Assembly (NCBI RefSeq): GCF_030068615.1
Contig: NZ_JASJOC010000004.1
Span: 62,001-126,000, forward strand
Length of the DNA: 64,000 bases
Source of the DNA: Halostagnicola sp. A-GB9-2
GTDB lineage: Archaea > Halobacteriota > Halobacteria > Halobacteriales > Natrialbaceae
Direction of reading: 5' to 3'
Shown here piece after piece: positions 1 to 64,000 of this stretch. The notes below the pieces were generated by a model that was given only the letters and a program-made list of their open reading frames with translations, had not been told where the DNA came from and searched no databases. How positions within the stretch are numbered: position 1 is the first letter of the stretch; every line of letters begins with the position of its first letter. The translations under genes were made by a program, and so were the position numbers.

Positions 1-197
1 ATGCCCAGGTCGGCCGCACCGTCGGAAACGTACTCGGGGATATCGGCGGCGCGGGCGAACAGAATCGTGACCTCCGGGTCGACCGTCTCGGCGTAGAGCT
101 TGCGGTCGGCACCGTTTTCGATGTGGAGCCCCGCCCGCTCTAAGAGATCGATCGTCGGCTCGTGCAGGCGGCCCTTGTTGGGAACAGCGATACGCAT
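1..197 (-). CDS. hisG: ATP phosphoribosyltransferase HisG (N-terminal part; gene runs off the window)
   Basis: The leftward reading begins [19 protein letters not shown] and continues through [27 protein letters not shown], the N-terminal catalytic domain of HisG. The enzyme joins ATP and PRPP in the first step of histidine synthesis, in the cytoplasm. About 65 codons are visible and the rest lies beyond the left edge, so the presence of the C-terminal regulatory ACT-like domain cannot be judged. The start is the ATG whose complement ends at 197. A rightward gene starts 160 bases away, so the two are divergent. Confidence 0.93.
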
Positions 198-357
198 TTG
201 ACGGGTATTAGCGGCCCCGCGGGAATTGTCTTTCCTTTCGGGCGATGGGCGCGGCGAACGCGGCGGGCGAGAGAACTTATCAGCATGGCTATGACTCTCG
301 GGGGCTCTTTTTCACGTAGGCTGTGAACCTTTGTGCGGGCATCTCGTCGAAGCCGGC

Positions 358-1686
358 ATGACGAATCCGCCTCGCGTCATCGTCGTCGGTGCCGGACTCG
401 CCGGACTCGTCGCCTCGCGACACCTCGCGGCCGCCGGAGCGGACGTGACCTGCGTCGAGCGCCGGGAGACCGTCGGTGGCCGCGTTCGAACCGCCACGAA
501 AGACGGGTTCCGACTCGATCGGGGGTTCCAGGTGCTGTTCACCGGCTACCCGGCCGTCCAACGCGAACTCGACATCGAGGCGCTCGAACTCAGACGGTTC
601 GCGCCCGGAGCCGTACTTGCGGGGCCCGGCGGCCGATCGACGCTCGCAGATCCAATTCGAGATCCAGCGGCGTTACCCGCAGCGATTCGGAATTCGGAGG
701 TGACGCTCCGCGATAAACTTCGGGTGCTCCGGCTCCGTGCCGCGCTGGCGCAGACCTCGATAGATTTCGAGACCGTGTTCGCGGGCGGCGAAGACGAGAC
801 GATCGCGGAATACCTCCGCGGCCGCGGCTTCTCCGAACGATTCCTCGAGAACTTCGCCGGCCCGTTCTACGGCGGTATCACGCTCGACCGATCGCTCTCG
901 ACCTCGAAACGCGTCTTCGAGTACACGTTCGCGGCGCTCGCGGCGGGCGATATCGCCGTACCCGCGGGAGGCATGGGAGACGTAACTGCACAGCTCGCCT
1001 CGAACGCGCGTCGAGCAGGCGCGACGATAGAAACGGAGACGGACGCAACGAGCATCGAGACCGGTCAGTGTAGCAGATCCGGCAATCGAAGTGACGCGGC
1101 CAACCGGAACGCTCCCGTCGCGGTCGAACTCGAGGGCGAAAGCGAGCGGTCAGCCGACGCCGTCGTCGTCGCCGCCGATCCGAAGGCCGCCCGCAACCTA
1201 ACCGGTCTCGAGTCGATTCCGATCGAGGCGAGGGCCTGCGTCACACAATATTACCGGCTCCCCGCGAGTGTTGACCTCGAGACGGGCCAGCGCCTGATGT
1301 TGAACACTCGAGAACGGGGACCGAACCACGTCGTCCCTCACAGCGCCGTCGCGCCGGAGTACGCACCCGAGGACGCAACACTCGTGAGTGCAACCTATCT
1401 CGGCGAGCGCGAGGAAAGCGACGACGAGCTCGCCGAACGGACCGGACAGAGCCTCGAGACGTGGTACCCAAGCCGCCGTTTCGACCGCCTCGAGCCGATC
1501 CACACGGAGCGAATTCGGTTCGCACAGTTCGCCCAACCGCCGGGTATCCACGAAACGCTTCCTCGCGTTCGGGACGCGGGAGACGGCATCTACCTCGCCG
1601 GCGAGTACACCCGCTGGTCGTCGATACAGGGAGCGATGGAGAGCGGTCGAGCGGCGGCCAAAGCTGTCATCGACGATCGCTCTTGA
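358..1686 (+). CDS. FAD-dependent oxidoreductase, protoporphyrinogen oxidase/phytoene desaturase-like
   Basis: Predicted 442 residues starting [19 protein letters not shown]. The GxGxxG dinucleotide-binding motif is at the N-terminus, followed by an acidic strand end ([14 protein letters not shown]) typical of the amine oxidase/PPO/CrtI superfamily. The C-terminal FAD motif [21 protein letters not shown] closes the fold. The ATG at 358 is preferred over the in-frame ATG at 331 because it places the Rossmann motif at the very N-terminus. The substrate cannot be told from sequence: carotenoid, porphyrin and amine substrates all occur in this family. No carotenoid or heme genes lie beside it. 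Confidence 0.88.
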
Positions 1687-1823
1687 GAAACCAACAGAGG
1701 ATGACCTTCCATGGGAGTCACCGGATCAACCGGGCCGGTGCTTTGGATTCTAAAATATCGACGGATCAAACCACCACTTCCAAAAGCGAAATTCGCTTGA
1801 AACTACACCACGTATGTATTCAT

Positions 1824-4487
1824 ATGACAACCAGACGAGCGCACCTCGAGATCACGGGAATGTCCTGTTCGACGTGTTCGGGAACCGTCGAAGACGTCGT
1901 TTCAGACCTCGAGGGCGTCGTCTCGGCGAGCGCGAACTACGCGACGGACGAAGGGACCGTCGAGTACGATCCGGAGACCGTCTCGCTAGCCGAGATCTAC
2001 GACGCGATCGAAGAGAGCGGCTACGAGGCGGCCTCGGCAACCGAAACGATCGCGGTCATGGGAATGTCGTGTTCGACGTGTTCGGAAACCGTTAGCGAGG
2101 CGGCCGAGACCCTGCCTGGCGTAATCAGAGCCGACGTGAACTTCGCCTCGGATGAGGCACGTGTCCGGTACAACCCGAACGACGTCTCGCTGGGAGAGAT
2201 TTACGCGGCCATCGAAGATGCGGGCTACGACCCCGTCCGCGAGGAAATTGGGGAAACGCAGGGCTCGAGCCAGCGCGAACGCGCCGTCGAGAAGGAACTT
2301 CGCCGACAGCGCAGGCTCGTGATCGCCGGCGGACTCCTGACCCTGCCGTTCGTCCCGATCATGCTCGCCATGCTCGGGCTCGTTCCGATGCCCCACGAAC
2401 TGCTTGGCGTCGAGGAAGTCTGGATCAACGGTCTCGAGTTCGTCCTCGCGACGATCCTCATGGCGACGCTCGGCAAGGAGTTTCTCGTCGGCGCGTGGCG
2501 CGCCTTTTCGAACAACCGGCGCGCGAACATGGACACGCTCGTGGCTGTCGGCACCTCCGCGGGGTACGTCTACAGCACGGCCGTCGTCGGCGGTGCGCTC
2601 ACCGGAAACCTCTACTTCGAAGCGGTCGCCTTTATCCTCTGGTTTATCACGCTCGGCAACTGGCTCGAGGTGCGCTCGAAAGCCCGCGCGGGAAGCGCCC
2701 TTCGGGAACTCCTCGAGATGGAAGCCGACGAGGCGACGGTGATTCGGGAGGGCGAGGAAGTACAGATCCCGCTCGATGACGTCCAGGTCGGCGATGTGTT
2801 GAAAGTCCGTCCCGGCGAGAAGATCCCGACCGACGGCGTCGTCGTCGATGGACAAAGTGCGGTCGACGAGTCGATGCTCACCGGGGAAAGCATGCCCGTC
2901 GAGAAAGACGAGGGCGACGAGGTCGTCGGCTCGACGGTCAACCAGAACGGTGTCTTGCGCGTCGAGACGACGAAAGTCGGCTCCGAGACGGCGATTCAGC
3001 AGATCGTCGACCGGGTCAAGGAAGCCCAGTCTCGCCAACCCGAGATTCAGCGCCTCGTCGACACCGTCAGCGCGTACTTCGTCCCTGCAGTGATCATCAA
3101 CGCGATCTTCTGGGCGGTCGTCTGGCTCGCCTTCCCCGAGTTGTTGTACGACGTCTCAGCGGCGCTTGGCTCCTGGATTCCGGTCCTCGAGCCCGTCGGC
3201 GGCGGCCCCGTCGCGGGCGGTGTCCCGGTCCTCGAGTTTTCTGTGATCGTACTCGCCTCGGCCCTGCTGATCGCCTGTCCCTGCGCGCTAGGGCTGGCGA
3301 CGCCCGCCGCGACGATGGTCGGCTCGACGCTGTCGGCGACCAACGGCGTTCTGTTCAAGGGCGGCGACGTGCTCGAGCAGGTCCGGGGTATCGACACCAT
3401 CGTCTTCGACAAAACGGGCACGTTAACCCACGGCGAGATGGTGCTGACGGACGTCGAACTCGTCGGCGACGCAGTACCCGACGGTGGTGAATCTTGGTCG
3501 GCTGATGGCGACTCCGAGACCGCCCCGGACGGCGGCACGCTCGTCGAACGCGAGGAGGATCTCGAGTCGTTCGTCCTCGGCGCGGCGGCCGCGGCCGAAT
3601 CCGGCTCCGAGCACCCGATCGCAAAGGCGATCGTCGAGGGTGCTTCCGACCGCGGTGTCGAAGTCGGCGAGGTCAGCGAGTTCGAGAACGTCCCCGGCCA
3701 CGGCATCCGTGCCGAAACCGTCCGCGGGAGCGTCCTCGTCGGCCGACGGAAGTTGCTCGCAGACGAGGGGATCGATCCCGATCCCGCCGAGGAAACCCTC
3801 GAGCGCCTCGAACGCGAGGGGAAGACGGCCATGCCGGTCGCCGTGGATGGCGAACTCGTCGGCGTGCTTGCGGTCGCAGACGAGGTTCGCGAGAGTGCAC
3901 GAGAGACCGTCGCGGCACTCCGAGAGCGCGGGACCGAGGTCGTGATGCTCACGGGAGACAACGAGCGGACGGCTCGAGCAGTCGCGAAAGACGTCGGGAT
4001 CGATACGGAAAACGTCCGCGCGGGCGTGTTGCCCGAGGACAAGGCGGATCACGTCGACGCGCTACAGGACGGCGACGACGGGACCGGTGCGCGGGTGATG
4101 ATGGTCGGCGACGGCGTGAACGACGCCCCCGCCCTGACCACCGCGCAGGTCGGCGTGGCCATCGGTTCGGGAACCGACGTGGCGATCGAATCCGCTGATG
4201 TCACGCTGATGCGAGACGACCCCGCGGACGTCCTGAAGGCCGTCCGCATCTCCGAGGCGACGATATCGAAGGTCCGCCAGAACCTCTTCTGGGCGTTCAT
4301 CTACAACACGACGCTCGTCCCCATCGCGTCGCTCGGTCTGCTCAATCCCGCGCTGGCCGGGCTCGCGATGGCCACCTCGAGCGTGAGTGTGATGGCGAAC
4401 AGTCTGACGTTCGCGACGTACGACCCCCACGAGGACTACCGGCTGTTCGTAATGCGACCGATAGATTGGATTCGTGAGCGGATCTGA
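1824..4487 (+). CDS. copA: Copper-exporting P-type (P1B) ATPase CopA
   Basis: Predicted 887 residues. Two N-terminal heavy-metal-associated domains carry GMSCSTC motifs (Cys15/18 and Cys83/86). They are followed by paired membrane helices, the actuator motif TGES, the transmembrane CPC metal site (Cys485-Pro-Cys487), the phosphorylated Asp529 in DKTGT, the HP locus (SEHPIAKAI) and GDGVND near 762. CPC plus CxxC HMA domains fits Cu(I) export from the cytoplasm driven by ATP. The frame is open back to 1461, but ATG 1824 is chosen because the upstream residues overlap the previous gene and do not resemble the family. No copper chaperone or metal-sensor gene is adjacent. Confidence 0.95.
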
Positions 4488-4527
4488 GCAACAATCCGGG
4501 TCGCCAAAGCAGAAACCGTGCGGACGA

Positions 4528-5547
4528 CTACTCCGCCTGCCCGGGGAAGAAGAGTTCGGCGATCGGAATCGTCAGATAAGCCTCGACGAACGCCGCGACC
4601 ACGAGCATGAGCCAGCCGAAGATCACCAGCAACGTCGTCCGGGCGAGGTAGGGCTTCGTGAATAGCGCCGAACGTTTCCCGGTAATGCGTTCACCCGCAC
4701 GGTAGAGGAACCGGAATCCGACGCCGGCGGCGATGAACAGCGCCGTCAGCTCGAAGATTCCGTGTGGGACGAGCAACGCGATGATCAAGCCGTAGCCGAC
4801 ATCCGCACCGATTGCGACGGCGATATTCCCGACGATCAGGCCGTTGAACGTCATAACGAAGAAGGTAAACAGGCCTAGCGTCAGCGCGCCGAGGATCGAA
4901 GCGAGGTACGGCGGCGTATTGTTGAGGATGAAGAACATCGCGGAGAGCTCTATTTGTCCCTCGCCCTCGAGTCCGCTCGGTTCACCGCCGACTCCGTTGA
5001 GCTCCTCCTCGCCGAACTCTTCGAGGATGAGTTCCATGAACAGTTCGGTCAGGTCGACGCCCGCCGCGGCGAGTGCGACGCCAGAAGCGATTCCGAGCGC
5101 GAATAGACCACCCGAGAACGAGACGTACCGCCGGTGTTCGGCCCACGCGTCCGAAAGCGCGTGGAGGATCTGTGGAAAAACGGATCTGGAGACGACCGCG
5201 GCGAGGACCAGCCCGGATCCGAGGACCGCCGCCCCAAGTGTGGCCATCATCACGTCGTAGACAACGAACGTCGTCACCGCAGAGATGAACGAGACGGCCG
5301 CGAGCGTCGCCAGAAGCGCCGTCCAGTTTCGGACCGCGTCGGGGCCAGCGTTCGGAAACATCGATCCGTCATCTTGGGCTGGCGGGTCGCCCGGCTCGTC
5401 CGAGTCGCCCTGCTCCGCCGGGTTAGCCGACTGCGGCGAGGAATCATCGAATTCCCAGCCGTCGACTGTCTGGTCGTTGGCTCCGTCCGTGCCATCGGCA
5501 TCGCCCCAACGGTCGTCGGCGTCGTCGTCGCGTTCGGGACCGTTCAT
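4528..5547 (-). CDS. Stage II sporulation protein M-like (SpoIIM/DUF95) membrane protein
   Basis: Predicted 339 residues. The first ~90 residues are acidic, disordered and cytosolic-looking. The rest has about five or six hydrophobic helices with the SpoIIM-family motif PHGIFELTALFIAAGVG and a terminal hydrophobic segment ending FFPGQAE. Archaeal members have no link to sporulation; proposed roles are membrane remodelling or export, which is family inference only. It converges with copA (40-base gap) and diverges from the amidohydrolase gene at 5662. Confidence 0.85.
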   Translation of the reverse strand: MNGPERDDDADDRWGDADGTDGANDQTVDGWEFDDSSPQSANPAEQGDSDEPGDPPAQDDGSMFPNAGPDAVRNWTALLATLAAVSFISAVTTFVVYDVMMATLGAAVLGSGLVLAAVVSRSVFPQILHALSDAWAEHRRYVSFSGGLFALGIASGVALAAAGVDLTELFMELILEEFGEEELNGVGGEPSGLEGEGQIELSAMFFILNNTPPYLASILGALTLGLFTFFVMTFNGLIVGNIAVAIGADVGYGLIIALLVPHGIFELTALFIAAGVGFRFLYRAGERITGKRSALFTKPYLARTTLLVIFGWLMLVVAAFVEAYLTIPIAELFFPGQAE

Positions 5548-5661
5548 GAACCTCTGTTGGGGAAAACGACTGTTAAACCCGCCGACTGGCGTTGGCTTCG
5601 CCGCTACTCGAGCGGACGGCTGATCGACAGCCTGACATTCCCGGACGAGAAAGGCAGGACA

Positions 5662-6960
5662 ATGACGACGCTCGAGATCACCGGCGGGCGGGTGCTGTTA
5701 CCCGACGCAACGGTCGAACGCGCCGACGTACTGGTCGATCAGGATGCGGGAACGATCCTCGAGGTCGGGACCGATCTCGAGGGGACGGCCGACGAGACAC
5801 TCGACGCGTCGAACTCGCTCGTGACGCCGGGGTTTGTCAACGGACACACGCACGTCGCGATGACGCTCCTGCGTGGGTACGCGGACGACAAACCGCTGGA
5901 TGCGTGGCTTCAAGAGGACATCTGGCCCGCCGAGGGTGCGATGACGGCCAAGGACATCCGCGTCGGCGCGGAACTGGGCATCCTCGAGATGATCAAAGGG
6001 GGAACGACGGCCTTTGCGGACATGTACTTCGAGGTCCCTGAAATCGTCGCGGCGGTCGAGCAGACGGGCGTTCGAGCCACGCTCGGGCACGGGATCGTCA
6101 CGGTGGCCAAAGACGACGAGGGAGCACACGAAGACGCCGCCGAGAGCCTCGCCGTGGCCAAGGAGTTCGACGGAGCCGCCGACGGCCGGATCTCAACGGT
6201 GTTCGCCCCGCACTCGCTGACGACCGTCGGTGCGGAGTACCTCGAGGAGTACGTCCCGAACGCTCGTGACGCCGGAATCCCGGTACACTACCACGCGAAC
6301 GAAACCGAGGACGAAGTCGCGCCGATCGTCGATGAACACGGAATCCGGCCGCTCGAGTACGCCGACGAACACGGTCTGCTCGAGCCTCAGGACTTCGTCG
6401 CCCACGGCGTCCACGTCGATGAAACCGAAATCGACCTGCTCGCGGAGGCCGGGACGAGCGTGATCCACTGTCCCGCCTCGAACATGAAACTCGCCAGCGG
6501 GATGGCACCCGTTCAGCGACTGCTCGAGTCGGGCGTCACCGTTGGCCTCGGAACCGACGGCGCGGCCTCGAACAACGACCTCTCGATGCTCGATGAAGCC
6601 CGCGACGCGGCCATGATCGGCAAGCTCGCCGCGTCGGACGCCAGCGCCGTCGCGGCCGAGTCCGTCGTCGAGATGCTCACGGCCGGAAGCGCCGACGCGA
6701 TGGGCCTCGATTCGGGCCGCATCGAGACCGGTGCACCGGCGGACTTCGCCGTGATCGACCTCGAGAAACCACACTTGACGCCGGGACACGACCTCGTGAG
6801 CCATCTCGCCTACGCGGCCGAAGCAAGCGACGTTCGGCACACGGTCTGTGACGGATCGGTGTTAATGCGCGATAGAGAGGTTCTCACGGTTGACGAGACA
6901 GGCGTTCTCGAGCGAGCACAGGAGCGCGCCGACTCGCTTTCCGCTCGGGTTGAGCGGTGA
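5662..6960 (+). CDS. Amidohydrolase, SAH/MTA/5'-deoxyadenosine deaminase type
   Basis: Predicted 432 residues starting MTTLEITGGRVLLPDATVE. It has the amidohydrolase metal motif GHTHVAM (His62, His64), later metal and substrate motifs HYHANETEDEV and HCPASNMKL, and the catalytic Asp in GLGTDGAASNNDLSM. This pattern is that of MtaD/DadD deaminases, which convert S-adenosylhomocysteine, methylthioadenosine or 5'-deoxyadenosine to the inosine form. S-adenosylhomocysteinase is encoded at 25811-27094, so two routes for removing SAH may exist. An upstream open frame to 5134 is rejected because it crosses the neighbouring gene. Exact substrate is uncertain. Confidence 0.9.
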   Translation: MTTLEITGGRVLLPDATVERADVLVDQDAGTILEVGTDLEGTADETLDASNSLVTPGFVNGHTHVAMTLLRGYADDKPLDAWLQEDIWPAEGAMTAKDIRVGAELGILEMIKGGTTAFADMYFEVPEIVAAVEQTGVRATLGHGIVTVAKDDEGAHEDAAESLAVAKEFDGAADGRISTVFAPHSLTTVGAEYLEEYVPNARDAGIPVHYHANETEDEVAPIVDEHGIRPLEYADEHGLLEPQDFVAHGVHVDETEIDLLAEAGTSVIHCPASNMKLASGMAPVQRLLESGVTVGLGTDGAASNNDLSMLDEARDAAMIGKLAASDASAVAAESVVEMLTAGSADAMGLDSGRIETGAPADFAVIDLEKPHLTPGHDLVSHLAYAAEASDVRHTVCDGSVLMRDREVLTVDETGVLERAQERADSLSARVER

Positions 6961-7444
6961 GATCACAACGCAAACCGATTACGGGTGAATAGCCACAGAT
7001 TGGGAGACCAAAATTGAATCTAAACGGTTAGATCTGATGATAAACGCTCGAGAGAGATCTGTTTCCGTGTTACCTTCTTATTTAATAGCTGAACTGACAC
7101 GAGGGTTTATTTAAATTTGCTTTGATATCGTGAGTGGGTGTGATTACCTGCAGGGTACTCGTGGGGGACTGGCCTGCCACACCAACTGATCCGTCCCATC
7201 GAACCGACGGAATCCATCCGTCTCCGAACGGAAACAGGTGTCAGAGGCACCGTCATCCGTCGACCGAGGAACTGGGTTCGCGCCCGTCTCGAGGCGGGCG
7301 CATCGGATCGTCCTACTATTCGGCCTCATTGGCGTCCGTTCTTCGGCGTTTTGAGACCAACTCATAGGGTCTGTTGTACCCGTTTACCGGTTCGTCTCCA
7401 GAGCGGGGTGGCGAATGGGCGGAAATGGCTGACAGCCAACCCTA
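6961..7444. other. Gene-free gap between convergent genes
   Basis: No convincing coding sequence is seen. The left part (about 7010-7130) is AT-rich, with runs such as TTTATTTAAATTT, and could be a termination zone for the deaminase gene. A strong palindrome sits at 7280-7301 (listed separately). Short open frames on both strands lack haloarchaeal composition or recognisable motifs. Confidence 0.5.
7280..7301. repeat. GC-rich palindrome between convergent genes
   Basis: Arms GCGCCCG (7280-7286) and CGGGCGC (7295-7301) enclose T-CTCGAG-G, itself a palindrome, so nearly all 22 bases can pair. It lies between the 3' ends of the deaminase gene and nasA and may form a hairpin in either transcript. 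Termination or transcript-end protection is inferred. Confidence 0.5.
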
Positions 7445-9598
7445 TCACGCAGTGACTTCTTCGAGTGTACTCGCTGCGGCGTCGGCCGGTGCCTCGAGGC
7501 GTACAGCACACTGTTTGAAGTTTGGTTCCTTCGAACGCGGGTCGACGGCCGGAATCGTGAGGTCGTTCACGTCCGGGTGGTGAATCGGCAGCCAGACGAC
7601 GCCGTCGGGGATCGCCTCGTCGATTTCGATCCGTGCGAGTATTGACGCTCGTCGAGACGTGACGCGAGCGTACCGCTCGTCGTCCGGCCCCTCGAGTTCG
7701 GTCGACAGCGCCGAGGCGGTTGCGCCGCTCACTCGAGCCGTAACCGGTTCGTCTTCTCGAGTGCGAACGCCGGTGTTGTACGCGCCCGGTTCGCGTGCGG
7801 TGGTCAGCGTCAGCGGGTAGGACTCGTCCGGTGGCTCCGGGAGGCCGGTTCCCTCGCCATCGGAAAACTGTGCGCGACCGCTCGGCGTCGGGAACGACCA
7901 GCGTTCGCTCACTGGCGTCTCACTCGAAGCGCCCTCGGGCCGGACGGTGGCCGATCCGCCAGCCTGGTCGTCCGTCGATACGTCGTAGTATCGATAGCCG
8001 CCGGCGTCCTCGGGGGTCGGTGCCGGCCAGCGAACCGCGCGCTCGTCCTCGAGACGGTCGTAGCTGATCCCCGAACAGTCCGCGAGGGTTCCCTCGGTGA
8101 GGCCGACGAACTCGTCGAAAATCGATGCCGGTTCTGGGGTCGTCTCGAACAACCCCGGCGCGAGGCGGATCGCCAGTTCGCCGATCAACTCGAGATCGGA
8201 TTTGACGCCCGAGGGCGTTTCCGTCGCCGAGCGAACCCGCGAGACGGTTCGTTCCATGTTCATTGCGGTCCCCTCCGACTCGCCCCACGTTGCCGCCGGG
8301 AGCACCACGTCCGCACACTCGACGGTCTCGCTGTGGAAGGCGTCCTGCACGACGAGGAAGGTATCCTCGAGTCGCTCTCGAACACGTTTCGCGTCGGGCA
8401 TCCCCACAGCAGGATTGGTCGCAACCCCGTAGACGGCCTCGACCTCGTCTTCGGTGGCGTCGACGATACCGACGGGGCCGGGCCCCGGATCGTCGGGCAA
8501 GGTTTCGACCGGAACGCCCCATTCGTCCGCAATCTCCTCACGGTGGGCCGGATCATCGAACGCTCGGTGACCTGGCCAAGTTCCTTTCGAAGAGCAGACG
8601 CGGGTTCCCATCGAGTTCGCCTGTCCCGTCAGCGAGAACGGTCCGGTTCCGGGGCCGAGGTTGCCCGTCGAGAGACAGAGGTCGATCAGGGCGGCCGCAG
8701 TCGGCGTCCCGTCGACGCTCTGATTGACGCCCATTCCCCAGTAGAGGAGGGTGTCGTTCTCGAGCGCCGCGGCGAGTTCGTCGACGGTCTCGAGGGGAAC
8801 GCCCGCTTCGTTCGCCGCGGTGGCGGCGTCGGGAAGTCGGTCTCGAAGCGCGTCAAAACCAGTCGTTGCCTCGGCGACGAACGAGTCGTCGACCCGGTCG
8901 GTTTCGACGACCCGAGCGAGGACTGCTCGAGCGAGCGCGAGGTCACCGCCCGGATCGGGTGTAACGTGTGAGTCTGCGACCTCGGCCGTTTCGCTTTCGA
9001 CGGGGTCGACGACGATCAGTTCGCAGTCCTCATCGGCGGCGGACTGGCGAATCCACCGGAACATCACCGGGTGTGCGGCGGCGGGGTTTGCCCCCCAGAC
9101 GAGGTGTGTTTCGGCCTCGGGGATATCGTCGTAGGTCGGCGGGGGCGCGTCGCTTCCGAAGGCATCGTAGTAGGCGGTGACCGCACTCGCCATGCAAAGG
9201 GTGGTATTCGCGTCATAGTATCGCGTGCCGAAGCCGCCGCGAGCGAGTTTACCCAGTGCATAAGCCGCCTCGTTGGTCTGCTGGCCGCTTCCCAACACCG
9301 CGACGCGATTCGATCCCTTCTCGAGGGCCGTATCGAGCCCTTCAGCGGCGCGCTCGAAGGCGTTATCCCACGTCGTCGGAACGAGTTCCCCCTCTCGTCG
9401 GACGAGCGGACGCGTGAGCCACTCCCCGCCGGGATCTGCCGTCTCGCTCACGCCGCGCTGACAGGCCAGCCCCTGATTGACGGGATGGGCGGCGTCGCCC
9501 CTGACGATGTCCAGCCCGTACCCGGTCTCGACGGCTCGTTGAACGTGGCCACAGCCGACTGCACATCGCATACACGTGGTGGGAACGTGATCAGTCAT
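7445..9598 (-). CDS. nasA: Assimilatory nitrate reductase, molybdopterin catalytic subunit
   Basis: Predicted 717 residues. An N-terminal [4Fe-4S] site (Cys9, Cys12, Cys16, Cys46) is followed by the molybdopterin oxidoreductase core. Cys135 in the motif TTLCMASA is the expected Mo ligand. LVWGANPAAAHPVMFRW and the C-terminal molydopterin-dinucleotide-binding barrel (EPGAYNTGVRTR, WLPIHHPDVNDL) complete the fold. There is no twin-arginine leader, so it is cytoplasmic, fitting reduction of nitrate to nitrite with ferredoxin as likely donor. Nitrite reductase (27558) and a nitrate transporter (48509-49834) are far away rather than in one operon. Formate dehydrogenase-like activity is a less likely alternative. 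Confidence 0.88.
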   Translation of the reverse strand: MTDHVPTTCMRCAVGCGHVQRAVETGYGLDIVRGDAAHPVNQGLACQRGVSETADPGGEWLTRPLVRREGELVPTTWDNAFERAAEGLDTALEKGSNRVAVLGSGQQTNEAAYALGKLARGGFGTRYYDANTTLCMASAVTAYYDAFGSDAPPPTYDDIPEAETHLVWGANPAAAHPVMFRWIRQSAADEDCELIVVDPVESETAEVADSHVTPDPGGDLALARAVLARVVETDRVDDSFVAEATTGFDALRDRLPDAATAANEAGVPLETVDELAAALENDTLLYWGMGVNQSVDGTPTAAALIDLCLSTGNLGPGTGPFSLTGQANSMGTRVCSSKGTWPGHRAFDDPAHREEIADEWGVPVETLPDDPGPGPVGIVDATEDEVEAVYGVATNPAVGMPDAKRVRERLEDTFLVVQDAFHSETVECADVVLPAATWGESEGTAMNMERTVSRVRSATETPSGVKSDLELIGELAIRLAPGLFETTPEPASIFDEFVGLTEGTLADCSGISYDRLEDERAVRWPAPTPEDAGGYRYYDVSTDDQAGGSATVRPEGASSETPVSERWSFPTPSGRAQFSDGEGTGLPEPPDESYPLTLTTAREPGAYNTGVRTREDEPVTARVSGATASALSTELEGPDDERYARVTSRRASILARIEIDEAIPDGVVWLPIHHPDVNDLTIPAVDPRSKEPNFKQCAVRLEAPADAAASTLEEVTA

Positions 9599-9953
9599 AT
9601 TCGACCCCTCCCTCCGTTCGAAGAAAGACTCTCGTGGGGTTTACATACATACCACAACCCTGGAGATTCGTCCGAAACCATTTCACAATTTCACGAGATT
9701 GGAAAAGCTTTCCAGCTACTAAACCATAATCGTTTAACTACCACAGTTTTTGGCGATCTTCGTGCCGGTTCGCTCAATGTGGGAACGCATAAGGAGAATA
9801 TAAGGGGATATATTCCGGCTATGGCCGTCAAGAATAGACGGTCGCTGACAGCGATAGTATCGGTTGGATACCTCGGGCGAGAACCAAACTTCGAGAGGGG
9901 ACACGCGATCGTGGTCAACGAACGCACCGACTCAACTCCGAACGGCTCCCGTC
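9599..9953. other. Upstream region of nasA, no gene seen
   Basis: This 355-base gap separates the nasA start from the tatC stop, both leftward. The half nearest nasA should hold its promoter; on the minus strand a TGTATGTAAAC stretch is a possible TATA element. An AT-rich inverted repeat, GAATATA (9796-9802) and TATATTC (9809-9815), lies about 200 bases upstream of nasA. The 92-codon leftward open frame here overlaps tatC and has no recognisable features. Confidence 0.4.
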
Positions 9954-10871
9954 TCACCGACCGGTCCACTTCACGATCAGGAGCGTCCCTTCAAACAGGA
10001 GGATCATCGTAATGGCCACGAAGATCGGAGCCATGAACGTCGGATCCATCGTGAACATAAACGAGAGTCCCGCGAATGCCGTCCAGAAGTAGAGTCGTTT
10101 CTCCGCGAGCCACTCTCGAGTGGTCACGCCGAGCATGATCGCGAGCATGATAAAGAGCGGTATCTGGAAGACGATCGCGAGGAAACCGGTCAGCGTGATG
10201 ACGAGGTCGAAGGTTTCACCGAGCGCGTAGGCGATGTCCGCGCTCCCTTCGGAATAGAACGTAAAGTACGAGAAGAGAATCGGGAGGACGACCAGGTACG
10301 AAAAGATCATCCCCAGTCCGCCGAGGACGACACTGGTCGGAACCGCGGCGAGGTAGTACTTGCGCTCGTTCGGGTACAGACCTGGCCGCATGAACAGGTA
10401 ACACTGATAGACGAGCATCGGCAGCGCGATCATGATCCCCAGCAACGCCGAGAGTTTGATCCGGGTCAGCCACAGCTCGAGGGGATGGTAAATGTGGGGC
10501 GGTCGTTCGGAGGCCTGCGGAACGACATCGGACCAGATGAACGCGATCGCATCCGAGGCCCACAAGATTCCGATCGCGGTCCCTGCGGCACCGAACAGAA
10601 AGACGACCGCGAGCCGCAGAACCATCTCTTCGATGTGGTCGGCGAGCGGCATCTCCTCGTCGTCCGGCGGCGTCGAGATACCGCCGATATCGTCGTCGGG
10701 GTCGGGGTACACTTCGTCTTCGTCCTGTTCCGGCTGATCACCGACGTACCCCTCGCCGTCGGTCTTCGCCTCCAGTTTCTCGTCGTCATCGGATGGCAAT
10801 GGCTCCTCGGAGCCCGTCGTGGACTCATCGGTCCGCTCGTCGTCCCCACCGCCAGCCGACTCGTCCGGCAT
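9954..10871 (-). CDS. tatC: Twin-arginine translocase subunit TatC (single-domain form)
   Basis: Predicted 305 residues. About 80 acidic, disordered residues precede the TatC domain, which opens with MPLADHIEEMVLRL (the L-x-H-x-x-E region that binds twin-arginine signals) and has six predicted membrane helices. The motif PHIYHPLELWLTRIKLSALLG and the glycine/proline-rich FMRPGLYPNERK loop are typical. Haloarchaea export most secreted proteins folded through Tat. The gene is divergent from the double-length tatC at 11130; tatA is not in the window. Confidence 0.95.
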   Translation of the reverse strand: MPDESAGGGDDERTDESTTGSEEPLPSDDDEKLEAKTDGEGYVGDQPEQDEDEVYPDPDDDIGGISTPPDDEEMPLADHIEEMVLRLAVVFLFGAAGTAIGILWASDAIAFIWSDVVPQASERPPHIYHPLELWLTRIKLSALLGIMIALPMLVYQCYLFMRPGLYPNERKYYLAAVPTSVVLGGLGMIFSYLVVLPILFSYFTFYSEGSADIAYALGETFDLVITLTGFLAIVFQIPLFIMLAIMLGVTTREWLAEKRLYFWTAFAGLSFMFTMDPTFMAPIFVAITMILLFEGTLLIVKWTGR

Positions 10872-11129
10872 CTATGGTGACATAGACCCGCCACTGGTTA
10901 TAGGCCTTTTTCTTACGAGCACTCGACGAGGACGAGCGAAGACAGTGAAAGATTCACTCTTCAAACGGGGGTATCTGTCGAATACGGTGGTATAATCTCC
11001 TGTACGGCGGGTTTCCGACACGGCACAGTGGGTACCCGACACAGGAGAGGGCCCGCACGCACCACGACTCGTTTCACACTTCCGTACTCGAAAGGTTGAT
11101 AACTGGATGTAAGTTATCCACTGACAGCA

Positions 11130-13484
11130 ATGAGTTCTGCGGTCAGCGAAGACACCGCCCGAGCTATCAACACCGGCAGGGAAACCATCGGCGCCGTTCT
11201 CTCAGGCGCCCAGGCGAACCTCCAGAAGGTGTTTATGGTCTTCGTCATCGGGTTCGTCGGCTCGTTTTACGCCCTTCGTGTCTTTATCTGGGACTTCCTC
11301 GAGGCGACGGCGCGAGCGGAGATGAGCGCGAACGTCTCCGAGGCGACGAACATCATTACCCGGACGCCGTTCGAAGTAATCCTCCTGCAGGCGAAAATCG
11401 GGATGGTGGTCGGGATCATCGTCGCGATTCCGGCGGTCATCTACTACTCTCGAGACGCCCTTCGCCAGCGCGGGCTCAAATCGGTCGTCCCCGTCTCGAA
11501 ACGGTACATGGTCGGCTTCGCGCTGACCTCGTTTACCCTGTTCTGGATCGGCCTGTTCTACGCGTACGCGATCTTCTTCCCCTACGCGTTTGACTTCCTC
11601 GCGATCGTCGCCTACGAGGCTGGCGTCGATCCGAGCTGGGGGATCACCGAATTCACCGAGTTTATGGCTCTGTTGACCATTTCGTTCGGTCTCGCGGCCC
11701 AGCTGCCGCTCCTGATGAGCGTCCTTTCCTATACGGAAATTATCTCCTATGAAACGTTCCGGGCCAAATGGCGCCACGCCCTCGTCGCCATCACGGTTTT
11801 CGGGGCGATGTTCTCCCCGCCGGACCCGTTCACGCTAATCATGTGGGCACTGCCGCTTTTCGCGCTCTACATGTTCAGTCTCGGCCTCGCGAAGGTCGTG
11901 ACAAACATTCGGCGACGCGGCGCGGCCGAACTCGACACGGGAACCGGATTCATGAAGCGACGTCTTCTCCAGTTTTCGGGGCTCTTGATTGCAATCAGCG
12001 TCGCGACGGCCGCCTTCGTGAACCAGGGCGGGTTCGACTACCTCGAGGAGTCGGTGTATCCGCTCCTCCCGTCGGGCCTAGAGCCCGGCGGACCGACCGC
12101 TCTCGAGTCGATGGCGATCGAGTACGGACTGGCCGGCGAGGCGGCGGTCGGTATCCTGATCGGACTCGGCGTCGGCTTTCTCATCCTCGTCGGCTACACA
12201 CTCATCGTCCTCCGATCGCCGGTCTATCCGCGGGCAGGAGACATTCGAAACGCCGACAGCCCCGACGACATCGACTTCGAGACCCTCGAGACCGAAGATG
12301 TCGAGGACGTATCGGCGCAGGTCTTCCTCCAGATGGACGAAGAGCAAGCCCTCGAGATCTCTCGGCAAGCGATGTACGACGAAAACAAGGCGAAAGCCGA
12401 GAAAGTTCTCAACCGGTTCGATTCGATCCAGGCCCAACAGGGCCAGTCCGGGGGCGCAGGCGGTAGCGAAGACGGATCCGGAACAGGTGCCGGCGGAGCG
12501 ACGGACGGCGATTCCGGAGCCGGCGAAAGCGAAGAAGAAGAAGAAGGGCTCTTCTCGAGTACCGCCGCGGGGATGCTCGATCCGTTCACGGAGGACGAGA
12601 CGACCGAAGACGACATCGGCGGCTACGCCTACGATATCGCGTTCATCCTCAACAGCCTGACCTCGAAGGTGTTCTACATCGTCGGGGTCTTCATGGCCGT
12701 CCTCGGCGGGACGTTCTTCGCGCTGTACCAGGGCGGGTTCACCATCATCCTGGCCCAGTTCGTCGACCGGGTTCCCGAGGACGTCCTGGTGGAAGTCGCG
12801 GAAGCAAACGACGCGAACTTGGCCGGCGACGAAACAACGACGGAGTTAATCCGCGACGCCGGGTTCGTCATCGCGCTCGATCCCGTGGAGGTCCTGATCT
12901 TCATGGTCAAGGTGAGTACGATCCTGGCGATCATCTCCATCCTCCCGCTGGTCCTGTACTGGGCCTGGCCGGCCCTCAAGGAGCGCGGACTCGTCTCGGG
13001 CAACGCGCGAGTCGCGCTGATCTGGGGCGTGACGATGCTCGTCGGCTTCGCCGTCGGACTCCTGCTGGGATTCTACTGGATCGCCCCGGCGGTCATCTCC
13101 TATCTCATCACCGACGCCGTCAACAACGGGATGGACGTCACCTACCGGATCAACAGCTTCTCGTGGCTCGTGATTTACACGACGCTGGGCGTCGGCTTCC
13201 TCTTTAACATCATCGTCACGATGGCGATGTTCCACGTCGGTGGCGTCGTCAACTACCGGACGATGCTCGAGCAGTGGCGGCCCGTCGTCGTTGGCGTCTT
13301 CGTGATCGCGGCCTTCGCGAGTCCGAAAGGAATCCTGACGATGATCGCGCTCGCGACGCCGATCGCGCTCACCTACGTTTTCGGACTGGTCGTCCTGTAC
13401 GTGCTCACAGCCGGCGGGCGGCTCTTCGGTGGCAACGGCGGGGGCGGGGAGCCCGAACCGGAGACCGGTGCCGTCGCCGAATGA
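11130..13484 (+). CDS. tatC2: Double-length TatC (TatCt type, two fused TatC domains)
   Basis: Predicted 784 residues containing two TatC-like halves. The first (about residues 20-380) has motifs such as NLQKVFMVFVIGFVGSFYAL and YYSRDALRQRGLKSVVPVSKRY. An acidic, glycine-rich linker (about 395-480) follows. The second half (about 490-770) contains SLTSKVFYIVGVFMAVLGG and YWAWPALKERGLVSGNARV. About fourteen membrane segments are expected. This architecture is known from haloarchaea, where it works with TatA and single TatC. It is transcribed away from tatC, with a 258-base gap between them. Confidence 0.95.
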   Translation: MSSAVSEDTARAINTGRETIGAVLSGAQANLQKVFMVFVIGFVGSFYALRVFIWDFLEATARAEMSANVSEATNIITRTPFEVILLQAKIGMVVGIIVAIPAVIYYSRDALRQRGLKSVVPVSKRYMVGFALTSFTLFWIGLFYAYAIFFPYAFDFLAIVAYEAGVDPSWGITEFTEFMALLTISFGLAAQLPLLMSVLSYTEIISYETFRAKWRHALVAITVFGAMFSPPDPFTLIMWALPLFALYMFSLGLAKVVTNIRRRGAAELDTGTGFMKRRLLQFSGLLIAISVATAAFVNQGGFDYLEESVYPLLPSGLEPGGPTALESMAIEYGLAGEAAVGILIGLGVGFLILVGYTLIVLRSPVYPRAGDIRNADSPDDIDFETLETEDVEDVSAQVFLQMDEEQALEISRQAMYDENKAKAEKVLNRFDSIQAQQGQSGGAGGSEDGSGTGAGGATDGDSGAGESEEEEEGLFSSTAAGMLDPFTEDETTEDDIGGYAYDIAFILNSLTSKVFYIVGVFMAVLGGTFFALYQGGFTIILAQFVDRVPEDVLVEVAEANDANLAGDETTTELIRDAGFVIALDPVEVLIFMVKVSTILAIISILPLVLYWAWPALKERGLVSGNARVALIWGVTMLVGFAVGLLLGFYWIAPAVISYLITDAVNNGMDVTYRINSFSWLVIYTTLGVGFLFNIIVTMAMFHVGGVVNYRTMLEQWRPVVVGVFVIAAFASPKGILTMIALATPIALTYVFGLVVLYVLTAGGRLFGGNGGGGEPEPETGAVAE

Positions 13485-13615
13485 TCGGCGGAACGGCGAG
13501 TTCCCGCGGTCGACGGTACGTTTCCCGATTGTTCATTTTCAGCCGTCACCGCTCTCTCGGTAGCATCGAAGCCTCGGATGGAAACGTTAAGGGATAACAC
13601 TACAAACCGCCTCGT

Positions 13616-13792
13616 ATGCCCAAAATCAGCGTCGAAATCCCACAGGAACTCCTCGACGACCTCGATGCCCACGTCGGCGACGACGGAAAATTCGTCAACC
13701 GAAGCGACGCGATCCGATCGTCGATCCGCAAAAACCTCGACATCCTCGACGAAATTGATGACCGACACGACCGCCTCGAGACAGACCAATGA
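13616..13792 (+). CDS. Ribbon-helix-helix (CopG/Arc-type) DNA-binding protein
   Basis: A 58-residue protein beginning MPKISVEIPQELLDDLDAHV. A short beta strand is followed by two helices (LLDDLDAHVG and RSDAIRSSIRKNLD), the classic RHH fold, with FVNRSDAIR as the turn signature. RHH proteins bind DNA as dimers with the strand in the major groove. A TATA-like CGTTAAG (13585-13591) lies about 25 bases before ATG, so the transcript may be leaderless. No partner toxin is adjacent, so a stand-alone regulator is more likely than an antitoxin. The target is unknown. Confidence 0.85.
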   Translation: MPKISVEIPQELLDDLDAHVGDDGKFVNRSDAIRSSIRKNLDILDEIDDRHDRLETDQ

Positions 13793-14002
13793 ACGTGAAA
13801 CCGGGGGAAGCCCGATGACGACTCGAGCGGTAATGAATTCCGCGCCAGATAGCACCAGTAACCGAAACAGAATTTATCTGTAATAAACGGCCTTAACATT
13901 CAAGCAGTGTCTTACCCGCCAGCAGAGATATCCAGTTACTATCACCTATTCGTTTGCCACTGCTCCCAGTGGAACCCGACGAATCACTGTGGTGATATCC
14001 TG

Positions 14003-14227
14003 ATGGAACGAACGACCGAAATACCCGCAACCGACGTTACGCAGTGTGCCCTCCACGAGGCGACCGGACACCTCTACGATGCGCTCGCGGAGGCGAATTT
14101 ACAGGACGAACAGATTCCGACGGCGGTCTTCGACTCAGTCGAGGAGTTGTACATCGCGACCGCCGAGCGATCGTTGGCGAGCGTCGAGATCAGCTACGAA
14201 CTCGAGGAGGAGTCATCCTCGAGCTAA
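14003..14227 (+). CDS. Small acidic conserved-looking protein, function unknown
   Basis: Predicted 74 residues from ATG 14003 (MERTTEIPATDVTQCALHEA), ending in an acidic serine-rich tail. Mostly helical prediction: ALHEATGHLYDALAEANL and VFDSVEELYIATAERSLASVEISYEL. The open frame extends to 13907, but the upstream residues have unusual composition for this genome. One Cys is present. I recognise no domain. It lies between the RHH gene and the convergent rlmE gene. Confidence 0.65.
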   Translation: MERTTEIPATDVTQCALHEATGHLYDALAEANLQDEQIPTAVFDSVEELYIATAERSLASVEISYELEEESSSS

Positions 14228-14279
14228 CACGGACTCGAGCGCACGGTTCGGCGAGCGACGTGAGGGCGAACCGCGGCAG

Positions 14280-15056
14280 TCAGTCTCGGTCCAGGCGCTG
14301 TGCGAAGCCGAAGTTCGGCTTGACGTCTTCGACTTTCACCGTCACCGTTTGGCCCTCCTCGGCGCCGGGAACGAACAGTCGATAGCCTTCGACGGAGGCG
14401 ATTCCGTCGCCTTCCTCGCCGACATCGACGATCTCGACCTCGAGTTCGTCCCCCGTTCTGACCGGGGAGGTGAGTCGCCCCTTGCCGATGAGATAGATCT
14501 CCGAGGACTCCTTGCGCGACGCCTTCGGACTCGTCGCGCGGACGTACTGAAACTCCGCTTCGACGTCCTCGCGGAACGCGTCGACGTCCGGCCCCTCGAA
14601 CACCTTCACGATGAAGTCCCCGCCGGTGTCGAGCAGTTCCAGCGACGTCTCGAACGCCTGTCGAGCGAGGTGGAGCGAGCGAGCCTGATCGAGGTGGTAC
14701 TCGCCGGTCATGTTCGGTGCCATGTCGGAAACGACCACGTCGACGACACCATCCGCCGTATCGGTAACTCGATCCCGCGTTCGGTCCTCGGTCATGTCGC
14801 CGCGAACGGTCTCGATGTTGTCGTGGTCCTCAAGCGGTTTGATCCGCTGGAGGTCGACCCCGATGACGGTTCCCTGCGGACCGACGCGCTCGGCGGCGAC
14901 CTGAAGCCAGCCGCCTGGCGCGGCCCCGAGGTCGACGACGGTGTCCCCCTGGTCGATGGCGTTCTCGAGGTCGGCGAGCTGTTTGAGCTTGTAGGCCGCT
15001 CGAGAGCGATACCCTTCCTGCTTGGACTTGTTGTAGTAGTGATCTTTCCCAGTCAT
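14280..15056 (-). CDS. rlmE: 23S rRNA (uridine-2'-O-)-methyltransferase RlmE/FtsJ with TRAM domain
   Basis: Predicted 258 residues starting [20 protein letters not shown]. The FtsJ core includes RAAYKLKQL, the SAM-binding [15 protein letters not shown] and [10 protein letters not shown], with the K-D-K-E catalytic set expected in RAAYK, SDMAP, VKVF and the C-terminal strand. The last ~60 residues ([22 protein letters not shown]) form a TRAM RNA-binding domain, common in haloarchaeal members. ATG 15056 is chosen over longer frames because the family starts with this K/Y-rich segment. It is divergent from pcn. Confidence 0.93.
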
Positions 15057-15214
15057 CAGTACCTCGCCAGATCCCGTGCTGTTCGTCCGCACGAGCGAAA
15101 CGAATATCGGTTCATACACGAACGACGCCGTCGACGCTGATAGGCGTGACGCACCTGCGGTCTCCGTCGATCGGCGACGACCGGCGACAACTCCGATCGA
15201 CCGCAAAAGGTGGC

Positions 15215-15221
15215 TTTTTAT
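15215..15221 (+). promoter_or_regulatory. TATA-like element of pcn
   Basis: TTTTTAT is centred about 29 bases before the PCNA start codon. That spacing would put transcription initiation at or just before ATG, as for many leaderless haloarchaeal mRNAs. No ribosome-binding sequence is seen before the ATG. Confidence 0.5.
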
Positions 15222-15246
15222 GCGGACCGTCCGTAGCCCGTCACAT

Positions 15247-15990
15247 ATGTTCAAGGCCATCGTGAGCGCGGAAACACTCACCAGCACGCTCGACTCAATC
15301 AGTGTGTTGGTCGACGAGTGCAAGATTCACCTCGAGGAAGAAGGCCTCGAGATTCGGGCCGTCGACCCCGCAAACGTCGGGATGGTCGACCTCTCGCTCG
15401 ATGCAGCCGCGTTCGAATCGTACGAAGCGGACGGCGGACTGATCGGCGTCGATCTCTCGCGACTCGAAGATATCGCGGGCATGGCTGAATCCGGCCAGCT
15501 CATCCAGTTCGAACTCGACGAAGAGACGCGAAAGCTCCACATCCAGATCGACGGACTCGAGTACACGCTCGCGCTCATCGATCCGGATTCGATCCGGCAG
15601 GAGCCCGACATTCCTGATCTCGACCTTCCCGCGGAGGTCGTTCTCGAGGGCAAAGACCTCAACAGATCGGTTACAGCCGCCGACATGGTGTCGGATCACA
15701 TCGCGCTGGGCGTCGACGAAACCGACGAGTTCTTCTACGTCAACGCGGAGGGAGACACCGACGACGTTCACCTCGAGTTGACTCGAGACGATCTGATCGA
15801 TCTTCAGGTCGGTCCGGCGCGCTCGCTGTTCTCGCTCGACTATCTAAAGGACATGAACAAGGCGATTCCCTCCGACACCGAAGTGACTCTCGCGCTCGGC
15901 GAGGAGTTCCCGATCAAGATGTACTTCGGGTTTGCCGAAGGGGACGGGCAGGTCACGTACATGCTCGCACCGCGGATTCAGAGCGACTAG
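15247..15990 (+). CDS. pcn: DNA polymerase sliding clamp PCNA
   Basis: Predicted 247 residues, the normal archaeal PCNA length, starting [19 protein letters not shown]. Signatures are [27 protein letters not shown], the interdomain connecting loop region [20 protein letters not shown] and the C-terminal [10 protein letters not shown]. It forms a trimeric ring that tethers polymerases, FEN1 and ligase to DNA. priL lies 1.8 kb downstream on the same strand, separated by a HalOD1 gene and a leftward hydrolase gene. Confidence 0.97.
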
Positions 15991-16211
15991 CGAACCGATC
16001 GGCGGACACTACTGATTCTGGAGTCTTCGAACCGGTTCGAAGCGACAGCGACGGGGCGGCCACGGGTCTCGTCGAACGAGGGAGCTGACTTTCGCAAGTG
16101 AAGATCCAACCGGAGTGACTGCAACAATCGAGTGACCGTCAAATGGGGGAGTATGTAAGGAGAGAACATGGAAAGGGGAGGAGTTACCGTCCCCAAACCG
16201 CTAGAGAGAAT

Positions 16212-16526
16212 ATGGTCTCTTCCGACGATTCTGCAGGTTCTCCGTCGAGTCACGTTATCTCGGTCGGCGGGCGACAACCGAGCGAAGCCCTCATCTCCGC
16301 AGTCGCAACGCTCGCGGGAACGGAACCCACATCGTTGCCGCCGCTGTACGACGTGGTCGACCCCGAGGCCCTCGATTCGCTCTACGAACACGTTCGAGAG
16401 CACAACGGAAGCTCCTCGAGCGATCACCAGATAACGTTCCCCTACGTGGGGTACGAAGTCCGTGTCGGGTTCGACGGGCGGATTCGACTCGAGCCGGGCT
16501 CGCCGAACGGACAGCAAAACAGCTGA
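16212..16526 (+). CDS. HalOD1 output-domain protein
   Basis: Predicted 104 residues from ATG 16212 (MVSSDDSAGSPSSHVISVGG). The core PSEALISAVATLAGTEPTSLPPLYDVVDPEALDSL and YVGYEVRVGFDGRIRLEP match the haloarchaeal HalOD1 fold, found alone or at the ends of signalling proteins. Its biochemical role is not established; a signalling or regulatory output role is family inference. The longer frame from 16143 adds basic residues unlike the family. Confidence 0.82.
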   Translation: MVSSDDSAGSPSSHVISVGGRQPSEALISAVATLAGTEPTSLPPLYDVVDPEALDSLYEHVREHNGSSSSDHQITFPYVGYEVRVGFDGRIRLEPGSPNGQQNS

Positions 16527-16707
16527 TCGACGCCGGTGGCCCGAACGGGGCGAACCGCCCGCGAACCTCCGCAAGAACGGGTCGCGATGCAACGCCGTGG
16601 AGATGGGAGCCCTCGGTAGCGTTCGAGAAATGGCCCCCCCTCGTGATGAGAAGACGCGAACGTCTCGAATCCTAACGGAGCCGGTCCCATTTTCGGGAGC
16701 GAAGTGC

Positions 16708-17580
16708 TCAATCTTGTTCGTGCAGGAACGAGCGCACGCACTCGGTTACTTCGTCGCTTTCCTCGATGAAAAAGCAGTGTGAGCCGCCGTCGATGGTCTC
16801 GAGGCGCGTCTCCGGGATTTTCTTCTCGAGCAACCGAGCGTTTTCGACGGGAACGACTCGGTCCGCGGTTCCGTGAAGGACGAGCGTCGGCGCTCGAATC
16901 TGGTCCAATCGGTCGCCGACATCGAAATCCAGCGCCGCGCCAGCTTGCGCTTCGCGTGCGGGTTCGGGTGCGTCCTGCTCGAGTCGCCACTCGATGATCC
17001 GGTCCATCAGATGGGGATTCCGGTTGGTGAATCGCTCGGTAAACGCCGGTCGCATTCGATGACGGAGTTTCTCTCGTTCGCTCGCGCCGTCGGGCGCCGA
17101 GAAGAGGTGCTCCTGGGTTTCCTCGGGAATCGGAACCGCGTCCGTTCCGCCGTGGGTCGTACAACACAGCGTGAGCGACTTCGCTCGCGAGTACTCGAGG
17201 GCGTACTGTAGGGCGATCATCCCGCCCATGCTGGCTCCAACGAGATGAGCGTTGAAGATGCCGGCATCCTCGAGGACGGCCTCGAGGTCCGCGGCAAGTC
17301 CCTCGATCGAGTAGCTCAGGGGCTTCAGGAGGAGCGGTGAGCGAACCCTACCCGGGAGCTTCGAAACGACCGGGGGGAGCCCGGCATCCGACCGACCGGT
17401 TCCGCGGTTGTCGGGGGCGATCACGTCGAACTCCTCCGAGATTCCTTCGCGTTGCCAGCGCCACATCCATCGGCCGTAGCCGAGGCCCTGGACGAAGACG
17501 ACTGGGTCGCTCGTCGTCCCGCCCTCGCTCCCGTCTCGCTCGTAGTAGATCGACACGCCGTCTCGAGTGACCCGTGGCAT
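16708..17580 (-). CDS. Alpha/beta-fold hydrolase
   Basis: Predicted 290 residues starting MPRVTRDGVSIYYERDGSEG. The oxyanion-region FVQGLGYGRWMW, the DNRGTGRSDAG motif, the nucleophile elbow GASMGG, the acid-region HGTADRVVPVENA and the catalytic His in DGGSHCFFIEE are all in order. No signal peptide is present, so it is probably cytoplasmic. Substrate is unknown; esterase, lactonase and enol-lactonase members share this pattern. The chosen start gives the usual length; the frame extends upstream to 17868 with basic, unrelated residues. Confidence 0.9.
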   Translation of the reverse strand: MPRVTRDGVSIYYERDGSEGGTTSDPVVFVQGLGYGRWMWRWQREGISEEFDVIAPDNRGTGRSDAGLPPVVSKLPGRVRSPLLLKPLSYSIEGLAADLEAVLEDAGIFNAHLVGASMGGMIALQYALEYSRAKSLTLCCTTHGGTDAVPIPEETQEHLFSAPDGASEREKLRHRMRPAFTERFTNRNPHLMDRIIEWRLEQDAPEPAREAQAGAALDFDVGDRLDQIRAPTLVLHGTADRVVPVENARLLEKKIPETRLETIDGGSHCFFIEESDEVTECVRSFLHEQD

Positions 17581-17756
17581 ACGTCGATCAACGTGTCGAA
17601 CGGTCTTGAAATCGATCATCCGCGAACCGATGACTGAACGGTGGGACGGACCCGGACAGTTGTACGTCGAGACAGGACACCGACGCCGGCCCGCGAGTGA
17701 CTCGCGGGTAGACCGAACAGCCACTTCCAAGTCGCCCGGTCGCCGACAATCAGCGC

Positions 17757-17763
17757 GTTTAAC
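17757..17763 (+). promoter_or_regulatory. TATA-like element of priL
   Basis: GTTTAAC lies about 26-32 bases before the priL ATG at 17789, a spacing that suggests a leaderless or nearly leaderless transcript. No other AT-rich motif occurs in the GC-rich stretch before it. Confidence 0.4.
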
Positions 17764-17788
17764 CTGCACCAGTAATATCGTCTTATCG

Positions 17789-18862
17789 ATGCAGCGACTG
17801 CACGCCCGATACCCCTTCCTCGAGGCAGCCCGCGACTCGGTCGCCACGGAGGCCGTCGATCTGGCCACCGTGGTCGAGCAGGACCGGGACGTCGTCGATC
17901 GCGCCCGCGAGCGCGTCGTCGCCTCCCTCGAGGAGGGGACGACGGGCGAGGGCCACCGGGAGCCCCGCGTGGAACTGCTGTCCTATCCCGTCGCACGGGT
18001 GCTCGTTTCGCTGGTTAACGAGTCAATACTGGTTCGCAAGTACGCTCGAGCCGAAGCCGAAACGGCCTTCGATCGGTTTACGGACGATCTCGAGGATACA
18101 ACGGAGCTAAAGAGCGTCGAGACGACGGGGCTCGACCTCGAGGACCTCTTCTCGGAGTTCGACCTCGACGAGTCGGTTCGGACGACTGGTGGAGGCGAGT
18201 ATCGAATCGACGTCGGAACGTATCTCCCCCTCGCCGGCGATCTCTGGGAGGACGAGTGGCGACTCGTCAACCAACCCCTCGGCGATGGCGACGTGCCGGT
18301 CGACGAGACGGAGTTGCTGACGCTGCTTCGGGAGGCCGTCCGCGAGCGGATCGAGGACGGGCTGCCGTTCGACGTTCCCGACGCTATCGGCGCAGAACTC
18401 GAGGACGAGGCCGAAGAGATCCGCGAAGTACTGTCGGAAATGGACCTAACTCGAGAGATCGATACCGTCGTTCCGGATCTCTTCCCGCCGTGTATGAAGG
18501 CGCTTCTCGATCAGATTCAAAAGGGCGAACACCTGCCCCATCACTCCCGCTTTGCGATCACGGCGTTTCTCGCAAGCATCGGGATGGAAACCGACGACAT
18601 CGTCGATCTCTACCGAGTCAACTCCTCGTTCGGCGAGGAGATGACGAGATACCAGACGGATCACATCCGGGGCGATACCTCCCCGACCGAGTACTCGCCG
18701 CCCTCGTGTGCGACGATGCAGTCCTACGGCGACTGCGTGAACAAAGACGACCTCTGCGAGGAGATTCCACACCCGATGGCCTACTACGAAAATCGCATCG
18801 ACGACGCCGACGACGACGAACTCGAGGACTGGCGAGAGGCCACGGCCGAAGGCGATGCCTGA
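17789..18862 (+). CDS. priL: DNA primase large subunit PriL
   Basis: Predicted 357 residues from MQRLHARYPFLEAARDSVA. Four cysteines positioned to hold the [4Fe-4S] cluster of PriL are visible: Cys235 (FPPCMKALL), Cys307 (PPSCATMQSYG), Cys316 and Cys323 (GDCVNKDDLC). The segment HHSRFAITAFLASIGM is the typical primase large-subunit helix preceding them. PriL supports PriS in making primers and handing them to polymerase. The catalytic subunit gene priS is not in the window. The upstream extension to 17567 overlaps the divergent hydrolase gene and is rejected. Confidence 0.95.
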   Translation: MQRLHARYPFLEAARDSVATEAVDLATVVEQDRDVVDRARERVVASLEEGTTGEGHREPRVELLSYPVARVLVSLVNESILVRKYARAEAETAFDRFTDDLEDTTELKSVETTGLDLEDLFSEFDLDESVRTTGGGEYRIDVGTYLPLAGDLWEDEWRLVNQPLGDGDVPVDETELLTLLREAVRERIEDGLPFDVPDAIGAELEDEAEEIREVLSEMDLTREIDTVVPDLFPPCMKALLDQIQKGEHLPHHSRFAITAFLASIGMETDDIVDLYRVNSSFGEEMTRYQTDHIRGDTSPTEYSPPSCATMQSYGDCVNKDDLCEEIPHPMAYYENRIDDADDDELEDWREATAEGDA

Positions 18863-19041
18863 TAGGGTCGTTCGCAACTGCTTTCAGCCAGCCTGAGCAG
18901 AGAACGAGGTTCGGGGAACGAAACCGCCGACGGAGTCTCTACGCCGGGAGAGAATTACGAACGACTCTCTGAAGCGATCGAGGCTCCTCGAGCGGAGCAA
19001 AGCTGACGCGAGAAAGACTGTGACTCACAGCCGGTGTCGGC

Positions 19042-19428
19042 TCAATCGCGAAACTCTTCGGGTGCTTGCTTTCTGGCTTCCTCCTCTATTTCCGCCAGCG
19101 CTTTCTCCTGATCGTCTCGAGCGAGCCCGCCCGATTCGACGTGGCGGCCCGTATACTGTCGAGACGGGATCGCGTTCCAGACGGAGTTACCGTCCGAATC
19201 AACGGACTCTCCACCGCCGTCATCCCCAGTAGCCCCGGGTTCGGTTGCTCCGTCCGAACTCGAGCGAGCGGAAACGAGCCACGAAACGAGGATAACGGCG
19301 AGGGCCAGTCCGAGGAGGACGCCGACCCAGCGTTCGCCAACCTCGGCGACAGCGCCGGAGACCAACAGGATGAGCATGAGGCCGATCACGATCCGCTGAA
19401 CCCACGCCGGGACGGTCAGATTGCTCAT
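19042..19428 (-). CDS. Small membrane protein with acidic cytosolic tail, unknown function
   Basis: Predicted 128 residues. MSNLTVPAWVQRIVIGLMLILLVSG and WVGVLLGLALAVILVSWLVSA are two membrane helices. The rest is hydrophilic and acidic, with a charged helical end (DDQEKALAEIEEEARKQ). No catalytic motif is seen. A similar-sized membrane protein is encoded on the same strand at 19511-19768, and the two may be cotranscribed. I do not recognise a named domain. Confidence 0.7.
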   Translation of the reverse strand: MSNLTVPAWVQRIVIGLMLILLVSGAVAEVGERWVGVLLGLALAVILVSWLVSARSSSDGATEPGATGDDGGGESVDSDGNSVWNAIPSRQYTGRHVESGGLARDDQEKALAEIEEEARKQAPEEFRD

Positions 19429-19510
19429 ACGGAAATGTTGTTCCTCCTACCAGAAATAAGTTGGTCGGCTATCAGTATGACAGAAAACGTTCGACGGGCG
19501 TCGAATCGAC

Positions 19511-19768
19511 CTATATCGAACTCTGGGCCTCGGGCTCGTCCTCGAGACCGTCTTCGGGGTCGTTCAGAACGTACGCGAGGACGATTCCCACGGCGACGAG
19601 CAAGAACACGAAGCCGACGATGGCTGCAACGAGCATTTCGCCACCTTCGGGAGAAAGCGCGTTATTGGTCCCGCTGTAGGTAGACCCGATGTGAACCATG
19701 GTCCCGATCATAACGGCGACCGAGAAAACGGCTACGATGATTTCGATGATTCGCTCACGCTCGAGCAT
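19511..19768 (-). CDS. Small two-helix membrane protein, unknown function
   Basis: Predicted 85 residues from MLERERIIEIIVAVFSVAVM. Two hydrophobic helices (IIEIIVAVFSVAVMIGTMVHIG and MLVAAIVGFVFLLVAVGIVLAYVL) flank a short polar loop, and the C-terminus is acidic (NDPEDGLEDEPEAQ). The internal ATG at 19768 is preferred to 19855 because the upstream stretch is not membrane-like. The size and pattern fit small haloarchaeal membrane proteins without assigned function. Confidence 0.7.
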   Translation of the reverse strand: MLERERIIEIIVAVFSVAVMIGTMVHIGSTYSGTNNALSPEGGEMLVAAIVGFVFLLVAVGIVLAYVLNDPEDGLEDEPEAQSSI

Positions 19769-19898
19769 TGACTGGTGATTTCGCCGGATCGCTGAAAAAC
19801 GTATCGAAGGCGTCGTCCACGCGAAAAGATCGGCCTCAGCATAGCGATCGAGCACGAAATTATCGAGTGGGTCGAACGAAACGGAGGAAATAGCTAAT

Positions 19899-19935
19899 CG
19901 GCCGAAATGAGGACGAAGAGACCACCTTTCGGCCG
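19899..19935. repeat. Inverted repeat between divergent genes
   Basis: CGGCCGAAA (19899-19907) and TTTCGGCCG (19927-19935) are perfect nine-base arms around 19 bases. They lie between the leftward membrane-protein gene (start 19768) and the rightward SWIM gene (20024). An operator for a dimeric regulator or a transcript hairpin are both possible. Confidence 0.5.
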
Positions 19936-20023
19936 TTTAGTTCGCAGGCGTTGCCGTTATTATCGCCGAGCACCTAGAGTGCTCGAATAGCTAGCCGACC
20001 GCCTGCAACCCCCAGACGCACCC

Positions 20024-20656
20024 ATGATAACAACCGCGTCACCGAAAACGAGCCTTCCAGTACCGACCGATAGACGACTTGAGGAGCGATCGCTCCGAGC
20101 GCGCACGGAAGCGATGTCCGTCCTCGCGCTCGGCGACGGCCTCTACGAGGTCGAATCCGAGAGCGGGAACACGTACCTCATCGACCTCGAAGCGGGCCGA
20201 TGTACCTGTCCGGACCACGTGTTTCGGAACGTCCGGTGTAAGCACATCCGCCGCGTCGCCATCGAAATTACCGCGGGACGCGTCCCGCCGCTCGGACAGA
20301 TCGCCGTCGAATGTGCGGACTGCGAGGAGTCGATCTTCGTCGACGAAGACGAGGAGGGCCCGTTCTACTGCGAGCGCCACCGGATCTACCCCGGCGTGAC
20401 GGTTCGGGACCGCGAGACGAACGATCGCCTGACGGTCGTCGACGTCTCGGATCTCCGAGCGGATTACGTCCGCATTCCGGACGCGAGCAGTACCGTCGCC
20501 GAGTACGGCACGAACGAGGAGTACGATCCCGATACGCCGGTCGTCGGGGCGGTCTACCCGCACGCGACCGTCGGTCGAAACGGCGTCGTCCCCGACTCAC
20601 TGAAGGTGTACGTGTTCCCGCGAACGCGCCTCGAACGAGTCACCGACGCCAATTGA
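20024..20656 (+). CDS. SWIM zinc-finger protein
   Basis: Predicted 210 residues. The SWIM motif CxCx(n)CxH is clear in RCTCPDHVFRNVRCKHIRR. A second metal-site candidate follows in ECADCEESIFVDEDEEGPFYCERH, and the C-terminal ~90 residues are beta-rich (GVTVRDRETNDRLTVVDV). SWIM domains bind DNA or proteins. The start at 20024 keeps the basic helix RLEERSLRARTEAM; a later ATG at 20114 is possible. Its target cannot be inferred. Confidence 0.85.
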   Translation: MITTASPKTSLPVPTDRRLEERSLRARTEAMSVLALGDGLYEVESESGNTYLIDLEAGRCTCPDHVFRNVRCKHIRRVAIEITAGRVPPLGQIAVECADCEESIFVDEDEEGPFYCERHRIYPGVTVRDRETNDRLTVVDVSDLRADYVRIPDASSTVAEYGTNEEYDPDTPVVGAVYPHATVGRNGVVPDSLKVYVFPRTRLERVTDAN

Positions 20657-20807
20657 AGCCGGCGAGACGGGAACGAGTAGAGACGGAACGGCGACGGTAA
20701 AAGAAGCAGTACCGAATCCGCCTCGAGACTCGCCGCTCTCTCGAAAACCCTCACTCGGGACGTTAGATAGTCGACACTCTTTTTGAGAAGTGCGTGCAAG
20801 TACCACC

Positions 20808-20951
20808 ATGGTATCGCTCGAAATCCTGTTCAGTTACACCGTGCTCGGTGCCGTGGCGTTTCTCCTCGCAATCGTAGCGGCGTCGTACCTCGGAACGAGA
20901 GCGGCGCTGAACCAGTTCTTCGACGAGAGGCGGACGGACGAAAGCGCGTAA
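20808..20951 (+). CDS. 47-residue single-span membrane microprotein
   Basis: ATG GTA TCG ... TAA encodes 47 residues. The N-terminal two-thirds (LEILFSYTVLGAVAFLLAIV and following residues) form one membrane helix; the tail (NQFFDERRTDESA) is charged, consistent with a cytosolic C-terminus. Codon third positions and acid use match neighbours. It stands alone between the SWIM gene and the acyl-CoA dehydrogenase gene on the same strand. Reality of translation is not proven. Confidence 0.55.
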   Translation: MVSLEILFSYTVLGAVAFLLAIVAASYLGTRAALNQFFDERRTDESA

Positions 20952-21034
20952 GAAGACGAGACGCTCCGAACGTCCCACCGCTCGAGAGCGCCGCAGACAA
21001 CGCTCGTGAACCGAAAATGGGTTGAGATACTGCC

Positions 21035-21042
21035 GTTTTATT
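21035..21042 (+). promoter_or_regulatory. TATA-like element of the acyl-CoA dehydrogenase gene
   Basis: GTTTTATT occurs 26-33 bases before ATG 21068. Spacing suits a leaderless transcript. The stretch around it (GCTGTTCGTCAACTATTACC) is the only AT-rich segment in the short gap. Confidence 0.4.
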
Positions 21043-21067
21043 GCTGTTCGTCAACTATTACCATAGT

Positions 21068-22987
21068 ATGGGTTCGGGGATCGATTTCGGCGAGTTCGAC
21101 GAGGGACGAGGCGTCAACTACTGGGAGCTCGATCGTGCCCTCCAGCGCGAACTCGAGCGGATATATACTGACTCCGAGTTCGAGTGGGCCGAGTCCAGGC
21201 TCTCGACGTTCGGCCGGACCGTTGGCCACAAGATCGCCGACAACGCGGATTACATCGACGACAACGGACCGGTGCTCGAGTCCTACGACAAACACGGAGA
21301 GATCCAAAACTACGTTCGCTACCCCGCCGAGCAACACGAGGACGAGGAACTCGCCTACGAGGCGGGCATCGTGGCGGACTCGTTTCACGCGCCCCCCGGC
21401 CGCGAGGGGCCGATGCCGTTCAGCCACAACCTCGCGATGCAGTACCTGCTCTGTTATGCCGACCCCGGCTTCGACTGTCCCGTCGCGATGACCACGGGTG
21501 CGGCGCTCGTCCTCGAGAAGTTCGGCGACGAGGACCTCGAGCCGTACTACCGGGCGCTGACGAGTCGAGATTACGACGACCTCGTCGAGGGTGCGATGTT
21601 TCTCACCGAAAAACAGGGCGGAAGCGACGTCGGGGCCAACGAAACCAGCGCGACCTACGACGAGGAATCGGGCTACTGGCGACTCGAGGGCGAGAAGTGG
21701 TTCTGTTCGAACATCGACGCCGAAGGGACGCTGGCGCTCGCCCGGACTGAGGGCGCACCCGAAGGGACGGCCGGCCTCTCGCTGTTTCTCGTTCCCCACG
21801 CGGACCCGGACGGCGGGGTGACGACCAAACGGGAGCGCCGAGACCGCGGGATCGAAGAAGGCGGCGACCCTCTCGCGAGCGGCGGTAATACGCGATTACC
21901 GCCCGAGGAGCTCAACGATCAGTACTACCGACGTCTGAAGGACAAACTCGGAACGATCTCCGTTCCCACCGGCGAAGTCGAGTTCACGGGTGCGAAAGCG
22001 ATCCTCGTCGGCGAGGAGCAAAACGGCTTCACGCAGATGGCCGAGATGCTCAACATCGAACGGCTTTCGAACGCCGCGGCATCCTGCGGAATCATGGGCC
22101 GAGCACTGCTCGAGAGCCGGATATACGCCGCGAATCGGGAGGCCTTCGGCAAGACGATCGATCAGTACCCGCTGATGAAGGCGGATCTGGTCGACATGAC
22201 CGTCGACCACGAGGCCGCGACGGCGTTCACGTTCGAGGCCGCACGGTTGTTCTCCGAGCGCGAGCGCGCCGAACGCGCGAAACGAGCGGACGGAACGGCC
22301 GACGGAGATGGCGAAACCGACACTGCGGTCCCGACGGAAGCCGGGGACGCCTACCGGCTGATGCGGCTCCTGATTCCCATCGCGAAGGCACGAACCGCAC
22401 GGATGGCCGTCGACACCGCCTCCTACGCCATGGAGGTCCACGGCGGCAACGGCTACGTTAACGACTTCGTCACCAATCGTCTGCTTCGGGACGCCCAGGT
22501 CCTCCCAATCTGGGAAGGGACCGAAAACATCCTCTCGCTCGACGTGCTCCGGGCGCTCGAGCGCGAAGAGGCGCACGAACCGTTCCTCGAGGTCGTACAG
22601 GAACGGCTTGACGGCGTGGACCACTCCGCACTCGAGGAAACCGCCGAAATCGTCGAGTCGGAGTACAACGACCTCGCGACCGCGATGGCGACGCTCGCCG
22701 GCGAAGACCCGGACTACGCGCAGCTGTCAGCCAAGCGCCTCGCCCACTACATCTTCGACGTCTTTACGGCCGCACTCTTGCTCGAGCAGGCCCAGACGGC
22801 GCTCGAGGACGGAAACGGACGAATGGCGCTTCTCGCGAAGCGATTCGTGGCGAACGAACTCGAAGAACGCGAGGCGCGCGGGATCGCGGACGGAGAGCGG
22901 TTGCCACTCGAACACTTCGATGCGATCGTTCGGTTCGAGTCGGTCGAGCCGGAACGGCTCTCGGAGTCGGTTCCGGCGGACGATTGA
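21068..22987 (+). CDS. Acyl-CoA dehydrogenase, AidB-like
   Basis: Predicted 639 residues from MGSGIDFGEFDEGRGVNYWE. Motifs include MTEKQGGSDVGANET-like FLTEKQGGSDVGANE, the FAD-binding RLSNAAASCGIMGRALLES, and the C-terminal YAMEVHGGNGYVNDF and LPIWEGTENILSLDVLRAL. The length and the N-terminal extension match AidB-type members more than classical ~380-residue beta-oxidation dehydrogenases. A charged insert (REAERAKRADG-like, about residues 398-425) is present. It oxidises a CoA ester or acts in stress protection; the substrate is not determinable. hjc follows on the opposite strand. Confidence 0.9.
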   Translation: MGSGIDFGEFDEGRGVNYWELDRALQRELERIYTDSEFEWAESRLSTFGRTVGHKIADNADYIDDNGPVLESYDKHGEIQNYVRYPAEQHEDEELAYEAGIVADSFHAPPGREGPMPFSHNLAMQYLLCYADPGFDCPVAMTTGAALVLEKFGDEDLEPYYRALTSRDYDDLVEGAMFLTEKQGGSDVGANETSATYDEESGYWRLEGEKWFCSNIDAEGTLALARTEGAPEGTAGLSLFLVPHADPDGGVTTKRERRDRGIEEGGDPLASGGNTRLPPEELNDQYYRRLKDKLGTISVPTGEVEFTGAKAILVGEEQNGFTQMAEMLNIERLSNAAASCGIMGRALLESRIYAANREAFGKTIDQYPLMKADLVDMTVDHEAATAFTFEAARLFSERERAERAKRADGTADGDGETDTAVPTEAGDAYRLMRLLIPIAKARTARMAVDTASYAMEVHGGNGYVNDFVTNRLLRDAQVLPIWEGTENILSLDVLRALEREEAHEPFLEVVQERLDGVDHSALEETAEIVESEYNDLATAMATLAGEDPDYAQLSAKRLAHYIFDVFTAALLLEQAQTALEDGNGRMALLAKRFVANELEEREARGIADGERLPLEHFDAIVRFESVEPERLSESVPADD

Positions 22988-23009
22988 TTCAGAAACAGTG
23001 GCAAGTACT

Positions 23010-23534
23010 CTACTCGAGTAACGTCGCGGCTTCCTCGATGTCCATGACACCCTGCTCGACCGCGTTGAGGACCCGAAGGATGTCAGGATCGGGACCGGAT
23101 TCGACGCCGTCTTCGTCGATCTCCTCGAGCGTGACCTTCTCGGATTCGCCGACGAACTCCGAGAAGTCGGTGCCGTCGGCGATGGCAGTCTCGCTTTTGA
23201 CGCGGTAGTTTCCGCCGTCGGTGACGTGGAGGTCGCCGGGATGGAAGAAGTACCAGTCCTCGCGATCGAACCTGACGCCGATCCGCGGTTTCGCGCCGAA
23301 GTTTTGTGCGAAGTAGGTGAGCGCCTCGACCTCTTCGCCGGTGAGATAAATCGGATCGCCGGAGCTCGATTTGGCTTCGATCGCATAGAAGGTGTCGCCG
23401 TCGCCAGCGAGCACGTCCGGCAGTTCCCGCTCCGTCGCCGATCCGCTCGCTGGTGCACGCATCACCGCAAAGCCCGACTCGTCGAGCAAATTGACGAGTT
23501 CGCGCTCGCGGCGATCGCCTTTCGCCTGAGACAT
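23010..23534 (-). CDS. hjc: Holliday junction resolvase Hjc
   Basis: Predicted 174 residues from [20 protein letters not shown]. The archaeal Hjc nuclease set is visible: the early Glu in ERELVNLL, the Asp in LPDVLAGDG, and the E-x-K of [16 protein letters not shown]-terminal extension of about 60 acidic residues ([14 protein letters not shown]...) follows the core, as in haloarchaea. It cuts four-way junctions during recombination. The ATG three codons inside the longest frame fits the family start better. Confidence 0.94.
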
Positions 23535-23637
23535 ATCTCTCACTCACGTGTCGCCCCTCTTAAACTGGGCGGACCGCAATACGGCACCGAAGTGTGGCGA
23601 CAGCGGGGTCCGAGGCCGATCACGGTGTGTCGGTCAC

Positions 23638-24447
23638 TCAGAGCGGTATCAGAACGACCACGGTTTCGAAAAGCATGGATTGCAGTTCCTCGAGCTCCTC
23701 TGGATCGCCGTACTCGAGTTGAAGATAAAGAATTCCGAACTGGAAGAGGTTGAATCCCGCATGGGCGGCCGTCGGAACCAGGAGGTTGTCCGTTTTAGCG
23801 TAGGCGTAACCGAAGATCAACGAGCCACAGAAGACGGCGAACAGCGAGACGAGCGTCCCGAACAGCGGACCGCCGACGAGATACACCGGGAGATGGACGG
23901 CCGCGAAGATCAGGCTCGCGACCACGATTGCACCGGCTCTGCTGAACGAGTCGTAGAGGCGTTTCTGAATGATGTTCCGAAACAGAAATTCCTCGGCCGG
24001 AGCGTTGGCAAAGAGCACGATAGCGAACATCGCGAGCAACAGGACCTGGTCGTCGCCGATCATCGTGACGACGTCGTTGGGCGCCTGTGGTAACTCGAGA
24101 AGCTGGACGAGAACGCCGAACGCGATGATAAAGGCGATACTCCCGACTGTCGTGACGACGATCCACAGCCAGTCACGGAGCGACGGAATACGAAGATCGA
24201 CGTACGACCAGCCCCGGTCGGTGTAGGCGAGATAGATTCCGCCGGCGACGAAGAATCCGGCGAAGTTCAGGACCATCATCGCGATGGTCGTCCCTCGTTC
24301 GGCCTGTTGATCCGGATCGGCAATTGCTGGATCAACGAACCCGAGCGGTGCCACGAGAACGTTCGCGACGACGTACGCGAAAACGGCGAGACCAAGCCCG
24401 ACGAGAATGGATCGTGTTGGGCTCTCGGAGGGAGTAGGGGAGGCCAT
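23638..24447 (-). CDS. CPBP-family intramembrane glutamic protease
   Basis: Predicted 269 residues with about eight membrane segments. The ABI/CPBP catalytic motif EEFLFRNIIQKRLY is followed by FAAVHLPVY and HAGFNLFQFG, supplying the Glu-Glu and His residues of the family. Members cleave membrane substrates or process prenylated and peptide substrates. It follows hjc on the same strand with a 103-base gap and ends before the small DUF7511 gene. Substrate unknown. Confidence 0.9.
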   Translation of the reverse strand: MASPTPSESPTRSILVGLGLAVFAYVVANVLVAPLGFVDPAIADPDQQAERGTTIAMMVLNFAGFFVAGGIYLAYTDRGWSYVDLRIPSLRDWLWIVVTTVGSIAFIIAFGVLVQLLELPQAPNDVVTMIGDDQVLLLAMFAIVLFANAPAEEFLFRNIIQKRLYDSFSRAGAIVVASLIFAAVHLPVYLVGGPLFGTLVSLFAVFCGSLIFGYAYAKTDNLLVPTAAHAGFNLFQFGILYLQLEYGDPEELEELQSMLFETVVVLIPL

Positions 24448-24605
24448 GCGGAACGGTACATCGACGAGTCCCTTGGGCGTTCCTTTTCCGGAAGTGGGGT
24501 TCGGATCGGATCAACCGAACGACAGCCTCGGATCCTCGTCGTTATCCGATACACTCGAGAAAATCGTCGCCGTGAAAATCGCCAGTGGGAGAGTAATCCA
24601 ATCTG

Positions 24606-24818
24606 TTACCGCATTTCGGAAAGATCGACGTACGATCCCTTTTCGGCCGTGATCCAGTGGGTCGCAATCTCGTGATCGGTACAGTTCCGAGGGTACATCG
24701 TACAGGCACTCGGGCCGTCGTCGTACTCCGCAGTTACGTGTTCGAGCGCTGCGACCGATTCGGACTCCGTCTCGAGCGTCCCGTCGACCGGGACGTCTGG
24801 ACGTGAAATGTTGGACAT
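24606..24818 (-). CDS. Small DUF7511-like haloarchaeal protein
   Basis: Predicted 70 residues from MSNISRPDVPVDGTLETES. The core LEHVTAEYDDGPSACTMYPRN and the C-terminal ATHWITAEKGSYVDLSEMR resemble the short haloarchaeal family I know as DUF7511, ending in W-I-T-A-x-x-G-S-(Y/F)-V-x-L-x-E-M-R. Function is unknown. Two cysteines are present in CTMYPRNC. The ATG at 24818 is preferred over 24842 because the extension is basic. Confidence 0.72.
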   Translation of the reverse strand: MSNISRPDVPVDGTLETESESVAALEHVTAEYDDGPSACTMYPRNCTDHEIATHWITAEKGSYVDLSEMR

Positions 24819-25011
24819 TGTGGATCGTTTCCGTATCCACATCTTGTCGAGAGGAGGGATATATGTTTTGATCGTGTTCAGTTATCGGATTTTCGAAGAC
24901 ATACGTAACTAGATGGCAGAGTTAGTTGAACATTCCAAAGCACATCGAACACATATCCCCATGGATCGGATAATCGTCCGCAATAGCGAGTTTTTTCGAA
25001 TTCTCGAGAAG

Positions 25012-25055
25012 GGTGGATAGCAACCGGTGAGGGGGAATGGTGGATAGCAACCGGT
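25012..25055. repeat. Two tandem copies of a 17-base repeat
   Basis: GGTGGATAGCAACCGGT is present at 25012-25028 and 25039-25055, exactly, with a 27-base period. It ends 12 bases beyond the doxX stop at 25068. Each unit contains ACCGGT, a six-base palindrome. It may be a tandem duplication or paired binding sites. Confidence 0.6.
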
Positions 25056-25067
25056 TAGCGCCGCCGC

Positions 25068-25601
25068 CTAACCGAGGAGGTAGCGAAGCTTCGGAAAGCG
25101 TTCGACGATCGGGTGTTCCTCGAGGTACCGATCGACCCCGAGGATCCGTCCAGCGGCGAACGCTCCAAGCGCGAGGAAGACCGCCGCATAGACGAGCTGG
25201 TCGTTGACCAGCCCGCCGGCGACGTCCCAGCTCCCAAAGTAGAACAGCACCATCTGGGTGGCTGCTCCGAGTGCGACTAATCGGACGAAGACCCCGGCGA
25301 TCAACGCCACTCCGATCAGAAGCTGGGTCCAGGGAACGATCACGTCGACCGCAGCCATCATCGCGGCACTTTCGGCCATCATCCCGAAGGCCGCGCTGGC
25401 CGGGCTCGTCGGATCGACGTTCGCGAGATAGCCGTGGGCACTGAACCCGTCAGTGATTTTCCCCCAGCCCGCCGTCAACATGACCCACCCCATCAGGACT
25501 CGAAGAGCGACGATCGCCCACGCGGAGAGTTGATGCGGACGTCCCTCGAGCGTCACTCCCCCAAACGTACTTTCCAACCGATTTACCGAAGTTTCAGTCA
25601 T
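25068..25601 (-). CDS. DoxX-family membrane protein
   Basis: Predicted 177 residues from MTETSVNRLESTFGGVTLEG. Four membrane helices are seen, with the DoxX signature RVLMGWVMLTAGWGKITDGF near the start, IVPWTQLLIGVALIAGVFVRL in the middle and VNDQLVYAAVFLALGAFAAGR near the end. DoxX proteins are membrane redox partners or quinol-oxidase-like subunits; the actual role here is unknown. A second DoxX protein is encoded at 37329-37811. ATG 25601 fits the family start. Confidence 0.87.
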   Translation of the reverse strand: MTETSVNRLESTFGGVTLEGRPHQLSAWAIVALRVLMGWVMLTAGWGKITDGFSAHGYLANVDPTSPASAAFGMMAESAAMMAAVDVIVPWTQLLIGVALIAGVFVRLVALGAATQMVLFYFGSWDVAGGLVNDQLVYAAVFLALGAFAAGRILGVDRYLEEHPIVERFPKLRYLLG

Positions 25602-25694
25602 TGTCGGATACCTCTTACAGGTAATCGTTTGTCGTATACCCACATGTAGGAGGAGGGGACTTCCTATCGGGTGGGAAATAGTTTGTTGTAGAAC

Positions 25695-25708
25695 GGCAGT
25701 TTACTGCC
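25695..25708. repeat. Short perfect palindrome upstream of doxX
   Basis: GGCAGT-TT-ACTGCC pairs completely. It lies 94 bases upstream of the doxX start codon on the promoter side and 103 bases past the ahcY stop. Its place could suit an operator for doxX or a terminator hairpin for ahcY if transcripts reach it. Confidence 0.4.
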
Positions 25709-25810
25709 AACCTCGGTGTACCTACCTAGTCTTTAGTTTTATCAATGCAATTAAAATCGTGCAAGAAAACAATTCGGTATGAAGGCGTTACGAGGCTCCA
25801 AGACGAGTCG

Positions 25811-27094
25811 TTATGTTCCGTGATCCCACGAGCCCATGTACTCGCGCTGGACGTCAGTCAAGGAGTCGAAGTCGACGCCTTCGGCCTCGAGTTTGATCTC
25901 GGCGATTTCCTTGTCCAGTTCGTCGGGAACGTCGTGGACGCCCGCTCCGTATTCGTCGCTATGTTCTAGCATTTCACGCACGCAGACGGCCTGAATACCG
26001 AAGCTCTGGTCCATCACTTCGACGGGATGGCCCAGCGAAACCGGTGCCGCGAGGTTCACGAGTCGACCTTCGGCGATGACGTTGAGCCGACGGCCATCCT
26101 CGAGTTCGTACGCCTCGACGCCGTCACGCGCTTCGTACCGGTCGACGGCCAGATCGTCGAGAGCCTCGAGATCGATCTCGATGTCGAAGTGGCCCGCGTT
26201 CGCGAGCAAGATGCCGTCTTTCATCGACTCGAAGTGTTCCTTGACGACGACGTCGCGATTGCCCGTCGTCGTGAGGAAGACGTCGCCGACCTCGGCGGCC
26301 TCGGCCATCGGCATGACGTCGTAGCCCTCCATGTGCGCCTCGAGCGCACGCCGGGGTTCGACTTCGGTGACGATGACGTTCGCGTTCTGGCCCGCGGCCT
26401 TCTTCGCGACACCCTTGCCGCAGTAGCCGTAGCCCGCGACGACGACGTTCTTGCCGGCCCACGAGAGGTTCGTGGTCATGGCGATGGAGGCCAGCGAGGA
26501 CTCGCCGGTGCCGTGAACGTTGTCGAACAGGCGTTTCATCGGCGTGTCGTTGACCGCGAAGACCGGGTACTCGAGTGCCCCGTCCTCGTCCATTGCGCGC
26601 AGTCGGTGGACGCCTGTCGTCGTCTCCTCGGCTCCGCCGACGATGCCGTCGATCAGTTCGGGGTAATCCTCGTGGATCGCGGCGACGAGATCCATCCCGT
26701 CGTCGACCGTTACGGTCGGCTCGTGGGCGATGACGGCCTCGATAGCGGCGTAGTATTCCTCGTCGTCGACGCCGCGTTTAGCGTAGCTCGTGATGTTTTC
26801 GTGGGTATCGAGCGCCGCGCTCACGTCGTCGTGGGTCGAGAGTGGGTTACAGCCGGTGACGGCGACCTCGGCACCGCCGTCGGCGAGGGTTTCGACCAGA
26901 ATCGCCGTCTTGGCTTCGACGTGCATCGCCATGGCGATTCGCTCGCCCTCGAACGGTTGGGCGGCCTCGAACTCCTCGCCGACGGCCTCCATGATCGGCA
27001 TGTGCTGGGCTGCCCAGTCCATCTTGCGGCGGCCCTCCGTTTGCGCGTCCTCGAGGTCTGCTAGCTGCTCGCTAATCGGCGGATACGCTGTCAT
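25811..27094 (-). CDS. ahcY: S-adenosylhomocysteinase (adenosylhomocysteine hydrolase)
   Basis: Predicted 427 residues starting MTAYPPISEQLADLEDAQTE. Family motifs are IAMAMHVEAKTAILVETL, GCNPLSTHDDVSAAL, the NAD-binding GYGYCGKGVAKKA, VFLTTTGNRDVV, ILLANAGHFDIEID and NLAAPVSLGHPVEVMDQSF. It splits SAH to adenosine and homocysteine, closing the methylation cycle. The C-terminus (EYMGSWDHGT) is shorter than the K-x-x-x-Y tail of bacterial and eukaryotic forms, as is common in archaea. The in-frame ATG at 27094 is preferred to 27112 by family alignment. Confidence 0.96.
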   Translation of the reverse strand: MTAYPPISEQLADLEDAQTEGRRKMDWAAQHMPIMEAVGEEFEAAQPFEGERIAMAMHVEAKTAILVETLADGGAEVAVTGCNPLSTHDDVSAALDTHENITSYAKRGVDDEEYYAAIEAVIAHEPTVTVDDGMDLVAAIHEDYPELIDGIVGGAEETTTGVHRLRAMDEDGALEYPVFAVNDTPMKRLFDNVHGTGESSLASIAMTTNLSWAGKNVVVAGYGYCGKGVAKKAAGQNANVIVTEVEPRRALEAHMEGYDVMPMAEAAEVGDVFLTTTGNRDVVVKEHFESMKDGILLANAGHFDIEIDLEALDDLAVDRYEARDGVEAYELEDGRRLNVIAEGRLVNLAAPVSLGHPVEVMDQSFGIQAVCVREMLEHSDEYGAGVHDVPDELDKEIAEIKLEAEGVDFDSLTDVQREYMGSWDHGT

Positions 27095-27557
27095 GGCCAA
27101 ACAGAGGGTCACCGAGGGGAAAACGCTACCGAAGCGCCGCGGTGCTCGGCGGTCGAAACGCAGAGCGGGTCGTCGGGGGGAATTTTGGATAGGTTCAGTG
27201 AATCAGAGTACCCATTGCGTTTCATCGGTTCGAGTGCGAGGTCGAAGCGCCGCGTAGCGCCGAGTTCGACACGATCGGTACTCGGTGGAACGGTCAACTG
27301 GAATGGAGTTGGTATTCGGGTAGCCAACAATGAAAAAACGGCAGAATACCGGCGTCGAATACTGTCAATCAACGTCCTAATACAAACCATATTTCATTGT
27401 ACATCGAGTACTCGTCCGAGAATACGCTCAAATATGGGTATTTGTAAACGATTAGCATTATATTGTTCACTACCATGGCTATGAACCGTACATTGAGCAA
27501 TGATCCAATTGAAATCTGCTAATTTAGAAGACGGACGTTCAGTCGGGGTGTCCACCG
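27095..27557. other. AT-rich divergent promoter region between ahcY and the nitrite reductase gene
   Basis: About 460 bases without a convincing gene. The right half (27330-27540) is markedly AT-rich for this genome and contains TATA-like runs such as CATTATATTG near 27456-27465. An inverted repeat lies at 27462-27501. Short open frames here have no family features. Confidence 0.5.
27462..27502. promoter_or_regulatory. Candidate operator upstream of nitrite reductase
   Basis: ATTGTTCA (27462-27469) and TGAGCAAT (27494-27501) form an inverted repeat with one mismatch. A shorter palindrome CATTG-AG-CAATG (27491-27502) overlaps the right arm. The same ATTGTTCA word occurs upstream of the nitrate transporter gene (minus strand, 49894-49901). 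The position, 57-96 bases before the start codon, would suit a regulator of nitrogen assimilation; this is inference. Confidence 0.35.
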
Positions 27558-29318
27558 ATGGCTCATAAAAAAGAGGAGTACAAGGAAGACTGCTACGGGG
27601 ACGAGGTTCGAGAGCACATCCTCGAGTTCGCCGAGCAGGGGTTCGAGTCGATTCCCGAAGATGAGTACGACAAGTGGTTCACCCGGTTCAAGTTCTGGGG
27701 GCTGTTCCACCAGCGCGACGGGCAGGAATCGTACTTCATGATGCGGTTGACGAACGCGAGCGGCGTTCTCGAACCCGGCCAACTCCGAGCGATCGGCGAG
27801 GTCGCTCGCGACTACGCGACCGGCCCGATCGAGAACCCGGAGTTCGGCAACGGCTTTCTCGACCTGACGACCCGACAGTCGGTCCAGCTCCACTGGATCG
27901 ACTTAGAGGAGGTCCCTGACGTCTGGGGTCACCTCGAGGCCGCGGGCGTCTCGAGCCGTTCCGCAGGCGGTGACACGATGCGAAACATCTCCGGCGGCGC
28001 ACTCGCGGGCAAGATCGACGAGTACGTCGATTCGCTGTCGCTGCTCGAGGAGTTCCAGGAGGAGTTGCGAGGAGACGACGCGCTGGCGAACATGCCCCGA
28101 AAGTTCAATATCAGCGCGACGGGGTCGAAAGACGGGAGCGCCCAGGATTCGCTCAACGACATCGGTTTCGAGGCGGCGCGCAAGGAGATCGACGGGGAGA
28201 CGGTCAAGGGATTCAACGTCCGCGTCGGCGGCGGCCTCGGTGGTCGCAAGCCCCGCGCGGCGACGCCCCTCGATATCTTCGTTACGCCCGAGAACGCCTA
28301 CGAGGTCGGCCGCGGGTTCGTGCAACTCTATCACGACTACGGCAACCGGACCACTCGAGCGAAGAACCGTTCCCGGTTTTTCGTTCAGGACTGGGGCGAG
28401 GAGAAGATCCGCGAGACGCTCCAAGAGGAGTACGTCGACTTCGAACTGAAAACCGCCGGCGAGGACTTCCGCGAGGAGTACACCTACAACGCGGGTCGAC
28501 CGCCGGGCGACGGCCGCGGGGACTACGTCGGCGTGGGCGACCAATCCGACGGGAAGAATTACGTCGGGCTGACGGTTCCGGTCGGCCGACTTCCCGCCGA
28601 AGACGCGATCGGCATCGCCGATCTGGCCGACGAGTACGGCTCCGGCGAAGTGCGTCTCACCCGCCGACAGAACTGTATCATCACGGACGTTCCCGACGAC
28701 GATCTCGAGGCGTTGCTCGAGGAGCCGTTGGTCTCGAAGTACCCGCCGGAACCGAGCGTCTTCGACCGCGGCGCGATGGCCTGTACTGGCACCGAGTTCT
28801 GCTCGATCGCGCTGACCGAGACGAAGGCGCGGATGGCCAAGATGCTCCGCTGGCTCAACGCTAACGTCGAGCTTCCCGACGACGTCGAACACATCCACAT
28901 GCACTACTCGGGTTGTACGGCCGACTGCGGACAGGCGATGACCGCGGATATCGGCCTGCAGGGCATGCGTGCACGCAAGGATGGAGAAATGGTCGAAGCC
29001 TTCGACATCGGCGTCGGCGGCGGCGTCGGCGAGGATCCATCGTTCGTCGAGTGGATCCAACAGCGCGTCCCGGCCGACGAGGCCCCGATGGCGATCAAAC
29101 GACTTCTCGAGGCCTTCGCGGCCCACCGATCGGAGGGACAGACGTTCCGCCAGTGGGTCGAGGCGACCGGCACCGAAGCGCTCGTCGAGTTCTGCGAGCC
29201 GGCAGAGTCGGACTTCGACGCGCCGTACATGGGCGATGGCAAACAGGCGTGGTATCCATTCGCGGACGGCGTCGCCGATTCGGAGAGCAAAAGCTCCGCC
29301 GCGCCGTCGGACGACTGA
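27558..29318 (+). CDS. nirA: Ferredoxin-dependent assimilatory nitrite reductase
   Basis: Predicted 586 residues. The two ferredoxin-like half domains include GLFHQRDGQESYFMMRL and TTRQSVQLHWIDLEEVP; siroheme/[4Fe-4S] ligands are Cys409, Cys415 (ACTGTEFCSIAL) and Cys453, Cys457 (SGCTADCGQAMTADIG). It reduces nitrite to ammonia with six electrons from ferredoxin. In haloarchaea this gene (also called nasD) normally accompanies nasA; here nasA lies 18 kb away. A sulfite reductase is the main alternative, but the N-terminal segment EHILEFAEQGFESIPEDE matches haloarchaeal nitrite reductases. Confidence 0.92.
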   Translation: MAHKKEEYKEDCYGDEVREHILEFAEQGFESIPEDEYDKWFTRFKFWGLFHQRDGQESYFMMRLTNASGVLEPGQLRAIGEVARDYATGPIENPEFGNGFLDLTTRQSVQLHWIDLEEVPDVWGHLEAAGVSSRSAGGDTMRNISGGALAGKIDEYVDSLSLLEEFQEELRGDDALANMPRKFNISATGSKDGSAQDSLNDIGFEAARKEIDGETVKGFNVRVGGGLGGRKPRAATPLDIFVTPENAYEVGRGFVQLYHDYGNRTTRAKNRSRFFVQDWGEEKIRETLQEEYVDFELKTAGEDFREEYTYNAGRPPGDGRGDYVGVGDQSDGKNYVGLTVPVGRLPAEDAIGIADLADEYGSGEVRLTRRQNCIITDVPDDDLEALLEEPLVSKYPPEPSVFDRGAMACTGTEFCSIALTETKARMAKMLRWLNANVELPDDVEHIHMHYSGCTADCGQAMTADIGLQGMRARKDGEMVEAFDIGVGGGVGEDPSFVEWIQQRVPADEAPMAIKRLLEAFAAHRSEGQTFRQWVEATGTEALVEFCEPAESDFDAPYMGDGKQAWYPFADGVADSESKSSAAPSDD

Positions 29319-29319
29319 G

Positions 29320-29463
29320 ATGACTCGAGACCGTCGCCACCCCGAACCCTCGATGGACGTGCTCGAGCAGACAGAGCGCGCCACACACGACGAGGAGCGG
29401 CGAGGGTGTGGCTCACGCCAACAACACGTTTCGATCGACGCAGCTCCCGAACTGTTCGAATAG
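29320..29463 (+). CDS. Small protein coupled to nitrite reductase, unknown function
   Basis: A 47-residue frame, MTRDRRHPEPSMDVLEQTER onward, starts one base after the nirA stop codon (TGA-G-ATG). That spacing suggests translational coupling and a role tied to nitrite reduction. It is charged, contains one Cys (RRGCGSRQQH), has no membrane segment and ends APELFE. No family is recognised. It could be a chance frame. Confidence 0.45.
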   Translation: MTRDRRHPEPSMDVLEQTERATHDEERRGCGSRQQHVSIDAAPELFE

Positions 29464-29570
29464 GCCGTTCCTGATCGAGGAGATGTTTGCTAGTCGCACG
29501 AGCTAATTTTGAACGAACGTCAATATACATTCGAGAGGACAGTTCTGAATGGGAACGGTTAGCGCCAGCG

Positions 29571-29603
29571 TTTGACATCCTCCCCGCGTAAACGGACGGG
29601 GGA
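29571..29603 (+). mobile_element. Orphan end of an IS200/IS605 (IS1341-like) element
   Basis: TTTGACATCCTCCCCG followed by CGTAAACGGACGGGGGA resembles the conserved hairpin end common to haloarchaeal IS200/IS605 elements, where CCTCCCCG pairs with CGGGG across a short loop. Here arms CCCCG (29582-29586) and CGGGG (29597-29601) pair. No tnpA or tnpB sequence is next to it, so it looks like a solo or decayed end. The resemblance is recalled, not aligned. Confidence 0.4.
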
Positions 29604-29685
29604 TTGTGTTCGAAACGGCATGTCGAAAAGGCAACAGCTACCGATGAAAGCCGCTGGATGCAAAAAATCCGAGAGTGGGGATATC

Positions 29686-30042
29686 CTATCGGTGCTCGCA
29701 CGTCCGCTCGTGGGCGTACTCGACGGCGTCCTCGAGCGAACCCGGCCCGTCGTAACTCGCGGAGAACAACTCCATGAACCGCCGAGCGATCTTCCCGCAA
29801 CGTTCGAAGGTGAGGACGGTTCTAACCGTCTCAGTCACCGAAAAATCGAGTCCCGGATAGCTGGTCGTCGTGAGCGTATACCCCGGATGATCCTCGCCGT
29901 CGAGCGACGCCGGGGCAACTTTGAGACGGAGGTCGCCTGATTCGTGGAGGTACGTTCGGTACTGCATCTCTCGGTCGGTGTCCGCCGGCGTGTAGCTCCT
30001 GTGTTCGTCTTCGTTCCAGTTTGGGGGAACCTCGATCTCCAT
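29686..30042 (-). CDS. Conserved-looking acidic cytosolic protein, unknown
   Basis: Predicted 118 residues starting MEIEVPPNWNEDEHRSYTPA. Beta-rich centre (LRLKVAPASLDGEDHPGYTLTTTSYPG) then helices (VLTFERCGKIARRFMELFSAS and LEDAVEYAHERTCEHR). Composition is typical of this genome and the frame has no strong overlapping competitor. No membrane segment or catalytic motif is evident. It stands between the nirA unit and larE and points toward the IS-like end. Confidence 0.65.
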   Translation of the reverse strand: MEIEVPPNWNEDEHRSYTPADTDREMQYRTYLHESGDLRLKVAPASLDGEDHPGYTLTTTSYPGLDFSVTETVRTVLTFERCGKIARRFMELFSASYDGPGSLEDAVEYAHERTCEHR

Positions 30043-30235
30043 TAGGTGTCTCTATTACCGGAAGGGATACGTTCGTGTCGTATTACGCAATATTCCCGGA
30101 CGTTAGTAGGATAATCGAACCTATGAGTGATTTTGCTGTTCGAACCAGTTTATATTTTGGACGAACGTCTCCCAAATATCGGTGAAGTCGAAGAATGCGC
30201 GTATCCGATCGGAGAAAGAGCCCGCTTCGGCCAGA

Positions 30236-31087
30236 TCACTCCTCGGCACTCGAGGGAGCGTCCTCGGCGACCGAGTCGTCGTTTTCGGGACTCACGCTTC
30301 CGGTTCTGTAGCCGTGTAAGTCGAGCGTTACGTGATCAAATCCGAGATCGGAAAGCGCGTCTCGAGCGGCCTCGACGAACGGTCGCTCGAGTGCGGTCTC
30401 GAGTTCGTCGGGAGCGACCTCGATGCGCGCGAGGCCGTCGTGATCGCGCACGCGGAACTGTTCGAAGCCCCAGTCCCGGAGGAGCGCCTCGGCCTGTTCA
30501 ACACGGGTGAGGCGCTCTTCGGTCACGGACAGCCCCGTCGGGATGCGAGAAGAGAGACAGGCCATCGAGGGCTTGTCGGCGACCGAGAGGTCGTAGCGCT
30601 CGGCGATCTCTCGAACCTCCGACTTCGTGATATCGTGGGCCAGTAGCGGCGAGGCGACGTCGAGTTCGTCGACCGCCTGCAGTCCGGGTCGGTGGCCCGC
30701 GCCCGGATCGTCCGCGTTGGTTCCGTCACAGACCGTCTCGATGTCGAGGCGTTTTGCCGTCTCGAGCATCTCGCCGAGTCGCATCGTCCGGCAGTGATAG
30801 CACCGATCGCCGTCGTTCTCGACGAACTCGTCGCTTTCGAGTTCGGAGAAGGAGACGGTTTCGTGGCGGATGCCGATCTCCTCGGCGACCCGTCTCGCGT
30901 CCTCGAGTTCCGCCTCCGGAAGCGTCTCGCTCTTTGCGGTGCAGGCGACGGCGTCCTCGCCGAGGGCGTCGTGAGCGATGGCTGCCACGGCGCTCGAGTC
31001 CACGCCGCCGGAAAACGCGACCAACACGCCGTCGCGGGTCGCGAGGTCGGCGCGAGCGGCCTCGAGTTTGGCCTCGACCGTTGTCAT
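30236..31087 (-). CDS. larE: LarE-type ATP-dependent sulfur transferase
   Basis: Predicted 283 residues from MTTVEAKLEAARADLATRDG. The PP-loop pyrophosphatase motif SGGVDSS is at residues 26-32, and the LarE signatures DGTNADDPGAGHRPGLQA, ASPLL and KPSMACLSSRIPTG follow. LarE sulfurates the P2CMN precursor of the nickel-pincer cofactor of lactate racemase. Cysteines 96 and 99 (CYHC) and 177 (MACLSS) could form a cluster site rather than a single sacrificial Cys. No larA, larB or larC is nearby, so cofactor use elsewhere, or another sulfur-transfer role, is open. Confidence 0.85.
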   Translation of the reverse strand: MTTVEAKLEAARADLATRDGVLVAFSGGVDSSAVAAIAHDALGEDAVACTAKSETLPEAELEDARRVAEEIGIRHETVSFSELESDEFVENDGDRCYHCRTMRLGEMLETAKRLDIETVCDGTNADDPGAGHRPGLQAVDELDVASPLLAHDITKSEVREIAERYDLSVADKPSMACLSSRIPTGLSVTEERLTRVEQAEALLRDWGFEQFRVRDHDGLARIEVAPDELETALERPFVEAARDALSDLGFDHVTLDLHGYRTGSVSPENDDSVAEDAPSSAEE

Positions 31088-31207
31088 GCTCGGCCGTTCG
31101 TCCCGGATAGACAAAAGGACGTTGTCACTCCTGTCCCGACCCGACACTCAGTAATCACACCATTCCTACGATAGCTTTACGGGGACGAACGGAATAACGA
31201 GAGCGCA

Positions 31208-31738
31208 ATGGCCTTCGGCTCCACGCCGGACTGGTTTCACTTGAGCGACGACCACGACATCATCTGGGAGAGCCGACCGCATCCGATCGCGATGGGGACC
31301 GGCCTTCCGGTCGGCGTCATCGTCACGCTCGTCGGAATCCTCATCGTCGGGTGGAGTACGACGACCGAGAATACCATCTTCCTGGCGGTCGGATTCGTGT
31401 TCGCACTCGCGGGGGTCTCGCTCGTCCTCGTTCGATACCTGGTCTGGACGAACACCCGATACGTGATCACCACCGCCGAACTCTACAAGAAACACGGTGT
31501 CGTCTCGAGAGACGTGACCCAGTTTCGACTCAATCGGGTCCAAAACACCAGCCTCGAGCAGGACGCCGTCGGGCGGGTGCTGGGGTACGGGAACTTGACG
31601 GTCTACACCGCCGGCTCGGGGGATCCGGAGCTCACGTTCGAACGCGTCCCTAGACCCGAACAGGCCAGCAGCCTGTTGAGCGACCAGCTCGAGAACGTCT
31701 CCGGACGAGAGGCGTCGAACCGCCAGGATCGCGTTTGA
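31208..31738 (+). CDS. PH-domain (bPH2/YdbS-like) membrane protein
   Basis: Predicted 176 residues. Starts with ESRPHPIAMGTG, the short motif before the first of two adjacent membrane helices (GLPVGVIVTLVGILIVGW and IFLAVGFVFALAGVSLVLV). After YLVWTNTRYVITTAELYKKHGV comes a bacterial-type PH domain with RVQNTSLEQDAVGRVLGYG and VYTAGSGDPELTFERV. Function in archaea is not known. It is divergent from larE. Confidence 0.85.
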   Translation: MAFGSTPDWFHLSDDHDIIWESRPHPIAMGTGLPVGVIVTLVGILIVGWSTTTENTIFLAVGFVFALAGVSLVLVRYLVWTNTRYVITTAELYKKHGVVSRDVTQFRLNRVQNTSLEQDAVGRVLGYGNLTVYTAGSGDPELTFERVPRPEQASSLLSDQLENVSGREASNRQDRV

Positions 31739-31952
31739 GCGGCACCTACCGACCCGACCGTCGCTTCCGTCGCTTCGTGAGAACTGGTTTCGAGTCGTGC
31801 ACGGTTGGCGTCGAGGGGACGGAGAGCTATGATATGGTCACATTATCGATCCCGTACGTGTTCGTCTCGAGTAACGGAGCTCCGAGAGCGGCGGAGAATT
31901 TCCGAGGCCGCGAAGGAAACGCCTTTCACCCACCACTTCCCGTTTTCGAACG

Positions 31953-34295
31953 ATGGAGGTCGCCGAGGTTCTGCCGGAGTTCGCCGACGCCTTCGCGTTC
32001 GAGGAGTTCAACCGGATGCAACGCGAGGCCCTTCCCGCGTTGCTTGAGCGCGAGGAGAACGTGGTTGCGAGCGCGCCGACCGCGTCGGGCAAGACCGCGC
32101 TCGCGGAACTGGCGATTTGTAAGTCGCTCGCTGACGGCGGCACGGCGCTGTTTATCGCCCCGATGCGAGCGCTAACGAACGAAAAGGAAGACGATTGGGA
32201 TCGATTCGAGGAGTTAGATTACTCGGTGTACGTCGTCACGGGCGAGCGCGATCTGAACCCGCGACGCGCCCGCCGCGCCGATATCCTCGTGATGACCCCC
32301 GAAAAGCTCGACTCGGCGACCCGGAAACACGACTCGAGACGCTACGACTTCGTCACGGACATCGACGTCTGCGTGATCGACGAAGTTCACCTGCTCGACG
32401 CCGACAGACGGGGGTCGGTGCTCGAGGTGACGATTTCACGACTCCGCCGGCTCTGTGATCCTCGAATCGTCGCGCTTTCGGCGACGATGCCGAACGTCGA
32501 CGACGTGGCGGCGTGGCTCGACGCGAGCGCGGAGACGACGTTCGAGTTCGACGAGGAGTACCGCCCCGTCGACCTCAACGCGGGCGTCAAGACCTACACG
32601 CACGGCGAGAACGCCTTCGCGGATAAGTACCGACGGCTGTACCGGGCACTCGACCTCGCTGAACCCCACCTTCGGGAGGACGGCCAGGCGTTGGTATTCG
32701 TCTCCTCCCGTCAGGACACGGTTCGAGCGGCCGAAAAAGCCAGGGACGAAATCGCCGAGCGCGACGTGCCAATGGGGGCCCGCGGGAACTACGATTTTCA
32801 CACTGACGCACAGGAACTTGAGAACGACACGCTCAGAAAATCCGTCCTCGACGGCGTGGCGTTCCACCACGCAGGGCTCTCGAAGAACGACCGCGATCTG
32901 GTCGAGGAATGGTTCAAAGAGGGGATCGTCGAACTGCTGTTCTCAACCTCGACGCTCGCCTGGGGCGTGAACCTGCCCGCGCGCTGTGTCGTGATTCGGG
33001 ATACGAAACTCCACGACCCGCTCGAGGGCGAGGTCGATATGAGCCCGCTCGACGTGCTCCAGATGCTCGGACGCGCGGGTCGGCCGGGCTACGACGACGT
33101 GGGGTACGGCTGGGTCGTCTGTGACGCGTCGGAGGCCGACAAGTACAGACAGCTCCTCAAAGACGGCAAAGAGATCGAATCCAGACTCGCCGAAAGCCTC
33201 GAGACCCACCTCAACGCCGAGATCGCGATGGGAACGATCACGGATCTCGAGGACGTGATGGACTGGCTCGAGACGACGTTTTACTACGTTCGGGGCCAGT
33301 CCAGACCCGAGGCGTACGACTTTCCGAACCTCCGACAGCGTGTTCGGGACTGCCTCGAGCGGCTGGTCGAGCGCGGATTCGTCGAGACGGGCGAGGACCT
33401 CTCGATCGAGGCGACGGCGCGGGGCGTGCTCGCCTCGAAGTACTACCTGCGACTCGAGACGGCGGCCAGGTTCGCCTCGCTGACCGAGCGCGAGGAAATC
33501 GAGACCGCGGATATCCTCGAGACCGTCGCCGGTGCCGTCGAGTTCGATTCGGTCTCGGCTCGCCAGTCCGAACGCGACGCGATCAACGCCGTGTTGGTCG
33601 GCCAGCAAACCGACGATCTCGAGGCCGGCCAGCGTAAGGTGCTCGCAATTTTGCGGGGGGCCGCGACCGGTAGCACGCCGAGCGAGCTACGGAGCGACGC
33701 CTGGGTCATCCGCCGAAACGCGACAAGATTGATTTCGGCCCTGCAAGCGTTCCTCGAGCGGTTTTCCGGCCCACACGAGGCAAACCTGGCGAAACAGGTC
33801 GAGGCCCGGATCGAAAACGGGGTCGCCGAGGACGCGGTCGGGCTGACGGCCATCGACGGCGTTGGCCCCGGCCGCGCGAGCAAACTCGCCAAGGAGGGCA
33901 AATCGACGCCCGGCGACATCGTCGAAAGCGGAATCGACGGACTCGTTTCTGCCGGCCTCTCGGAGGGCGTCGCCGAACGGGTCTATGAGGGGGCCCAGTC
34001 GCTCCCCGCGGTCGAACTCGAGTGGGGGCGATTCCCCGACGAAATTGCGACCGGCGAGAACGAGGCCCACGAAGTGACGGTTCGCAACGTCGGCGAGCCC
34101 GCACAGGCGGGTATTCGCGTAACCGTTAATGGGGTCGAGATGACGAGTACGAGCACGTATCTCCGAGGCGAGAAAGCGGTCCCGGTCGGGGTCTTCGGTG
34201 CGAACGCGGACGAACTCAAATTTGCCGTCAGCGTGGCGTTTCCTGAACTCCCGCTCGTGCCACAGGAGCAGACGAAGACTGTCGATATCGTGTAG
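31953..34295 (+). CDS. hel308: Hel308-type superfamily 2 DNA helicase
   Basis: Predicted 780 residues. A Q-motif (FNRMQREALP), Walker A (APTASGKT, about 41-48), DEVH box (143-146), SAT motif (VALSATMP), GVNLPAR and QMLGRAGRPGYDD of motifs IV-VI, a winged-helix region and a helix-hairpin-helix (AIDGVGPGRASKLAKEG, about 630-680) are all present. Hel308 unwinds lagging strands at stalled forks and displaces proteins. Beyond the usual helical C-terminus there is a 90-residue beta-rich tail from about 688. The KH-domain gene follows on the same strand. Confidence 0.93.
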   Translation: MEVAEVLPEFADAFAFEEFNRMQREALPALLEREENVVASAPTASGKTALAELAICKSLADGGTALFIAPMRALTNEKEDDWDRFEELDYSVYVVTGERDLNPRRARRADILVMTPEKLDSATRKHDSRRYDFVTDIDVCVIDEVHLLDADRRGSVLEVTISRLRRLCDPRIVALSATMPNVDDVAAWLDASAETTFEFDEEYRPVDLNAGVKTYTHGENAFADKYRRLYRALDLAEPHLREDGQALVFVSSRQDTVRAAEKARDEIAERDVPMGARGNYDFHTDAQELENDTLRKSVLDGVAFHHAGLSKNDRDLVEEWFKEGIVELLFSTSTLAWGVNLPARCVVIRDTKLHDPLEGEVDMSPLDVLQMLGRAGRPGYDDVGYGWVVCDASEADKYRQLLKDGKEIESRLAESLETHLNAEIAMGTITDLEDVMDWLETTFYYVRGQSRPEAYDFPNLRQRVRDCLERLVERGFVETGEDLSIEATARGVLASKYYLRLETAARFASLTEREEIETADILETVAGAVEFDSVSARQSERDAINAVLVGQQTDDLEAGQRKVLAILRGAATGSTPSELRSDAWVIRRNATRLISALQAFLERFSGPHEANLAKQVEARIENGVAEDAVGLTAIDGVGPGRASKLAKEGKSTPGDIVESGIDGLVSAGLSEGVAERVYEGAQSLPAVELEWGRFPDEIATGENEAHEVTVRNVGEPAQAGIRVTVNGVEMTSTSTYLRGEKAVPVGVFGANADELKFAVSVAFPELPLVPQEQTKTVDIV

Positions 34296-34410
34296 GTCAC
34301 CGTCGTTCGGTACCCGTTTTTGATTCCGTTAGATGGCGTCTCGAGAAGCGTGGGGACGACCTGCGCACGCGGTCCAAGCCCTTTTGCTGTCTCGGCCAGT
34401 ATTGGCACAT

Positions 34411-34968
34411 ATGCAGCACGTGAAGATTCCGCAGGACCGTATCGGCGTTCTCATCGGAGAGGGAGGCGAGACGATGCGACGAATCGAAGCGGAGGCCGAA
34501 GTGCGACTGGATATCGACTCCGAGAACGGCTCGGTCGCCGTCGAAACCGTCGGCGATCCGGTCAAGGGACTCAAAGGACCGGAAATCGTTCGCGCGATAG
34601 GGCGCGGGTTCCCGCCGGAAGACGCACTTCGATTGCTCGACAACGAGATGATGCTGTTCGACATCGTCGACATCGACACCGCCTCGCGTAACAAAAACGA
34701 TATGAAACGCAAGAAAGGGCGGCTGATCGGCGAAGGCGGCCGAACTCGAGAGCTGATGGAAGAACTCTCGGGGGCTTCGGTCGTGATTTACGGCTCGACG
34801 CTGGGTATCATCGGTACACCGCCGGAAGTCGATGCCGTCAGGACCGCAGCCGAGATGCTGCTCGACGGCGCACCCCACGGCGCGGTCTACTCGTTCCTCG
34901 AGGAGCGACACAACGAGATGAAACATCAGGGAATGCAGTATCACGAGTATCCCGGCGGTAAATCCTAA
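34411..34968 (+). CDS. KH-domain RNA-binding protein, archaeal Pno1/Dim2-like
   Basis: Predicted 185 residues from MQHVKIPQDRIGVLIGEGGE. Two KH domains are seen: the first with GVLIGEGG, the second with KGRLIGEGGRTRELMEELSG. The C-terminal YSFLEERHNEMKHQGMQYHE is typical of archaeal relatives of Pno1/Dim2, which help 16S rRNA maturation by guiding Nob1 or Rio. ATG 34411 aligns with the family; a basic upstream frame to 34333 is discarded. It follows hel308 by 115 bases, probably as its own unit. Confidence 0.92.
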   Translation: MQHVKIPQDRIGVLIGEGGETMRRIEAEAEVRLDIDSENGSVAVETVGDPVKGLKGPEIVRAIGRGFPPEDALRLLDNEMMLFDIVDIDTASRNKNDMKRKKGRLIGEGGRTRELMEELSGASVVIYGSTLGIIGTPPEVDAVRTAAEMLLDGAPHGAVYSFLEERHNEMKHQGMQYHEYPGGKS

Positions 34969-35320
34969 GGGAGATTGTCCACCGGTTTTAGAGGAGGCCA
35001 TCGGATATCGAACGTGGCCTATCAACGCTAACTCGCTCCACCGGATTCGCGGTTCGATTCTTGCTGCCGGTTCGCTGCACAACTCCTTTGTCACGGATCT
35101 TGATTCACCCGGACCGATGCAACTGACCGTTGGACAGGGCGTTAGCCAATGTAAATATCCACCGTCGTAGCAACCCGTGCGTTCTCACGCACTGCAAACG
35201 TATTATAAATACCCATCCAGCCGATATCACGAAAACACCCGACTCAAGCTATATTGGGGGAAGCCATTTGTCCAATAGGGAAAGGTTTATATAGAATAGC
35301 AAACAATCCTTCGTTTGACT
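34969..35320. other. Promoter region of the thermosome gene, no gene seen
   Basis: About 350 bases. TATA-like words occur at 35208-35218 (TATTATAAATA) and 35286-35293. A T-arm-like GGTTCGATTC near 35051-35060 does not extend into a tRNA. No coding frame with haloarchaeal composition is found. Confidence 0.5.
35286..35293 (+). promoter_or_regulatory. TATA box of the thermosome gene
   Basis: TTTATATA, preceded by AAAGG (a purine-rich BRE-like stretch), lies 28-35 bases before ATG 35321. This is the best TATA match in the window and suits a strongly expressed chaperonin. The transcript would have a very short or no leader. Confidence 0.6.
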
Positions 35321-37015
35321 ATGGCACAACAGCAAATGGGCAATCAGCCCCTCATCGTACTTTCCGAGGACAGCCAGCGAACCTCCGGGAAAGACGCACA
35401 ATCGATGAACATCACGGCCGGGAAAGCCGTCGCGGAATCGGTCCGGACGACGCTCGGCCCGAAAGGGATGGACAAGATGCTCGTCGACTCGACGGGCTCG
35501 GTCGTCGTCACGAACGACGGCGTCACCATCCTCTCGGAGATGGAAATCGACCACCCGGCGGCCAACATGATCGTCGAGGTCGCCCAGACGCAGGAAGACG
35601 AAGTCGGCGACGGTACCACCTCCGCCGTCGTCGTCTCCGGTGAACTCCTCAAGCGTGCCGAGGAACTCCTCGACCAGGATATCCACGCGACCACACTCGC
35701 ACAGGGATACCGACAGGCCGCCGAGGTCGCCACGGACGCCCTCGAGGACATCGCCATCGAAGTCGGCGAGGACGACACCGAGGTCCTCGAGCAGATCGCC
35801 TCAACGGCGATGACCGGCAAAGGTGCGGAGAACGCTCGAGAGCTGCTCTCCGAACTCGTCGTCCGAGCAGTCCAGACGGTCGCCGACGACGACGGAATCG
35901 ACACGGACAACGTCAAAGTCGAGAAGGTCGTCGGCGGCTCGATCGAGAATTCCGAGCTCGTCGAGGGCGTCATCGTCGACAAGGAGCGCGTCTCCGAGAA
36001 CATGCCGTACTTCGCAGAGGACGCCAACGTCGCGATCGTCAACGGTGCCCTCGAGGTCAAAGAGACCGAGATCGACGCCGAAGTCAACGTCACCGATCCC
36101 GACCAGCTCCAGGAGTTCATGGAACAAGAGGAGGCCCAGCTCCAGGAGATGGCAGACAAGCTGGCAGACGTCGGCGCGGACGTCGTCTTCGTCGACGGCG
36201 GCATCGACGACATGGCCCAGCATTACCTCGCACAGGAGGGCATCATCGCCGTCCGTCGCGTCAAATCCAGTGACGCGAGCCGACTCGCCCGATCGACGGG
36301 CGCTCGCCCGGTTTCGACAGTCGACGACATCACCGAGGACGACCTCGGCTTCGCCGGCAGCGTCGCACAGAAAGACATCGCCGGCGACCAGCGCATCTTC
36401 GTCGAGGACGTCGAAGACGCCAAAGCTGTCACCCTGATTCTCCGCGGTGGCACCGAACACGTCATCGACGAAGTCGACCGCGCGATCGAAGACTCGCTCG
36501 GCGTCGTCCGAACGACCGTCGAAGACGGACAGGTCGTCGCCGGCGGTGGCGCACCCGAAATCGAACTCTCGCTGGCACTGCGCGACCACGCCGACTCCGT
36601 CGGCGGCCGCGAACAGCTGGCTATCGAAGCCTTCGCGGACGCCCTCGAAGTCATCCCACGCACGCTGGCCGAAAACGCTGGACTCGACCCCATCGACTCG
36701 CTCGTCGAACTGCGAAGCGCCCACGACGGCGGCGACACGGCCGCCGGACTCGACGCCTACACCGGCGACACCATCGACATGGACGCCGAGGGCGTCTACG
36801 AGCCGCTTCGCGTGAAGAGCCAGGCGATCGAATCGGCAACCGAAGCCGCAGTCATGCTGCTTCGCATCGACGACGTCATCGCCGCCGGCGAGCTGAAAGG
36901 CGGCGCACCGGACGACGACGACGGCGACGACATGCCAGCAGGCGGCCCAGGCGGCCCAGGCGGCATGGGCGGTGGCATGGGCGGCATGGGCGGTGGCATG
37001 GGCGGCATGATGTAA
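35321..37015 (+). CDS. ths: Thermosome (group II chaperonin) subunit
   Basis: Predicted 564 residues starting [20 protein letters not shown]. Conserved nucleotide-binding and hydrolysis motifs are [24 protein letters not shown], the catalytic GDGTTSAVV and [13 protein letters not shown]. The C-terminus is a repeat of GGM/GGMGG units (last 24 residues), the flexible tail inside the chamber. It folds proteins in an ATP-driven double ring. Haloarchaea usually have two or three paralogues, so this could be Ths alpha or beta. It is monocistronic, followed by a run of repeated hairpins. Confidence 0.95.
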
Positions 37016-37016
37016 G

Positions 37017-37169
37017 CGCGGAACCGAAGGTTCCGCGGAAAAGCGAACGACGAAGTCGTGAGCAAGGAGCGATTCGGAGCGAACGCAGTGAGCGAGAATC
37101 GCTGAAAGCGAGTAGCGCGGGACCGCAGGCCCCGCGTACCGTGCGAACGGGCGCGCAGCGCCCGTGAGC
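37017..37169 (+). repeat. Array of GNA-triloop hairpins downstream of the thermosome gene
   Basis: Five hairpins follow the stop codon. 37017-37037: 9-bp stem, GAA loop. 37043-37063: GCGA-ACGAC-GAA-GTCGT-GAGC. 37079-37093: GCGAAC-GCA-GTGAGC, itself enclosed by GCGATTC (37069-37075) and GAATCGC (37096-37102). 37115-37137: stem with one mismatch and GCA loop. 37143-37169: GCGA-ACGGGCGC-GCA-GCGCCCGT-GAGC. The flank GCGA...GAGC can form G-C, C-G and two tandem G.A pairs. Confidence 0.8.
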
Positions 37170-37328
37170 AGACGGGGAGCGAATGCGACCCGCGATCTTA
37201 CCCCTACCTAACCGATCAACCAAAACGCCGGCCCGTACTCGAGGAACGACCAAAAAACGGACTTCACGTCCGGTTCGTTCCTCCTTTTGCGTTCTCAGCG
37301 ACCTCGAGTAGCGACACCGAACCGACAG

Positions 37329-37811
37329 TTAGCCGGCCTGTTGACCGCTACTCGAGTCCGTCGGAACGAACAGTTCTTCGTCGAAGAGGTGTCGCTCGAT
37401 CGACGCCGCTCCCGGGCCGCTCAACGCGAGGGAAATCGAGGTAAGCGTCAGGACAAGCGTGTACTCGATGCCGCCCTCGCCGGCGACGAATCCCTCGGGG
37501 AGGTGGACGAGGACGGTTGCGATGGCCATGATGACGGCGAGGATGGCCGCGGTGTATCTGGTGAATAGTCCGAGCAATAGGAGAAGTCCGCCGAACAGCT
37601 CAAACAGTCCCACGGACCAGGCGAACAGCGCCGGGAGCGGAACGCCGAGTCCGGCGAGCATATCGGTAAAGCCGGCGATTCCGCTCGCCTTCGGGCCGAC
37701 CTCGAGAACCTTTCCGGCACCCGCGACGACGAAGACAATTCCGAGCGCCAGTCGAAGAATTACGGGACTCCACTGCGTTCCGATTCGTTCGAGTGAATTA
37801 CCATCAACCAT
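37329..37811 (-). CDS. DoxX-family membrane protein
   Basis: Predicted 160 residues from MVDGNSLERIGTQWSPVILR. Four membrane helices and the DoxX signature RLALGIVFVVAGAGKVLEVG, with AGLGVPLPALFAWSVGLFELFGGLLLLLG and VLTLTSISLALSGPGAASIERHLFDEE following. It resembles MauE/DoxX-like terminal-oxidase or redox-partner proteins; no partner is adjacent. It differs clearly from the DoxX at 25068. The ATG at 37811 is chosen; the frame runs upstream to 37928 with unrelated residues. Confidence 0.85.
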   Translation of the reverse strand: MVDGNSLERIGTQWSPVILRLALGIVFVVAGAGKVLEVGPKASGIAGFTDMLAGLGVPLPALFAWSVGLFELFGGLLLLLGLFTRYTAAILAVIMAIATVLVHLPEGFVAGEGGIEYTLVLTLTSISLALSGPGAASIERHLFDEELFVPTDSSSGQQAG

Positions 37812-37960
37812 AGCCGTGTGTTCCCTTCCCGCGCATATATGCTTGACTCCACAGAGTTCAATGTCAGAAATAACGCTGGTCGCTCGAGAGTTGATCGTCC
37901 GGACGACCGAACGCGATCCATTTGACACAAACTAAATAGCATCGCGCAATATTTGCACGC

Positions 37961-38977
37961 ATGCATACACTCCTTCTGGATAGCGAAGCCGTCGACGAAA
38001 ACGCTCGAATGACGGACGTGGTTCGAGCGGTCGAAGACGCCTTTGGGGCCTACGAACGCGGCGACGCGCAGATGCCGCCCAAATCCTACATCGATCTGCC
38101 ACAGTACAACGGCGACTTCCGCTCGATGCCGGCCTACCTCGAGGTTCGAGAAAGTGATTCTACTGCTTCCGACGGGTGGGACGCCGCCGGGCTGAAATGG
38201 GTCAACGTCCACCCCGACAATCCGGCCGATCACGACCTGCCGACCGTCCTCGGGACGATGATCTACTCCGATCCCGAGACGGCGTTCCCGCTCGCGATCA
38301 TGGACGGAGCCGAGCTGACGATGAAACGGACCGGCGCGGCCGCGGCCGTCGCGACGGACTATCTGGCCCTCGAGGACGCCTCGAGCCTGGGAATCGTCGG
38401 TGCTGGCGTCCAATCGTACACGCAACTCGAGGCCATCGCGGCCGTCCGGTCGATCGAAGAGGTCGTCGTCTCGGACCTCGACGAGGCGCGCCTCGAGCGG
38501 TTCATCGAAACGTTCGAGGATGAGTTCGACATCCGGAGCGGCTCGATTTCGGAAGCGGGCCACTGCGACGTGCTCTCGACGGTGACACCCGTCGAAGATC
38601 CCGTCGTCAGCACCGAAGACGTTGGCGACCACACCCACATTAACGCGATCGGGGCCGACGCGGCGGGCAAACACGAACTGACGGACGCTCTCCTGCAATC
38701 GGCCACGGTCGTCATCGACGACCACGAGCAGTGTACTCATTCGGGCGAGATCAACGTCCCCTATGGCACCGGTGCCCTGACGGATTCGGATATCCACGGC
38801 GAGATCGGCGAACTCGTCGTCGGGCAGAAAGCGGGCCGAACCGACGAAACGGGCGTCACGGTCTTCGACTCGACCGGGCTCGCGATTCAGGACGTGGCGG
38901 CGGCTCACGTCGTCTACGAGAACGCTCGAGAACGGGGCGACGGCGACGAGTTCGGAATGATCGACACCGGAATATAG
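37961..38977 (+). CDS. Ornithine cyclodeaminase/mu-crystallin-family dehydrogenase
   Basis: Predicted 338 residues. MPPKSYIDLPQYNGDFRSMPAY and GLKWVNVHPDNP hold the substrate-binding region (K in the first, W-V-N in the second). The NAD-binding LGIVGAGVQSYTQLEAI and INAIGADAAGKHELTDALL define the family. Members include archaeal alanine dehydrogenase (reversible deamination of alanine to pyruvate), ornithine cyclodeaminase and ketimine reductases, so the substrate remains open; alanine dehydrogenase is plausible. It is divergent from the DoxX gene and convergent with the sugar transporter gene. Confidence 0.87.
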   Translation: MHTLLLDSEAVDENARMTDVVRAVEDAFGAYERGDAQMPPKSYIDLPQYNGDFRSMPAYLEVRESDSTASDGWDAAGLKWVNVHPDNPADHDLPTVLGTMIYSDPETAFPLAIMDGAELTMKRTGAAAAVATDYLALEDASSLGIVGAGVQSYTQLEAIAAVRSIEEVVVSDLDEARLERFIETFEDEFDIRSGSISEAGHCDVLSTVTPVEDPVVSTEDVGDHTHINAIGADAAGKHELTDALLQSATVVIDDHEQCTHSGEINVPYGTGALTDSDIHGEIGELVVGQKAGRTDETGVTVFDSTGLAIQDVAAAHVVYENARERGDGDEFGMIDTGI

Positions 38978-38994
38978 CTCGCACCGATCTGCGA

Positions 38995-40437
38995 TCAGTC
39001 GTCGGTTTTCGTCGCTTTCGAGGAGCGGTCCTCGAGACCGTTTCCGACCGCCGTCTCGCGCAGGTCTTCTTCGATCTCCTCTAACGACCGGCCCTTCGTT
39101 TCGGGAACGAGTTTGTAACAGAAGACGAGCGCAAGTAGCGAAAACGCGCCGTAGAGCCAGAACGTTCCGGACTGGCCGAAGACGTCGACGAGTCGGAGAA
39201 ACGTCAGCGAGACGATTAGGTTGCCGGCCCAGTTGACGACCGTAACGACGCCCATCGCGGTTCCCCGAACCTCCATCGGATATATTTCGGAGATCATCAA
39301 CCAGAACACCGGTCCGAGGCCGATCGCGAAGAAGGCGACGTACAGCATCAGGCTTCCCGTCGCGACCCAACCGATAACACCCGAAAGACCGGGCAGATAG
39401 AACACCGCACCGAGGACCGCGAGCATTCCGGTCATCCCCGCGAGCCCCGTCAGCAACAGCGGTCGACGACCGGTTCGATCGATTAGCAAGACGGCGACCA
39501 CGGTCATGACGACGTTGATCGCACCGATTCCGACGGTTGCGAGAATCGACGCGGTATCCTCGAAGCCGGTCGACTCGAGGATCGTCGGGGCGTAGTACAT
39601 CACCGTGTTGATTCCGGTAACCTGCTGGAACGCCGCCAGACCGACGCCGACGATCAGCATTGGACGAACCCACTGCGCGAGCAGATCCCGAAGGGTGCCG
39701 GACTCGGTCCGGATCGTCTCTTTTATCTCCTCGAGTTCGTCGCTAACTCGCCCCTCCGTGCGGGTTCGAGAAAGCACCTCGCGCGCATCCGCCTCGCGGC
39801 CCTGCTCGTAGAGCCATCGAGGACTTTCGGGCATAAAGAGCATTCCAGCAAAGAGGATCGCCGCGGGGACCATTCCGAGCCCGAGCATCCAGCGCCACTC
39901 GCCGCCACTCGAGAAGGCGAGATTCACCAGGTACGCGATGAGGATGCCGCTCGTGATCGTCAGTTGATTGAGCGAGACCAGCGAACCGCGGATCTTCGGC
40001 GGCGAGATTTCGGAGATGTACAGCGGCCCGACGACGGACGCGAAGCCGACGCCGACACCGTCGATGATCCGGCCGAGGATAAGTATCTCCACCGTCGGTG
40101 CGACCGCCATGATAAGCGAGCCGATGAAAAAGACCACTGCGCCGACGAGAATGAGCCGGCGACGGCCGAGCCGGTCCGCGAGTCGACCGCCGAGTGCAGC
40201 CCCGAAAATCGCGCCGATCATCGCGCCGCTGACGATTACCCCTTCGACGTAGGAGGGGTTCACCGAGAACCCAAGAAGCGTCGTCAGCTCGAACGTCTGT
40301 CGGATGTAGAGCATCGCACCGGAGATCACACCGGTATCGAATCCGAACAGTAAGCCGTTGAGGGCTGCCAGACCCGCAACGACGTACACGAACGAGTTCC
40401 GATCGCCGGTTGCCGCGCCTGTCTGAGTAGACGACAT
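38995..40437 (-). CDS. MFS sugar porter
   Basis: Predicted 480 residues with twelve membrane segments. Sugar-porter marks are LLFGFDTGVISGAML in helix 1, GRLADRLGRRRLILVG, RIIDGVGVGFASVVGPLYISE, PESPRWLYEQGR at the end of the first half, QQVTGINTVMYYAPTI in helix 7 and VPETKGRSLEEIEEDL at the C-terminus. It probably imports a hexose or pentose with protons. No sugar catabolic genes are adjacent, so the sugar is not identified. Confidence 0.92.
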   Translation of the reverse strand: MSSTQTGAATGDRNSFVYVVAGLAALNGLLFGFDTGVISGAMLYIRQTFELTTLLGFSVNPSYVEGVIVSGAMIGAIFGAALGGRLADRLGRRRLILVGAVVFFIGSLIMAVAPTVEILILGRIIDGVGVGFASVVGPLYISEISPPKIRGSLVSLNQLTITSGILIAYLVNLAFSSGGEWRWMLGLGMVPAAILFAGMLFMPESPRWLYEQGREADAREVLSRTRTEGRVSDELEEIKETIRTESGTLRDLLAQWVRPMLIVGVGLAAFQQVTGINTVMYYAPTILESTGFEDTASILATVGIGAINVVMTVVAVLLIDRTGRRPLLLTGLAGMTGMLAVLGAVFYLPGLSGVIGWVATGSLMLYVAFFAIGLGPVFWLMISEIYPMEVRGTAMGVVTVVNWAGNLIVSLTFLRLVDVFGQSGTFWLYGAFSLLALVFCYKLVPETKGRSLEEIEEDLRETAVGNGLEDRSSKATKTDD

Positions 40438-40541
40438 TGGTAGTGTGTGAAAGATTCTTTCAGACCGGAGTTAACAAACTCATCGGTATCAGGTGCCGTT
40501 GTCAACAGTAGTCGCGAATGAGAAAAACACCCATCCGGAGA

Positions 40542-41360
40542 TCAATCCTGACGGATTCGACGGAGTATCGATCCAGTCATCTCGAGCCGTTCACAGTAGG
40601 AAACGATGGGGTCCGCGTTCGGCTCCGGTAAGCCGTTCGATCGAAAGAGGTCGTTTTCGTGGATCGTCGCCGTCACCGGCCGAAGCGGCCACGGTTCGTG
40701 GGCGATCTCGCCGGTCATAACGCCGCGGCTCTCGGGCGCGTAAAACCGCTTTCGAGCTGTGAGCCAGTACTCGAGCGATCCAGGTTCGGCCGTATAAACG
40801 GCACCGTCCGGCTCGTAGCTGGCCGAAAATCGTCCTCGACCGTCGGTCGTCGGCCTGCCGTCCGAGAACAAATCGGTCTGCCAGCGATCGGTCGTTCGTT
40901 CGCTCGAGAACGAGACGCGATCGTCGGCCCTGCCGACGTGCATTCGAGAGTTGTAGACCGGCAGACGGGTTGTTCTGCCGATAGCGGTCGCGACGATCGG
41001 GTTCCCGACGTCGATACTGAAAAAGAACAGACCCGGTTCGCCGCGGTACTGAACGTACGTCCGCACGTTTATTTCGGGAAATGCGAACCGGGTGAGTTCG
41101 GGCGACCCGCGAATCCCGGCGTTTGACAGGACGAAGGGAAGAACGCTGATCCAGGCCGAACCGTCTCGGGTCTCGAGACGGAGCGAGTCCGGGACATGCG
41201 ATCGAAGCGCATCGTGATCTATCGGCCAGTGGACGAACAGCCCGTCCCGCCAGGTCATCGAGGCGACGTGGGGCGTCCGCGGCCGATCTCGCCTGCGGCG
41301 GCGACCGCGACGTGATCGGTCGGTTCTATCGACGTTCGTGGAAGTCTGTTCGGAGTTCAT
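40542..41360 (-). CDS. DUF2071 (YqjF-like, acetoacetate-decarboxylase-fold) protein
   Basis: Predicted 272 residues. After an arginine-rich N-terminus (NVDRTDRSRRGRRRRRDRPR) the domain runs MTWRDGLFVHWPIDHDALRS, AWISVLPFVLSNAGIRG, FAFPEINVRTYVQYRGEPGLFFFSID and ends SYCERLEMTGSILRR. This matches the DUF2071 family, whose function is unknown. The basic head is unusual in this acidic proteome; translation from the second ATG (MTWRDG) may be the true start. Confidence 0.85.
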   Translation of the reverse strand: MNSEQTSTNVDRTDRSRRGRRRRRDRPRTPHVASMTWRDGLFVHWPIDHDALRSHVPDSLRLETRDGSAWISVLPFVLSNAGIRGSPELTRFAFPEINVRTYVQYRGEPGLFFFSIDVGNPIVATAIGRTTRLPVYNSRMHVGRADDRVSFSSERTTDRWQTDLFSDGRPTTDGRGRFSASYEPDGAVYTAEPGSLEYWLTARKRFYAPESRGVMTGEIAHEPWPLRPVTATIHENDLFRSNGLPEPNADPIVSYCERLEMTGSILRRIRQD

Positions 41361-41488
41361 CGCGATCCGACGGAGTGGACGTTTGTACGGGGAACGAGCG
41401 GATAAAAGAACGCGGGTGCGTTGCCGGGTACTCAAGACAGCAGGTGGGCGTGGCCTCTTCCAATCAATCGCGCCCAATCGCGCCGAAG

Positions 41489-44146
41489 TCAGTCTTCGAT
41501 CTCGATTGCGGGTCGACCGGGTTCGGCGTTTCGAAGCACATCGTCGCTGACTTCAGTTGCGCGAACGACGTGAACCGGCACGTCGAACTCCCGCTCGATC
41601 AACCACGCGGCCGACTCGAGGGCGGCGTGTTCGGCCTCGGCCTCGAGCGTTCGGGTGAGCGCCTCTCGCTCGACCTGCAGATCCTGTCCGTAGCTGGCCG
41701 CCGCGTCGCCCTGCTCTCGGATCTCCTGGTTCTGCATGAGTTCGCCGATCAGGTTGTCGGCGTCGCTCTCGATCGCGATCTCCAAGGCGTCGTATTTCCA
41801 CTCCGGAGCGACGACGACGTCGATCGATTTCGGATCCTCGATGCCGGCGACGTCGATGATCTGACGGATGTCCTCGCGGGTGTTCTCGACCAGACTGCGC
41901 CGCTTGTCAACGTGCTCGCGGTCAACCGTCGCGGTCGGCCACGGGGCGTCGACGACGAACTCGTCGTGACCGAGGGCGTCGTACAGCTCCTCGGTGAGAT
42001 GGGGCGCGACCGGAGCCAGCAATCGGACGACCGCCGACAGCCCTCGCTCGTAGGTCTCCGCGTGGGGTTCGGCGTAGTCGGCGTACTGACGAAGTGTCCG
42101 AACCAGTTCCTGACTCTCGCGAACCGCCGCGTTGAACGTCATGTCGTCGTACTCCTCGCTGGCGATCGCGATCGCCGCGTCGATCTCCGCGTCGACGTAG
42201 CTCGTGATAGCGTCGTCGTCGCCGTTGGGGGGACTTTCGGCGTACTCTTGGACCATCCCCTTCAGTCGTGTCAGGAAGGCGTAGGTCGACCTAACGCCGT
42301 CTTCGCTCCAGTCGAAGTCCCGCTCGGGCTGGGCGGCCTGCATCATGAACAGCCGGGCCGTGTCCGCGCCGTACTCCTCGACGATCCGCTGGGGCGAGAC
42401 GACGTTGCCGACGGATTTGGACATCTTCTCGCCCTCGAGCTGGACCATACCCTGTGCGAGCAGGTTCGTAAAGGGCTCGCGGTGCTCGAGACCCTCGTGG
42501 TCGGCGAGCACCTTCGTGAAGAATCGCGAGTAAAGCAGGTGCATCACGGCGTGTTCGATGCCGCCGACGTACTGGTCGACGGGCATCCAGTCGTTGGCCC
42601 GCTCGAGATCGAACGGTGCCTCCTCGAGATTCGGCGAGACGTACCGCAGGAAGTACCACGAGGAGTCGACGAAGGTGTCCATCGTGTCCGTCTCTCGAGT
42701 GGCCTCACCGCCACACTCCGGACAGGTCGTCCGCTTCCACTCCTCGGCTTCGTCGAGCGGGTTGCCGGTGGTGTTGATGAATTCGGGTAGTTCGACCGGC
42801 AGTTCCTCGTCGGGAACGACCACGGGTCCACAGGTATCGCACTTGACGACGGGAATCGGTGTTCCCCAGTAGCGCTGGCGGGAGATCCCCCAGTCACGAA
42901 GCTGGTACTGGGTCGCCTCCTCGGCGCTGTCGATATCCTCGGTGAGTCGCTCGCGGGCCGCCTCGCTCTCGAGACCGGAGTACTCGCCCGAGTTCACGAG
43001 GACGCCATCATCGGTGAACGCCTCCTCATTGACATTGGGCGCATCGGGGTCCGTCTCGCCGTCCCAATCGTCGGGTTCGGGAGCGATGACGGGAACGATC
43101 TCCTCGTCCATCTTCTGTGCGAAGGCGTGGTCGCGCTCGTCGTGACCCGGAACGGCCATCAGCGCACCAGTCCCGACGTCCGAGAGGACGAAGTCCGCGA
43201 CGTAGACCGGAATCTCGTCGCCGGTGACGGGATTGGTCGCGGTCAGGCCGGTTTCGACGCCGTTTGGCTCATCGCCCTCGGGGTCGGCCTCGTGCTCGAT
43301 GAAGTGACGGACTTTCTCGTCCTCCGCGGCTACGTCCTCGCTGATCGGGTGATCCGGCGCGAGCGCGAAGAAGGTCGCCCCGTGGATGGTGTCGACGCGA
43401 GTGGTGAAGGCCTCAACGGAGCCGTGATTCTCAACGGTAAACTCGAGTTCGGTGCCGTACTGCCTGCCGATCCAGTTGCGTTGCATCTGGCGCACCGAGT
43501 TGGGCCAGCCCTCGAGGTCGTCGATATCCTCGAGCAGTTCGTCGGCGTACTCGGTGATCTTCAGGAACCACTGCTCGAGTTCCCGTTGTTCGACGGGGGT
43601 GTCACACCGCCAGCAGAGTTCGGCCTCGCCTTCGACCTGCTCGTCGGCGAGGACGGTTTCGCACTCGGGACACCAGTTGACCTCGGCGTCGCGTCGCTCG
43701 ACCAGCCCTTCGTCGTGAAACCGAGAAAAGAGCCACTGGTTCCACTGGTAGTACTCCGGCTCACAGGTCGCGATCTCTCGAGACCAGTCGTAGCCAAAGC
43801 CCATCGACATCATCTGGTCGCGCATCGTGTCGATGCAGTCGATGGTCCAGTCTCTGGGGTTCGTATCGCGCTCTTTGGCCGCGTTCTCCGCGGGCAAGCC
43901 GAACGCGTCCCATCCCATCGGGTGGAGGACTTCGTCGCCGGTCATCCGACGGTATCGGGCGTACGCGTCCGTAATCGTGTAATTTCGGACGTGGCCCATG
44001 TGGAGTTTGCCCGACGGATACGGGTACATCCCTAAGACGTACGTCGGCTCCTCGACGTCGTCTGGCGTCCGGTACGCGTCACCCTCGTCCCACGCCTCCT
44101 GCCAGCGCCGTTCGACCGCCACGTGGTCGTATCCCTCGTCGCTCAT
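41489..44146 (-). CDS. leuS: Leucyl-tRNA synthetase
   Basis: Predicted 885 residues. Class I motifs: the HIGH-like HMGH in PSGKLHMGHVRNYTITDAYAR, and KMSKS in EGEKMSKSVGNVVSPQ. The CP1 editing domain (WIGRQYGTELEF ... TRVDTIHGATFFALAPDHP) is present with the conserved threonine-rich and GDD-type regions, and the ETDTMDTFVDSSWYFLRY segment identifies LeuRS. It charges tRNA-Leu. This is the bacterial-type LeuRS arrangement, common in haloarchaea. It follows divergent genes and is monocistronic. Confidence 0.97.
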   Translation of the reverse strand: MSDEGYDHVAVERRWQEAWDEGDAYRTPDDVEEPTYVLGMYPYPSGKLHMGHVRNYTITDAYARYRRMTGDEVLHPMGWDAFGLPAENAAKERDTNPRDWTIDCIDTMRDQMMSMGFGYDWSREIATCEPEYYQWNQWLFSRFHDEGLVERRDAEVNWCPECETVLADEQVEGEAELCWRCDTPVEQRELEQWFLKITEYADELLEDIDDLEGWPNSVRQMQRNWIGRQYGTELEFTVENHGSVEAFTTRVDTIHGATFFALAPDHPISEDVAAEDEKVRHFIEHEADPEGDEPNGVETGLTATNPVTGDEIPVYVADFVLSDVGTGALMAVPGHDERDHAFAQKMDEEIVPVIAPEPDDWDGETDPDAPNVNEEAFTDDGVLVNSGEYSGLESEAARERLTEDIDSAEEATQYQLRDWGISRQRYWGTPIPVVKCDTCGPVVVPDEELPVELPEFINTTGNPLDEAEEWKRTTCPECGGEATRETDTMDTFVDSSWYFLRYVSPNLEEAPFDLERANDWMPVDQYVGGIEHAVMHLLYSRFFTKVLADHEGLEHREPFTNLLAQGMVQLEGEKMSKSVGNVVSPQRIVEEYGADTARLFMMQAAQPERDFDWSEDGVRSTYAFLTRLKGMVQEYAESPPNGDDDAITSYVDAEIDAAIAIASEEYDDMTFNAAVRESQELVRTLRQYADYAEPHAETYERGLSAVVRLLAPVAPHLTEELYDALGHDEFVVDAPWPTATVDREHVDKRRSLVENTREDIRQIIDVAGIEDPKSIDVVVAPEWKYDALEIAIESDADNLIGELMQNQEIREQGDAAASYGQDLQVEREALTRTLEAEAEHAALESAAWLIEREFDVPVHVVRATEVSDDVLRNAEPGRPAIEIED

Positions 44147-44361
44147 CTCTTGTTTACGTGTGTTCGGGACGCCGCCCTATACCTTTCCATCCAATCGTCG
44201 GTTCGCGTTCGTCGCTGTCTGTGTGCTGTCACTGTTGGTCTCTCCTGTCGTTGGTCGATCGCTTCACGCAAAACGCTGCACCAAAACTCATCGGTTCGTT
44301 CGAGAGAACCCCGAACGGTTCGTCGGCTCGGCCGTCCTCGAGCCTGCTGGCGCGCGATTCG

Positions 44362-44787
44362 TTACTCGATATCGATCTGTCTCGACTCGTCGTCTCCGCT
44401 CACCTTCGGCAGGGTCACGGTCAACACGCCGTTGGTAAAGGTCGCCGAAACCGCCTCTTCGTCGACCGGTTCCGGCAGACGGATCCGCCGACTCGCTGAC
44501 TGGCTCGTCCGCTCGCGACGGACGTACTCGCCCTCTTCGAACGCCGTTTCGTCCTCGCGGGCCGCCTCGAGTCGAAGCGAACCGTCCGAGAGCGTGAGCT
44601 CGATATCGTCGGTTTCGTAGCCCGGCAGATCTGCGGTAACGACGAACTCCTCACCTCGGTCGGCGACGTCGACGGCGACCGATCCCGGGATCTGGAGGCC
44701 ACCGCCGCCGCTGATCATCCCCTCTTCGACCTGCTTGCTGATTCGGTCGAGCATTTCCTCGAGGTCGTCGAACGGGTTTTGTCGCAT
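44362..44787 (-). CDS. hsp20: Small heat-shock protein Hsp20
   Basis: Predicted 141 residues. The alpha-crystallin domain has SVAVDVADRGEEFVVTADLPGYETDDIELTL and the A-x-x-x-N-G-V-L motif in ATFTNGVLTVTLPK. The N-terminus (MRQNPFDDLEEMLDRISKQVEEG) is amphipathic, and the C-terminal end is ESRQIDIE with an I-x-I motif for oligomer contacts. It holds unfolding proteins under heat or salt stress. It lies just past leuS on the same strand, 215 bases away. Confidence 0.95.
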   Translation of the reverse strand: MRQNPFDDLEEMLDRISKQVEEGMISGGGGLQIPGSVAVDVADRGEEFVVTADLPGYETDDIELTLSDGSLRLEAAREDETAFEEGEYVRRERTSQSASRRIRLPEPVDEEAVSATFTNGVLTVTLPKVSGDDESRQIDIE

Positions 44788-45014
44788 AGGTCACCGTACG
44801 CGCTCGAGTAGAATAAATTCTGCCCGTGACTCGAGGACAGAACGTGATCGACGTCCGACTCGTTCCGCGCGGTTTCCGCGCTTCCGTTGGAAAGCCTTCC
44901 GACACGCCCCGCCCCTATTAGTTCCGGCGCGACCTAGTAGAATACAATACAATTCAAAAACCCAAGGAATTTTGGTGGCCGACGTGGCACTCAGTTGTAA
45001 CGGTTCGTTTCACA

Positions 45015-45254
45015 TGGGGCTCGAGGTCACACGACGACGCGACCACCGAGACGAACAACGGCGATGTCGCCGTCGATACGAACGCGCTCGAGGGGGGACG
45101 CGAGGTTCGAAACGACAACGGAGACCTCGCTCTCGACACCGACCGCGCGGTGGTTCTGACGGACACCGACGACGAGCTCGAAGCGATCGTCGACGGCGGA
45201 TCACATCGAATCGAGTTCGAAACGACGAACGGTGGCGTCACCCTGGGTGGCTGA
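45015..45254 (+). pseudogene. Remnant of a DUF4097-like beta-repeat protein (start lost)
   Basis: An 80-codon frame without an in-frame start reads ...TTETNNGDVAVDTNALEGG, then RNDNGDLALDTDRAVVLTDT, then EFETTNGGVTLGG and stop. The spaced N-G-[DG]-[VL] turns between short strands are typical of DUF4097 beta-solenoid proteins, often encoded beside ABC-2 permeases. Upstream sequence is AT-rich and non-coding in style. This looks like a 3' fragment left by decay. Confidence 0.45.
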
Positions 45255-45295
45255 GAAACCCCTGTCGACGCTGCCGGACTCGGTAACGGGGCTGA

Positions 45296-45391
45296 CCACG
45301 AGCCCGACTCGGAACCCGTCATGTAGCCGTCCTCGCGCAGTCGTCGACGGCGTCCCTCGAGGACGTGCCTCTCGATCTAATTACGAAACAC
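45296..45391 (+). pseudogene. Possible C-terminal remnant of an ABC transporter ATPase
   Basis: The frame reads GTRHVAVLAQSSTASLEDVP then LDLITKHYANY. A-S-L-E-D-V-x-L-D-L is the usual ending of ABC-2-type ATP-binding subunits (S-L-E-D-V-F-L-x-L). The match is short, has no start and runs into the permease gene without a stop, so a frameshift or chance are both possible. An ATPase gene would be expected exactly here, before the permease. Confidence 0.3.
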
Positions 45392-45392
45392 T

Positions 45393-47105
45393 ATGCAAAC
45401 TACCGTACGCAAACTCTACGCCGTCGGTCGCGCGGATTTCCTCCAACGAATCCGCTCGCGACGATTAGTGGCCGTGCTGGCCGTGGTCGCGTACGTCGGC
45501 TACGTCGTCAACAGCGGGCAGATCGAGTTCGCGTACCAACTCGAAGACGGTGATACGTTCGTCAACTATTACGGGGAGTCGACGGCGGACGTCGTCGGGA
45601 TCAAGGCCGGTCTGACCGGCTCGATCGTGCTCCTGTTCGGCGGGTTCTTCTTGCTGAAAAACACGCTCGAGCGCGATCGATTGCACTCTCTCGATCGATT
45701 GCACGCGAGCGTTCCAGTGTCCGATCGAACCTACCTCCTCGGGAAGTGGCTGAGCAACGTCGCGCTCGCCGGCGTCGTCGTCGGGACGCTCGGATTCGTC
45801 GCACTCGCGTATCATCTCGTCAACGGCGTCGGAACGACGGATCCACTCGCGTTGTTCGGTCCGCTGTTCGTGCTTGCGCTTCCGGTTGGTGCGCTCGTCG
45901 GCGCGCTCGCGCTGTTTTTCGAAACGGTCGACCGACTCGACGGCACGCTCGGCAATATCGGCTACTTTTGCCTTGCGGTGATGGCGCTAGTCAGCATCTT
46001 ACCGGCGGGTGAGTCGCTTCCAGAGGAGATACCCCGCTGGATCACGGCGTTCGATATCGTCGGCTTGCTCGCAGTCTACGAGGTGACCGCCACCTCGGCG
46101 GTGAACGAAATACCGGGATACGGCGGCGGCGTTCCAGCTCTGGGAACGTTCGGCGGGGATGAAGCGTTCACTATGGCCGTCGAAAGCTGGCCGCTCTGGA
46201 TTTACTTCCAGCGACTCGGGGTGCTCGTCGCCTCGATCGGGCTCGTTCTCGCCGCGACGATCACGTTCGATCGAGCGGACTCGAGTGAGAGTCCGCCGTC
46301 GACAGCCCGGTTCGGGCTGACAGCGAAGCTCCCGTCCGTGGACACGACGACGTCGCGAAGCCCCGAGAGAACCACCGGCGGCGAGAACGACGCGACGGCG
46401 ACCGAGCCCGCCGCAGCGCTAGACTCGGTCGAGACGTCGGGCATCGATCTCGCGTCACTCACGAGCGTCGCTACGCGCGACTCGAGCGGGTTCGGACGCC
46501 TCGTCGCCGCAGAACTACGGCTTGCGCTTCGGGGACAGCGATGGTGGTGGTACGCTGGTGCCCTCGCGTTCGTCGTCGTCCCGCTTTTCGGTCTCGCGAC
46601 CGGCGGAACGTCGGACGTTCCCGTCGACGCCTTGCGAACCGTCGTCTTCCCGCTCGCGTACGTGTGGCCGATATTCGTCTGGTCCGAGATGGGCGTTCGT
46701 CCGAACCAACACCAGATGACAGAGCTCGTTCGCTCGTCCCGACGGCCGGTCGGCCAACTGCTCTCGGAGTGGCTCGCCGGCGTTCTCGTGGCCGCCGGCA
46801 TCGGGAGCGGATTGCTCGTCACACTCCTCTCGGCGGGCGAGACAGCATTGGCCCTCGGATTCGCGAGCGCCGTCTTGTTCGCCCCGTCGCTGGCGATCGC
46901 GGCGGGTATCTGGAGCCGGACACCTCGAGCGTTCGAACTCACCTATCTGCTGCTGTGGTATCTCGGCCCGCTCAACGGCGGCGTCCCGGTCGATTTCATC
47001 GGTGTGACGACCACCAGCCTCGAGCAGGGCGTTCCGATCGCGTTCATCGGAGCGAGCGTCACCTTGCTCGGTGTCGCACTCGTTCGTCGTAAACGCGAGC
47101 GCTAG
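45393..47105 (+). CDS. ABC-2-type transporter permease
   Basis: Predicted 570 residues with about twelve membrane helices in two halves separated by an acidic soluble segment (about 290-360, DSSESPPSTARFGLTAKLPS). The start is MQTTVRKLYAVGRADFLQRI, and the second half includes ELRLALRGQRWWWYAGALAF and VRSSRRPVGQLLSEWLAGVL. ABC-2 permeases move substrates outward with an ATPase partner; none is intact beside it. The ATPase remnant just upstream suggests that it uses a partner from elsewhere or is non-functional. The frame itself is intact. Confidence 0.85.
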   Translation: MQTTVRKLYAVGRADFLQRIRSRRLVAVLAVVAYVGYVVNSGQIEFAYQLEDGDTFVNYYGESTADVVGIKAGLTGSIVLLFGGFFLLKNTLERDRLHSLDRLHASVPVSDRTYLLGKWLSNVALAGVVVGTLGFVALAYHLVNGVGTTDPLALFGPLFVLALPVGALVGALALFFETVDRLDGTLGNIGYFCLAVMALVSILPAGESLPEEIPRWITAFDIVGLLAVYEVTATSAVNEIPGYGGGVPALGTFGGDEAFTMAVESWPLWIYFQRLGVLVASIGLVLAATITFDRADSSESPPSTARFGLTAKLPSVDTTTSRSPERTTGGENDATATEPAAALDSVETSGIDLASLTSVATRDSSGFGRLVAAELRLALRGQRWWWYAGALAFVVVPLFGLATGGTSDVPVDALRTVVFPLAYVWPIFVWSEMGVRPNQHQMTELVRSSRRPVGQLLSEWLAGVLVAAGIGSGLLVTLLSAGETALALGFASAVLFAPSLAIAAGIWSRTPRAFELTYLLLWYLGPLNGGVPVDFIGVTTTSLEQGVPIAFIGASVTLLGVALVRRKRER

Positions 47106-47121
47106 TCGATCGCCGATCGTC

Positions 47122-47577
47122 TTACTCGGGCAACGTCACGTGTCCGTCCTCGAGTGCGTCGCCTAACACCGCTCGAGCGTGCCCGTCGGGATCGACGTTC
47201 TCGTAAACCGACTTCACCTCGCCGTCGTCAAGGAAGAACGTCGTCCGTGCGGCCGCGCCGCCGCTTCGGTCGACGTCGAAGGCGTCCGCCACGTCGCCTT
47301 CGGTGTCTGCCAGTAGATCGAACTCGAGTCCTTCCTGCTCGCAGAAATCTCGATGCGAGTCGACGCCGTCGGTCGAGACGCCGTAGACGGTGACGCCGGC
47401 GTCCCGATAGGTGTCACGCTCGCGCTGGAACTGGTTGGCCTCGACGGTGCAGCCGGGTGTGTCGTCGCGCGGATAGAAGTAGACGACGGTGGGCTCGTCG
47501 AACGCGGGGGAGATCGCCTCTCCGTCCTGGTTCGGTGCGGTTACCTCGGGCGCGTCGTCGCCAGTCTCGAGTGCCAT
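47122..47577 (-). CDS. bcp: Thiol peroxidase Bcp (peroxiredoxin)
   Basis: Predicted 151 residues. Peroxiredoxin motif FYPRDDTPGCTVEANQFQRE places the peroxidatic Cys at 43. The lone additional Cys at 79 (DFCEQEG) is not at the usual CP+5 position, so a 1-Cys or atypical 2-Cys mechanism is possible. TTFFLDDGEVKSVYENVDPDGHA is typical of Bcp. It reduces hydrogen peroxide and organic peroxides in the cytoplasm. It converges with the ABC permease gene and shares its strand with pheA, 73 bases away. Confidence 0.94.
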   Translation of the reverse strand: MALETGDDAPEVTAPNQDGEAISPAFDEPTVVYFYPRDDTPGCTVEANQFQRERDTYRDAGVTVYGVSTDGVDSHRDFCEQEGLEFDLLADTEGDVADAFDVDRSGGAAARTTFFLDDGEVKSVYENVDPDGHARAVLGDALEDGHVTLPE

Positions 47578-47650
47578 CGTCTGTGTGCTCTGTGTGAGGC
47601 GAAAAACAGTTTGTGGTTGCTCCGTTCGAAATGCGAACGCGACGGCGGCG

Positions 47651-48457
47651 TTACTCGACGACGTGTTGGGTGTCGTACGATCCCAACCGGCGGACCCACC
47701 CGTTTTCCGCGAGCTCCTCGAGGTCGGCGAGGGCCTCCTCGGTTCGGGACTCGTAGAGCCCGGCTTCGATGTCGATGTGGAACACGTAGTCTCCCAGCCG
47801 CTCGCCGCTCGGGCGGGACTCGAGTCGCGTCAAGTTGATGTTCCGGTTGGCGAATGGCTCGAGTAGCTCCAGCAACAGTCCAGGATAGTCGACATCGGGG
47901 TAGGCAACGATCGAGGTCTTACCGCCGCCCGGCGAGCGATCCGCCGCCGGGGCAACCGCGAAGAATCGGGTCGCGTTCGAGGACTGCTCCTGAATGTCGT
48001 CGGCGATGACCTCGATGCCGTCGCCCGCGTTATCCGGGTGGGCGACACCGGCCACCGAGGGATCCTCACGGGCGTACTCGACGCTCTGGGCCGTGCTCGC
48101 GACGGCCTCGAGGGTCGCGTCCGGATACGTACTCTCGAGGTAGGACCGACACTGGGCAAGCGCTTGCGAGTGGCTCGCGATCGTGTCGAAATCGTCGGAC
48201 TGGGCGAGCAGAGCGTGATTGATGGGCGTAACGATCTCGCTGACGATCGCGATTTCGTACTCCGCGATCGCGTCGAGACTCTCCGTAACGCTTCCTTCGA
48301 TGCTGTTTTCGATCGGGATGATACCCCGATCGTACTCTCCGCTCGCGACCGCGTCGACGATCGCCGTCACGGACTGACGAAAGTCGATATCGTCGTCGAC
48401 CGCCTGGGCCGCCCGGTGTGAGTACGTTCCTTCGGGTCCGAGGGTAACTACGGTCAT
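47651..48457 (-). CDS. pheA: Prephenate dehydratase PheA
   Basis: Predicted 268 residues from MTVVTLGPEGTYSHRAAQAV. The dehydratase domain includes RGIIPIENSIEGSVTESLDA, SHSQALAQCRSYL and NATRFFAVAP (T-R-F site). The C-terminal ACT domain (KTSIVAYPDVDYPGLLLELLEPFANRNINLTRLESRPSGERLGDYVFHID, about 180-250) binds phenylalanine for feedback control. It makes phenylpyruvate in phenylalanine synthesis. It does not contain a chorismate mutase domain. The ATG at 48457 follows a GTG and is the preferred start. Confidence 0.95.
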   Translation of the reverse strand: MTVVTLGPEGTYSHRAAQAVDDDIDFRQSVTAIVDAVASGEYDRGIIPIENSIEGSVTESLDAIAEYEIAIVSEIVTPINHALLAQSDDFDTIASHSQALAQCRSYLESTYPDATLEAVASTAQSVEYAREDPSVAGVAHPDNAGDGIEVIADDIQEQSSNATRFFAVAPAADRSPGGGKTSIVAYPDVDYPGLLLELLEPFANRNINLTRLESRPSGERLGDYVFHIDIEAGLYESRTEEALADLEELAENGWVRRLGSYDTQHVVE

Positions 48458-48508
48458 CACCCGTTGTTTATGGGTGGCAAGGAAAAGCCCATCGGGAATT
48501 TCGTCCGA

Positions 48509-49834
48509 TCAGTCGTCGATAGCGGTGGCTGAACCGGTTCCGGTAGATCCGTCGCCGGTGACGAACCAGCCGTTCTCGGTCGCGTTCTCGGCGATCTCCG
48601 GCTGGAACACCCACGCACAGAGGACCAAAATCGGAATCATCGTTGCGCCGACGATCGCGTAGCCGACGTGGAGATTCGGAAGGAACGGAGCGGAAAACAC
48701 GAGCGGGTAGACCGTACCACCAATAGTTCCGAGACCCCCGACGACCCCCGCGACAGTGCCGGAGTTGTTCGGGAACATCGCCGGTACCTGCGCGAAAATC
48801 GCCCCTTCGGAGAACGCACAGCCGACGCCGACGAAGAAGCCGGCGGTCACCGCGAGATAGATGCTCCCGCTCAATCCGGCGGCGGTCATCCCGAACATCG
48901 TCAGGACGACGAAGGCGAGCGTTAGGAAGGTCCACTGTTCCCGGTATCGACCCTCGAACCACGGGAGGACCGATATCTCCTTGCGAGCGACCACGTCGCT
49001 GGTGTAGCCGCCGATCGGACGAAGGAGTCCAGCCGCGATCGAGAACGTCGCGGCGAACGTCGCGGCGATCACGATATCGCCCTGCCCGAACCCTTCACGG
49101 TAGTAGGTCCCCAGCCAGCCGTTCATCGCGACCTCGAGGCCGAAGGTCATCACGTAGGCCGCAGAGAGAACGACGGCACCGTGGCGAGTCGCGATGTACA
49201 GCCACTGTTGTCTGTTGACGCCGTTTTTCGCCGCCAAGCGTCGCTCCTCGGTCTTGGCAGCGCCACCAAAGATGAAGTAAACGATTCCGAGGACGATCGC
49301 GATAACACCCGTATAAAAAAACGCTGCTCGCCAGTTCGAAGAAAAAAGCGGTCCAACGTAGTTCTCGCCGAAGATTCGTGGGAGGGTAAAGTACGCGCCC
49401 AGTCCCGCACCGGCGTTGCCGATGCCGGCGAAGATCCCTTCAGCCAGTCCGAGGTTCTCCTCCTCGAACCACTGTGAAACGTGTTGGATTCCGATGACGA
49501 ACGTAATCCCGGCCAGCGAGGCGATGATACGCGAACCGACGAACACCTCGTAGGTCTGTGAGAACGCGCTAATAATCGAGAAGATGCCGACGACCACGAG
49601 GGTGATCCCGGCAATCATCGGTGCACCAAATCGATCGGTGAACGGACCGACGAGGATCCGTCCGAGCGGAACGGCGATGACGGCCGCACTCGAGACGATG
49701 CCGATCTGGGCCACCGAGAGTCCGAACTCGTCGGCGATATCGCCAGTGAACGGCGCGAACGAAAACCAGATCACGAACCCGAGATTGAACATCGCCGTCG
49801 CGAGTAGCAGGTTCTTCCACTTCGGAGCGATCAT
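48509..49834 (-). CDS. narK: Nitrate/nitrite transporter (NarK/NasB, MFS)
   Basis: Predicted 441 residues, twelve membrane helices. Nitrate-porter signatures [14 protein letters not shown] (first half) and [18 protein letters not shown] (second half) are present, with arginines [14 protein letters not shown] and RPIGGYTSD that bind nitrate. The C-terminus is soluble, ending TGSATAIDD. It probably imports nitrate, or exchanges nitrate and nitrite, for assimilation. It is far from nasA and nirA, but its upstream region shares an ATTGTTCA word with nirA. Confidence 0.93.
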
Positions 49835-50184
49835 ACGCCCACCTCACGTGACCCGTCCGACGAAGTCGATAAGCGGACGGACCAACACCATACTGAACAA
49901 TCATCTTCTTTACTGCAAGTTTGGTGAACGATCGGGCCCATATTCTATTCAATAATGGCCAGTCTCTCACTCATAAACGTGCTTCTTAGTCAGGCATAAC
50001 AATACTACGAGATAGCCATAGCACTAGGCCGTATTATGATGTTACAAAACTGGACACGCGGTCAGAATCTTACACCAACTGCCAAACTAATTGAGACCAG
50101 ACACCGGACGATTTCGGGCGAGTACTCCCGTCTTCTGCTAGTTGTCACTCGAGAAGTAGCCTATCGAGAATCTCCGGCAACCGA
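49835..50184. other. Upstream region of the nitrate transporter gene, no gene seen
   Basis: A 350-base gap between narK (start) and the MC1 gene stop, both leftward. The narK side holds ATTGTTCAGTA (minus strand, 49891-49901) and an AT-rich stretch near 49925-49960 that may include a TATA element. No coding frame with typical composition was found. Confidence 0.45.
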
Positions 50185-50493
50185 TTATTCTTCGAGGTGT
50201 TCGATTCCTTGCTTAGCCACGTTCGCTTCCGTGATCTCGTCCGGCATCCAGTCCGGCTTGTCGTCTGGCGCAGTTTCCTCCCAGGCCCAGCCGTTGTAGA
50301 TGTGGACTTTGTCCGTTCCCTTCTCTCGAAGTCGGAGTTCGACTCGCTCGGCGGCATCCTCACTCGAGCCGGGCTCGAGTCGCCGTGCTGCCTTGAGTGC
50401 AGCCTGCCGAGGTGTGTTTCCAGAGAAGACGCTCTCCTCATTGCCGTTCGTCGCGCGCAGTGCAAAGTTTCGCTTACCATCTTCACGTACCAT
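50185..50493 (-). CDS. Chromosomal protein MC1
   Basis: Predicted 102 residues from MVREDGKRNFALRATNGNEE. The MC1 motifs FSGNTPRQAALKAARRLEP, RLREKGTDKVHIYNGWAWEE and KPDWMPDEITEANVAKQG match methanogen and haloarchaeal MC1, a small DNA-bending nucleoid protein. Position 50493 is chosen as start because a strong Shine-Dalgarno sequence GGAGGG (50501-50506) lies 7 bases before it and overlaps an earlier in-frame ATG. A TATA-like CTTTATG (50531-50537, minus strand) precedes. It is divergent from the AbrB-like gene. Confidence 0.94.
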   Translation of the reverse strand: MVREDGKRNFALRATNGNEESVFSGNTPRQAALKAARRLEPGSSEDAAERVELRLREKGTDKVHIYNGWAWEETAPDDKPDWMPDEITEANVAKQGIEHLEE

Positions 50494-50530
50494 GGTTTTT
50501 CCCTCCATGTCAATTCAGCACACGGTCCGA

Positions 50531-50537
50531 CATAAAG
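50531..50537 (-). promoter_or_regulatory. TATA-like element of the MC1 gene
   Basis: On the minus strand CTTTATG precedes the start at 50493 by 38 bases. This leaves a short leader that contains the GGAGGG ribosome-binding sequence, unlike the leaderless genes elsewhere in the window. Confidence 0.45.
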
Positions 50538-50692
50538 ATATCCCCCAAAACCGACCGACTGCGCCGGTATCTTTAAGTGAACTCGACACGCCACCACCTT
50601 CCACCAATTGATTGTGAGCGTGAAAGTCGTCGCATATATTCACATACGTACAGCATACGAGACGGGGTACATCGATATTGCGTAGAAAACAC

Positions 50693-50702
50693 TTAAGTAT
50701 AT
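50693..50702 (+). promoter_or_regulatory. TATA-like element of the AbrB-like gene
   Basis: TTAAGTATAT is 32-41 bases before ATG 50734. Together with the MC1 promoter it makes a 200-base divergent regulatory region. Confidence 0.5.
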
Positions 50703-50733
50703 CCTGCAGTGAAGTTCGAGTTAGAACCCCGCG

Positions 50734-50931
50734 ATGGTCCGGAAAAAGAAGTTGAGTCCAAGCGGCGCCAAAGACGAGGACGGAAACTACCACAACGTCC
50801 ACCTCAATCTACACGAAGACGAACTCGAGGTGGCGGGCATGGATATCGGTGATGAGGTCTTCGTCCGTGTTCGAGACGGAAAGATCATCATCCAGAAAGC
50901 CGACGAGGAGGAAGTCGAACACAATTTCTAG
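50734..50931 (+). CDS. Small AbrB/SpoVT-like protein
   Basis: Predicted 65 residues, MVRKKKLSPSGAKDEDGNYH followed by NVHLNLHEDELEVAGMDIGD EVFVRVRDGKIIIQKADEEE. The pattern of short strands with G-D-E-V-x-V and D-G-K-I-I-I matches swapped-hairpin AbrB-type DNA-binding or regulator domains. The basic start may contact DNA. It is short, probably dimeric, and opposes the MC1 gene across a shared control region. Target and partner (no toxin beside it) are unknown. Confidence 0.72.
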   Translation: MVRKKKLSPSGAKDEDGNYHNVHLNLHEDELEVAGMDIGDEVFVRVRDGKIIIQKADEEEVEHNF

Positions 50932-50956
50932 AGACGAAGTTTTGCGCTGTGGTCTA

Positions 50957-51107
50957 CCGAGTTCACGCCAGACACAGCTAGCGTGAACGCGGTGTCCCTC
51001 GGCAAAGTCCTCAAAGAGCGCGGCACTCTTTTGGACTGGGTGATTCCGAAGGAATCGCTTGCAGTCGGCGCAGAGCGCCGACAACCTCGCGGGAGTTTCG
51101 TTCCCGC
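50957..51107. repeat. Run of five consecutive hairpins
   Basis: 1: GTTCACGC (50961-50968)/GCGTGAAC (50981-50988), with alternative arms GACAC/GTGTC. 2: AGTCC-TC-AAAGAG (51006-51018)/CTCTTT-T-GGACT (51026-51037). 3: GATTCC-GAA-GGAATC (51042-51056). 4: GTCGGCGC-AGA-GCGCCGAC (51064-51082). 5: GCGGGA (51089-51094)/TCCCGC (51102-51107). Most of the 150 bases is in paired arms. Function unknown; could be a structured RNA or a remnant mobile element. Confidence 0.7.
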
Positions 51108-51141
51108 TTAGCGTCGATTAAAAGCACCAGAAGACGTTCCA

Positions 51142-51270
51142 GCTCACTCCGTTCGCGGGCTGCGACTTCCGAGCCTTCGTTCGTTCCACTCATGAAGACA
51201 CTCCTCTTTCCTCTCCGTTCGCGTTGCTCACTCCGAGTCAGTCGTCGGCCCGCTCGCTCACTTCGTTCGC
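51142..51270 (-). repeat. Two short copies of the GCGAAC-GNA-GTGAGC hairpin family
   Basis: On the minus strand GCGAAC-GGA-GTGAGC (51142-51156) and GCGAAC-GAA-GTGAGC (51256-51270) match the flanks of the hairpins at 37.0 and 58.4 kb, but with the variable stem reduced to the AC/GT pair. A partial, more degenerate copy lies between them near 51216-51232. Confidence 0.7.
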
Positions 51271-51320
51271 TCGCGGTAAAATATCATAGCCGTACTGCAT
51301 CCAATCAACAGAGACGCTAC

Positions 51321-53102
51321 TCAGTTCAGCACCTCGAGGTCGAACTCGAACCCTGCAACGGGAACCTCGAGGTCGTGCTCGACGAGCACTTTCGGGTGAA
51401 GTTCGCCGATCACGCCGACTTCCTCGCCGTCGATGACGACCGCGGCGGTTCGCCCGTCGATGAACGACGGGTGTTCGGTCGGGGGCGTCTCGAGTTCGCC
51501 GCCGAAATCACCCACGAGCGTCTGGAGTCGTCCCTTCGCGTCCTCGTAGGCTGCGTCGTGGCGAGCGAGCACGGCACCGACGCTTCGACGTTCGGTGACG
51601 CCGGTGTTTTCGGACTCGTCGACCTCGGCCGCGAAGCCGATCTCGGCGAGGTCCTGCGGATACGCGCGGTGGGTGTTTCGCTCGAGGACCATCACGAGCG
51701 AGGGAAGCACCCACGTCCGGAGCATGGTGTAATCCTCGCTGTAGGGTTCCTTGATCGTCGCGGGCTCGCCGGCGCCGTAGACGGCCTCGCCTTCGGCACG
51801 CTCGCCGTCGCCGCCGTCAGCGGGAAGCGCCATGCGATCGAAGTTTTCCTTCTCGTTGATCATGTGGAAGTTCAAGAGATCCTCGAACCCTAATCCGACC
51901 AGATTGCGGCGTGTCGCATCCTCGAGGCGACTCCGCTCGTGGCGACCGCCGACGGTTCCCACGTCGGGGTAGCGCGGCTCGAGTTCGTTGAAGCCGTAGG
52001 CCCGTCCGAGGTCGTCGATCAGGTCCATCGGGTGAAGCACGTCGACGCGGTAGGGCGGGATCGTCATCTCGTAGACGAGATCCTCGCTGTCGTGGTCGTC
52101 GCGTTCGGCTCGCTCGACGCTCCGACCTCCGTCGGCTTCTGCCGTCTCGGCCTCGATTCCCGCCCGTTCGGCCAGATCGATGACCTCCTCGGGATCGAGA
52201 TCGATGCCGAGGATCGTCTCGATACGTTCGTGGGAGACCGTCTTGGTCTCCGTCGAGAGATCGGGACGAATCAGGTCGTGGTCCGGATACTCGACGGTGA
52301 CCTCCTCGATGGTGCCCCCACGGGCGCTCAGCGCGTAGCAGATGATGGCGCACATCTTGTCGATCGTCCACTGGTCGGTGCCGGTCAACTCGACGAATAG
52401 GTTCCGAGAGCCCGTCGTGACCTCCGTGCGCCGCCCGTTGATCACCGGCGGGAACGAGAACAGACCGAGTTCGTCGTAGATCGCCGGGTACCGCTCTGTA
52501 TCCCGAACGAGATCGGCGTAGGTTTCCCCGGTCGGGTGATCCTCGAGAACGTCCGCGGGCGTCATCTCCCGATCCGCATCCAGCGGAACGAAACTGTCTT
52601 CCTCGGGAGTGACACCGGTGTAGCGAACGCTCGAGTCAGCGTCCCCGGCCGAACTCCCCTTGAGCATGGTGAGGTCGTGAATCCCGATCGCTCCTTTCGC
52701 GCGCTTTCGGCCCATCGTCGCGTGGAGCTTTTCCTGCAACTGGATGAGCGAGTCAAGCGCATCCTCGTCCAAGTTTACGCCGCGGACAACCGCGCCCGTA
52801 ACGTAGGGCCGCTCCTCGGGCACCGCTTCGTCGACGGTGATCGTCCACTCGGCTGAGTTCGTATTCGGCACGTAGACGCCCCTGTCGTCGCCGTACTGGT
52901 AGCGAAGCGAGCGGGCGACGCCCTCGACCGAGAGCCGGTCGAGCCGGTCGGGCGCGAACTCGAGTTCGAACTCGTCGTCCTCGGTTCTACCCTCGAATTC
53001 GAGACCGAGCGCGAACATATCGTCGATTAAGTCGTCGTCGCTCTTTTCGTCGGCGTTAGTCAACTCGCGCAGTTCGTTGGGATCGATTTCGACCGTGGGC
53101 AT
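51321..53102 (-). CDS. pheT: Phenylalanyl-tRNA synthetase beta subunit
   Basis: Predicted 593 residues from MPTVEIDPNELRELTNADEK. Typical beta-subunit regions include IGIHDLTMLKG, the B5 domain (SHERIETILGIDLDPEEVIDL) and the catalytic-like PPYRVDVLHPMDLIDDLGRAYG and YTMLRTWVLPSLVMVLERN. It forms the alpha2-beta2 enzyme with PheS and carries editing of mischarged Tyr-tRNA. The start overlaps the pheS stop in TAATG, so translation is probably coupled. ATG 53102 is chosen; the frame continues upstream inside pheS. Confidence 0.96.
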   Translation of the reverse strand: MPTVEIDPNELRELTNADEKSDDDLIDDMFALGLEFEGRTEDDEFELEFAPDRLDRLSVEGVARSLRYQYGDDRGVYVPNTNSAEWTITVDEAVPEERPYVTGAVVRGVNLDEDALDSLIQLQEKLHATMGRKRAKGAIGIHDLTMLKGSSAGDADSSVRYTGVTPEEDSFVPLDADREMTPADVLEDHPTGETYADLVRDTERYPAIYDELGLFSFPPVINGRRTEVTTGSRNLFVELTGTDQWTIDKMCAIICYALSARGGTIEEVTVEYPDHDLIRPDLSTETKTVSHERIETILGIDLDPEEVIDLAERAGIEAETAEADGGRSVERAERDDHDSEDLVYEMTIPPYRVDVLHPMDLIDDLGRAYGFNELEPRYPDVGTVGGRHERSRLEDATRRNLVGLGFEDLLNFHMINEKENFDRMALPADGGDGERAEGEAVYGAGEPATIKEPYSEDYTMLRTWVLPSLVMVLERNTHRAYPQDLAEIGFAAEVDESENTGVTERRSVGAVLARHDAAYEDAKGRLQTLVGDFGGELETPPTEHPSFIDGRTAAVVIDGEEVGVIGELHPKVLVEHDLEVPVAGFEFDLEVLN

Positions 53103-54679
53103 TAGTAGGTCACCTCCGTCTCTCGCAGCAGTTCCAGATCGCACAGCGTGCCGTGGATATCCCGGATATCCTCGAAACCGTACATCAACATGAGCAGGCG
53201 TTCGAGGGCGAGCCCCCACGCCATCACGTCACACTCGACGCCGAGCGGTTCGAGCATCTCCTCGCGGAAGAGCCCGGAGTTGCCGATCTCGACGAGTTCG
53301 CCCGTCGTCGGATGGGTTCCGAACAGCTCGAAGCTCGGTTCCGTGTACGGATTATAGTGTGGCTTGAACTCGATGTCCGTGATCCCGAACTGGGCGTAGA
53401 ACTCCTCGAAGGTGCCCATCAGATCGCGCACGGAAAGATCCTCGGCCATCACCCAGCCCTCGATCTGGAAGAACTCGAGGAGATGCGTGGGATCGAGGGT
53501 GTCGTTTCGGTACACCTTCTCGACGCTGAAGAAACGCTGTGGCGGCTCTAGTCGTCCGGTCTCCTCGCCGGAGAGATAGCGCGCCGAGAGCGATGTCGTG
53601 TGTCCGCGTAGTGCGAGCGCCCGCGCGAAGTCCTCGTCCCACGGCGAGTGATACCCCTCGCCGTCGTCGCCGACGCCCTTGCGATGGGCGCGTTCGACGC
53701 GGTCGACGAGATCCGCCGGTAAGTCCTCGATATGAGTCGGTTGCTCGAGGGCAAACCGATCCCAATGGGTCCGCGCCGGGTGGTCCTGTGGCATGAACAG
53801 ACAGTCGTTGATCCAGAAGTCTGCGTCGACGTGCGGGCCTTCCATCTCCTGAAAGCCCATCCCGACGAGAACGTCTTTCACGCGATCTGCGGTCTGTCGC
53901 AGAATGTGGACCTTCCCGCCCTGTACCGGCTCCGCGTCGGCTTCGACGTTGTACTCGGCGAACTCGGCGTCTTCCCAGTCACCACTCGTGAGCAGGTCGG
54001 GCGTAACCTGTCCGACGGTCTCTGTGGTCTCGACTCCACCCATTAGCTCCGTGACGCCGAGTTCGGTCAGCGTGACGGATCGAACGGTGGTTTCGCTCCG
54101 CTCGAGCAGGTCTCGTCGCTCGAGCGATTCGAGCGTTTCCTCGTCGATACCGAGTGCGTCGGCGGGTGACGATCCGGCTTCACCCTCGTCGTCGGTGGCT
54201 CCCGTCGCTCCGTCGTCGACCCCTGACGTGCTTGCGGTCTCCTCGAGCGCGTTAGCCTCCGAATCCGAGCCTGGATCAGCGTCGGAATCGGCGGTAATCT
54301 CGCCGCTGTCGATCGAACCATACCCTTTCCGGGCGTAGTTCGATAGCGCGATGTCGACCGCCTGACCCTCGAGCCCGGACGCGCCGATGACTTGCCCCAT
54401 CGAAATAGGGTCGTCGGCCGCGCCGGCCTCGAGTGCGGCCTCGTAGAGTCGAATCTCGGGAAGCCCCTGGTTGACGTACTCGCGGCCCTCTTCGGTGATC
54501 GATACCGTTTCGTCGACCCGTTCCTCGACGGCGACCAGCCCCTCCTCCTCGAGTTCGAAGGCCGCGCCGGTGACGGTCTCGGTAGGGAGGTCGGTGGCCG
54601 CAGCGAGGGCGTCGACGGACTGTGCCTCGTCTGCGCTCGCGGTCTCGACGACCGCGGCCTGTGCGTGTGGAAGTTTCAT
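53102..54679 (-). CDS. pheS: Phenylalanyl-tRNA synthetase alpha subunit
   Basis: Predicted 525 residues. The N-terminal winged-helix DNA/tRNA-binding domains (residues 1-280) include a Ser/Asp-rich insert (about 137-175, DSDADPGSDSEANALEETAS). The class II catalytic core has HPARTHWDRFALEQP (motif 2 region), RYLSGEETGRLEPPQRFFSVEKVYR, FQIEGWVMAEDLSV and the closing GWGLALERLLMLMYGFEDIR-like motif 3 (AWGLALERLLMLMYGFEDIR). It activates phenylalanine. It is the first gene of the pheS-pheT unit, with the one-base TAATG overlap. Confidence 0.97.
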   Translation of the reverse strand: MKLPHAQAAVVETASADEAQSVDALAAATDLPTETVTGAAFELEEEGLVAVEERVDETVSITEEGREYVNQGLPEIRLYEAALEAGAADDPISMGQVIGASGLEGQAVDIALSNYARKGYGSIDSGEITADSDADPGSDSEANALEETASTSGVDDGATGATDDEGEAGSSPADALGIDEETLESLERRDLLERSETTVRSVTLTELGVTELMGGVETTETVGQVTPDLLTSGDWEDAEFAEYNVEADAEPVQGGKVHILRQTADRVKDVLVGMGFQEMEGPHVDADFWINDCLFMPQDHPARTHWDRFALEQPTHIEDLPADLVDRVERAHRKGVGDDGEGYHSPWDEDFARALALRGHTTSLSARYLSGEETGRLEPPQRFFSVEKVYRNDTLDPTHLLEFFQIEGWVMAEDLSVRDLMGTFEEFYAQFGITDIEFKPHYNPYTEPSFELFGTHPTTGELVEIGNSGLFREEMLEPLGVECDVMAWGLALERLLMLMYGFEDIRDIHGTLCDLELLRETEVTY

Positions 54680-54971
54680 TCGCTTACTTCAATGGCTGTG
54701 GGTCGGTCAGTTAGCGGTTCCGACTCGGTGCGGTCGGTTTCGACCCGCGGGGCCCGGTAGAGCCACGCGGACGTCCACCGACGCTCACCGGAAAAAAGCG
54801 AAGCCGAATCCCGAAACCGACCGCTGTGGCTTGCGAGTGACGCTGGCACGAACGTGGGATTCGGTTGCCATACCCGGAAAATGATCCGGTTCGAGCAAAA
54901 ATCTTGCGGGACGGTCGCACGCCTGACTGTCCCGTGTTCCCCGATGAGGGTAGCTCCGACTGCAGTCGAAT

Positions 54972-56468
54972 CTATCCGTTCGAGATCCGCGTCGTCTCGA
55001 GCGACCCGGAGTCGACCCACTCGAATCCGGACTGTTCGGACCGGGCTCTGGCCGCTTCGATCGCGCCGGGTTCGAACGGATCATCGAACGTGAGACGCGT
55101 CTCGTTCGGTTCGACGGCCGGGAGTTCGGGAAGAAACTCGTCGTCCTCGAGCAGTCCCGTCACCGAAACGTCCTCGCCCGTCCCGAGCGCCGCCCCGAGA
55201 GCACGATATCGTTCCTCGTCCGTCTGCGTCTCATCGGCCGTATCGAAGGAATCGCTCGAGACGCGGGTCGTCGTCGGCGAACCAGATAGCGTTCCGAAGC
55301 CCGATTCCGAGCCGTCGTCCGAACCCGTCTCGAGGTCCCGACAAGACCTCGCCGAGATCGGCTTCGCGGCCGAGGTCGAAGATGTTTCGGGTTGTCGTCC
55401 GTCCGAGTTTCGATCGTCTCGGTCGGACACGCCGCCGGAATCGGGGTCTGGATCGCTCGCAACTGACTCGCTCGAGACGGATCCGCCGGATCGAGTGACG
55501 GTCGGCGAACCGCCGGCAAGTTCGAAACCAGCGTACTCGCCGTTCGAGTCGCTCGGGTCCTCTCGAGACGCTGTGCGTTCGTCTCGCGACGGTTCTGTCC
55601 GTGCTTTGTCCTGCGAATCGCTCGAGGGCGACGAAACGTCCGGGTCGCCGGAACCGTTCGGAGACGGCGCGGACTGATCGAAGTGCTCCGAACGATCCGA
55701 GTCCGCCGAACGGCTTGGCTCAGCCTCCGTGATAAACGAGGATCCGTCGCCGCTCCTCGAGTTCGGTTCACCTCCCGCTCTGCGCCCGGTTTGCTTTCGC
55801 GTTCGCTCGCTCGCCCACTCCGGCCACGGTTCGGACGGATCGTCGGAGCCGTAGAACTCACAGTCGTGTTCGGGCCGGAGCGGCCGCTCGAACGCCTCGA
55901 TCCGATCTCCGTAGCGGTCCCGGAGGCCCTCGAGTTCGTCGCTCTCGATCAGCGCGGCGCGCCAGCGGTCGACACCCGCCGAGAGGAGGACGAATCGAGC
56001 GCCGACTCCCGACAGAAGACGTTCGTTGAGCGACGAAAGGACGGCCGGCAGGTTGTCTGACCCCAGTGGTGTCTCGGGATAGTCGACGGCAAGTTCGCGC
56101 GTTCGGTCCTGCGACCCGCTCACGGAGAGTTCGAGTCCCGACCGATCCGCAAACAGGTCGACCGACCAGCCCAGCGACGCGAAGACGCCGCCCAATTCGC
56201 CTTCGAGATCCCGACTCGAGTAGCGAGCCGAACAGTCGATTCCACGATCCGCGCCACAAATCGTTCGGCGGAGAAACGCTGTTCGATCCCGCGCATCCTC
56301 CAGCGCATCGGTTAGCGTCTCCTCGAGGGCGGATTCGTCAGTCGATCGGCGATCACCATCCCCCGTCGTTCGGCGCTCGATATCCCCTGTAGAGATGCCG
56401 AACGCGCCGAGCACGTCAGCACAGACGAGTGCGTCCTCGCTCGGGTCTCGAGGCGGGCGACGGTCCAT
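54972..56468 (-). CDS. Large protein with disordered centre, unknown function
   Basis: Predicted 498 residues. The N-terminal 205 residues look folded (cysteine-containing FLRRTICGADRGIDCSARYS, ELGGVFASLGWSVDLFADRS). Residues about 206-410 are Ser/Asp/Arg-rich and low complexity. The C-terminal 90 residues look folded again (YRALGAALGTGEDVSVTGLL, EDDEFLPELPAVEPNETRLT). A motif G-F-x(4-5)-G-S-x(2)-T-T/V-T/R-R recurs at 314-326, 390-402 and 481-494. I recognise no named domain. It lies between pheS and trpS, all on one strand. Confidence 0.75.
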   Translation of the reverse strand: MDRRPPRDPSEDALVCADVLGAFGISTGDIERRTTGDGDRRSTDESALEETLTDALEDARDRTAFLRRTICGADRGIDCSARYSSRDLEGELGGVFASLGWSVDLFADRSGLELSVSGSQDRTRELAVDYPETPLGSDNLPAVLSSLNERLLSGVGARFVLLSAGVDRWRAALIESDELEGLRDRYGDRIEAFERPLRPEHDCEFYGSDDPSEPWPEWASERTRKQTGRRAGGEPNSRSGDGSSFITEAEPSRSADSDRSEHFDQSAPSPNGSGDPDVSSPSSDSQDKARTEPSRDERTASREDPSDSNGEYAGFELAGGSPTVTRSGGSVSSESVASDPDPDSGGVSDRDDRNSDGRQPETSSTSAAKPISARSCRDLETGSDDGSESGFGTLSGSPTTTRVSSDSFDTADETQTDEERYRALGAALGTGEDVSVTGLLEDDEFLPELPAVEPNETRLTFDDPFEPGAIEAARARSEQSGFEWVDSGSLETTRISNG

Positions 56469-56616
56469 CGTCTTCTCGGTTCGGTATCCAACCGTTTGTA
56501 TCTACGTCAGACATCAAAATAATTCTCAGAAACTAGTGAAAACAGTCTGGGAGCGGTCAACCGAGAACGAAGAGACCGACGATCGATGAGATCCCCCGTC
56601 ACCGACGATCCGGCAT

Positions 56617-58242
56617 CTATCCGCGCCGCGGCGAATCGAGTTCGATGTCGGCCTCCTCGAGCAAGTCTTCGACTTCCTCGCGTTTTTCCTGATGATCCGC
56701 GAGGAACTCCCGCATCAGTTCGGCGGCCTGTTCCTTGCAGCCGCCACAGAGTCGCTCGCCGCCGACACACTCGTCGTAAACTTCCTTGGCGAACTCGTCG
56801 TCGTCGCCTGCGAGCAGGTATGCGTACAGCTCGTAAACGGGACACTCGTCGGCTTTCCCGCCGAGTTCGCGCTGTTTGTCGGCCGTCTCGCGCCCGCCCG
56901 TCGTCGCCGATTTAACCTTGTCGTAGCCCTCCTCGGGGTCGTCGAGCAGGGAGATGTGCGAGGCCTCGATCGACGAGGACATTTTCCCGCCAGTCAGACC
57001 AGTCATGAATCGGTGGTAGATCGACGACGGCGGCAGAAAGCCGTAGCCGCCGTTGTCGACTTCGACCTCCGTGGCGAGGGCTTTCGCTTCCTCAAGGTCG
57101 AGATCGAAGGCGTCAATATGACTCTCGTAGACCCGCTTTTCGCCCTCGATGGCCTCGATCAGCGCCTCGAAGGCGTCCTCGGTCGCTCGCCGGTTGAAAA
57201 ACCGCGTTCGCGGCCGGATCGGTTCCTTTCCGGCCTCGGTCAGCTTCTGGACGACCGAGCCGAGGGTGTCGGCCGGAACGTCGAGTTCCTCGAGCGGCGT
57301 CCGCTCGAGTTCGTCGGCCACGTGGACACAACGAAGCGTGTCGTCGTCGAACTCCTCGGGCTCGAGGCGGTCGTAGAAGTCGGCGACGAGTTCGCGTTCC
57401 TCGTCGTCGAGCTCGAAGCTCGCGTAGGCCTTCGAGACCTTGAAAAAGCGCATCCGTTCGGCGAGATCCCGCGCGAGCCTGACGTGTGGGTCCTGGTCCG
57501 GGCCGACGGGGATGACGGTCGGTTTTGGCTCCTCGAGTTGCGGGTAGAGGATATCGGCCATCTGGGTGACGACGCTCTGCATGTGGGAAACGTCGGTTTC
57601 GCCGTCGAAGCCGTAGATGGCCTCGAACTCGGAGAAGTTGGCCTCCGCGCCGAGTTCGAACGCCAGATCCTGTACTTCGCGGTTGGTCGACTGACGGTAG
57701 AGTTTGCCCTCCTCGGGATCGAAGCCGAGCGCGAGCAGCGAGAGGAGGTAGTTCCGGCTGTGCTCGTCGATCTCGTCCCAGGTCAACCCGCGCGCGGAGT
57801 GGGCCTCTAGATCCGCGATGAGCCCGTACGCGTCGGCTCCCTGCTGTTGATGCCAGATGATCTCGTCGAACACCAGCTTGTGTCCGATATGAGGGTCTCC
57901 CGTCGGCATGAACCCCGAAAGCGCCGCAAACGGCTCGTCGTTTTGCATCGCCTCGGCGACGGGCCGATAATCTCGGTGGCCGAAGATGACGCCCCGACGC
58001 AGCAGGTAGTGCGGATCCGGTACTTCGGGTAGAATTTCGTCGAACTCCTCGATCCCGAACTCCTCGAAGAGGTTTCGGTAGTCGGAGACGCTCGAGGAAC
58101 CCCACGGGTCCAGCGCAACATCGTCGGCACCTGCGGCTCCACCGTCGGAGCGGAGCTTCGACGAGGATCGCGATCCACGGGATCGCTCACCGCCGTCTGT
58201 TCTCGGTTCCCCGGACTCCTCGAGTGACTCGTCTCCGGTCAT
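56617..58242 (-). CDS. trpS: Tryptophanyl-tRNA synthetase
   Basis: Predicted 541 residues. A charged, disordered N-terminus of about 50 residues precedes the class I core with HIGH-like PTGDPHIGHKLVFDEIIWHQ, GPDQDPHVRLARDLAERMRF and the KMSKS-like LTGGKMSSSIEASHISLLDD. The C-terminal CVGGERLCGGCKEQAAELM may bind zinc (Cys-x4-6-Cys-x2-Cys). It charges tRNA-Trp. The in-frame ATG (58242) is favoured over a GTG two codons earlier. Confidence 0.96.
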   Translation of the reverse strand: MTGDESLEESGEPRTDGGERSRGSRSSSKLRSDGGAAGADDVALDPWGSSSVSDYRNLFEEFGIEEFDEILPEVPDPHYLLRRGVIFGHRDYRPVAEAMQNDEPFAALSGFMPTGDPHIGHKLVFDEIIWHQQQGADAYGLIADLEAHSARGLTWDEIDEHSRNYLLSLLALGFDPEEGKLYRQSTNREVQDLAFELGAEANFSEFEAIYGFDGETDVSHMQSVVTQMADILYPQLEEPKPTVIPVGPDQDPHVRLARDLAERMRFFKVSKAYASFELDDEERELVADFYDRLEPEEFDDDTLRCVHVADELERTPLEELDVPADTLGSVVQKLTEAGKEPIRPRTRFFNRRATEDAFEALIEAIEGEKRVYESHIDAFDLDLEEAKALATEVEVDNGGYGFLPPSSIYHRFMTGLTGGKMSSSIEASHISLLDDPEEGYDKVKSATTGGRETADKQRELGGKADECPVYELYAYLLAGDDDEFAKEVYDECVGGERLCGGCKEQAAELMREFLADHQEKREEVEDLLEEADIELDSPRRG

Positions 58243-58331
58243 TATCACCGTGTTGGCGCGCCAGCGCGCAAAAGGCTTCGGCTTCGTGATGGATTCGGCG
58301 TGATCGACCAGACACTAGCAGTGGCGCGCGC

Positions 58332-58440
58332 TCGATCGCGGTTCGCCGCGTTGCGAACCGCGATCGACAGCCGTGCGAGGGACGAATGAGCGGAGCGCGA
58401 CGCGAAGCGTCGCGGAACAGCGAACGGCGAAGCCGTGAGC
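58332..58440 (+). repeat. Hairpin cluster between trpS and endA (GNA-triloop family)
   Basis: 58332-58367: TCGATCGCGGTTCG and CGAACCGCGATCGA pair perfectly (14 bp) around 8 bases. 58396-58414: CGCGACGC-GAA-GCGTCGCG. 58420-58440: GCGA-ACGGC-GAA-GCCGT-GAGC. The last two have the same order and loop as the 37.0 kb copies, but different stems that still pair. A trailing segment, GAGTCGGCTGGGGAGGATG (about 58455-58473), also looks like a recurrent haloarchaeal word. Confidence 0.75.
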
Positions 58441-58558
58441 CAAGCGAGCGAACGAGTCGGCTGGGGAGGATGTGGAAATCAGTGTTGCCAGCACGATGGC
58501 TGTTCCTGAGTGGGTCACTCTCACTACAGTACAGTAGACAGTCCGTTACAGCACATTG

Positions 58559-59608
58559 TTACGGTGTAAGTCGCTCGAGCGACCACCACTCTACGTTCCC
58601 ATCATCGCTGACAAGCGCGAACACCATCGTCTTCCGGACGCCGTGGGCGAGCCGAACGTCCAATGCGAGGTCTCGAGGCTCGAAGACGTGATCGTCGGAA
58701 AGCACGCGAACCAGTAGTTCGGAGTGGCCCAGATCGTCGACAGACTCCACCTCTGCGTAGGTCCGAAAGTCCGCGCCGAACTTGTAGCCCGTCTTCGGAA
58801 CCACGCCGTCCTCGCGGAGCGTTTTGTACACCCGGAGCCGTCGCTCGAAGCGCTCGCCTTCGACCTCACGACCCCGCTCGCGAACGACCGACGGCTCGAG
58901 GTCCAAAATCCCCCGATCCGCGAGGTGTGCGGCCTCGAGCAGGGAACACTGCAGCGTCGGGCGGTCGTACTCCCGTCCCTCGAGGGGCTGGCCGTAGAAC
59001 GTCCGTTCGTAGAGGTCTCCCGGGGGCTCCCAGACGACGACTCGATCGGCCAGCAGGTCGGCGGCGATCTCGCGGCCCGGCTCCGCTGTCGCGGAACTCC
59101 CCGTCGGATTTCGCGGGTTCACGTCGAAGTAGGTGATCTCACTCTCCTCGTCGACCACGGCGAGGACGCTCTCCTCAAGCGCTCCCGCCGGGATGTCGGT
59201 CCGCTCGCCGATCACCTGCAGCGCGTAGGCGATCTCGCCGTCGTTCGGTCCCTTGCCGCGAGGGAATACCGCAAAATCGCTCTCCGGCGGATCGGTCACC
59301 CACGGCTCCTCGGCGGGTGAGAGGTAAAATCCCCTCGAGCGCAGGTCGGCGTAGACCAGAAACCGGACCCCGAAATCCGTGCCGGGTTCGCGAGCGAGCA
59401 CGTCCCGAAACTCGAGCCGTTCTCCATCGTCGACGACCGCCTCGAGGTCGCCTCGGTAGAGCAGGTGGGCCGCCTCGACGGGCGCAAGTGCGATCTCGTT
59501 GCCCTCGAGTGGGTAGCCGTAGCCTCGAGCGTCGTGATAGCGTTGGCGCGCGTCCGCGCCGACGCGGACGACGCCCGCATCCTCATCGTATCTCCCCTCG
59601 AGTGTCAT
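58559..59608 (-). CDS. endA: tRNA-splicing endonuclease EndA
   Basis: Predicted 349 residues from MTLEGRYDEDAGVVRVGADA. It is the fused two-repeat euryarchaeal form: residues 1-160 are the degenerate half (LLYRGDLEAVV, DFGVRFLVYADLRSRGFYL) and the second half carries the active residues in YKFGADFRTYAEV (Tyr), GHSELLVRVL (His) and GVRKTMVFALV (Lys). It removes introns at bulge-helix-bulge sites in tRNA precursors. The ATG at 59608 fits the family; a longer frame to 59695 exists. Confidence 0.95.
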   Translation of the reverse strand: MTLEGRYDEDAGVVRVGADARQRYHDARGYGYPLEGNEIALAPVEAAHLLYRGDLEAVVDDGERLEFRDVLAREPGTDFGVRFLVYADLRSRGFYLSPAEEPWVTDPPESDFAVFPRGKGPNDGEIAYALQVIGERTDIPAGALEESVLAVVDEESEITYFDVNPRNPTGSSATAEPGREIAADLLADRVVVWEPPGDLYERTFYGQPLEGREYDRPTLQCSLLEAAHLADRGILDLEPSVVRERGREVEGERFERRLRVYKTLREDGVVPKTGYKFGADFRTYAEVESVDDLGHSELLVRVLSDDHVFEPRDLALDVRLAHGVRKTMVFALVSDDGNVEWWSLERLTP

Positions 59609-59717
59609 AGTCGCGGTTTTGCCGCCCAGCACAAAGGGGCTATGGATCGTGGATAGGGCAAGCATCCCTATTTGTCCCGTGTAACGCGTTAGCACCCGTT
59701 TCAGTCACCGTTCGATT

Positions 59718-60482
59718 TCAGTCGCCGCTCGTGGCCTTCGGTGCGTGCTCGGGCATCCCCTCACAGGTCGCGTCGAGACACCGGGTTCCGCTGGCGGTGC
59801 CGAAGGTCGGAAGACCGCACCGGCACTCGCCGTCGATTACACCCGAGGGTACACGAAAGCCGGTGTCGCAGTCGGGATAGTGCTCGCAACCCGCGAGCAG
59901 GCCGCCGCGTCTCAAAATCCGCAGGTCGCCGTCACAGCCCCCTTCGGGGCAGTCCCACTCGCGGTCGAAGGCTTCCTTAACTGCGTCGTCCAGAGACTCA
60001 CACTGGCGGTCGATGCAAACGTTGAACGCCAGCCCGCGTTCGACGCGCATTTTGGGGAGCCCGCAGTCGCAGGTGTCCTCGCGGATGGTCGCGTCCGAGG
60101 GAACGCCGTAGCGATTGCCACAGTCGACGCAGTTGACCCCGCTCGAGCGGACGAGCGCGCCACCGCAGTCGGGACAGCTTCCGACGGGAGTCCCGGCCGC
60201 AGAGGCGGGATAGTGGGCGAAGCCGTCCTGTTCGTGGGCCGCGATTCGGAGCGTCTGGGTGTCCTTTTTCGCCACGAGCGTGAAGCCGTCCGAGCGGTCG
60301 CTCGAGACGCTGTCGGCGCGGGTGAGCCACGCGACGGGCTGGTAGCCGTCGACATCGTGGACGAGGACGGTGTTGTCGGGTTTGACGAGGGTGGTTACGC
60401 GGCCGCGGTACTCCTCTCGAGCCGTTCCGTCGGTAATCACGGTGCAGTCGCCCGCGAGCACGCGGATTGCGTCGTCGATCAT
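59718..60482 (-). CDS. NucS N-terminal-like domain fused to four zinc ribbons
   Basis: Predicted 254 residues. Residues 1-85 resemble the N-terminal DNA-binding domain of NucS/EndoMS (YRGRVTTLVKPDNTVLVHDVDGYQPVAWL). There is no RecB-like nuclease domain. Instead four cysteine sites follow: 103/106/118/121, 138/140/156/161, 178/183/199/205 and 220/222/235/240. The first and third resemble topoisomerase C4 ribbons; the second and fourth share C-x-C-G-L-P. It likely binds DNA ends or branched DNA; function is inferred. It lies beside endA on the same strand. Confidence 0.8.
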   Translation of the reverse strand: MIDDAIRVLAGDCTVITDGTAREEYRGRVTTLVKPDNTVLVHDVDGYQPVAWLTRADSVSSDRSDGFTLVAKKDTQTLRIAAHEQDGFAHYPASAAGTPVGSCPDCGGALVRSSGVNCVDCGNRYGVPSDATIREDTCDCGLPKMRVERGLAFNVCIDRQCESLDDAVKEAFDREWDCPEGGCDGDLRILRRGGLLAGCEHYPDCDTGFRVPSGVIDGECRCGLPTFGTASGTRCLDATCEGMPEHAPKATSGD

Positions 60483-60568
60483 GGGCGGTCTGGCCGCGGA
60501 TTCGTATATAAACTCTCGTTCCCTCGAGATCCTACTTCTGGCCGTTCGCCCGATCGGCAACTCATCGA

Positions 60569-61348
60569 CTACTCGGTCGGTCTCTCGTCGTCGGAGGCAA
60601 ACGCTTCGGCTCCCTCGAGATGCGAACACAACGTCTCGAGAAATCGCGCCGCATCCGCACCGTCGACGACCCGATGGTCGAAGCTCAGGTCGAACGTAAT
60701 CTGCTTGCGAAATTCCACGCCGCCGTCCTCGTCCGGCCGTGCACGTTCTCGGATACGGTTGACACCGAGAATCGCGACCTCGGGCGGGTTGATGATCGGC
60801 GTGAACGAATCGACGCCAAGCACGCCGAGGTTGGTCACGGTAAAGGTCCCGCCCCGGAGATCCGACATCGAGTAGTCGCCCGTCTGTACCGATTCGGTCA
60901 GTTCGCGGCGCTCGAGAGCGATTTCCGCGAGGGATTTCGACTCGAGACTGGCGAGGACCGGCGCGACCAATCCGGCGTCGATATCGACCGCGATGCCGAC
61001 GTTTTGAGTCTCGTAGAGCCGGTGGACGCCGTCCTCGAGCGTCGCGTTGAATCCGGGATGTTCCGCAAGCGTCTCCGAAAGCGCGCGGAGGATGACGTCG
61101 ATCACTGACACGCCGACATCGGCGGCCTCTGACGCCTGTGTCTCGGCCCTTGAGAGCGCCTCGGCGTCGACCTCGCGACTCGCCGTCACGTGGGCCGCGT
61201 TCTGCGAACTCTCCTGGAGTCGGTTCGCGATCGTTCGGCGCATGCCGGTGAGTTTGCGCTCCTCGAGGACGGTGCGCGTTTCGTCCGCGGAATCGTTGTT
61301 CGAGCTATCAGTTTCGCTCGAGTCGCCATTTTCGGTGGGTGGCGTCAT
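60569..61348 (-). CDS. 2-oxoacid dehydrogenase E2 core (catalytic domain only)
   Basis: Predicted 259 residues. After an acidic ~30-residue head it is an acyltransferase core: LTGMRRTIANRLQESSQNAAHVT, SVIDVILRALSETL, GGTFTVTNLGVLGVDSFTPIINPPEVAILGVN and the catalytic FDHRVVDGADAARFL (His225, Asp229). It has no lipoyl domain and no recognisable E3/E1-binding domain. The lipoyl domain is a separate gene just upstream in the operon. Family inference gives acyl transfer from dihydrolipoyl groups to CoA. Confidence 0.9.
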   Translation of the reverse strand: MTPPTENGDSSETDSSNNDSADETRTVLEERKLTGMRRTIANRLQESSQNAAHVTASREVDAEALSRAETQASEAADVGVSVIDVILRALSETLAEHPGFNATLEDGVHRLYETQNVGIAVDIDAGLVAPVLASLESKSLAEIALERRELTESVQTGDYSMSDLRGGTFTVTNLGVLGVDSFTPIINPPEVAILGVNRIRERARPDEDGGVEFRKQITFDLSFDHRVVDGADAARFLETLCSHLEGAEAFASDDERPTE

Positions 61349-61383
61349 GGTGTGAGTGAGATGGAGAATGACATAACAGACTC

Positions 61384-61644
61384 TTAGGCTACCTCGAGCA
61401 CCGCCAAGATATCGCCGCGCTCGAACTCGTCGTCCTCGTCGCGGACGATTTCGGAGAGCGTCCCCGCCGCGGGTGCCGAAACGTCGACGCTGACCTTCTC
61501 GACCTGTATCTCACAGAGCGTGTCGCCTTCCTCGACCTGACTCCCCTCGCTCGTGAACCAGTTGGTGACGACCCCTTCGTCCTCGTCTGCGTCCTCGGGC
61601 CAGACGTCCGCGGTGTTGATCTCGAGGCGATCGGTTCCCGACAT
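61384..61644 (-). CDS. Stand-alone lipoyl-domain protein
   Basis: Predicted 86 residues. The biotinyl/lipoyl fold has WFTSEGSQVEEGDTLCEIQVEKVSVDVSAPAAGTLSEIV; Lys50 in E-K-V is the lipoylation site. It would shuttle acyl groups between the E1 pair and the E2 core. Normally this domain is fused to E2. The gene starts 2 bases after the E1-beta stop (61644 vs 61647) and is followed by the E2 gene after 35 bases. Confidence 0.9.
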   Translation of the reverse strand: MSGTDRLEINTADVWPEDADEDEGVVTNWFTSEGSQVEEGDTLCEIQVEKVSVDVSAPAAGTLSEIVRDEDDEFERGDILAVLEVA

Positions 61645-61646
61645 GG

Positions 61647-62675
61647 TCAGGAGCCGATGGATCGCACGGCGTCTTTGATATCCTCCGTCGCCGGAATTAC
61701 CTCGTTCTCGAGCGGCCGTGCGTAGGGAATCGGGACGTCCGGAACCGCGAGGCGGGAGACGGCCTCGAGCGACGCCAGATCCTCCTCGGCGACGCGGGCG
61801 ACGATCTCGCTCGTGACACCATAGGAGCGGTAATCCTCGTCGACGACGACCAGTCGGCCGGTCTTTGCGACCGACTCGAGGATCGTCTCGGTGTCCAGCG
61901 GGACGAGCGTCCGGAGGTCGACGACTTCGGCGTCGATACCGTCCTCCGCGAGGTCTTCGGCGGCCTCTATCGCCCGGTGGACGTGCAGGCCGAGCGTGAC
62001 GACGGTGACGTCCTCGCCCTCGCGTTTGACGTCCGCGCTCCCGAAGGGGATGGTGTACTCCTCCTCGGGCACGGGCGTCTTCGGCCCGTCGGGGGCGGGC
62101 ATCCAGCCGATTCCCATGAGCCGCTTGTGGAACATGTAGACGACCGGGTCGTCGTCGCGGATCGCGTTGTGCATCAGCCCCTTCGCGTCGTAGGCCGTCG
62201 AGGGAACGACGACTTTCATCCCCGGGAGGTGTGCGAAGGTGCCGTAGAGGGTTTGAGAGTGCTGGGCGGCGTCGTTGTACGTCCCGCCGACGGCCGTCGT
62301 CAACACCATCGGGACGTTCACGCTCGCCCCGCTCATGTACGTGTTCTTGGCCATCTGGTTGTAGATCTGGTCCATTCCGACGCCGAAGAAATCGACGAAC
62401 ATGAGCTCCGCGATCGGGCGCATGCCCGCCTGTGCGGCCCCCACGGCCGCACCGATGTAGGCCGTCTCGCTGATCGGCACGTCCATGATGCGGTCGTGGC
62501 CGAACTCCTCGAGAAGCCCCTGCGTGCTGTCGAAGATGCCGCCGTAGTCCGCGACATCCTCGCCCATATAGAAGACCTCCTCGTCGGCGCGCATCTCGTC
62601 GGCGATGGCCTCGACCATCGCCCGGCTCATCGTCAATTCGCGGTCGATCGCCTGCGCGGAATCTTGCTGTGCCAT
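61647..62675 (-). CDS. 2-oxoacid dehydrogenase E1 beta subunit
   Basis: Predicted 342 residues. Transketolase central and C-terminal domains: EVFYMGEDVADYGGIFDSTQG, VPISETAYIGAAVGAAQAGM, PIAELMFVDFFGVGMDQIYN, YGTFAHLPGMKVVVPSTAYDAKG and DAEVVDLRTLVPLDTETILES. It forms the alpha2-beta2 E1 that decarboxylates a 2-oxoacid with thiamine diphosphate. Its start overlaps the E1-alpha stop in TGATG, so the two are probably made in equal amounts. Substrate (acetoin or branched-chain acid) cannot be decided. Confidence 0.95.
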   Translation of the reverse strand: MAQQDSAQAIDRELTMSRAMVEAIADEMRADEEVFYMGEDVADYGGIFDSTQGLLEEFGHDRIMDVPISETAYIGAAVGAAQAGMRPIAELMFVDFFGVGMDQIYNQMAKNTYMSGASVNVPMVLTTAVGGTYNDAAQHSQTLYGTFAHLPGMKVVVPSTAYDAKGLMHNAIRDDDPVVYMFHKRLMGIGWMPAPDGPKTPVPEEEYTIPFGSADVKREGEDVTVVTLGLHVHRAIEAAEDLAEDGIDAEVVDLRTLVPLDTETILESVAKTGRLVVVDEDYRSYGVTSEIVARVAEEDLASLEAVSRLAVPDVPIPYARPLENEVIPATEDIKDAVRSIGS

Positions 62676-63730
62676 CAGTCGTCACCTCCCGCTCGAGTAT
62701 CGCCTGCAAGCTCGTGCGTCGTCTCAGTCGTCGTCACGCCGGATTCCGGGCCGACGAAAACGTCCCCGTAGGCGTCCTCGGGATCGGGTTGTGGCTGGTC
62801 TTTGGCCCACTCGATCGCGCTGTCGACGCGGTCGTGGGCGTTCTCGCGGAGTTCGTCGATTTCCTCGTCCTCGATCCCCGCGGCACGCAACTCCGAGGCG
62901 AGTCGTTCGATCGAATCGCGATTTTTCGCGGCCGCCGAATCCTCCTCCGGCCGGTAGCTCTCGGGGTCGCCCATGAAGTGACCCATCCGCCGGTGGACCT
63001 GGACCTCCAGCAGCGTCGGGCCGTTACCGTCTCGAGCCCGCCCGACCGCTTCCTTGGCGGCGTCGTAGACGGCAGTCGCGTCGTCGGAGTCGACCCGCTC
63101 GCCCGGCATATCGAAACCGCCCGCGCGTTGGGAGGCGTCCGCTACGTCTGTCACGCGGTCTTTGGGCATGCTGATCGCCCAGTCGTTGTCCTCGATGACG
63201 AAAACGACGGGGAGGTCCTGGACCGAGGCGAGGTTCAGCGACTCGAGGAAGGCTCCCTGACTGACGGCCCCTTCGCCGATGAACGCGACGGCGACGCTGT
63301 CTTCGTTTCGCTTCTTCGCGGCGAGTCCGGCCCCGACGGCCGGCGGACAGCCTTCAGCGATAATGCCGCTACACGCGAAGTTGACCTCCGGGTCGAACAG
63401 GTGCATGTGGCCGCCTTTCCCCTTGCTGAGCCCTGTTTCGCGGCCGAAAATCTCCGCCGTCATCCGGTTCAGATCGACCCCCTTGGCGATGGCGATGTGA
63501 TGGGGCCGATGTGGGGCCGTGACCGTGTCGTCGTCCCGCAGGTGCTGACAGACCCCTGTTGCCGAAGCCTCGTGACCCGCCGCGAGGTGTAACTCGCCGG
63601 GGATCGGTCCGGCCGAGATGTCGAAGGCCGGCTGTTTTCCCTCGAGGTATTCCTCCTGAAGGCGCTCTTCGTAGTATCGAGCCGTGACCATGTCGGTGAA
63701 CATGGTCTGTAGCTTGCTAGCTTGTACCAT
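62675..63730 (-). CDS. 2-oxoacid dehydrogenase E1 alpha subunit
   Basis: Predicted 351 residues from MVQASKLQTMFTDMVTARYY. The thiamine diphosphate site is spread over GHMHLFDPEVNFACSGIIAE, AFIGEGAVSQGAFLESLNLASV and FVIEDNDWAISM (G-E-G plus E-D-N-D). RRMGHFMGDPESYRPEED is typical of PDH/acetoin dehydrogenase alpha chains. It is the first gene of the four-gene operon. ATG 63730 follows a TATA-like element by 34-39 bases; the longer frame from 63784 crosses that promoter. Confidence 0.95.
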   Translation of the reverse strand: MVQASKLQTMFTDMVTARYYEERLQEEYLEGKQPAFDISAGPIPGELHLAAGHEASATGVCQHLRDDDTVTAPHRPHHIAIAKGVDLNRMTAEIFGRETGLSKGKGGHMHLFDPEVNFACSGIIAEGCPPAVGAGLAAKKRNEDSVAVAFIGEGAVSQGAFLESLNLASVQDLPVVFVIEDNDWAISMPKDRVTDVADASQRAGGFDMPGERVDSDDATAVYDAAKEAVGRARDGNGPTLLEVQVHRRMGHFMGDPESYRPEEDSAAAKNRDSIERLASELRAAGIEDEEIDELRENAHDRVDSAIEWAKDQPQPDPEDAYGDVFVGPESGVTTTETTHELAGDTRAGGDD

Positions 63731-63763
63731 TGAAAATCCATCAGGATCGTCCACACGAACCAG

Positions 63764-63769
63764 TATATA
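63764..63769 (-). promoter_or_regulatory. TATA element of the 2-oxoacid dehydrogenase operon
   Basis: TATATA lies 34-39 bases upstream of the E1-alpha start on the minus strand, flanked by GG. It is the only good TATA in the short divergent gap to the DJ-1 gene and would drive the E1-alpha, E1-beta, lipoyl and E2 genes. Confidence 0.55.
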
Positions 63770-63852
63770 CCTATGCCCGAACACCGTTCAGCGAACGGTT
63801 TGTGGGGGTTCCGAAGGGTAACGCTGACAGCGAGGGCGGGCGAACGGGACGT

Positions 63853-64000
63853 ATGACCACAGCGACAATCGAGATCGTCCTCTTCGACGGGTTCGACGAA
63901 CTCGACGCGGTCGGCCCCTACGAGGTGTTCGATTACGGCCGGCAAGCAGGTGCGTCCCTCGAGACGAGCCTCGTCACGCTCGAGCAAACAGATCACGTTC
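63853..64000 (+). CDS. DJ-1/PfpI-family protein (N-terminal part; gene runs off the window)
   Basis: The 49 visible codons begin MTTATIEIVLFDGFDELDAV and continue GPYEVFDYGRQAGASLETSL, the N-terminal strand and helix of class-I glutamine-amidotransferase-like DJ-1/PfpI proteins. The Cys nucleophile would lie beyond the right edge, so activity is unknown; isocyanide-hydratase-like and regulator (GATase-fused) relatives share this start. It is divergent from the dehydrogenase operon. Confidence 0.85.
   Translation, partial: MTTATIEIVLFDGFDELDAVGPYEVFDYGRQAGASLETSLVTLEQTDHV

Follow-up and report, generated by a model that had tools for sequence, protein, structure and literature searches.

The stop codon of a thermosome gene (Cpn60_TCP1, PF00118; 35321-37015, + strand) in Halostagnicola sp. 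A-GB9-2 is adjoined by an array of hairpins whose flanks are constant and whose stems change, and the question raised by this locus is whether the array serves the thermosome transcript or belongs to a sequence family of wider occurrence. We analyzed the 64,000-nucleotide stretch of DNA around it (the window) together with related genomes. On the best reading, a short palindromic element of Halobacteria, itself non-autonomous, has several copies stacked in this array.

Organization of the array

The original prediction described three hairpins with GCGA-AC and GT-GAGC flanks, and all three are present: GCGA-AC GAC-GAA-GTC GT-GAGC at 37043-37063 (stem of 5 bp), an AC-GCA-GT core at 37079-37093 (2 bp) and ACGGGCGC-GCA-GCGCCCGT at 37143-37169 (8 bp). 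Two extra hairpins that it listed, at 37017-37037 and 37115-37137, are also real, the second with one A.C mismatch, and each forms the first half (hairpin X) of a pair X-Y. The proposed pairing of hairpins thus survives as X-Y units; the proposed agreement in loop type between paired hairpins does not hold generally, since X has many other loops in the modules collected.

All parts of the array lie on the + strand. Module 1 (37015-37066; 61.2 bits, E 5.4e-12 with the covariance model R1) begins at the thermosome stop codon and consists of X1 (37017-37037), the spacer GAAAA (37038-37042) and Y1 (37043-37063). It is followed by the hairpin X2 (AGCGATTC...GAATCGCT; 37068-37103; RNA fold z -2.6), a tandem-GA ladder read from the sequence that contains the nested tip GCGA-AC-GCA-GT-GAGC at 37079-37093. 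Module 3 (37114-37172; 42.4 bits, E 9.1e-08 with model R1) comprises X3 (37115-37137), a spacer (37138-37142) and Y3 (37143-37169), then AGA. In the sister species G057 the X2 hairpin lies directly at the stop codon and is followed by an uninterrupted GCGAGCGGGGAGCGCAGTGACCCGCGAGT, on which basis GCGAG at 37108-37112 is taken as the left remnant of Y2, the partner of X2, and CGGGGAGCGAATGCGACCCGCGATC at 37173-37197, also compared by eye, as its right remnant. Y2 therefore appears to be split in the window by module 3, which would sit within it; the comparison with G057 was visual here, since this stretch aligns ambiguously by program.

The window holds three good modules under model R1, the two above and a further one at 58394-58443 (+ strand; 66.2 bits, E 4e-13), which adjoins GTCGGCTGGGGAGG, a motif that belongs to a larger element present in many copies. 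The - strand carries a tandem-GA ladder hairpin, CC-GC-GA-GC-GA-AC-GAA-GT-GA-GC-GA-GC-GG, at 51250-51276, and a single Y-type hairpin, GCGAACGGAGTGAGC, at 51142-51156 in the context AGTCGCAG...ACGTCT.

Larger composite elements were seen alongside. The first 500 kb of the Halorubrum-like genome G153 contain 33 copies of a composite element of about 360 nt (L056-L080; for example, L056:7160-7540), in which the helices GACGAGGCTGGGGAGGCGTGAGG and GGGACTCAAAGGGGCAG...GGGGCTTTGG are conserved and the hairpins vary; a TATA-like TTTATAAA precedes many of the copies. This element has no Rfam match and may be a multicopy noncoding RNA. Shorter relatives of it occur near window position 58394 and at 126730 on contig C33 of the same genome as the window. 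A second composite family, in which a tRNA T-arm-like inverted repeat GGGATTTGAACC...GGTTCAAATCCC encloses AGTCGCAG-(GA hairpin)-ACCGTCT, was found in G153 (14114, 152013 and 439613) and in the window's own genome (C1 88945 and 237001; C33 349291 and 350094).

The X-Y unit and its distribution

The unit can be described as two hairpins in the fixed order X, spacer, Y, with a length of about 48-62 bp. X has the form G-CGNGG...CCNCG, and is mostly CGNGG...CCNCG; the spacer is 3-7 nt long and mostly A-rich; and Y has the form GC-GA-RC-stem-loop-stem'-GY-GA-GC, with a tandem G.A/A.G step. Information falls at the module edges, and the flanks beyond carry little. The exact 21-nt Y hairpin was collected at 119 loci, of which almost all belong to Halobacteria; in 77 of the 107 copies that lie outside TnpB ends a perfect hairpin X is found within 10 nt upstream, as against 11 with X downstream and 13% in shuffles. 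A scan for Y hairpins with loops of up to 60 nt was drowned in coding-region noise.

Copies matching model R1 are present in 55 of 59 Halobacteria genomes at 1-48 per genome (these counts being lower bounds), and in none of 36 genomes from other classes of the phylum. The exact Y also occurs in the Euryarchaeota MAG B79T1B8 (L173, L246 and L253), outside the named Halobacteria genera, with X in at least two of the loci; this MAG could represent a haloarchaeon, or the sequence could be contamination. The flank pattern GCGAAC-N(0-20)-GTGAGC occurs seven times in the window against 0.54 expected (at least seven in 0 of 100 dinucleotide shuffles), and among 194 genomes of the class it outnumbers the reversed control pattern in almost every one.

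The original prediction had named stems that fail to covary, or copies equally frequent inside genes, as evidence against it; the stems covary and the copies are mostly intergenic. For a non-circular test, sites were picked only by GCGA-NN-GNA-NN-GAGC, with the arms left free, in 2.4 Mb from six haloarchaeal genomes, genes being called by our own codon-model script with approximate borders. The NN arms (AC, GC, CC or GT) are complementary in 52 of 56 intergenic sites. The proportion falls to 3 of 27 for sites inside genes and to 13 of 61 where an intergenic site has another loop; leaving out G153, which is rich in repeats, the intergenic figure is 16 of 19. In an alignment of 50 modules, 97.6% of the cells are paired and covariation is 0.383 versus 0.097 when shuffled, a comparison that is partly circular in that X and Y were picked as hairpins. 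Ladder hairpins are intergenic in 101 of 114 cases, where intergenic DNA makes up about 17% of the sequence. Likewise, 21 of 24 modules in 2.4 Mb of contiguous DNA are intergenic, on either strand, one of them between divergent genes. Copies inside genes number 3 of 24 and 6 of 20 in two counts, so that the element is not strictly extragenic. The proposal of a REP-like family not tied to one gene is thus borne out as regards a dispersed, mostly intergenic, class-wide and covarying repeat, and needs amending in that the unit is a twin hairpin that also occurs in-frame within proteins.

Folding and a possible role in RNA

Both DNA and RNA folding yield the two-hairpin form, with energies well below those of shuffles. 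The DNA energy model cannot tell the strands apart, so that it is the conservation of the GA letters that speaks for a preferred G.A strand. Rfam 15 gave no match in the window at the gathering threshold, and a permissive search gave one chance match (E 0.15) that does not overlap the array. A kink-turn or L7Ae site was ruled out from the sequence, the tandem G.A step being without the 3-nt bulge.

The hairpins might act in RNA as a 3'-UTR structure (a transcript end, a terminator or an exonuclease block) that serves genes with high expression, the thermosome gene among them. Relatives that have an array after the thermosome gene carry it on the sense strand, starting at or adjoining the stop codon; the RNA folds far better than shuffles (z -5.3 and -3.7); copies inside genes are all sense; and hairpins upstream of some RNA 3' ends in Haloferax can partially terminate transcription (PMC7237163). 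However, copies between genes do not clearly favour either strand with respect to the genes beside them, the array is missing from many thermosome orthologues, some copies lie inside reading frames, and a separate hairpin with a T-run is found downstream of the array at 37240-37290 (+ strand, read from the sequence), which is likely to be the real terminator of the thermosome transcript. Taken with these points, a 3'-UTR role as the reason for the hairpins is unlikely. The suggestion of a structured-RNA family fares similarly: a dedicated RNA function is unsupported because intergenic copies are oriented both ways with respect to adjacent genes, whereas the sense-only bias inside genes is compatible with an effect at the RNA level.

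Presence and absence at the thermosome stop codon

The genomes G057 and G087, from relatives in the same genus, are nearly identical in sequence up to the thermosome stop codon. At that codon G000 and G057 differ by a clean 51 bp that corresponds to module 1, and G057 and G087 by a clean stretch of about 72 bp that corresponds to X2-Y2. Module 1 thus appears to have been inserted exactly at the stop codon. Such clean presence and absence could in principle reflect precise deletion instead, but insertion is likelier because many thermosome orthologues are without any array. No target duplication was seen by eye at the empty sites. Another hairpin element, TAAATTTTGCTCTGCGGG...CCCTCGGCAAAATTTAGT, was observed on the sense strand of the thermosome 3' region in G087, G057, G116, G199 and G043 (L083, L082, L091, L095 and L094, respectively).

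These comparisons also bear on whether the palindromes were made in place, by replication template switching that perfects stable mini-hairpins, with no mobile element involved. Perfect stems that are swapped wholesale, and hairpins nested within hairpins, are what such a process would leave. It would also turn the G.A steps into Watson-Crick pairs, yet the tandem G.A step and the fixed order X-spacer-Y are retained. In addition, the 51-bp difference is clean and the relative has no palindromic precursor; the identical 21-nt Y recurs across many genera, and identical X-Y pairs are found in different organisms; and the spacer, the G.A step and the limit to one class persist in copies at unrelated new sites. 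We consider template switching very improbable as the origin of the modules.

Copies within reading frames

Modules are found in-frame in about ten gene families, confirmed by Pfam, among them TrpA, iPGM, two E2 acyltransferases, UvrC, an Lhr-type helicase, chlorite dismutase-ABM, rhodanese-MBL, HhH-GPD glycosylase and Dna2-like proteins. These copies consist of the module and little more, and encode a peptide of an acidic loop type, SEARxAS..ANGEAVS. Two loci, L222 (TrpA of Natrinema mahii) and L369 (an Lhr-type helicase), apparently carry two tandem modules in one reading frame. The insert in TrpA occupies one single place in 14 of 50 rows, and a tree built without the insert requires at least six gains or losses, four of them forced by strong branches. 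That the same TrpA site is used again and again points either to strong site choice or to insertions that are old and were later lost in some lineages. Compensatory stem differences distinguish the TrpA inserts (CGAGTCGC/GCGACTCG versus CGAGGCGC/GCGCCTCG).

With TnpB and chance bacterial matches excluded, all in-gene copies are in the sense orientation (seven, six and three genes in three counts). By eye, the antisense strand of the consensus is free of stop codons in any frame, and therefore stops do not explain this bias, which could come from selection for acidic, soluble inserts. A further reading, which we regard as unlikely, is that the element moves via a transcript or via single-stranded DNA exposed by transcription, entering conserved proteins repeatedly, in-frame and in the sense orientation only, with the sheared tandem G.A hairpins as its recognition mark.

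A candidate mover

Taken together, these observations probably describe a dispersed, insertable, non-autonomous palindromic element that is REP-like between genes and resembles the palindromic elements of Rickettsia within genes. Some indication of how it might move comes from the IS200/IS605 group. At 12 loci the right-end hairpin of TnpB elements is tipped by the exact Y (the TnpB of one of them, L170, has PF07282 and PF01385), which also encodes the end of TnpB there, and candidate left ends of TnpB elements carry tandem-GA (ladder) hairpins. Such a Y at TnpB ends suggests a Y1 transposase that binds hairpins as a possible means of moving the module. The window's own genome has only two Y1_Tnp (PF01797) genes, and the TnpA locus that we examined has the GAGTAGG end motif and lacks the strict ladder. 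A TnpA-type transposase of IS200/IS605 is a tentative guess for the mover. The TnpB hairpin is a Y without an X, and the link may instead be convergence on a stable hairpin.

The modules could also be no element of their own and represent decayed ends of IS200/IS605 (TnpB) elements. Besides the Y tip at right ends, some left ends read NGACCAT-Y-AGA and then continue with the end hairpin, an arrangement similar to TACCGT-Y-AGA in module 3 of the window. Against this, an X is present in most modules while the GAGTAGGG stem found at the ends is missing from them, and the in-frame copies contain little besides the module. The end stem with GAGTAGG around the tip hairpin is present at TnpB ends and was not seen in the copies of the thermosome array. 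Derivation from decayed ends is accordingly a rather unlikely account.

For the insertable element, we propose that a single strand folded into the twin hairpin would be recognized by a hairpin-binding nuclease and spread by insertion. The best candidate for this nuclease would be an IS200/IS605-type HUH transposase, given that haloarchaeal TnpB elements have Y-type hairpins at the tips of their ends and that inspection by eye shows no target duplication. Copies would be kept where they are harmless, which includes sites downstream of stop codons, the loops of structured elements and, in proteins, peptides that form acidic loops, and any effect on the 3' end of the thermosome mRNA would be secondary.

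Relation to known elements

The closest likeness, judged by kind of element, is to the Rickettsia palindromic elements (RPEs; Ogata 2000, 2002; reviewed in PMC10969869). Both are short palindromes that occur between genes and in-frame in unrelated conserved genes. RPEs, however, are about 150 bp long and belong to a bacterial genus, whereas the haloarchaeal element is about 50 bp long, spans an archaeal class and is built of two hairpins with a tandem G.A step.

With REPs and BIMEs the module shares dispersed, mainly extragenic hairpins in many copies and mosaic arrays near gene 3' ends. Unlike REP/RAYT systems, its edge has no GTAG-tagged REP sequence and its copies also lie within genes; the two PF01797 genes of the window's genome are candidates by family only, whether as RAYT or as module-linked. 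REPs are not known to insert in-frame within conserved proteins. IS200/IS605 ends, TnpB omega-RNA hairpins and their non-autonomous derivatives share the Y-type tip at the right end, but the module has X and is without the end stem and a transposase gene. MITEs are similarly short, non-autonomous and multicopy, with polymorphic sites, but the module has two hairpins in series in place of a long terminal inverted repeat across the element, and the empty sites inspected by eye showed no target duplication.

A survey of archaeal REPs did not include haloarchaea (PMC12306157). We found no published haloarchaeal counterpart in the searchable literature, which is not proof of novelty, and a search with the motif letters matched only unrelated papers. 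The MITE review describes in-frame palindromes for Rickettsia and calls a similar mechanism elsewhere conceivable (PMC10969869).

The module is a common feature of haloarchaeal intergenic DNA that has apparently been unannotated so far, and as an insertable sequence it supplies haloarchaeal enzymes with acidic loops that vary. In-frame palindromic insertions had previously been described as special to Rickettsia; with a second, unrelated case across an archaeal class that has transformable model organisms, both the movement of such elements and their tolerance by proteins would become testable.
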